Shown: positions 1-24,095 of the stretch, in pieces | How the letters are laid out: each line of letters starts with the position of its first letter | How positions within the stretch are numbered: position 1 is the first letter of the stretch | Virus record (IMG/VR): IMGVR_UViG_3300025030_000412 | Location: 1 to 24,095 of that record | DNA length: 24,095 nucleotides | Direction: 5' to 3' (one strand) | Origin: a virus | Notes under the pieces: generated by a model | Seen by the model: the letters and a program-made list of their open reading frames with translations, nothing else | Databases searched by the model: none | What the model was told of the DNA's origin: nothing | Made by a program: the position numbers and the translations under genes

Positions 1-1
1 C

Positions 2-187
2 AAGAAGATACATAGATCAAAACGGTCTGTAGAAGAACGACTGGAACTTATGGCATATTCTATTTCAAGAGCAAAATGGATGAACAGTGGAAGCAACGTA
101 ATTCTTCCCAGAGAAGCATTACTTAATACTTTGAAAAATGCCTATCTTATGGGCAAACGAGACACACTAAACAAACAAGGAAATTAA
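2..187 (+). CDS. 3' end of an unidentified gene (partial)
   Basis: An open frame runs from the left edge to a TAA at 185-187 and encodes about 61 residues, rich in Lys and Arg and ending KRDTLNKQGN. It is the only frame open across this stretch, and the next gene starts 2 bases after its stop, as in the rest of the operon. No family is recognised. The start lies outside the window. Confidence 0.6.
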   Translation, partial: KKIHRSKRSVEERLELMAYSISRAKWMNSGSNVILPREALLNTLKNAYLMGKRDTLNKQGN

Positions 188-188
188 A

Positions 189-737
189 ATGACTAAAACT
201 TTCAATATTGGTGATATGGTTTGGGTAGCAAACTTTGGAAGCAAAGAAGTCAAAGTTCCGTGTCCGGTTTGTTATGGAAATAAAAAGGTTGTTGTTGTTT
301 TAGGAAATGGCGAAGAGGTTGAAGTAGAATGCGACTATTGCGGACATGGATTTGAAGGACCGCGTGGTTATGTTATTGAGTATCAATATCTTCCAAGCGT
401 TGAATACATTTCAATTACAGGCAAAGAAGTAAAAGAAACGCAAAAAGGTATTGAGATTGAATATAATCATCTTCTTTCTGGTGAATATGATCATAGTTAT
501 AGCAGTATGCACTTAAAGGATATTTTTGATACAGAAGAAGAAGCGCATCAATTTGCCATAGAAAAAGCAGAGAAATATCAATTGGAACAGAACAATAAGA
601 TCAAACATAAGAATGAAAAGTCGTATACTTGGAATGCTGGTTATCACATGAAAGAAGCAAAGTTAAAACAGCGCGATGTCGAATGTCATCTTCAAAAAGC
701 ACAACTTTGTAAAGAAAAGTCCAAGTCTAATTCATAA
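189..737 (+). CDS. zinc-ribbon phage protein
   Basis: A 182-residue protein. Its N-terminal third carries a four-Cys ribbon: CPVC at about residues 25-28 and CDYC at about 48-51, separated by a beta-rich stretch, which should bind one zinc. The N-terminal motif FNIGDMVWVANF resembles the small beta-barrel openings of phage regulatory proteins. The C-terminal half is charged and probably helical, ending in a Lys-rich tail. The start is supported by AAGGAAATTAAA just upstream. Function is unknown; a nucleic-acid- or protein-binding role is inference. Confidence 0.8.
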   Translation: MTKTFNIGDMVWVANFGSKEVKVPCPVCYGNKKVVVVLGNGEEVEVECDYCGHGFEGPRGYVIEYQYLPSVEYISITGKEVKETQKGIEIEYNHLLSGEYDHSYSSMHLKDIFDTEEEAHQFAIEKAEKYQLEQNNKIKHKNEKSYTWNAGYHMKEAKLKQRDVECHLQKAQLCKEKSKSNS

Positions 738-766
738 TCAACCCATATCGTAATAGGAGATATACC

Positions 767-1819
767 ATGTCTATCAATGCTTTTGGTGAACGTTTGGCAA
801 TTCGCGAAGATCTCAATGGTCCCGCTTGGCATAATCTTGGCGGTTTCAATGGCGAACAAACCGCTTGCGAAACTATGGATAAGTTCGTAGATGGAATTCC
901 CACATTTGAAAAACAGGAAACTTATGTTTTGCAGGATGGTGTATATGTTCCAACAGAAGACTATGTAATTGTCCGATCTGCAACAAAAGACGATCCAAAA
1001 ACACGGTTTATTGGTAATTGTACAAGCATTTATAACATCGTACAGCCATATGATATTGGAAATGCTTTTGACGAAAAAGTGAATCGCCCAATTGAAACTC
1101 TTGGATTTCTTGCTGGTGGCAAGAAGATGTTTATTAGTTGGGAGCTTCCTCGTTGTCAAGTTGAAGTTAGGCGAGATGATTTCGTAAATCTCTATGGTTC
1201 CATTCTTGCCGGATTTGATGCAAAAGTTTCAATTGCATTAGGAATTCTTGTTTTTCGTCCAGTTTGCGAAAATACTTTCGATATGGCCGTAAGAGAACTA
1301 AAGAATGGCGAACAAAGTGTAGATGGCGGCAAGGGACGGGCTTGGGTTGGACATCATACAAGCAAGAATATTCTTCGAGACCTGCGGGCTTGGATGGGAT
1401 ATGTTGAAACAAACGCAGAACGACAAGTTGCAATGATGGAATCTTGGTTCAATCGTCTTGTTTCAACGCCAGTTGACAGCAAAAACGTTTTGCGAAGTCT
1501 TATTGATCAGATTTATCCAATGCCGAATGAAGTTCCGCAATATTACCCAGATGAACTCCGAGGCGAAAAGCAAGAGAAAGTTGACGCTTTAATTGAAAAG
1601 ACCGCCACGGATCGTACTGAAATTGAGAAGCTTTTCTTTGGCGGCGATAAGACCACACTTGGCGAAAATGCCTGGGATTTGTTCAACAATGTTACCTATT
1701 ACGAAAACCATGTTCGCGAAAGCAAAAAAGACAAGAATTACTCAATTGTTTTTGGTAATCGTTCTAGGCAAATGAATGACGCTTTATCTATTTTGGTAGA
1801 TTACAGTTTGCAAAAATGA
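767..1819 (+). CDS. DUF932 phage/plasmid-like protein
   Basis: A 350-residue protein matching the DUF932 (TIGR03299 'phage/plasmid-like protein') pattern. The N-terminus has PAWHNLGG, followed by the region around YVIVRSATKDDPKT and IVQPYDIGNAFDE, a GGKKMFISWELPR-type strand, and a central VCENTFDMA motif followed by RAWVGHHTSKN. Length fits the family (usually about 300-400 residues). Family function is unknown; members are common in phage early regions and plasmids. The start has a strong ribosome binding site, AGGAGATATACC. Its stop overlaps the next start (ATGA at 1816-1819), so the homing endonuclease downstream is translationally coupled to it. Confidence 0.88.
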   Translation: MSINAFGERLAIREDLNGPAWHNLGGFNGEQTACETMDKFVDGIPTFEKQETYVLQDGVYVPTEDYVIVRSATKDDPKTRFIGNCTSIYNIVQPYDIGNAFDEKVNRPIETLGFLAGGKKMFISWELPRCQVEVRRDDFVNLYGSILAGFDAKVSIALGILVFRPVCENTFDMAVRELKNGEQSVDGGKGRAWVGHHTSKNILRDLRAWMGYVETNAERQVAMMESWFNRLVSTPVDSKNVLRSLIDQIYPMPNEVPQYYPDELRGEKQEKVDALIEKTATDRTEIEKLFFGGDKTTLGENAWDLFNNVTYYENHVRESKKDKNYSIVFGNRSRQMNDALSILVDYSLQK

Positions 1820-2637
1820 GAAATATTAATTCCGATAAGCGTGTTTATATTTATGCTCTTGTTGATCCAAGAAACAAGAGCATAAGATACGTTGGTTGGA
1901 CATCGCAATTACCAGAAAAGAGATTATGTGCACATCTTTCGGAGGCGAGACTTGGGAAAATAAGTCATCGTTATAATTGGCTAAGAGAATTACTAAGAGA
2001 AGATTTGAAGCCAGAAATAACAATACTTGAAGAAATATCGTATCCTGAAAGAGAAGAAAAAGAAAGATATTGGATAGCCTACTTTGGAAGAGAATCTCTG
2101 GTTAATGGAACAGATGGAGGCGAGGGTTCTTTGGGATACAAACATTCACCAGAAGTACTTGAAAGACTAAAGATATTTCACCAAAACAGAAAAGAGGAAA
2201 CCAATAGAAAAATATCCGAAACAAAAAAGAGCCTACACTATTCTTCGTACTGGAAGGGAAAACATTTGCGACCAGAAACGATAGAAAAACTAAAATTATC
2301 AAAAGTCGGAACGCAAAGCAAAGAAAACAATCCTTTCTATCATCATACTCACACAAAAGAAACTAAAGAGATTATGAGCCAAAAAGCAATAGACGGCAGA
2401 AGAGGAGAATCTACTCAGGGAAAAAAGAGAAATTTTAAAAATAAATCATCTAGTTCTTGTGGCGTAAGTAGAACAAGTGACGGAAAATGGATAGCCAGAA
2501 TATCTAAAGAAAAAGTACGATATTATCTTGGATATTTTGACACCGAAATAGACGCTATTGAGGCTTATAATGCAAAAGCACTGGAACTGTATGGTCCAGA
2601 GGCGCGAATTAATCAAATAGGAGATAAACTAAAATGA
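1816..2637 (+). CDS. GIY-YIG homing endonuclease with NUMOD3-like repeats and C-terminal AP2 domain
   Basis: A 273-residue protein in three parts. Residues about 10-95 are a GIY-YIG nuclease: YIYALVDP, then YVGWTS, then Arg36 and His40 in KRLCAH, and the metal-site Glu in the EREEKERYW segment. Residues about 96-200 carry LVNGTDGGEG and NUMOD3-like DNA-binding repeats (SPEVLERLK, RPETIEKLK, KETKEIMSQ). Residues about 214-260 read GVSRTSDGKWIARI...YLGYFDTEIDAIEAYN, an AP2-type three-strand/helix DNA-binding domain. In this family such proteins nick or cut target DNA so that their own gene spreads. The start overlaps the upstream stop (ATGA) and the stop overlaps the next start (ATGA at 2634), so it sits in the operon with no spare sequence and no promoter of its own. 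Confidence 0.92.
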   Translation: MRNINSDKRVYIYALVDPRNKSIRYVGWTSQLPEKRLCAHLSEARLGKISHRYNWLRELLREDLKPEITILEEISYPEREEKERYWIAYFGRESLVNGTDGGEGSLGYKHSPEVLERLKIFHQNRKEETNRKISETKKSLHYSSYWKGKHLRPETIEKLKLSKVGTQSKENNPFYHHTHTKETKEIMSQKAIDGRRGESTQGKKRNFKNKSSSSCGVSRTSDGKWIARISKEKVRYYLGYFDTEIDAIEAYNAKALELYGPEARINQIGDKLK

Positions 2638-2849
2638 CAGAAATAACCAAGTTGCTTAAGTGTATTTCGTTGTGGGATAAAAGATGTGACAACGCAAGAA
2701 TTGTAATTTATTCCGATCAATCTGGTTTTGTGGAGGTGCGTACCAAGAACGGCGTAGAATATGAACCAGAATACGACTTTGATAATCTTGAAGAATTATT
2801 CAAAGAGACATTTCGTAGATGGCCTATTGAGGAAGACGGGAGCGAATAA
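2634..2849 (+). CDS. small acidic protein, unknown
   Basis: A 71-residue protein with an acidic C-terminal half (EPEYDFDNLEELFKETFRRWPIEEDG). It starts in an ATGA overlap with the homing endonuclease and its TAA shares a base with the next ATG (TAATG). The GGAGATAAACTAAA upstream, inside the end of the endonuclease gene, serves as its ribosome binding site. No family is recognised. Confidence 0.7.
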   Translation: MTEITKLLKCISLWDKRCDNARIVIYSDQSGFVEVRTKNGVEYEPEYDFDNLEELFKETFRRWPIEEDGSE

Positions 2850-3775
2850 TGTCATTAACTTCTTTACTAAAAATTCCCATTATTCATCGAGAATTTGTCT
2901 CTAAGATTACCATGCCAAAAGTTGATAAGAAATCTTGGGAAACTTTGATACCAAGAAGGACTAATGATCCGGCAAAAATGGGCATAGCCGTCGATTATGC
3001 AATCCGATTTTGGCTAGAGAAGAAACACAGAGGCGTTCAGGTCAATTCACTTGTAGCAGAACTAGCAATTACCCGGGATGTTATTGGCTTTTCTCTTGAC
3101 AAGAAAGCACAAATCAAACGAATTGTAGAACAGGCACTTGCTTATATCAAAAGCGCAAAGGCATTAGATGATAGTTTTTGCTACTGGTGCTTCCAGTTGG
3201 CAAACCTGGACATTCTCTACCGACAACAGATTATGCCAAAATCAATTCCAATGATCCCAAACACAAGCGACATCAAAGAACTTAAAGATTTGATTGCACT
3301 TGCTATCAAGAATTGGCCTATTCCAAATAGTTATTGCTTGCTCAATCCTACTTTTGGTGATGCTAGTCAGATAGTAGGTGGTGCCGATGCTGATGTGATT
3401 CAAGATGGCACCATCATTGATATAAAGTGTGTAGCAGAACCATCAATCTCTGATGTTGTAGTTCAACTAATTGGCTATACTTCGCTTTACTCTGCTGGAA
3501 GTATTGATAAACTGCCAACTGGAGAAGGAATAGATAAAATTGGCGTCTACTATGTCCGCCATGGGAAATATCTTGAATGGGAAATTGGAGAGATCTGTTC
3601 TTGGCAAGAAGTAAAAGCCCTGTATTTATTTATGGAAACAATGGTAGAACAAGGAACACTAACTACCGGCAATCGCGGCCTTGGAGTAACAATGACAGAT
3701 GGAGAGCGTCGTGATTATGAAGACCAGGGCGATGATGGCAGTCCTGGCTATCCTGGTAATTATGGAGATAACTAA
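2849..3775 (+). CDS. PD-(D/E)XK nuclease (Cas4/RecB-like exonuclease)
   Basis: A 308-residue protein. The nuclease core lies at about residues 177-210: GGADADVIQDGTIIDIKC, where the GxxD Asp and the DIK pair form the metal site, followed by QLIGYTSLY, the QxxxY motif typical of RecB/Cas4-type nucleases. The N-terminal 170 residues are mostly helical, with an early His (HRE) that could correspond to motif I. A phage nuclease of this kind usually resects double-strand ends for an annealing protein; the likely partner here is the Rad52-like protein at 18301-18951. The Gly/Asp-rich tail after residue 270 looks disordered. The start overlaps the upstream stop. Confidence 0.85.
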   Translation: MSLTSLLKIPIIHREFVSKITMPKVDKKSWETLIPRRTNDPAKMGIAVDYAIRFWLEKKHRGVQVNSLVAELAITRDVIGFSLDKKAQIKRIVEQALAYIKSAKALDDSFCYWCFQLANLDILYRQQIMPKSIPMIPNTSDIKELKDLIALAIKNWPIPNSYCLLNPTFGDASQIVGGADADVIQDGTIIDIKCVAEPSISDVVVQLIGYTSLYSAGSIDKLPTGEGIDKIGVYYVRHGKYLEWEIGEICSWQEVKALYLFMETMVEQGTLTTGNRGLGVTMTDGERRDYEDQGDDGSPGYPGNYGDN

Positions 3776-3776
3776 A

Positions 3777-3905
3777 ATGGAAAAGAAGTTATATAAAGTC
3801 TATGATGGTAAATCAGATAATTGCACTCGTCAATATCTTACAGAAGCAGAAGTTGTAGAACTTAGACATAAAGGTTATCGTGTAACCCTGGTTAAGGAGA
3901 ATTAA
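3777..3905 (+). CDS. 42-residue protein, unknown
   Basis: This begins at ATG 3777 after the ribosome binding site GGAGATAACTAAA. The frame stays open upstream into the nuclease gene to 3699, but that part is a shadow of the nuclease frame. The protein is basic (MEKKLYKVYDGKSDNCTRQY...). It is followed after one base by the next gene and fits the operon spacing. No family is recognised. Confidence 0.6.
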   Translation: MEKKLYKVYDGKSDNCTRQYLTEAEVVELRHKGYRVTLVKEN

Positions 3906-3906
3906 A

Positions 3907-4251
3907 ATGATCTGTCCATTTTGTTACTCTAACGACTCTGAATTTGTTGAGGTTTCTATACAAACAAGAATTGAAGAAGATGACTATAAAGAAACTTACG
4001 GCGTTGCTGTGGAGTGTTTGAATTGTGGTCTACGCGGACCAGGTGCATTTGAAGAGAATGATGATGCTAACAATCAACTCGCCTTAGAACATTGGGAAAG
4101 CCTGGCTTTGATAAACGAAGAATCGCGCCGCATAGTCAATAGGTTGTTTATTAATACGCCAATAGAGGGTACTGGAACACTGACGGGATTCGTATTGGAT
4201 CAACTTCTAAAAGTAAAAGAAGAAGAACGTTCGCATTACGAACAAATCTAA
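3907..4251 (+). CDS. Lar-like zinc-ribbon protein (restriction-alleviation family type)
   Basis: A 114-residue protein opening with CPFCYSND, then VECLNCGLRGPGAF, then NQLALEHWESL. This order (CPFC, about 35 residues, CxNCGxRGP, then an A-x-x-x-W motif) is that of the Lar_restr_allev zinc-ribbon family (Rac prophage Lar and many phage homologues). Lar relieves type I restriction in E. coli; most homologues are untested, so the function here is inference from family. The ribosome binding site AAGGAGAATTAAA is good. Its last codons contain the first copy of the 15-bp palindrome. Confidence 0.7.
   Translation: MICPFCYSNDSEFVEVSIQTRIEEDDYKETYGVAVECLNCGLRGPGAFEENDDANNQLALEHWESLALINEESRRIVNRLFINTPIEGTGTLTGFVLDQLLKVKEEERSHYEQI
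4229..4243. repeat. 15-bp palindrome copy 1
   Basis: GTTCGCATTACGAAC matches the consensus GTTCGYANTRCGAAC. It lies in the 3' end of the Lar-like gene in codon phase 2, where it encodes RSHYEQ. See the finding on the repeat family. Confidence 0.85.
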
Positions 4252-4264
4252 ATAGGAGACAAAA

Positions 4265-4504
4265 ATGGATAAAACTTCTCGCAATCACATTGCTCGGGCA
4301 ATTAAAGAAATTGACAGTTCTCTTTGGAATATCAAACCAGAAGATCAGAAGTCTGTACGTTTAGCGCGTGCTTATCTAATATTCTCTCTTTTCTCAGACG
4401 GATACGAACTTTCTACGTCTTATCGTGTTATTAAATCTACGCGTGGTCCAGAACTTTATAAAGAAGCCCTGGAACTTATTGCCTTGTTGGAGAACCAATC
4501 ATGA
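4265..4504 (+). CDS. 79-residue helical protein, unknown
   Basis: A small, mostly helical protein (NHIARAIKEID..., ARAYLIFSLFSDGYELSTSYRVIKS). The ribosome binding site is ATAGGAGACAAAA. It overlaps the next gene by ATGA at 4501-4504. No family is recognised. Confidence 0.7.
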   Translation: MDKTSRNHIARAIKEIDSSLWNIKPEDQKSVRLARAYLIFSLFSDGYELSTSYRVIKSTRGPELYKEALELIALLENQS

Positions 4505-4917
4505 CCTACAAACTTATTGCAAAAGTTAATTCAAATGAAGATTGGTACGATAGAGATATTTATCCTGAATGGTTTGTACTTGAGCTAACAGATTCTATCG
4601 TAAAAGAACTTGCTGGTTTTGCTAGAGAAACCAAGAAAATCAAACATCCCAAGTTTAGCGGCGCAATCTTTAGTTTTCATGACGGTTTCTGGGCAAAGTC
4701 TAATGAAGAAATGGAAAAATACGATGAATTTGCTTTTGAAGATAAGGCATTGCCCGAACTTGAAGAAGTAGATGTTATTGAATGTCTACAAGTAAGAATA
4801 GATCAATTTGGTACGTTTTGGTTCACCTGTTGTAATAAATACTCCGGCGACGAGTTCTTTACTTGCAGTTTCTCTATGAAAGAAATAAAGAAAACAACCA
4901 AAGAGGAGAAGAAATAA
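4501..4917 (+). CDS. 138-residue phage protein, unknown
   Basis: The protein has an aromatic-rich N-terminal half (DWYDRDIYPEWFVLELTD) and a C-terminal strand segment ending in TCCNKYSGDEFFTCSF, followed by a Lys-rich tail. It starts in an ATGA overlap and its stop shares a base with the next ATG (TAATG at 4915-4919). The four clustered Cys residues near the end are not in a clear zinc pattern. Function is unknown. Confidence 0.7.
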   Translation: MTYKLIAKVNSNEDWYDRDIYPEWFVLELTDSIVKELAGFARETKKIKHPKFSGAIFSFHDGFWAKSNEEMEKYDEFAFEDKALPELEEVDVIECLQVRIDQFGTFWFTCCNKYSGDEFFTCSFSMKEIKKTTKEEKK

Positions 4918-5432
4918 TGGAAACTAAACAACTTACACAAGAAACGGCAGAGGAATATATCAATTCTGGCGGCATTGATTGTCCGTTCTGTGGCGCAAAA
5001 GATAGCGTCCAGACAGATAGAGTTGATCCAAGTACCGGAGTCGCAGAATCTAATTGTACCAACTGCGCAAAAACATGGGCAGAATACTGGAAAATGTATG
5101 GTATTTCTGACGATGATGATATGGGTAATCCTTTCTATGCCGAAGAACCTAAGTGCCATATTCGCGTTGTAGAAAACATGCTTGATGAGTACGGGCAAGA
5201 GACTTATCTTGTCGCCATTCTTTTCTCGCCAGAGAACAAAACAAGTGTTATTCTATTAAATAGTGACGATCCGCTTAGTTGCATTTCGCCAGGAGATTAT
5301 GATACGTTTTTGTATAATTGCAAAAAACAAGCGCGTCTTTGGAAATGCGAACTAGATATACGCGTAAAGAGGGAAGATTACTTTGATCCAGATTTACCAG
5401 ATAGTGCCTATGAAGACAAGGAGATAAAATGA
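4917..5432 (+). CDS. zinc-ribbon protein, unknown function
   Basis: A 171-residue protein starting at ATG 4917 (METKQLTQET), preceded by GAGGAGAAGAA. The frame is open 54 bases further upstream, but that overlaps the previous gene fully and lacks a ribosome binding site. Residues about 22-52 form a ribbon: CPFCGAKDSV ... SNCTNCAKTW. After it comes an acidic stretch (ISDDDDMG), then strands such as ETYLVAILFS. Tandem zinc-ribbon genes are typical of phage early regions. No specific family is recognised. Confidence 0.75.
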   Translation: METKQLTQETAEEYINSGGIDCPFCGAKDSVQTDRVDPSTGVAESNCTNCAKTWAEYWKMYGISDDDDMGNPFYAEEPKCHIRVVENMLDEYGQETYLVAILFSPENKTSVILLNSDDPLSCISPGDYDTFLYNCKKQARLWKCELDIRVKREDYFDPDLPDSAYEDKEIK

Positions 5433-5815
5433 AGGCAATCAAGAATTTATCGGGTATTGACATCTTGAAAAAAATTCAAAAGGGACACATGGTTCGTAGA
5501 TCATGTTGGGTTCCAGGGTTTCTTATTCGTGTCTGTAACGAGATGGACTTTGATACCAATGGAGACGTTATATTTAATGATCGAACTACGCTTTATACCC
5601 ATGCTACCAATGGTTACTTTATGCACATCGGAAGTAGCTCACAGCCATTTAATTATCCACATTTTCACCGCGATGGAGAAGGAATTAGTATGTTTTTTGA
5701 AAACGATTGGGAAGATTATGGATTTATCTCATCAATGGATTTTAATAATCTGGTTGAAAAAACAAAAGATAAAGTTAGGAAGCTAGAACGCAAACAAACA
5801 AAGGAGATAGAATGA
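5429..5815 (+). CDS. possible DUF2829 / Tad2-like protein
   Basis: A 128-residue protein. The N-terminal part reads DILKKIQKGHMVRRSCWVPGFLIRV, which resembles the DUF2829 opening (helix, K-x-G-x-K-V-x-R-x-x-W, then a hydrophobic strand). The domain also ends in the expected way, with SMFFENDWEDYGF where DUF2829 proteins have a D-x-L-A-E-D-W-E motif. Known members include Tad2, which blocks Thoeris defence by binding its cyclic nucleotide signal. This copy is longer and has a charged C-terminal tail (KTKDKVRKLERKQTKEIE). The family call is tentative and the function is inference. ATGA overlaps at both ends. Confidence 0.5.
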   Translation: MKAIKNLSGIDILKKIQKGHMVRRSCWVPGFLIRVCNEMDFDTNGDVIFNDRTTLYTHATNGYFMHIGSSSQPFNYPHFHRDGEGISMFFENDWEDYGFISSMDFNNLVEKTKDKVRKLERKQTKEIE

Positions 5816-6072
5816 AAACACCTCAACCCAAATGCCCTGAATGTGAAAAATTATTTGCCGTTTCCGAGAAGTCTAATTCAATTGGAACATTTCTGGATTG
5901 GTTAAAATATAGCAAAAAGGTAACTTTTGCAGAATGGGCATTAGGCGAAGACAGGCAAGATGCGCTTTTTAGAATTGAACCTTTGCTTGCAGAATACTTC
6001 AATATTGATCTAGATGTTGTAGACAAAGAACGTTCTGCATTTCTCAAATGGCTTCAAGAAGAACAGGAGTAA
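5812..6072 (+). CDS. 86-residue phage protein with N-terminal CPEC motif
   Basis: The protein begins with a CPEC pair without a second Cys pair, then SEKSNSIGTFLDWL, and ends with LAEYFNIDLDVVDKERSAFLKWL. This 'EKS...IGxFLxWL ... LLAEYFxIDLxxVexE' layout recurs in small uncharacterised phage proteins. The start is in an ATGA overlap with the preceding gene. Function is unknown. Confidence 0.72.
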   Translation: MKTPQPKCPECEKLFAVSEKSNSIGTFLDWLKYSKKVTFAEWALGEDRQDALFRIEPLLAEYFNIDLDVVDKERSAFLKWLQEEQE

Positions 6073-6074
6073 GA

Positions 6075-6299
6075 ATGATCGAATTGACTAGAAAGCAAAC
6101 TACACGGCAAGATTTCGTAGACAATCATATTCACCATCTTCTTGGTTCTTTGTTTGAAGATGTGCAACCACACAATCAACAAGGAGAACTTCACTGGAAC
6201 GATAAAGACATTGCACTAATCCGTAAATATATTTACTCCAAACTATTTGACCCACTTGGAGTAAATGAACAAGAATTCTATCCATTTTTGAAAGATTAG
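6075..6299 (+). CDS. 74-residue protein, unknown
   Basis: ATG 6075 is chosen because CAGGAG at 6064-6069 lies at proper distance and the previous gene stops at 6072; the frame is open to 6048. The sequence includes DNHIHHLLGSLF and a C-terminal helix IALIRKYIYSKLFDPLGV. No family is recognised. Confidence 0.65.
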   Translation: MIELTRKQTTRQDFVDNHIHHLLGSLFEDVQPHNQQGELHWNDKDIALIRKYIYSKLFDPLGVNEQEFYPFLKD

Positions 6300-6310
6300 G
6301 AAAGAATAAC

Positions 6311-6757
6311 ATGAATTACAAAAGAATTGTTTCAAGATATGTTCGCAGTGCGAACGATTATCGGCAACAAAAAGAAGAACTAGAGACCGAACGCGAAATT
6401 GTTCAAGACAAACTTGACGAGCTTTTATCCAAACGTCCTATCTGGTTACATATAGTTGCCGATCTTGCTCAGTTACTTCAAGCGGAACTTGGATATGAAG
6501 ACTATGAAATCTTTGGTCCTTTTGGTTTAGGTTGTACGACTTCTATTCATTTCTATAAAAAGAAAGTAGTTCATAGCCTTACTTTGCGCCCAGGCAATCT
6601 TGATATTGGCGAACTTCGAGTAGTGGATTTTTCACGAAATATAAAGGAATTTTCCAAAGACACTATTGGCGATATAAATGGTTTTAACTACCCGGAAATT
6701 GACATTCCTAAAGACGCTTCGCCATCTTGGTTTAAAAAACATACGACGAAAGGATAA
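6311..6757 (+). CDS. 148-residue phage protein with N-terminal coiled coil
   Basis: Residues about 15-40 form a charged helix (RQQKEELETEREIVQDKLDEL), then a compact mixed domain (HIVADLAQLLQAELGYEDYEIFGPFGLGCTTSIHFY, SLTLRPGNLDIGEL). The arrangement is seen in uncharacterised phage proteins, but no named family is recognised. The ribosome binding site is AGGAAAG. Palindrome copy 2 lies inside its first codons. Confidence 0.75.
   Translation: MNYKRIVSRYVRSANDYRQQKEELETEREIVQDKLDELLSKRPIWLHIVADLAQLLQAELGYEDYEIFGPFGLGCTTSIHFYKKKVVHSLTLRPGNLDIGELRVVDFSRNIKEFSKDTIGDINGFNYPEIDIPKDASPSWFKKHTTKG
6341..6355. repeat. 15-bp palindrome copy 2
   Basis: GTTCGCAGTGCGAAC is a perfect palindrome around the central base, located 30 bases after the start of the 6311 gene and read there as VRSAN (codon phase 1). 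Confidence 0.9.
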
Positions 6758-6761
6758 TCAA

Positions 6762-6971
6762 ATGTATTATGGATATTATATGCCACGCGAAGATGGTGAT
6801 TGGGATCTAGTTGCCGTGGTCGCAGATACAAATGAAATTGACGAAGATATTTCCGAAGCAGTAAAACTTGGAATTGACAGGGCTTTTGGTAGTCTCTATA
6901 AGATATTTGGCGAACCGTTTATCACAGAACAAGACGATCCCAATTTTCCACAAGTATGGAGTGTAAAATGA
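6762..6971 (+). CDS. 69-residue protein, unknown
   Basis: Starts at ATG 6762, after AAAGGATAATCAA. The sequence YYMPREDGDWDLVAVVADTNEIDED continues with a helix and FGEPFITEQDDPNFPQVW. It ends in an ATGA overlap with the interrupted SymE-like gene. Function is unknown. Confidence 0.65.
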   Translation: MYYGYYMPREDGDWDLVAVVADTNEIDEDISEAVKLGIDRAFGSLYKIFGEPFITEQDDPNFPQVWSVK

Positions 6972-7105
6972 CACCACAAAAACGTGATCGCACAACTAAA
7001 ATTGTCAATATTGTTGACGGACGTAGACAGTATCCATTTATGCGTTTGCGTGGGAAGTGGCTTGCGGAATTAGGATTTACCGAGGGCACCACTGCCACAT
7101 TATGA
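6968..7105 (+). pseudogene. SymE-like gene, 5' part, broken by an insertion
   Basis: This opens in an ATGA overlap and encodes 45 residues, including YPFMRLRGKWLAELGFTEGTTA, before a TGA at 7103-7105. The pattern R-L-x-G-K-W-L-x-x-x-G-F-x-x-G is that of the SymE-like (AbrB-fold) family. In that family the next element is a strand of the type V-x-V/I-x-I; here it is missing but is found at 7990, past the endonuclease gene (AITISSS...). The bases GCCA at 7094-7097 recur at 7990-7993, and joining at this repeat restores one frame. A truncated product could still be made. Whether RNA-level joining occurs is not known. Confidence 0.65.
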
Positions 7106-7111
7106 TATAAT
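7103..7111 (+). promoter_or_regulatory. extended -10 promoter of the endonuclease cassette
   Basis: TGATATAAT is a consensus -10 hexamer with the TGn extension. No good -35 is visible 16-18 bases upstream. Predicted transcription would begin near 7117-7119, at the first base of the pseudoknot. Confidence 0.45.
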
Positions 7112-7116
7112 CTCTA

Positions 7117-7198
7117 TATCTAAGGCATATGGTACAATAGAAAAATAACTCGTCAGTCCGCCATGTGCCTTAGATACACATAAATGGATTGACGAGTT
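7117..7198 (+). ncRNA. H-type RNA pseudoknot in the leader of the GIY-YIG gene
   Basis: Stem 1 pairs TATCTAAGGCATATGG (7117-7132) with CCATGTGCCTTAGATA (7161-7176): 16 pairs with one G-U. Stem 2 pairs AACTCGTCAGTCC (7147-7159), in the loop of stem 1, with GGATTGACGAGTT (7186-7198): 13 pairs with one G-U. The two stems interleave, which is an H-type pseudoknot. It ends 8 bases before the GGAG ribosome binding site, so a role in controlling endonuclease translation or RNA stability is plausible. It could also be part of an unrecognised ribozyme. Confidence 0.7.
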
Positions 7199-7214
7199 TA
7201 TTTTTGGAGTGATT

Positions 7215-7979
7215 ATGACAACTGGCATCTATCAAATAAGGAATAAGATTAATAAGAAGATATATATAGGATCTGCCATAAATATTGCCAGAAGATGGAA
7301 TGAGCACATTTTTAGACTTGGGAAACAAAAACACGGAAATCCTCATCTTCAATCAGTCTGGGACAAGTATGGACAAGATAATTTTGAATTTACTGTACTT
7401 GAAGAATGCGAGAAGGAAAACCTAATAGAACGAGAACAGTATTACTTGGATATACTGAAACCCAAATATAACATTTGCAGAAAAGCATATAGTTGCTTGG
7501 GTGTAAAGCGCACAGAGGAAACTCGTGCTAAAATGTCAGCAGCTCGAATAGGAAAACCACACATGTTTTTGGCTAAACCATATAGGTTAATGTCTATTAG
7601 TAAAAAAGGAAAAAAATTATCGGATGAAACTAAAAAGAAATTGTCAATAGCAAGGCGGCGCAGACCAGGAATTCCTCATACGCTAGAATCAAGAAAAAAA
7701 ATTAGTCTTTCCCTTATGGGAAGGACGGGTAGAAAACACAGTACTGAAACAAAAATGAAAATATCTCTTGGCAACAAGGGAAAAATTATGTCTTCTGAAG
7801 CCAAAGAAAAAATATCTAAGGCGAATAAAGGAAGGGTTTCGCCCAATAAAGGAAAGTCTATGTCTCTTGAACAGCGCAATAAAATATCCAAAGCGAATAA
7901 AGGAAAAAAACGTTCTTTAGAAATACGCCTAAAAATATCTGTTGCAATGAAAAAAATTCGACGTAAAAAATTCTCATAA
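7215..7979 (+). CDS. GIY-YIG homing endonuclease with about seven NUMOD3 repeats
   Basis: A 254-residue protein. The nuclease domain is at residues 1-95: GIYQIRN at 4-10, KIYIGSA at 15-21, Arg27 and His31 in RRWNEH, and the EREQYYLDILKPKYN segment with the metal-site Glu. From about residue 98 there are roughly seven NUMOD3-type helical DNA-binding repeats (RTEETRAKMS, LSDETKKKLS, HTLESRKKIS, HSTETKMKIS, MSSEAKEKIS, MSLEQRNKIS, RSLEIRLKIS), an unusually long array and very basic. ATG 7215 is preferred over GTG 7209 because GGAG at 7206-7209 is 5 bases upstream of it. It has its own promoter and pseudoknot leader and splits a SymE-like gene. Confidence 0.92.
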   Translation: MTTGIYQIRNKINKKIYIGSAINIARRWNEHIFRLGKQKHGNPHLQSVWDKYGQDNFEFTVLEECEKENLIEREQYYLDILKPKYNICRKAYSCLGVKRTEETRAKMSAARIGKPHMFLAKPYRLMSISKKGKKLSDETKKKLSIARRRRPGIPHTLESRKKISLSLMGRTGRKHSTETKMKISLGNKGKIMSSEAKEKISKANKGRVSPNKGKSMSLEQRNKISKANKGKKRSLEIRLKISVAMKKIRRKKFS

Positions 7980-7989
7980 TAGTCCAGAC

Positions 7990-8130
7990 GCCATTACAAT
8001 TTCTTCAAGTCCGCCCATGTTGGTTAGGCAAGAACTTACGCCTATCGAAGTAATCAAAGCAGAATATACTAAACTTGGTATTCCGACTACTGAAAAGACA
8101 AAGAAGTATCAAGTTACTATACTTTCATAA
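7990..8130 (+). pseudogene. SymE-like gene, 3' part
   Basis: The frame from GCC ATT ACA at 7990 encodes AITISSSPPMLVRQELTPIE and ends KYQVTILS before TAA at 8128-8130. It supplies the beta-strand expected after GFTEGTT in the 5' part, and joining at the shared GCCA keeps the frame. On its own it could only start at ATG 8017, which has no ribosome binding site, so it is probably not expressed unless the two halves are joined. Confidence 0.6.
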
Positions 8131-8141
8131 GGAGAAATATC

Positions 8142-8465
8142 ATGAAATTCAAACAATTTGTCAAGAATTGCAATAGGTTACTCAAAGAGCATCCAAAAGT
8201 TGGTGAATATACTGTCGTTTATTCTTCTGACGAAGAGGGCAATTCGTTTGATGAGGTAGCTTATAAACCTACCGTTTGTATTGTTGGCGAAGAATATCAA
8301 CAGGTAAACTTTATATGGCAACCAGTTGCAAAGGAAGATCCAAAAGAACAGCTATATTGTTCGCAATGCGAACAGCTGGTAGAAGAAATTAACCAGATGA
8401 CTAATGAGTGTTACGATTGCTATCTTGAAAATCTTCAAAAAGCAGATAGTATTTGTATCAACTAG
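8142..8465 (+). CDS. 107-residue phage protein with a C-terminal zinc pair
   Basis: The N-terminal part (FVKNCNRLLKEHPKVGEYTVVYSSDEEGNSFDEVAYKP) resembles a common small phage protein with the motif VVYSSDxEGNSF; no function is known. The C-terminal half adds CSQC ... CYDC, a likely zinc knuckle. Part of the CSQCEQ coding sequence is palindrome copy 3, so the zinc knuckle and the DNA site share bases. Ribosome binding site AAGGAGAAATATC. Confidence 0.75.
   Translation: MKFKQFVKNCNRLLKEHPKVGEYTVVYSSDEEGNSFDEVAYKPTVCIVGEEYQQVNFIWQPVAKEDPKEQLYCSQCEQLVEEINQMTNECYDCYLENLQKADSICIN
8359..8373. repeat. 15-bp palindrome copy 3
   Basis: GTTCGCAATGCGAAC, exact consensus, inside the 8142 gene in codon phase 2, read as CSQCEQ. 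Confidence 0.9.
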
Positions 8466-8474
8466 GAGAATAGT

Positions 8475-9041
8475 ATGATTTGGATCACCTCGGACCAACA
8501 TTATGGCCATGCTAACATTTTACATTACGCTATCCGTCCTTTTGAGAATGTACAAGAAATGGACAGGGAACTAATTCGACGCCATAATGAAGTTGTTCAA
8601 TCCAAAGATACCGTTTATATTGTTGGAGACTTTACGCTTAATGGACACGATTTTGCAGTAAACGTAATGGAACAATTAAACGGAAATCTTGTTTTTCTTC
8701 CAGGAAGTCATGATGGGAGATGGTTTGATCGAAATCTCGGAGACGGAAGAATTCGATGCGTAGATTCAATTTACATTATCGAAAAAGCCGCACCAGTTCC
8801 TATTGTTTTGTGCCACTATGCTATGCTTCGATGGCCGAGATCGCACTATAAATCTTGGTGCCTTGTAGGGCATAGTCACGGTAAACTGGCGTCAATTCTT
8901 CCAGATAGTATAGAAGCCGGATTGCAGTTAGATGTTGGAGTAGATGTTTGGAATTATTATCCCGTAAGTCTCGAAAAAGTTACACAAGTAATGAGACATA
9001 AAGAAGAACTACTTATTCAAACCGGATATAAATGGACTTAA
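8475..9041 (+). CDS. calcineurin-like metallophosphoesterase
   Basis: A 188-residue protein with the full motif series of the family: SDQHYGH at residues 6-12, VGDF at 50-53, GSHD at 77-80, CHYA near 113 and GHSHG near 132. These residues hold two metal ions for hydrolysis of phosphate mono- or diesters. The usual GNHD is GSHD here, so the catalytic Asn is replaced by Ser, which may change activity. Small phage versions of this enzyme are often found in nucleotide or RNA metabolism clusters; the substrate here is unknown. Ribosome binding site TAGGAGAATAGT. Confidence 0.88.
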   Translation: MIWITSDQHYGHANILHYAIRPFENVQEMDRELIRRHNEVVQSKDTVYIVGDFTLNGHDFAVNVMEQLNGNLVFLPGSHDGRWFDRNLGDGRIRCVDSIYIIEKAAPVPIVLCHYAMLRWPRSHYKSWCLVGHSHGKLASILPDSIEAGLQLDVGVDVWNYYPVSLEKVTQVMRHKEELLIQTGYKWT

Positions 9042-9049
9042 GCCACTAA

Positions 9050-9079
9050 TTGAATTTATGCAATATATTGTGTTATAAT
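9050..9079 (+). promoter_or_regulatory. sigma70-type promoter of the HNH gene
   Basis: TTGAAT (-35), an 18-base spacer, and TGTTATAAT, a perfect -10 with the TGn extension (TATAAT at 9074-9079). The expected start site, 6-8 bases downstream, falls on or next to ATG 9086, so the transcript may be leaderless. Confidence 0.6.
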
Positions 9080-9085
9080 GACGAT

Positions 9086-9646
9086 ATGAATAAGTCAAAT
9101 CATTGTTTAGACGATCTTACAGGAAAAAAATTTGGGTCTTGGACCGTCTTGTCTAGGTCCAATAAAATTAGTGGCGGAAATACGTATTGGAATTGTCTAT
9201 GCAATCAATGTGGAAAAACATTTCCAATACAACGATGTTCTCTTATTTTCAAGACCAGTAAACAATGCCGAGAATGCCAGAGGGTGCCTAAATACATAGG
9301 ACATATATATAAACACTACTACGTACTAGTCCAGAAAAGAGCACTGAAAAGAAAACAAGAATTTTCAATTTCAATAGAATATTTAAATACCTTATGGGAA
9401 CAACAACAAGGTAAATGTGCTTTATCAAAACTGCCAATAGCTTTTCAAGATACAGGTAAAGCAAAAGGAACAGCGTCACTTGATAGAATAGATAGCAACA
9501 AAGGTTATATAAAAGGAAATGTTCAGTGGGTGCATAAAGACATAAATATTATGAAGAATTCTTTTATTGTTAAAGAATTCATATATCTGTGTAAAGCAGT
9601 TGTAGAAACGCAATGTTCAATTGAAAACTATTCTAAAGGAGAATAA
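9086..9646 (+). CDS. HNH homing endonuclease with N-terminal zinc fingers
   Basis: A 186-residue protein from ATG 9086 (MNKSNHCLDDLTGKKFGSWTV). The N-terminal half has DLTGKKFGSWTVL and the Cys set CLCNQC ... CREC, a DNA-binding zinc module seen in phage HNH proteins. The HNH part is LWEQQQGKCALSKLPI ... ASLDRIDSNKGYIKGNVQWVHKDINIMKNSF. The frame is open to a TTG at 9050, but that codon lies within the promoter and lacks a ribosome binding site. ATG 9086 also has no Shine-Dalgarno sequence, in line with a leaderless message. It sits between two small phage genes as a free-standing mobile gene. Confidence 0.88.
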   Translation: MNKSNHCLDDLTGKKFGSWTVLSRSNKISGGNTYWNCLCNQCGKTFPIQRCSLIFKTSKQCRECQRVPKYIGHIYKHYYVLVQKRALKRKQEFSISIEYLNTLWEQQQGKCALSKLPIAFQDTGKAKGTASLDRIDSNKGYIKGNVQWVHKDINIMKNSFIVKEFIYLCKAVVETQCSIENYSKGE

Positions 9647-9648
9647 AC

Positions 9649-9870
9649 ATGAACAAGAAATTCGTCGCAATTGATCAGTATGGCATTACTCACTTTGTAG
9701 ACAATCCTCGCAAAGAACTCTGTGAACTTAATGGAGTAAAACACGCTAAAAAGATGTATCGAGATAGCGAAAATGGAAAAGTAGCTCATGTTGGCTATGT
9801 TGTTTCTGGTCATTGGTACGAAGTAATGAAATTGTCTCCGTTGCAAGAAGAAGAGAAGAGTGACGAATGA
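9649..9870 (+). CDS. 73-residue protein, unknown
   Basis: Basic small protein (NKKFVAIDQYGITHFVDNPRKELCELNGV) with a GHWYEVMKL strand near the end. Its ribosome binding site (AAAGGAGAATAAAC) lies at the end of the HNH gene. ATGA overlap with the next gene at 9867-9870. No family is recognised. Confidence 0.7.
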   Translation: MNKKFVAIDQYGITHFVDNPRKELCELNGVKHAKKMYRDSENGKVAHVGYVVSGHWYEVMKLSPLQEEEKSDE

Positions 9871-10058
9871 ATACTATTACAGAGGCACTTGATTCTCTGA
9901 GTGAAGCGCTTGCCAAGAAAGGATTTGATGTTTTTGACCTGGGCTGTGATGACGATGAGGATCTTATTCTTTACGCTATGGCGTATATGGAAAATCACCT
10001 AGAGGATATTCTAGATTACTTACGCGTAGATCAATACAGAGAAGCAAATCAAGATTAG
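9867..10058 (+). CDS. 63-residue acidic helical protein, unknown
   Basis: The sequence TITEALDSLSEALAKKGFDVFDLGCDDDEDLILYAMAYMENHLEDILDYL predicts two or three acidic helices. It starts in an ATGA overlap. The last base of its TAG stop is the first base of palindrome copy 4. Function is unknown. Confidence 0.68.
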   Translation: MNTITEALDSLSEALAKKGFDVFDLGCDDDEDLILYAMAYMENHLEDILDYLRVDQYREANQD

Positions 10059-10072
10059 TTCGTATTGCGAAC
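10058..10072. repeat. 15-bp palindrome copy 4
   Basis: GTTCGTATTGCGAAC, exact consensus with one non-self-complementary pair. It begins on the last base of the upstream stop codon and lies in a spacer 13 bases before a larger inverted repeat. Confidence 0.88.
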
Positions 10073-10084
10073 AATTTTCTACCA

Positions 10085-10116
10085 AATCGCCATACCTAGT
10101 GCTAGGTATGGCGATT
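10085..10116 (+). terminator. 32-bp inverted repeat, possible terminator or operator
   Basis: Perfect 15-base arms AATCGCCATACCTAG and CTAGGTATGGCGATT flank a 2-base centre. On the + strand it is followed by CTCTTTCT, only weakly T-rich, so either a terminator after the 9649-10058 pair or a protein-binding site is possible. With so short a centre, the arms read equally well as an operator or a cruciform-forming site. Confidence 0.5.
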
Positions 10117-10136
10117 CTCTTTCTATGGAGGTTACT

Positions 10137-10307
10137 ATGGGTATCACTATCCGAATACTTGAAGTTTCTAGAAGCGATTGTTTAGCTGGCGCCAAAGAAC
10201 TAGAATCGCTGTTTGGTGTCGATGGAATATTCTTGATGTATGATCCGGTTTGGAACCCAGAGCCCATCCTGGGTTTTCAAGAATGCATGTTGCATTTTCA
10301 TCAATAA
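10137..10307 (+). CDS. 56-residue protein, unknown
   Basis: ATG 10137 follows GGAGG at 10127-10131, the best ribosome binding site nearby. The frame is open to a TTG at 10065, but that start would lie inside palindrome copy 4 and read through the inverted repeat. The product is MGITIRILEVSRSDCLAGAKELESLFGV..., perhaps a strand-helix unit. No family is recognised. Confidence 0.55.
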   Translation: MGITIRILEVSRSDCLAGAKELESLFGVDGIFLMYDPVWNPEPILGFQECMLHFHQ

Positions 10308-10318
10308 TATGATATAAA
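10290..10318 (+). promoter_or_regulatory. extended -10 promoter of the replication module
   Basis: TTGCAT (-35), a 17-base spacer, and TGATATAAA (-10 at 10313-10318 with the TGn extension). It overlaps the end of the 10137 gene and points at the DUF3268/DnaB-N/DnaC genes. Start site expected near 10325. Confidence 0.6.
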
Positions 10319-10341
10319 GACAGAGCATCCTCCCCTCCTTA

Positions 10342-10391
10342 GATAGACGGCATTCTTTTATAGTTATTTTTGACCAAGAATGCCGTCTATC
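10342..10391 (+). promoter_or_regulatory. perfect 16-bp hairpin in the leader of the replication genes
   Basis: GATAGACGGCATTCTT (10342-10357) pairs fully with AAGAATGCCGTCTATC (10376-10391) across an 18-base loop. GCATTTTTA follows, so it may act as an attenuator. Upstream, TCCCCTCCTT resembles the 3' end of 16S rRNA and could pair with ribosome binding sites. The hairpin lies between the promoter at 10290 and the gene at 10411. Confidence 0.6.
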
Positions 10392-10410
10392 GCATTTTTA
10401 CGGAGACTAT

Positions 10411-10818
10411 ATGAAACAGAAAACGAACTTAACCATACCACTTGGAACGCCACATCCAGATCCGTGTCCAGATTGCGGGAAAAGACTATTACTAACAAAG
10501 TTTGGCAATAAGGGTTGTGGATATACTTGCGAAGATAGAAACCTAACGGCTTGCCGCGGTAATGCGGGATGTCACCCAGACGGAAAACCACTTGGAAAGC
10601 CCATAGACCAGGAGGGTAGGCACTTACGAGTAATTCTACATTCTCTGATTGATCCCTACTGGTTAAATACCCGAGCGCAAGCCCCAAAAAGAAATGCCAT
10701 TTATGAATTCTTTAGAAAGAAGATGAAACTTGGCGTTTTTCATATTTCGATACTGACTAAAGATCAACTTAAGTGGGCAATTAAAATTGCACAGAAAGAC
10801 CTAAGGAAGGAATTCTGA
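10411..10818 (+). CDS. DUF3268-type zinc-finger protein
   Basis: A 135-residue protein. Residues about 18-60 read PCPDCGKRLLLTKFG ... YTCEDRNLTACRGNAGCHPDGKPLGKPID, then RHLRVILHSLIDPYW and R-N-A-IYEFFRKKM, and near the end HISILTKDQLKWAI. This is the DUF3268 layout (zinc finger, GCHPxGKPLG, H-x-x-x-DP-x-W, HI). Function is unknown. Its stop overlaps the start of the DnaB N-terminal-domain gene (TGATG), suggesting a link to replication. Confidence 0.72.
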   Translation: MKQKTNLTIPLGTPHPDPCPDCGKRLLLTKFGNKGCGYTCEDRNLTACRGNAGCHPDGKPLGKPIDQEGRHLRVILHSLIDPYWLNTRAQAPKRNAIYEFFRKKMKLGVFHISILTKDQLKWAIKIAQKDLRKEF

Positions 10819-11303
10819 TGTCCTTGGTAGATGATCTAACTATTCCAGTGTTGTACAGTGTAGAAGCAGAGGAGTCTCTATGTGGAGGAGTATTGATACG
10901 CGCGAGTGAAGATGGACAAATCCCAGAAGAACTCAAGAAATATAACCTGAAACCAAAAGATTTCTTTATTATAAGAAACCAATGGGTTTGGGATGCAATG
11001 CTTGAACTAGACGTACAGAAGAAACTCGATATTCTTACTGTCTGGGATATGCTTTGGGTGAAACATAGTAAAAAAGATTGTAGAGAGTTTGGCGGCCCTG
11101 CAAGACTAACAACCCTTCTTGTTCGTTGCGACAATTCTTATGACATTGAGCGCGATGCCGAGTTGATAAAAGAGTTATCTGAAAGGCGGTTCGCACTGCG
11201 AATAGCAAATCGTTTAGCACAAGTAATCTATACACTAAATGAACCATTTGATCTAAACAACATAATCGCAAAACTATACACTTCTAGAATAAAACTTGAA
11301 TAA
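10818..11303 (+). CDS. stand-alone DnaB-like helicase N-terminal domain
   Basis: A 161-residue protein. It opens with IPVLYSVEAEESLCGGVLIR, the P-x-S-x-E-A-E-x-x-x-L-G-x-x-L motif that begins replicative DnaB helicases. It then shows FFIIRNQWVWDAMLEL, DILTVWDML, FGGPARLTTLL and SERRFALRIANRLAQVIY, matching the helical N-terminal collar domain in order. It has no Walker motifs and stops where DnaB would go on to its linker and ATPase domain. The ATPase part is a separate gene at 13323-14270, about 2 kb away. The two products may form one helicase. Contains palindrome copy 5. Confidence 0.8.
   Translation: MSLVDDLTIPVLYSVEAEESLCGGVLIRASEDGQIPEELKKYNLKPKDFFIIRNQWVWDAMLELDVQKKLDILTVWDMLWVKHSKKDCREFGGPARLTTLLVRCDNSYDIERDAELIKELSERRFALRIANRLAQVIYTLNEPFDLNNIIAKLYTSRIKLE
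11189..11203. repeat. 15-bp palindrome copy 5 (one change)
   Basis: GTTCGCACTGCGAAT, one change at the last base; read as RFALRI (codon phase 3) in the DnaB N-terminal gene. Confidence 0.75.
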
Positions 11304-11322
11304 AGTCATCGAAAACTCGTTA

Positions 11323-11350
11323 TTGAAAACATCAAATTTCGTGGTATAAA
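11323..11350 (+). promoter_or_regulatory. extended -10 promoter upstream of the helicase-loader operon
   Basis: TTGAAA (-35 at 11323-11328), a 16-base spacer, and TGGTATAAA (-10 at 11345-11350 with TGn). It lies in the 66-base gap between the DnaB-N gene and the gene at 11370; start site expected near 11357. Confidence 0.6.
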
Positions 11351-11369
11351 TTCGTGAGAGGACATACAA

Positions 11370-11618
11370 ATGAGATATTATCACAAATCGTTACGTCCAT
11401 TGAAGCATTGGCAATTACGCAAACGAGTGGAGAGATTCAGAGAAGCATTGGAAGAAATGCCACCAGAGATCATAAGTGCTTTCAAAGACTTTCATAATAT
11501 CTTGGCAAATCAATTTTGTGTTGAGAACAATCTTACGCCCGTTGAAAAGATTTCCGATTTCTATGCTGACGCAATATTAGCAGAACTCGTTGATAAGAAA
11601 CTACTTAGATTTGACTAG
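11370..11618 (+). CDS. 82-residue basic helical protein, unknown
   Basis: Basic N-terminus (RYYHKSLRPLKHWQLRKRVERFREALEEM) followed by helices (ISDFYADAILAELVDKKLLRFD). Ribosome binding site GAGAGGACATACAA. First gene after its own promoter and upstream of the helicase loader, so a replication role is possible but not shown. Confidence 0.7.
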   Translation: MRYYHKSLRPLKHWQLRKRVERFREALEEMPPEIISAFKDFHNILANQFCVENNLTPVEKISDFYADAILAELVDKKLLRFD

Positions 11619-11637
11619 AACATATCTGGAGGTTGCT

Positions 11638-12117
11638 ATGAATATCTATGACAATGATGACGATCCGGGTGCTTTCCCGGAACCGCAATACGAAGAGATT
11701 GACGATAGTGGTAATCCACCGCAGACAAAAGAGCGCCAAAAGACCATGAAAGAAGCGGCACTTTCGCCAAAGACGCCCTTACAGCAAAAAGCCCTCTACG
11801 CTTGCAGAGGGCGCCAGTATTTTAGCACTACAGCACAGCGTAAACTATTTCAGAGAATTGAGGCAAAGGCTATTGGTGCCGATCCTCAAAGTCGTCTCTG
11901 GGCGGCCTGGATGGATGATCGTATCAAATGGGCGACAAAGTATCGTTGGAGTATAGAAGCACTAGTTAATTCCATTGAGAGCAGGACCAATTACGACAAA
12001 TGGCAAAGCAAGTATAGAACAACTGTTCTGGCAAAACCATCCATAGAACAACTCTCTGGTGTTGTAGAAGCGAAAATGAAGGAACTTTCCCATGGATCAG
12101 ACGAATCTGACTATTGA
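11638..12117 (+). CDS. 159-residue protein upstream of the helicase loader, unknown
   Basis: ATG 11638 follows TGGAGGTTGCT; the frame is open to 11590, but that overlaps the previous gene. The N-terminal 60 residues are acidic and Pro-rich and probably disordered (NDDDDPGAFPEPQYEEIDDSG). The rest is helical and Trp-rich (RLWAAWMDDRIKWATKYRWSIEALVNSIES). Its end overlaps the loader gene by 26 bases. Position suggests an accessory replication protein; no family is recognised. Confidence 0.72.
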   Translation: MNIYDNDDDPGAFPEPQYEEIDDSGNPPQTKERQKTMKEAALSPKTPLQQKALYACRGRQYFSTTAQRKLFQRIEAKAIGADPQSRLWAAWMDDRIKWATKYRWSIEALVNSIESRTNYDKWQSKYRTTVLAKPSIEQLSGVVEAKMKELSHGSDESDY

Positions 12118-12931
12118 CCATGCCGGGATTGCCGCGGCTTTTTCGTTCTGGACAAAGTGGTTCAAGGAACACCCAGACAAGATACCCGGCCTTGATATTC
12201 GCACTGCGAATAAACAAGATGTGCTTGTTAATAGCGAATGCCCGTTTTGTCATGGGACTGAGATTATCAAGTTTAGAGAAACTGTTCGTACTGCGAACTA
12301 TAAACTTGATGCGGTTCTATGTGTTTGCTGTTTACTTAGAATTGCTACGCAAAAGCCTAGAGAAGAAGAATCTCCATGGAACAAAGAAACCGTTAGTTCT
12401 CTTAAGGAACTTGATATTCCAAAGGGCGCCGCTGAGTTTACCAAGATAATCAGACTGGAAACATCCAGGTTTATTCGGGAACTTGGAAAATGGGTTTATC
12501 TTAGTGGAACTTTTGGTGTTGGAAAGACGCACCTCTTGAATGCGGTAAAGACTCATCTTCGCAGTATCGCTACTTATGTCAATACCGCCGATCTATCTGA
12601 TAACATCTACGAAGCTGTTGGCAATCACACACTGGGAGATCTGACGGATAGCCTGATAGGAATTCCCGTTTTGCTTCTTGATGATCTTGGAAGCGAACAC
12701 AAAACCGATAATAGTTCTGACTTTCTTCAATCAGTTCTCTATAAAGTAATAAATGGCAGGTATGCCCGCGGGTTTGATCGGCCTACGTTTATTACTTCCA
12801 ATCTTCCGGTAAGTGAACTTTCCAAGTCGCCAATAGATAATCTACGCAGAATTGCAAGTCGCTTATCGGACAACGAACTTGTCGTAGAACTTGTCTCAAA
12901 ACAAGCAGATTATCGAGGGATGAAGAAATGA
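12092..12931 (+). CDS. DnaC/DnaI-like AAA+ helicase loader with zinc ribbon
   Basis: A 279-residue protein. Residues about 50-80 hold a zinc ribbon (CPFC ... CVCC), an arrangement also seen in DnaI-type loaders. The AAA+ core has Walker A GTFGVGKTH at about 140-148, Walker B VLLLDDLGSE at about 193-202, the sensor-I region FITSNLPVSEL, and an arginine-finger segment DNLRRIASRLSDN. Loaders of this type open the DnaB ring and place it on DNA. It sits between the two parts of the split helicase. Two palindrome copies (6 and 7), starting 87 bases apart, lie in its first 210 bases. Confidence 0.9.
   Translation: MDQTNLTIDHAGIAAAFSFWTKWFKEHPDKIPGLDIRTANKQDVLVNSECPFCHGTEIIKFRETVRTANYKLDAVLCVCCLLRIATQKPREEESPWNKETVSSLKELDIPKGAAEFTKIIRLETSRFIRELGKWVYLSGTFGVGKTHLLNAVKTHLRSIATYVNTADLSDNIYEAVGNHTLGDLTDSLIGIPVLLLDDLGSEHKTDNSSDFLQSVLYKVINGRYARGFDRPTFITSNLPVSELSKSPIDNLRRIASRLSDNELVVELVSKQADYRGMKK
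12197..12211. repeat. 15-bp palindrome copy 6 (two end changes)
   Basis: ATTCGCACTGCGAAT is still a perfect palindrome because both outer bases changed together (G..C to A..T). Read as IRTAN in codon phase 1. Confidence 0.8.
12284..12298. repeat. 15-bp palindrome copy 7
   Basis: GTTCGTACTGCGAAC, exact consensus, 87 bases after copy 6 and also read as VRTAN in codon phase 1. The closest pair in the window. Confidence 0.9.
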
Positions 12932-13326
12932 ACAAAGACAAAATTCAAAATATATTGGCTGGATATGAGACAGACAAACTAATTGCCATAAACGTACTCA
13001 ATATGCGACTTGAGAAGAATCTTGGTAAAGCAGGTGGCAATTTCTGGATTGGTAATGGTGTTCAGTTTGGAGAAATGGGCTCGCGCGATCTATGGAGATT
13101 CAGCGAAGATTTTTCTTGCGCTTGGGATGTGTTGGAATTTTTGTCAGAGAAGTACGAATGTTCAACTGCCATTGGGCGCGAATATCCATATAAGCGAATG
13201 GTTTATACTGCTCGAATGATTGGCGGATTATATCAATACGATAATCCAGAATTGAAACTTTGGGTTTTGGCAAATACCGCACCGCTTGCTATTTGTCGAT
13301 TGGCGCTACTTACGGTGACATCATGA
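12928..13326 (+). CDS. phage ABA-sandwich domain protein
   Basis: A 132-residue protein with the family's landmarks: DKLIAINVLNM near the start, PFST-like position FSEDFSCAWDVLEFL in the middle, and the closing NTAPLAICRLALL, where APxAICRAAL is the signature of Phage_ABA_S proteins. The fold is known, the function is not; these proteins are common in phage replication regions. ATGA overlaps at both ends couple it to the loader and to the helicase. Confidence 0.75.
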   Translation: MNKDKIQNILAGYETDKLIAINVLNMRLEKNLGKAGGNFWIGNGVQFGEMGSRDLWRFSEDFSCAWDVLEFLSEKYECSTAIGREYPYKRMVYTARMIGGLYQYDNPELKLWVLANTAPLAICRLALLTVTS

Positions 13327-14270
13327 CAAAGAGACTACACGAGATTGTAGACGAACGTAGACTAGAGTTAATCGAGTGGCAGAAAGACCCAGAGAAATAT
13401 CGACCTACTTCAACTGGGATAGACGCACTTGATGATCTGTTTGGTGGTTTCCCAAAGTATCCATTCTACTTTGCCTTGATAGGGAGAATGAAATCTGGAA
13501 AATCAACGGTAGGGTTAAATCTAACGCTTGCCCTATGTGCTAATTCCCAAAAGCCTACTATTCTATATATGCTTGAAGAATCTGAAAGAGAGGTTGCAGA
13601 TAGGGTTATCGCAAAGTCAACAAGTGTTGGTCGTAGCGACATCTTTAATCTTAGACTTACTTACGAGATGTTTCAAGAGATGATCCAGACAGTAGAAGAG
13701 TGTAAAGAGTTTAGTTATTATGTAAATGATCATTTGTCTAATCTAACTGACATTCTTGCGGATGCAAAGAAGAGTAAAGTAACCCAGATCATCATTGATA
13801 ACTTTCAGTTACTTATGGGAGGCAAAGGGCAATCAAAGAGAGAACAGTTAGAGTATTTATCTCAACAGATTATGCGCGCCAGACAAGAAGGAATGACAAT
13901 ATTCCTGGTTAGTCAGGGAAACGACAAAGATGGTTCTTTTGGATCCGAACAGGTACTAAAAGACGCCAATATCGTTGTTGGCATTGATCTAGTTCATATT
14001 GATCCAACGGATAAGAATAGTGTTGTTCTAGACACCATGAGACGACTTACGGTACGACTTTCCAGGTTTTCCTCAATGGGTACCCACGCGGACATATTCT
14101 TTGACGGAGAACATTCACGTATACTTCAACTAGAAACTTCAATGCCTGACGATCCCGACTTCTGTATCAGAACACTTGATAAACATGACAGTGCGGAACT
14201 GGCAATTACCATATCGGTCATACCGGAACCAGAAGTGGAAGAGAACCTTCCAATAACAATAGGAGAATAA
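13323..14270 (+). CDS. DnaB-like replicative helicase, C-terminal RecA-type domain only
   Basis: A 315-residue protein. ATG 13323 forms an ATGA overlap with the previous stop, so it is preferred over the upstream start at 13260, which lies in the previous gene. It begins with a linker-like helix, then TSTGIDALDDLFGG, Walker A GRMKSGKST at about residues 54-62, EESEREVADRVIA, Walker B IIIDNFQLLMGG at about 156-167 (DYLQLM in DnaB), and FLVSQGNDKDGSFGSEQVLKDANIVVGI, matching DnaB motifs H3-H4. It lacks the DnaB N-terminal collar, encoded separately at 10818-11303. It should move along single-stranded DNA as a hexamer using NTP. Confidence 0.85.
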   Translation: MTKRLHEIVDERRLELIEWQKDPEKYRPTSTGIDALDDLFGGFPKYPFYFALIGRMKSGKSTVGLNLTLALCANSQKPTILYMLEESEREVADRVIAKSTSVGRSDIFNLRLTYEMFQEMIQTVEECKEFSYYVNDHLSNLTDILADAKKSKVTQIIIDNFQLLMGGKGQSKREQLEYLSQQIMRARQEGMTIFLVSQGNDKDGSFGSEQVLKDANIVVGIDLVHIDPTDKNSVVLDTMRRLTVRLSRFSSMGTHADIFFDGEHSRILQLETSMPDDPDFCIRTLDKHDSAELAITISVIPEPEVEENLPITIGE

Positions 14271-14271
14271 A

Positions 14272-14526
14272 ATGAAAACACAAAAAGAACCCAAAGATAT
14301 GGCTATAAAAGAATTTATGGAATGGTATGTGTCTGAATATGACGACAATGCACTTCTTCCATCTGATTTTGCAATTACAATTAATAGACTTGAGGGATAT
14401 ACCATTGCGAAAAAAGATGCACAAGAATTCTATATACTTAATGGTGCCCTAGAAGATCTAAAAACGGCTAGAAACTTTTTCTTTATTGTGGCTGTGGCAA
14501 ATTCCATAAAACGGAATTACAAATGA
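14272..14526 (+). CDS. 84-residue protein, unknown
   Basis: Sequence KEPKDMAIKEFMEWYVSEYDDNALLPSDFAI then helices; ribosome binding site TAGGAGAATAAA inside the end of the helicase gene. ATGA overlap with the next gene. No family is recognised. Confidence 0.68.
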   Translation: MKTQKEPKDMAIKEFMEWYVSEYDDNALLPSDFAITINRLEGYTIAKKDAQEFYILNGALEDLKTARNFFFIVAVANSIKRNYK

Positions 14527-14852
14527 CTATAATCTCAATGTTTTTCTCATATTTGCTCTATAAGATCGGAGTTGCTTTTGATCGCAGTGCGAACTTTCTC
14601 TACCGCGAGGCGCACATTCAAGCCACAGTTGGTAGGCAGTTATTCGACTCGCCGCCCACAGATCGCAATCTTTATGTCATTGTCTACAAGAAAGGAGATA
14701 GCGCCTTTGTTTCCATGGGATATGATAATGTCTGGAACAAAGATAAACTGAAACAAAAGTATATGCTTTCCAAAGGAGAAGTTGTATTTTTTGAGAGTAT
14801 TCTTGATTTCCGTAAGAATGGCCTGAATGTAATCTGGACTAAAAACGAGTAG
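14523..14852 (+). CDS. 109-residue protein with an N-terminal hydrophobic stretch
   Basis: The first 15 residues (MTIISMFFSYLLYKIGV) are hydrophobic and may anchor the protein or form a short signal-like helix. The rest is a mixed domain (NLYVIVYKKGDSAFVSMGYDNVW, LSKGEVVFFESILDF). It contains palindrome copy 8 near its start. Function is unknown. Confidence 0.65.
   Translation: MTIISMFFSYLLYKIGVAFDRSANFLYREAHIQATVGRQLFDSPPTDRNLYVIVYKKGDSAFVSMGYDNVWNKDKLKQKYMLSKGEVVFFESILDFRKNGLNVIWTKNE
14580..14594. repeat. 15-bp palindrome copy 8 (one change)
   Basis: GATCGCAGTGCGAAC, one change at position 2; read as DRSAN in codon phase 1, 57 bases after the start of the 14523 gene. Confidence 0.75.
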
Positions 14853-14896
14853 TACCCGGGCAATCCTGCCTAATATATAAATACAAGGAGAATAAA

Positions 14897-15046
14897 ATGC
14901 TTGAGATTATCAAAAATGTAAAAAATGGCGAACGCCACGCGAGCGATATTGTCGGTTTTGCGTTATGGTGGATTGGTAAAACATTTTGGTTTTGGGTTTT
15001 ATTGGCCGTTTTAGGAGCAGGAATTGCGATCTTGTTTCATGTATAA
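14897..15046 (+). CDS. 49-residue single-pass membrane protein
   Basis: A short gene with a strong ribosome binding site (AAGGAGAATAAA). It encodes MLEIIKNVKNGERHASDIVG followed by one transmembrane helix (FALWWIGKTFWFWVLLAVLGAGIAILF). The N-terminal side is charged and the C-terminus ends right after the helix. Function is unknown; phage proteins of this size can be membrane effectors or holin-like, but nothing here shows that. Confidence 0.62.
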   Translation: MLEIIKNVKNGERHASDIVGFALWWIGKTFWFWVLLAVLGAGIAILFHV

Positions 15047-15060
15047 CTAAACGCGGCATT

Positions 15061-15146
15061 CAACCAACCACCTCCGCTTCGGTGTGTGCAAATCGTAGAA
15101 CCTGAATGATTACAGGTGCGGTCCATAGAATTATGGACTTAGGTTG
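15061..15146 (+). ncRNA. possible multi-stem structured leader RNA
   Basis: A 147-base gap holds a series of hairpins inside a closing helix: CAACC (15061-15065) with GGTTG (15142-15146) outside; CACC/GGTG (15069-15084, with an inner CCG-CTT-CGG); ACCTG/CAGGT (15100-15117); and the perfect GTCCATA-GAAT-TATGGAC (15121-15138). A further hairpin follows at 15153. Together they resemble a multi-branched leader or small RNA ahead of a regulator gene. No known riboswitch class is recognised. Confidence 0.4.
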
Positions 15147-15152
15147 TCTAAT

Positions 15153-15176
15153 GGGCGTAAAGCCGCCCAACTTTTT
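15153..15176 (+). terminator. possible intrinsic terminator before the regulator gene
   Basis: GGGCG-TAAAGC-CGCCC (15153-15168) is followed by AAC and then TTTTT. The 3-base gap before the T-run is not ideal. With the stems upstream it could form an attenuator for the gene at 15194. Confidence 0.45.
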
Positions 15177-15193
15177 CAGAAAGAGATAATATT

Positions 15194-15436
15194 GTGCTAA
15201 ATGACAAACAATTATTGATACTTCTTTGTGTTTACGAGAAACGAACAATTGTAGAAATGAGTAAGATTTTTGATCGTTCTCAGAGAACCATACAGGTACT
15301 TTTAGGAGAACTTGAAAGACTTGGTTATCTTGAGAACACTTACGGTCCTAATGGTGGTGGTAAGACAACTGGTAGACACCTAATGCCGGGTACAATTAAA
15401 CTCTTGCAACAAGCAGGACACAAGAATATCAAATAG
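15194..15436 (+). CDS. winged-helix DNA-binding regulator
   Basis: An 80-residue protein from a GTG start at 15194, with AGAAAGAGATAA as a modest ribosome binding site. Residues about 3-55 form a helix-turn-helix: KQLLILLCVYEKRTIVEMSKIFDRSQRTIQVLLGELERLGYLEN, then a Gly-rich wing (YGPNGGGKTTGRHLMPG). This matches small MarR/PadR-like winged-helix regulators. It is the only clear stand-alone sequence-specific regulator in the window, so it is one candidate for binding the 15-bp palindrome, but nothing in the sequence shows that link. Confidence 0.75.
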   Translation: MLNDKQLLILLCVYEKRTIVEMSKIFDRSQRTIQVLLGELERLGYLENTYGPNGGGKTTGRHLMPGTIKLLQQAGHKNIK

Positions 15437-15445
15437 GAGAAGATA

Positions 15446-15700
15446 ATGAAATATAGACTTTTCAAGCAACTTCCAAAAACTAGTAAAGAGCCAATCTGTG
15501 GAACTTTTGATATTGCAGATGGTGTAGCGTATTTATTCCAAGGAATGCAATTAGTAGCCTCTATTGAGAAACCGGAAATTGTTTTTGTAAATGCACAGGG
15601 TATTATGCTAAAGGGCTATGAACCGAATGGATTTGATAAAATGGGTCGTAAAATCACAAAATATCAAGAATGGTTTTTGATTTACGATGAGGCAAAATGA
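15446..15700 (+). CDS. 84-residue protein, unknown
   Basis: Beta-rich small protein (FDIADGVAYLFQGMQLVASIEKPEIVFVNAQGIMLKGYEPNG) with a C-terminal EWFLIYDEAK. Ribosome binding site TAGGAGAAGATA. ATGA overlap with the next gene. No family is recognised. Confidence 0.7.
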   Translation: MKYRLFKQLPKTSKEPICGTFDIADGVAYLFQGMQLVASIEKPEIVFVNAQGIMLKGYEPNGFDKMGRKITKYQEWFLIYDEAK

Positions 15701-16218
15701 TCTCCCAACAATTACGATACTTCATAACCTTTATTCGGAACGACATTAAGAAGCGCACAGAACAGGAAGATTATGTCGAAGCCACTACTTCTGATTGCGC
15801 AAGAATTACACTGATTATTGCCATTCGCAAGATTTTCCCTGATACTATCAAAGACCGAGACTTGCGACTTGGTATAATCATGGCGCTTACCGGAATTCCC
15901 ATATCTTCACAGAATGATTTACCCGCGGCGTGTACATATTCGCTAATTGGAGCACTCAATGATAATCTTGCCCGAGATACTACAGGAAGCATTTCCCGAG
16001 AACTCCAGGATGCAGTTGAAAGCGTACATTATTTCTACCCGTGGAAAATACTTGAACCCGGGAGGGCCGACGTTGGATTGTCCAATTTGCGGAAAGACAA
16101 TGACCATGAATACGCCGATGGATCTTCACGAGGCGCTGATCTCGCGGTCCCAGGTCCAGAACCACCACCTCAAGTATCTGATCTTCCATCCGTGCAATGT
16201 AGTTTTGAGACACAATAG
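15697..16218 (+). CDS. 173-residue protein with a probably run-on C-terminus
   Basis: The first about 125 residues look like a normal helical protein (DCARITLIIAIRKIFPD, DRDLRLGIIMALTGIPI, SISRELQDAVESVHYFYPWKIL). From about residue 126 on, the frame is a shadow of the next gene, and the protein becomes odd (SSRGADLAVPGPEPPPQ). The overlap with the 16073 gene is 146 bases, far longer than any other here, so the original stop was probably lost by an indel near 16065. Starts in an ATGA overlap. Function is unknown. Confidence 0.65.
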   Translation: MISQQLRYFITFIRNDIKKRTEQEDYVEATTSDCARITLIIAIRKIFPDTIKDRDLRLGIIMALTGIPISSQNDLPAACTYSLIGALNDNLARDTTGSISRELQDAVESVHYFYPWKILEPGRADVGLSNLRKDNDHEYADGSSRGADLAVPGPEPPPQVSDLPSVQCSFETQ

Positions 16219-16405
16219 TATAAGTACAACTGGTTGTAAGCACGAAGGCGGAGTGGGTGGAGACGAGATATTTGCCAAGTGCGCCAAACAAATTGCATAT
16301 TACGAAACCAGCGAAAGAGTTACTGGTTATCTTATGGCAATGCAAGAGTACTTTCCGATAGTAGCCAGAGACGCTCTGCGACGTTTTATTTCACTTGGAG
16401 AATAA
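16073..16405 (+). CDS. HNH-like zinc protein, TTG start
   Basis: TTG 16073 is preceded by GGGAGG at a spacing of 7 and yields a 110-residue protein beginning MDCPICGKTM. The frame is open to ATG 15947, but there it overlaps the convincing part of the previous gene. The pattern CPICGKTM ... MDLHEALISRSQVQ ... LIFHPCNVVLRHNS ... GCKHEGG is HNH-like (His after DL, HPCN with the conserved Asn, then Cys/His). It ends with ARDALRRFISL. It could be a degenerate nuclease or a zinc-binding protein only. Confidence 0.6.
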   Translation: MDCPICGKTMTMNTPMDLHEALISRSQVQNHHLKYLIFHPCNVVLRHNSISTTGCKHEGGVGGDEIFAKCAKQIAYYETSERVTGYLMAMQEYFPIVARDALRRFISLGE

Positions 16406-16408
16406 ACA

Positions 16409-16630
16409 ATGAATAGCGAAAAGATTATTGCCCATATATTGAACCATATTTACCATAGAATTCTGCTCGTTACGTGCCATGGCGTGACGGACTACTTGGT
16501 GTACCATTATCAGAAAATGGAGGGACGAGTTTATAATACGGTATTCAAGATTGAAGACGTGAAACAGATTATTCTAGACTCTTCCGGCGACATTGAAATT
16601 GTTTTGAAAAACAACCCACACGAGGAGTAA
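16409..16630 (+). CDS. 73-residue protein, unknown
   Basis: Small mixed protein (IIAHILNHIYHRILLVTCHGVTDYLVYHY, then VFKIEDVKQIILDSSGDIEIVLK). Ribosome binding site TTGGAGAATAAAC. No family is recognised. Confidence 0.66.
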   Translation: MNSEKIIAHILNHIYHRILLVTCHGVTDYLVYHYQKMEGRVYNTVFKIEDVKQIILDSSGDIEIVLKNNPHEE

Positions 16631-16636
16631 ATAATA

Positions 16637-17191
16637 ATGCCCGCTGGACCGGTACACCATAAATACTATAAAAATGTCGGTTGGCCAATAGTTATTGCTT
16701 TGTCGTTACTTGTTCTTGGGTGGGCGCTTGTAATTGATAGGGTTAACGCTGGTTGGTACCTTGAGTTTGTGTTCTGGCTTTATCCACACTATCTAAGCGC
16801 TATGATTGTTGAATGTGATCTTGACCTTCTTGGTGTGTCAAGTAGCGATGGCAAAATGTTGCGGAAATTAGGGTGTCTGGGCGTTCCCGTATTCGCTTAC
16901 TGGGCTTTCTATGCCGCTATGATCCGTTATCTATCAAAGACTTTTGGGTTTGGTGGTATATTTGGCGGACACAGAAGCAAGCTATCCCACAGTTTGTTTC
17001 CTGGGACGATGATCAGAATGGCGTTTGTGGACTTCCCGATCTATGTGTTTTTCTGGCTTTTCAATAAGTTCGTAGTGCGAACACCAGATTTTTCGGTTGC
17101 CGACATACTTGTATTTCTGTTTGCCCAGTTCGTGTCTTTGGGAGTTAGTGACTATATACATATCTGGCTCGACAATCATTATGGAGAATAA
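16637..17191 (+). CDS. DUF2227-like putative metal-binding membrane protein
   Basis: A 184-residue protein with about four transmembrane helices (WPIVIALSLLVLGWALVI, LGVPVFAYWAFYAAMI, FVDFPIYVFFWLFN, ILVFLFAQFVSLGVSDYI). Conserved charged motifs lie between them: MPAGPVHHKYY at the N-terminus, CDLDLLGVSS, and GHRSKLSHSLFPGTMIRM, ending HIWLDNH. The His/Asp set (H, DLD, HRSxxSH, GTxxR, DxxH) is that of DUF2227 and the YdjM-type membrane metal-dependent hydrolase-like family. The enzyme reaction is unknown. It is followed after 3 bases by another membrane protein. Contains palindrome copy 9. Confidence 0.75.
   Translation: MPAGPVHHKYYKNVGWPIVIALSLLVLGWALVIDRVNAGWYLEFVFWLYPHYLSAMIVECDLDLLGVSSSDGKMLRKLGCLGVPVFAYWAFYAAMIRYLSKTFGFGGIFGGHRSKLSHSLFPGTMIRMAFVDFPIYVFFWLFNKFVVRTPDFSVADILVFLFAQFVSLGVSDYIHIWLDNHYGE
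17068..17082. repeat. 15-bp palindrome copy 9
   Basis: GTTCGTAGTGCGAAC, exact consensus, read as KFVVRT in codon phase 3 in the DUF2227-like gene. Confidence 0.88.
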
Positions 17192-17194
17192 GTT

Positions 17195-18244
17195 ATGGAT
17201 CAAGAAACAATCAAAACTATAGGCTTAGAAGAACAGGAACGTTTGGCCGAAGCAAAAAAGAACTTTTGTCTACTTAGGCCAGAACCGGTACTGGAAGATA
17301 TTCAATTTGAAGAACTGACTTACGTAGAACCAACTTTCAAAAGCGAGTTTGGGCTTCAAAGCGTCTCAATGTGGCTTTCGGTAATTGGATCTGTAATTGT
17401 TTCTGCGTTGACTGTAGGCATTATGTTATTTATATCAGCCATTAGGACAGATGCCAATTTGTTAAATACCGATTCTAGTGACTGGATCATCTCGTTAGCA
17501 AAGGCGATGCCAGTAGCCTTTTTATTTGCTGGCATGATTGCCTTTGAGGGATATGCTCTGTCTCACGGATTGGCGGTTGGGCGAGAGAAAGGAAAGGAAA
17601 GTTTCTCTCCATGGGCGCTGATTGCATCATTTGCCGTTATGTGTTTTGCTGGCCTTATGCGTTCGTTTGGTTTAGCAGATATGGCAAATGCGAACGAATT
17701 GGTAATGTTCATCTATAATCTTGTTACGGTTCTGGTTATTATCTCTATGGGCGTAGGTGCGCCACTGATTGTCTATTTTGGTGCAATCAATATCGGAGCA
17801 TTTACGTCTAAATTTGAAGAGAAGAAGAAACATAGCAAAGAAGAATTTCACAAAGAGTTGATTGCTGCTAAAGAGAAATACCAACAAGAGAAAGATGAAC
17901 TTTATGCAAGTTACCAAAAGCGTATGGATAAATTTTATCAGGATTTTGAGAAGTACTACCGCTCTTCCGCAGATCAGTTATTTGGCGTAGACCGCACCAG
18001 GCAACGCGCAACTAAAACAAGTAGCCAGAGTAGTCATCACGAAGAAGTTGCGGAGAATGTCAGGGCTAAAGTTAGGGATTTCCTCAAGCAATTGAGTATT
18101 CTTCCAAGTCAGGTAGGCAAAGAAGGCGTAATCTCTGTAGCGCGGATCAATGATGAACTTGGGATTACCGATGCAGTTACAAAGAATAACGTGAGTGTTT
18201 ATATCAACGGTTTCAAGAACCAAGAACTTACTGGAAAGTGGTAG
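17195..18244 (+). CDS. four-helix membrane protein with cytoplasmic coiled coil and winged-helix-like tail
   Basis: A 349-residue protein. Transmembrane helices: SVSMWLSVIGSVIVSALTVGIM, then MPVAFLFAGMIAFEGYAL, WALIASFAVMCFAGLMRSF, and LVTVLVIISMGVGAPLIVYFG. After these comes a long charged coiled coil (about residues 207-260, KFEEKKKHSKEEFHKEL ...), then a C-terminal domain (VRDFLKQLSIL ... ISVARINDELGITDAV ... VSVYINGFKNQEL) that looks like a winged helix. Such a plan could tether DNA or a protein complex to the membrane. No named family is recognised. Confidence 0.75.
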   Translation: MDQETIKTIGLEEQERLAEAKKNFCLLRPEPVLEDIQFEELTYVEPTFKSEFGLQSVSMWLSVIGSVIVSALTVGIMLFISAIRTDANLLNTDSSDWIISLAKAMPVAFLFAGMIAFEGYALSHGLAVGREKGKESFSPWALIASFAVMCFAGLMRSFGLADMANANELVMFIYNLVTVLVIISMGVGAPLIVYFGAINIGAFTSKFEEKKKHSKEEFHKELIAAKEKYQQEKDELYASYQKRMDKFYQDFEKYYRSSADQLFGVDRTRQRATKTSSQSSHHEEVAENVRAKVRDFLKQLSILPSQVGKEGVISVARINDELGITDAVTKNNVSVYINGFKNQELTGKW

Positions 18245-18263
18245 ATCGAATTTATACCTATCG

Positions 18264-18272
18264 TGATATAAT
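18264..18272 (+). promoter_or_regulatory. extended -10 promoter of the Rad52-like gene
   Basis: TGATATAAT, the perfect TGn-TATAAT form, in the 56-base gap before the gene at 18301; TCGAAT at 18246-18251 is the best -35, at a short spacing of 15. The start site would be near 18279, giving a leader of about 22 bases with AAGGAGAACAGA. Confidence 0.5.
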
Positions 18273-18300
18273 TGTTCTATATACAAAAAAGGAGAACAGA

Positions 18301-18951
18301 ATGGAAAAAAACATCATTGTTGGCGAAATTATGGATACACAGGTTTCGCCCGAGCAACTAAAAGCAATTCAGGCTTTACGCACTGCACAGATCCCAAAAG
18401 AACACATTAAGAAACATCCCGGTAAAGGTGGCAAGACTTTCAGTTTTGTTCCTCATACCATTGCTACAGATACCCTGAATAGTGCTTTGGGTATGAATTG
18501 GGATTGGGAAATTCTTGATTACAATCTCTATCCAGATAACAGCGCCGTCGCCCGTGGCAAATTAACCGTTCACTGGACAGACCGGGACGGCAAAGAACGA
18601 GAACGAAAAGTTACCGAAATGGGTGGTTTTGATGGTAAGGGCGATAAACCCACTTCCGCCTACGTAGTTCTAAGTGCTTGTAGTCGCGCTTTACTACGTT
18701 GTATGCTTCGGATGTTCGGATATGGACGTGAACTCTATCCAGATGATGAGGGTGGTCTTACTACCGAACAAGCCTGGAACACTCTTGAGCAGTACGCCAA
18801 AACCAAGAAGGTTACGAAAGAAGAACTTGTTGTGGCTATCAAAACTAGTGGTATTACCAAAGATACTTTGGTTGATCGCTTTGAAGAAGCGTATGCCCTA
18901 GTACAGACTATTGTTGACTCTAAAACAAAGTCTGCGGTACCTGCTTTATAA
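18301..18951 (+). CDS. Rad52-family single-strand annealing protein
   Basis: A 216-residue protein from ATG 18301 (strong ribosome binding site; the frame is open to 18238). The core reads AQIPKEHIKKHPGKGGKTFSFVPHTIATDTLNSALGMNWDWEILDY, the Rad52/22 signature (P-x-x-x-I/V-x-x-x-P-G-K-G-G-x-x-x-x-Y/F-V-P, then I-x-x-L-N-x-x-L-G). After it come GKLTVHW, the GGFDGKGDKPTSAYVVLSACSRALLRCMLRMFGYGRELYPDD region typical of phage Rad52 proteins, and a helical C-terminal tail. It should anneal complementary single strands during recombination-dependent replication or repair, with the nuclease at 2849 the likely partner. Confidence 0.88.
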   Translation: MEKNIIVGEIMDTQVSPEQLKAIQALRTAQIPKEHIKKHPGKGGKTFSFVPHTIATDTLNSALGMNWDWEILDYNLYPDNSAVARGKLTVHWTDRDGKERERKVTEMGGFDGKGDKPTSAYVVLSACSRALLRCMLRMFGYGRELYPDDEGGLTTEQAWNTLEQYAKTKKVTKEELVVAIKTSGITKDTLVDRFEEAYALVQTIVDSKTKSAVPAL

Positions 18952-18977
18952 TCTCAATATCCTTTTGCATTCGGGAT

Positions 18978-18997
18978 TTCCTGCGGATTTACAGGAA
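18978..18997 (+). other. small hairpin in the gap after the Rad52-like gene
   Basis: TTCCTG-CGGATTTA-CAGGAA in the 124-base gap 18952-19075. The gap also holds GGGTTTTTTGGG and palindrome copy 10. No T-run follows the hairpin, so it is not a convincing terminator. Confidence 0.3.
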
Positions 18998-19036
18998 CTG
19001 CTCTTCATGGGCTAATCGGTGCAACGGGTTTTTTGG

Positions 19037-19051
19037 GTTCGCAGTACGAAC
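19037..19051. repeat. 15-bp palindrome copy 10 (intergenic)
   Basis: GTTCGCAGTACGAAC, exact consensus, 25 bases before the start of the ASCH-like gene, a position suited to an operator. Confidence 0.9.
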
Positions 19052-19075
19052 ATACCAATATAAGGAGAAAAGACA

Positions 19076-19456
19076 ATGCCATTGCTTCCAGTTATGCACC
19101 AGTTCATTCCGATGATTGAAAGTGGGCGCAAAATACATACTATCCGTAAAGAGAGAAAATATCCTTTCAAGGTAGGTCAATCTCTCTTCCTGTACACAGA
19201 TTCGCGTACCAGCAAGGCAAAATTCCAGTTCAAGAAGCCACTTTATTTCCTATATCACGTATCTATTGACCCTAAACTCCTTACGGTGCTTCTGGATGGC
19301 CTTCCTATGTCTATGCGACAAATTAAAGACTTGGCCTATCATGACGGATTTGATGATCAGTTTGCTTTCTTTAGGTTCTTTGAGAGGTATACACCAGATG
19401 TTTGTAAGACAGACTTGAGACTATTGTGTTGGGAATTTCCATCTTATCTATTCTAG
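19076..19456 (+). CDS. ASCH-like domain protein
   Basis: A 126-residue protein. The N-terminal part, HQFIPMIESGRKIHTIRKERKYPFKVGQSLFLYTDSRTSKAK, has the ASCH/PUA-like order: helix with x-x-I-x-S-G-x-K, the HTIR pair, then V-G-x-x-L-x-L-Y. The C-terminal part (DLAYHDGFDDQFAFFRFFERY) has the D-G-F...F-F motif seen in small phage ASCH proteins. ASCH proteins bind RNA or modified nucleosides (E. coli YqfB is an N4-acetylcytidine amidohydrolase). The role here is unknown. Ribosome binding site AAGGAGAAAAGAC. Confidence 0.7.
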   Translation: MPLLPVMHQFIPMIESGRKIHTIRKERKYPFKVGQSLFLYTDSRTSKAKFQFKKPLYFLYHVSIDPKLLTVLLDGLPMSMRQIKDLAYHDGFDDQFAFFRFFERYTPDVCKTDLRLLCWEFPSYLF

Positions 19457-19464
19457 GAGACAAA

Positions 19465-20007
19465 ATGAGAAAATATATAAATGAATTCTTTCGTCTTAAG
19501 TGCGCACCAGATCTTATGCTTCTAAAGGTATTCCCTAATGCGAAAGAGATTACCGAAAGTCTTGCGGCTTTCAACGCGGTCCAGAAGATAGTTATGCCAC
19601 AAACCGGGATTCAATATAAAGACGAGAATGTCGTAGTCTTTGTGGTCGGCGATGGGCATACTCCACGGACTGGCGCTTTGTTCGCAATGCGAACTAACTG
19701 GAATGTAATTAGCATTGATCCTGTTATGCGGCCATTTCACGGCAATGTAAAACGGCTTGAAACTATAACTGGAAGAATTGAAGAGTTAGACGAGTTTATT
19801 AATTATAGTATGAAAGCGATCATTGTTTTGGTTCATTCCCATGCTACCGTAAAGGCTTGTTTGAGTTCAATAAAACTTCCAGAGAGACACCTTGTTGCGA
19901 TTCCGTGTTGTGTTCCTCAGGATATTCCAAATACTACCTATTTTGGTTATACTGATACTAATATCTGGTCAGAAAAGAACCAAGTCAAAGTCTGGCTGAA
20001 TGTATAA
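19465..20007 (+). CDS. Rossmann-like protein, possibly methyltransferase-related
   Basis: A 180-residue protein from ATG 19465 (after TAGGAGACAAA; the frame is open to 19426). The middle reads VVVFVVGDGHTPRTGALFAMRTNWNVISIDPVMRPF, a strand-Gly loop-helix-strand ending in an acidic residue, as in SAM- or nucleotide-binding Rossmann folds. The second half has AIIVLVHSHATVKACLSSIKLPERHLVAIPCCV, a further alternation of strand and helix. No catalytic motif (such as DPPY) is seen, so the call is structural only. Contains palindrome copy 11. Confidence 0.6.
   Translation: MRKYINEFFRLKCAPDLMLLKVFPNAKEITESLAAFNAVQKIVMPQTGIQYKDENVVVFVVGDGHTPRTGALFAMRTNWNVISIDPVMRPFHGNVKRLETITGRIEELDEFINYSMKAIIVLVHSHATVKACLSSIKLPERHLVAIPCCVPQDIPNTTYFGYTDTNIWSEKNQVKVWLNV
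19680..19694. repeat. 15-bp palindrome copy 11
   Basis: GTTCGCAATGCGAAC, exact consensus, read as LFAMRT in codon phase 3 of the Rossmann-like gene. Confidence 0.9.
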
Positions 20008-20061
20008 GGACTAATCAAATGTCTACCCTAAACCCAATTGCAAGTACTTCTAACTTTCCCG

Positions 20062-20214
20062 ATGGGATATATCAAACTTGGTACCTTTCATTCTGTTGCA
20101 GAGATAGAGAAGTGGGCAGGAGATAATGAATGTTGGTACTTCAAGCAAATTGCTTTCAAGCAAGAGACATATCTTGCGGCAACCAAAAACGTAATTCAGG
20201 CACTAGGAGAATAA
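20062..20214 (+). CDS. 50-residue protein, perhaps the 3' part of a frame-broken gene
   Basis: ATG 20062 opens a frame giving GYIKLGTFHSVAEIEKWAGDNECWYFKQIAF... to TAA 20212-20214. This reads as a real globular protein but has no ribosome binding site. A second frame starts at ATG 20019 after AAGGACTAATCAA and encodes MSTLNPIASTSNFPDG before drifting off. Deleting one G from GGG at 20064-20066 would fuse the two into a 64-residue protein (...NFPDGYIKLG...). A frameshift mutation, a sequencing error or slippage is possible. Confidence 0.5.
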   Translation: MGYIKLGTFHSVAEIEKWAGDNECWYFKQIAFKQETYLAATKNVIQALGE

Positions 20215-20216
20215 TT

Positions 20217-20420
20217 ATGGATATTAAAGAGATCAAAATCAAGAAAGCCGCTTTTGAAGAACAACTTGAAAGTTATTTACTTCAAGAACTGAAAGCGTTT
20301 TATGAAGAGACTGGTTTGTACATAAAGGAGGTTCATGTATTTATTGATGCTTCCCAAAATCTTACCCAGAATAAAACTACCTGGGAACTCGAACAAGTCA
20401 ACACCGTTCTTGACCTATAG
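20217..20420 (+). CDS. 67-residue protein, unknown
   Basis: ATG 20217 after TAGGAGAATAATT, 2 bases beyond the upstream stop. Helix-rich start (DIKEIKIKKAAFEEQLESYLLQELKAFYEETGL) then a strand (YIKEVHVFIDASQ). This helix-strand form occurs in small phage proteins; no family is recognised. Last gene before the non-coding gap. Confidence 0.68.
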   Translation: MDIKEIKIKKAAFEEQLESYLLQELKAFYEETGLYIKEVHVFIDASQNLTQNKTTWELEQVNTVLDL

Positions 20421-20555
20421 GTACAACTCCTCCCATACAGATATGTTGCCTATCTGTCGAACCGCCACTATTGCCACGATCATCAAAAAGACGATCTTTC
20501 TTCTAGGCTTTCTACTTGAGGACCTCAGTCGCTCTGGAATCCGTGTCTTACGACT

Positions 20556-20774
20556 TCAAGTAGTTAGATTGAGCTTTGTCGGCAGTAAAGGAGAAGAATG
20601 GAACCACCGCCAGGGATACATTGCCTGGAATTTTGCTCTAGCGACATCTTCCGCGGTATACCCGTCTGTATGCAACGGGCGCGGATATTGAGTTGGAACA
20701 GTGGCAGGAGTCTTTGGCTTGTTCCGTGTTTTCCCATAGTTCGCAATGCGAACTCGCCATCTCACGATGGACAC
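20556..20774 (-). CDS. possible small gene on the - strand
   Basis: A 72-residue frame from a GTG at 20774-20772. The protein (VRWRVRIANYGKT..., then GYTAEDVARAKFQAMYPWRW) looks more natural than the overlapping + frames: the A-E-D-x-A-x-x-x-F-x-A-M-Y-P form is known from small phage proteins. Against it: no ribosome binding site, a stop codon immediately upstream, and no other - strand gene in the window. A weak extended -10 (TGATAGAAT) lies upstream on the - strand at 20847-20839. Confidence 0.28.
   Translation of the reverse strand: MSIVRWRVRIANYGKTRNKPKTPATVPTQYPRPLHTDGYTAEDVARAKFQAMYPWRWFHSSPLLPTKLNLTT
20739..20753. repeat. 15-bp palindrome copy 12
   Basis: GTTCGCAATGCGAAC, exact consensus, in the non-coding gap (or in the possible - strand gene). 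Confidence 0.9.
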
Positions 20775-20820
20775 TCAAGTTATGTGTTTGGAACTTGGCG
20801 AGGATGGGCAGAATGAAGTA

Positions 20821-20899
20821 CTTTGTACACATACCGACATTCTATCATGGTTTAACTAGAAAAGCCACCTTTCGGCGGCTTCGCTAGATGTGTACAGAG
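20821..20899 (-). terminator. nested inverted-repeat element; - strand terminator-like hairpin
   Basis: The outer arms CTTTGTACACAT (20821-20832) and ATGTGTACAGAG (20888-20899) pair with one mismatch. Inside lie CTAG (20856-20859 and 20884-20887) and a hairpin which, read on the - strand, is AAGCCGCC-GAAA-GGTGGCTT followed by TTCT: a GNRA-capped stem with one G-U pair and a T-run. On the + strand the same stem has an A-C mismatch and no T-run, so the RNA form fits the - strand better. Confidence 0.45.
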
Positions 20900-20959
20900 C
20901 TTTTATTCCCTCCCTGTTGCCCGGCAATAGAGAGTATATCACAGAAAAGGAGTAATGAA

Positions 20960-21226
20960 ATGAGAACAGTTCCGGTTGTGTTGTATATTTCAGAAGGATA
21001 TGAAGGTCTCTCAAACAAAGATGTTATGGATGATATTGCCGATGTTTTGGATCACGCTGGCTGGAAAATTGGCTTTGAGTTGGTAGACGTTATCGAGGAA
21101 GCAGGATCATTCAAAGACATAGATATTCCTAAGCTTATAGAAGCCTGGAAGAGCGGACTTCCCAAAAAGTCTGATTTGCGAGAAGAATACCTCAATGACG
21201 GACAAGATTTAGAAGACGAGGAATAA
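20960..21226 (+). CDS. 88-residue acidic protein, unknown
   Basis: ATG 20960 follows AAAAGGAGTAATGAA; the frame is open to 20888, but that part lies in the inverted repeat. The sequence MRTVPVVLYISEGYEGLSNKDVMDDIADVLDHAGWKIGFELVDVIEEAGSF is a mixed small domain with an acidic tail. No family is recognised. Confidence 0.7.
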   Translation: MRTVPVVLYISEGYEGLSNKDVMDDIADVLDHAGWKIGFELVDVIEEAGSFKDIDIPKLIEAWKSGLPKKSDLREEYLNDGQDLEDEE

Positions 21227-21229
21227 ACA

Positions 21230-21433
21230 ATGATCACATATACTATCGTAATCGAAGAAAAAGACGGAAAAATGCACATAAATACTAGCGGAAACATGGA
21301 CACCACCACAGAATTGGAAAAGAGTTTCGCTATGAACTTGTTGAGTTTAGTTAGGGAAGATATAATATTGTTCAATAAGACCGTTCGCCTGGTGATGGAA
21401 GAAGAAACGCAAGCAAAAGCAAGACTAAACTAA
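21230..21433 (+). CDS. 67-residue protein, unknown
   Basis: Short strand-rich start (MITYTIVIEEKDGKMHINTSGN) then a helix (ELEKSFAMNLLSLVREDIILF). It begins 3 bases after the previous stop, with GACGAGGAATAAAC as a ribosome binding site. No family is recognised. Confidence 0.66.
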   Translation: MITYTIVIEEKDGKMHINTSGNMDTTTELEKSFAMNLLSLVREDIILFNKTVRLVMEEETQAKARLN

Positions 21434-21444
21434 GAGGAGACAAA

Positions 21445-21744
21445 ATGGATGATAATGGTTATCCAGAAGAAGACGAATTGGCCGTCATTAGAGAATGGGA
21501 CGCAATGGATCTCCGCGGACTTATGAAGTATGTAGAAACGCTATGGACCTACCGCGGAGAGTACTTCAAACAAGTAGGCGATGTCTGGTATATCTCAACA
21601 GGAGGTTGGTCTGGAAACGAAGACATTGTTGGCGCAATGCAAGATAACTATATCTGGTGGGCGCTGAATTGGCTACAAACCAGACGTGGTGGACACTATA
21701 TTTTCTGTACTATGCAGACATCTATTGAACAGGAGATAAAATGA
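21445..21744 (+). CDS. 99-residue conserved phage protein
   Basis: The sequence YPEEDELAVIREWDAMDLRGLMKYVETLW ... DVWYISTGGWSGNEDIVGAMQDNYIWWALNWLQTRRGGHYIF has the P-x-E-x-E-L-x-x-I-x-x-W-D and STGGWSGNE ... W ... RRGGHY motifs of a small uncharacterised protein found in many phages. Function is unknown. ATGA overlap with the Gp37/Gp68 gene. Confidence 0.75.
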   Translation: MDDNGYPEEDELAVIREWDAMDLRGLMKYVETLWTYRGEYFKQVGDVWYISTGGWSGNEDIVGAMQDNYIWWALNWLQTRRGGHYIFCTMQTSIEQEIK

Positions 21745-22592
21745 CTATTGGAACCCATATCTCTTGGGTTAATCACACTTGCAACTTTTGGCACGGTTGT
21801 GTCGAAATGCCATTCATGGGTAAAACACATCCAGGGTGCGAACACTGTTATGCCAAGAACCAATCCAAGCGCTACGGTAAAGACATCTGGGGATCCAACA
21901 AACCGCGGTGGGAGATCAAGGGCGCCTGGAAGATGCTAAATGACATCCAGAAGATCGCTAAAGAGACGAGAGAAAAGCAAACCGTCTTTGTTGGAAGTAT
22001 GATGGACATCTTCGAGAAACCAATGCAGTTAATAGACAATAAGGGCAATTTGGTACACAATAAGACTAGTGGAGACTTACGTAATCAGTTCTTTTCGATC
22101 ATCCCAGACTACCCGGAACTTATTTTCTTGTTACTTACAAAGAGGATAATGAATGTCTGGAAATACGTTCCCGATAGTTGGCTCCTCGGCTTTCCAAAGA
22201 ATGTGATGATCGGTTACTCCGTGTCGGACCAGGAAACCCTCGAAGGCGGTATGCACTATCTGGATTATCTTTCCGGTTATACCAATACATTCCTAAGTGT
22301 AGAACCAATGACGGGATATGTAGACCTGATGGCACTTACAGGTACAGCCAATAACTATAAACCAGACTGGATCATTAATGGGGCGGAGAGCGGCAAAGAT
22401 AGGCGAGAAATGGAAATTTCTTGGGCTTTATTACTAAAAGATCAGTGTCAAAAAAATAATATTCCATACTTCTTTAAACAGGCATCTGGTTTTCGTGCAG
22501 GAATGCAGAGAAACGCTCCGGATAACCTTTGGAATACGAAAGAGTACCCTAATCTATTTACAAATTCTCCATACGCAGCATTTTGTGATTAA
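21741..22592 (+). CDS. phage Gp37/Gp68 family protein (DUF5131)
   Basis: A 283-residue protein with family signatures: ISWVNHTCNFWHGCVEM near the start, PGCEHCYAKNQSKRYG (the CxxC with a further Cys forming the three-Cys motif), WEIKG, VFVGSMMDIFEKP, FLLLTKRIMNVWKYVP, NVMIGYSVSDQETLEG, LSVEPMTGYVDL, WIINGAESGKDRREMEISWALLLKDQC and PYFFKQASG. The family is predicted to be radical-SAM-like or iron-sulfur dependent and often pairs with a TcmP partner; no partner is seen here. The reaction is unknown. The C-terminus (NLWNTKEYPNLF) fits the family's D-G-x-x-x-x-x-x-P end. Confidence 0.88.
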   Translation: MTIGTHISWVNHTCNFWHGCVEMPFMGKTHPGCEHCYAKNQSKRYGKDIWGSNKPRWEIKGAWKMLNDIQKIAKETREKQTVFVGSMMDIFEKPMQLIDNKGNLVHNKTSGDLRNQFFSIIPDYPELIFLLLTKRIMNVWKYVPDSWLLGFPKNVMIGYSVSDQETLEGGMHYLDYLSGYTNTFLSVEPMTGYVDLMALTGTANNYKPDWIINGAESGKDRREMEISWALLLKDQCQKNNIPYFFKQASGFRAGMQRNAPDNLWNTKEYPNLFTNSPYAAFCD

Positions 22593-22660
22593 TGAAATAA
22601 CTTGTTACCAAGAAGATTGGATAAATGGTGACAAAGAGATTGTGATTAAAGGAGAATAAC

Positions 22661-22825
22661 ATGGAAGAACAACCGATTTGCGAATGGCATATAATTGATA
22701 TTGTTGGTGGAGAAGCCTGGACATGGGCATCTACTAGGGAAGATGCTATTCAACAGGCTAAAACCATTCCTGGAATTACAGAAATTGAGTACTGCGAGAA
22801 GGTATATAATGAAAAATCCGCTTAG
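22661..22825 (+). CDS. 54-residue protein, unknown
   Basis: A short gene with a strong ribosome binding site (AAAGGAGAATAAC). It encodes MEEQPICEWHIIDIVGGEAWTWASTREDAIQQAKTIPGI..., a strand-helix unit with T-R-E-D-A-I as in small phage domains. Its end overlaps the next gene by 17 bases. No family is recognised. Confidence 0.6.
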   Translation: MEEQPICEWHIIDIVGGEAWTWASTREDAIQQAKTIPGITEIEYCEKVYNEKSA

Positions 22826-23198
22826 TCATTATCACCGATGGGACACTATTGTTCTTGGTTATGGAAAGGCAGCCAAGTTGCGACGTTGCGCTTGTGGTGT
22901 TGAAGAAACATATATACTTGACCGTACCAAAAAGGCTTTTGTTTGGGTTCTTGGAAACTTCCTGGAAGATACGGCAAGCCCAATCTTTGTCATGGCCGGA
23001 ACTTACGAAACGTGGCTAGAAGCGGCGCAGTTTCTAAACGATACGTTCCAGGGTACGGAAGTCAGAAGAATTGAAGGCGAATATGATTTCGATGAGATGT
23101 TAAGAATTATTACCCCGCGTATCTTTCTAACCGAAGACTGGATTAATTGCGAATTTACGGCAAGTCCTAAGTTCAGAAAAATTCTCATGTTTTCTTAG
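22809..23198 (+). CDS. 129-residue protein with a Cys motif, unknown
   Basis: ATG 22809, after GAGAAGGTATATA; the frame is open to 22695 but that is a shadow of the 22661 gene. The N-terminal part has RRCACGVEE, a single Cys pair. The rest is mixed (FVWVLGNFLEDTASPIFVMAGTYETWLEAAQFLND, then RIEGEYDFDEMLRI). No family is recognised. Confidence 0.68.
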   Translation: MKNPLSHYHRWDTIVLGYGKAAKLRRCACGVEETYILDRTKKAFVWVLGNFLEDTASPIFVMAGTYETWLEAAQFLNDTFQGTEVRRIEGEYDFDEMLRIITPRIFLTEDWINCEFTASPKFRKILMFS

Positions 23199-23207
23199 GA
23201 GAATGAA

Positions 23208-23435
23208 ATGAGAAATATGACTAGCGAAGAACAGAAAAAGATGAAATACTTGAACCTTTTGGAACGTCTTGAAGACGAGGATCTTGGTCCAGAGGTTGAT
23301 AACGACGAAGTTGCTTTTCAACTTAGGCAACACTATGGCTTCGTAGATACTATTATTGGTCGTGTCACGGCTGGCGACGACAGTGTTCCATTGTGGCTTT
23401 TTCAAAAAGCACAGATATTGCAGAAAACGAGGTGA
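23208..23435 (+). CDS. 75-residue helical protein, unknown
   Basis: Sequence RNMTSEEQKKMKYLNLLERLEDEDLGPEVDNDEVAFQLRQHYGFVDTIIGRV, helical and acidic. Ribosome binding site TAGGAGAATGAA. No family is recognised. Confidence 0.66.
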   Translation: MRNMTSEEQKKMKYLNLLERLEDEDLGPEVDNDEVAFQLRQHYGFVDTIIGRVTAGDDSVPLWLFQKAQILQKTR

Positions 23436-23439
23436 AGAA

Positions 23440-23733
23440 ATGGGAGAACAGATCTACGATGTAATGGGTTGGAACGGTTTGCCAGATAGCGAGTGGAAAC
23501 AGATTGGCATTCAGTTCTCAGAAATGGACGACGACTGGAATTGCCTGTGTACATTTCCACACAACGATCAGGGAGTTATTGACGTTTCAAGAATGAGAAG
23601 CTTGGCTCTGTTTGGTGCCGCTGTAGTACTAGCGCACAACGGAGAACTCGGCTCTCCAATCTTGCCAAACTGCGTTCCAGAATGGATACGCAACGAGATC
23701 AAGAGATTACTACCAGATATGGAGGAAGAATAA
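23440..23733 (+). CDS. 97-residue protein, unknown
   Basis: ATG 23440 after GAGGTGAAGAA; the frame is open to 23356, but that part overlaps the previous gene. The sequence DVMGWNGLPDSEWKQIGIQFSEMDDDWNCLC ... ALFGAAVVLAHNGEL is a small mixed domain. Its TAA overlaps a possible ATA start of the next gene. Function is unknown. Confidence 0.68.
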   Translation: MGEQIYDVMGWNGLPDSEWKQIGIQFSEMDDDWNCLCTFPHNDQGVIDVSRMRSLALFGAAVVLAHNGELGSPILPNCVPEWIRNEIKRLLPDMEEE

Positions 23734-23939
23734 ACCCAAAAGTTATTTGCTCTAAGTGCGGACATTCGCTACACTCTCACCGAGGATTACCACCTTGTAT
23801 AGAATGTCGTGATAATACGACAGACGATAGGTGTATCTTTGACCCCGAAAAGGTATTGTTACTTGAGATTGAAATACTTAGGGATAAACTAGAACGAGCA
23901 ATACAATTACTGAAAATTGACGCTGATCATACGCCATAA
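23682..23939 (+). CDS. small zinc-binding protein, start uncertain
   Basis: The protein has CSKCGHSLHSHRGLPPCIEC, a zinc knuckle, then DRCIFDP and a coiled C-terminal helix (KVLLLEIEILRDKLERAIQLL). The only ATG (23682) overlaps the previous gene by 52 bases and has no ribosome binding site. GGAGGAAGA at 23721-23729 sits instead before ATA 23730, in an ATAA overlap just like the ATGA overlaps elsewhere, so an ATA start (70-residue product) should be considered. Confidence 0.55.
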   Translation: MDTQRDQEITTRYGGRINPKVICSKCGHSLHSHRGLPPCIECRDNTTDDRCIFDPEKVLLLEIEILRDKLERAIQLLKIDADHTP

Positions 23940-23974
23940 GATTTAGCAGATTATCAATATATCATGGAGATAGA

Positions 23975-24095
23975 ATGACACATGAAATGGCTGCCCTTTG
24001 TAATTTCTCAAATCAAATCGGAAAACTAAGCCGCAAAGAACAGGGTTTATCGCTAAAGGTACTTGCTTGTCTTTCTGATGATCCTCGCATAAGTA
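23975..24095 (+). CDS. 5' end of an unidentified gene (partial)
   Basis: ATG 23975 after ATGGAGATAGA; open to the right edge (MTHEMAALCNFSNQIGKLSRKEQGLSLKVLACLSDDP...). About 40 residues are visible; no family is recognised. Confidence 0.55.
   Translation, partial: MTHEMAALCNFSNQIGKLSRKEQGLSLKVLACLSDDPRIS

Follow-up and report, generated by a model that had tools for sequence, protein, structure and literature searches.

A leader of two interleaved helices ahead of a mobile GIY-YIG homing endonuclease gene in a phage

The Endonuclease Cassette and the Interrupted SymE-Like Gene

The DNA analyzed here (IMG/VR record IMGVR_UViG_3300025030_000412, positions 1 to 24,095; hereafter the window) comes from a 24-kb virus record; hardly any sequenced phage is related to its lineage. 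On its plus strand, positions 7215–7979 encode a homing endonuclease of 254 amino acids (PHROG 314), which combines a GIY-YIG domain with NUMOD3 (Pfam matches of 3.2e-14 and 2.4e-24, respectively) and sits at a locus that a relative has uninterrupted. The gene is part of an inserted cassette (7096–7979, plus strand, borders approximate), composed of a putative promoter, a structured leader and the endonuclease ORF, and this cassette splits a SymE-like gene of the same strand. The N-terminal part of the latter (6968–7102; MTPQKRDRTTKIVNIVDGRRQYPFMRLRGKWLAELGFTEGTTATL) runs into a stop codon inside the cassette and matches the Pfam family SymE_toxin just under the cut-off (E 8.8e-6, 26.2 bits for a cut-off of 29), while the C-terminal part (7978–8130; NSPDAITISSSPPMLVRQELTPIEVIKAEY...) has no internal stop, its first in-frame ATG lying at 8017 without a clear Shine-Dalgarno sequence.

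An uninterrupted homologue of the SymE-like gene, 77% identical to a query joined from both parts, is found in the 83-kb phage contig IMGVR_UViG_3300025154_000006 (L018:4004–4285). Aligned with L018, the DNA of the window matches as far as 7095 and again from 7985, which, along with the continuity of the L018 gene, indicates that promoter, leader and endonuclease were inserted as one. In the comparison with L018, both halves show fewer amino-acid changes than silent ones (pN/pS of 0.12/0.62 and 0.05/0.41), most of which low amino-acid change may predate the insertion. An earlier reading of the window, made from its sequence only, had assigned the leader to the endonuclease, which is supported here, and had overlooked the split of the SymE-like gene. 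Elsewhere in the window, positions 1816–2637 encode another probable homing endonuclease, with a GIY-YIG-like start and a weakly matching AP2-type C-terminal domain, which overlaps the preceding gene by 4 bases.

Anatomy of the Leader

Two helices of the plus strand, located by a helix search and by comparison with a second copy of the cassette (see below), occupy the leader. Stem 1 (S1) pairs 7117–7132 with 7161–7176 and has 16 pairs, one of them G-U (17 when the terminal pair 7133/7160 is counted). The arms of stem 2 (S2) lie at 7141–7159 and 7186–7205; its core (7147–7159 with 7186–7198) has 13 pairs, again with one G-U (14 with the terminal pair 7160/7185), and is prolonged past one bulged base by an A-rich extension, AAAAATAA (7141–7148), that pairs with the U-rich tract TTATTTTT (7198–7205). 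A loop of 9 nt (loop 3, 7177–7185) separates the 3′ arms of the two stems. The U-rich tract abuts the Shine-Dalgarno sequence GGAG (7206–7209, plus strand), which begins 8 bases past the end of the S2 core and precedes the ATG at 7215; both stems end short of GGAG, which is itself left unpaired by S2. The order of the arms (5′-S1, S2, S1, S2-3′) is the interleaving that characterizes an H-type pseudoknot. The interleaved stems of 16 and 13 pairs announced by the sequence-only reading were thus located at 7117–7176 and 7147–7198, and the distance of 8 bases that it had given between the structure and the ribosome binding site agrees with the end of the S2 core.

Helices were scored with weights of 3 (G-C), 2 (A-T) and 0.5 (G-T), and an interleaved pair was retained when both of its helices reached at least 28. 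At this threshold, the window contains one such pair, while none occurs in the 3.1 Mb obtained by dinucleotide-shuffling the entire window 130 times. Moreover, the only interleaved pairs found at the same threshold in 1.74 Mb of (redundant) phage DNA are those of the window leader and of its relative L020/L019. The interleaved stems are therefore real, and the earlier claim that helices of such length would hardly interleave by chance is borne out.

A Second Copy of the Cassette and the Covariation of the Stems

Searching with the conserved 5′ part of the endonuclease DNA retrieved a second copy, L020, which lies in the same 83-kb phage as the uninterrupted SymE-like gene, but at another site, where a gene related to positions 2634–2849 of the window begins; a further sequence, L019, differs from L020 by 1 base in 823. 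The layout of L020 is that of the window: a promoter-like TGATATAATCT, S1 (TATCGAGATTGATTATGCACAG/CTGTGCATCAGTCTCGATA), S2 (CAACGTCCGCC/GGTGGACGTTG) and the start codon, with 14 nt from the TG of the promoter to S1 and 16 nt from the end of the S2 core to the ATG in both leaders. The loop 1 sequence TGNTACAATA is common to the two, and in both S2 can be extended as far as the Shine-Dalgarno sequence. The endonuclease ORF of L020 (668–1352) is interrupted by an in-frame TAG some 151 codons from its start, so it may be in decay.

The letters of the stems have been replaced, since the identity of the four arms between window and L020 (5/16, 5/16, 2/11 and 3/11) is at chance level, but the pairing has been kept. 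Among 27 compared pairs, 19 are changed on both sides, one on one side and seven are unchanged, with none broken, and sliding one arm by 1–3 positions abolishes the pairing. The second cassette thereby answers the covariance check that had been proposed for the leader. In addition, each of the four imperfect pairs present in window and L020 is a G-U pair of the plus strand, which fits an RNA of that strand rather than a DNA palindrome. Although drawn from a single comparison of two distinct leaders, this pattern of letters is strong evidence that selection acts on RNA pairing. The 7-mer GTCCGCC also occurs in both leaders, but in a different pairing register, and was taken as a chance match.

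Two other structures were noticed in the related phage DNA. Directly ahead of a Shine-Dalgarno sequence (AAAGGAG), L020 has a 13-bp hairpin at 454–487 (CCAGAGGGCGCTT...AAGCGCCCTCTGG), which the corresponding segment of the window lacks. Furthermore, L056 10251–10375 (G001:C1, ~70250–70375) holds an attC-like site with interleaved stems (GCCCAAC ... GTTAGGC), directly upstream of a DNA methyltransferase-like gene, which is possibly an integron cassette of the related phage.

Promoter-Like Sites and Distribution of the Leader

The leader is preceded by an extended −10 promoter-like site, P1 (TGATATAAT, 7103–7110, plus strand), whose −10 hexamer TATAAT (7105–7110) places the predicted +1 at ~7117, on the first base of S1. 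Its counterpart in L020, TGATATAATCT (L020:531–541), has the same register, and the start site formerly predicted at the first base of stem 1 agrees with the position of this −10. A second extended −10-like motif, P2 (TGGTACAAT, 7130–7138, plus strand), lies in loop 1, of which the motif TGNTACAAT is the conserved part in window and L020; its predicted +1 (~7145) falls at the 5′ arm of S2. The counterpart of P2 in L020 is TGTTACAAT, with a −35 (TTGATT) at 17 nt, whereas the P2 of the window shows no recognizable −35. Judging from these motifs, both P1 and P2 may serve as promoters. The sequence-only reading is supported in its description of a promoter-proximal leader, but the second promoter-like TGNTACAAT had escaped it.

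Similar sites exist elsewhere. Another extended −10 (TGTTATAAT, 9071–9079) stands directly ahead of an HNH endonuclease gene (~9050–9646), and a comparable site (6122) comes before an HNH gene in L053. A TGATATAAT promoter-like site with a short unstructured leader (18264–18310) precedes a non-endonuclease gene and is conserved in the related phage (L053 16232).

The leader is not a regular part of such genes. It is lacking in endonuclease genes that are 66–70% identical in protein, two of which (L001 and L035) share the first bases of the gene, in the other copies of the same phage, and in some 90 additional GIY-YIG loci taken from viral contigs and genome contigs. Likewise, blastn and tblastn searches against phages returned no relative of the leader, and searches with DNA patterns (promoter and loop motifs, stem 2) gave, among the matches listed, only chance ones besides L019/L020. 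L022, considered as a relative, proved to be an unrelated palindrome in a GC-rich phage. The leader is thus a trait of a small cassette subfamily; its attribution to the endonuclease mRNA is supported, but its absence from most related endonuclease genes had been overlooked.

Pseudoknot or Two-State Switch

The structure had been described as an H-type pseudoknot. By A-form span, the loops of the window are long enough (at least 8 nt for loop 1, where 7 are needed, and 9 nt for loop 3, where 6 are needed), hence a pseudoknot is geometrically allowed, and the idea that it would be sterically impossible was dropped. The energies of S1 and S2 in the window are similar (−25.4 and −26.9), and forming a pseudoknot costs a penalty of about 9–10 kcal/mol. 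On rough estimates that add this penalty to the helix energies, the pseudoknot of the window would be favored over the best nested fold by ~5 kcal/mol, whereas in L020 the two would be nearly tied. Nevertheless, kinetics make it hard to wind more than one turn of S2 through a loop that S1 has closed, so that a switch in which S1 forms early and S2 later is just as plausible. The interleaved helices and the loop spans are compatible with the earlier description, as well as with two alternative hairpins.

The predicted cost of opening the translation start site is 3.0 kcal/mol in the S1 state and 3.7 in the S2 state for the window, and 4.4 and 7.8 for L020: the shift in accessibility from S1 to S2 has the same direction in both leaders and is weak in the window. 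Read-through RNA, and it alone, can form weak extra helices over the start codon (7105–7111/7211–7217 in the window, 512–520/665–673 in L020), and these would add a layer of the T4 kind; yet such RNA is not consistently predicted to be more closed at the start site.

Comparison with Known Leaders

The closest known systems are found in T4-type phages, which control I-TevI, I-TevII, I-TevIII, segB and mobE by an RNA fold that covers the ribosome binding site in read-through RNA only (PMC2988022). They share with the window leader a structured RNA and a promoter of its own directly ahead of a phage homing endonuclease gene (I-TevI, I-TevII, I-TevIII, segB and Aeh1 mobE; PMC2988022, PMC3014915), the promoter being beside or within the 5′ arm of the structure, and, should our proposal be right, an action on translation start. 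The anatomy differs. In those phages, the ribosome binding site is paired within a single hairpin that late transcripts do not have, whereas here two helices interleave and the Shine-Dalgarno sequence is unpaired; the structure of the window lies wholly downstream of the predicted start, and its promoter is sigma-70-like instead of T4 late. Transcripts from P1 would keep both arms of S1 and S2 and lose the weak extra helix only, in contrast to the loss of an arm seen in the T4-type hairpins.

Other leaders resemble it in part. In seg43 of Aeromonas phage 25, a strong hairpin is located just upstream of the ribosome binding site and not over it (PMC2988022); this is a single hairpin without an interleaved partner, whose function is likewise putative, as opposed to the two interleaved helices of the window. 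The leader of gene 32 in T4, T2 and RB69 has the same H-type topology upstream of a start codon in a phage mRNA leader, and in T4 its short pseudoknot serves autocontrol (PMC3014915), but its helices are short and bound by gp32, while those of the window have 16 and 13 pairs and precede an unrelated gene. As to the protein, free-standing phage GIY-YIG endonucleases (seg family, PHROG 314) belong to the same family as that of the window, and most relatives are without the leader, even L001 and L035 at 66–70% identity. Altogether, the window leader resembles the known endonuclease and gene 32 leaders in place and in its probable purpose, with a different anatomy.

Proposed Function and Alternative Explanations

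Sequence and comparison show the helices, their covariation, their fixed spacing to the predicted +1 and to the start codon, and the nature of the cassette. From there, we infer use of the promoter and a function at the RNA level, with translation, not decay or termination, as the controlled step. We give about an even chance to the proposal that the leader is a cis-acting control limiting or timing the translation of the homing endonuclease. The RNA would begin at the base of S1, making S1 a 5′-terminal helix that would fold first while transcription proceeds; S2 would then fold beside the Shine-Dalgarno sequence, either with S1, as an H-type pseudoknot, or in its place; and the translation start of the endonuclease would be limited or timed by the leader.

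Among the alternatives, a stabilizer of the 5′ end is unlikely. P1 and P2 would each start an RNA at the base of a long hairpin, whose paired end resists decay, and the interleaving would be a by-product of the two close starts. In both leaders the predicted +1 of P1 does fall on the S1 base and that of P2 on the S2 base, TGNTACAAT is conserved in loop 1 and the P2 of L020 has its −35; however, P1 and P2 are predicted promoters, the window P2 is devoid of a recognizable −35, and one hairpin would be enough. We consider it more unlikely still that the leader is a transcription attenuator, S2 and the U-rich tract being terminator-like and S1 an anti-terminator that sets read-through into the endonuclease gene. 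S2 is indeed followed by TTATTTTT in the window and TTTTATT in L020, and the two stems of the window have similar energies, but an S2 loop of 26–43 nt is long for an intrinsic terminator, a terminator scan (restricted to loops of 3–8) found none in the window or L020, and the U tract of the window can be taken up by pairing with AAAAATAA.

A DNA operator is very improbable: although autorepression by I-TevI at its late promoter is known (PMC2988022) and the endonuclease might similarly bind the interleaved inverted repeats, the similarity of the leader to the empty insertion site (13/20) is that of shuffled controls (12–15), every imperfect pair is G-U when read on one strand, as fits RNA, and arms of 16–19 bp are long for an operator. 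Still less probable is a self-splicing intron or other ribozyme that would excise the cassette from the mRNA of the SymE-like gene. Introns often house GIY-YIG endonucleases, and the cassette splits an otherwise open gene, both halves of which have few amino-acid changes. Yet Rfam gives no match to the leader, whether at gathering or at relaxed thresholds, the stop codon of the endonuclease touches the remainder of the gene, leaving no 3′ room for a core, and L020 does not have the rest of the gene it interrupts, which leaves no partner for splicing. A group I intron was rejected, there being ~110 nt 5′ of the ORF, almost none 3′ of it and no P3-P7-P8 core, as was an HDV-like ribozyme, for which the window lacks a P3 hairpin, the 5′ arm of P2 being separated from the 3′ arm of P1 by just 0–1 nt. 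The suggestion of an unknown ribozyme thus finds no support, while the promoter-proximal, structured leader of the sequence-only reading is supported. Finally, a guide or antisense RNA acting in trans is the least credible of these explanations. It would account for the complementarity, with one mismatch, of ACACATAAATGGAT (7176–7189, 14 nt) to the SymE-like gene 130 nt upstream (7032–7045), but this inverted match is probably due to chance, L020 has no comparable one, and the longest matches of either leader to the phage genomes are no better than those of shuffled leaders. All in all, a regulatory leader is plausible, and a ribozyme or intron unlikely.

Implications for Phage Homing Endonucleases

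Homing endonucleases of phages must fit their expression to the program of the host phage, a need known to be served by a hairpin that covers the ribosome binding site. If the leader described here does control translation, this control would be portable, since the promoter and the two-helix leader move with the gene into different sites. It is a tentative and rather doubtful suggestion that the leader represents a new class in mobile genes, i.e., a full-length two-helix pseudoknot or switch that a homing endonuclease gene carries along and whose pairing, start-site register and spacing to the start codon are kept while the letters of the stems are replaced. Perhaps this turnover keeps co-resident cassettes from recombining or cross-pairing. 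With its letters almost wholly replaced and its pairing preserved, the structure lends itself to tests by simple compensatory mutants.
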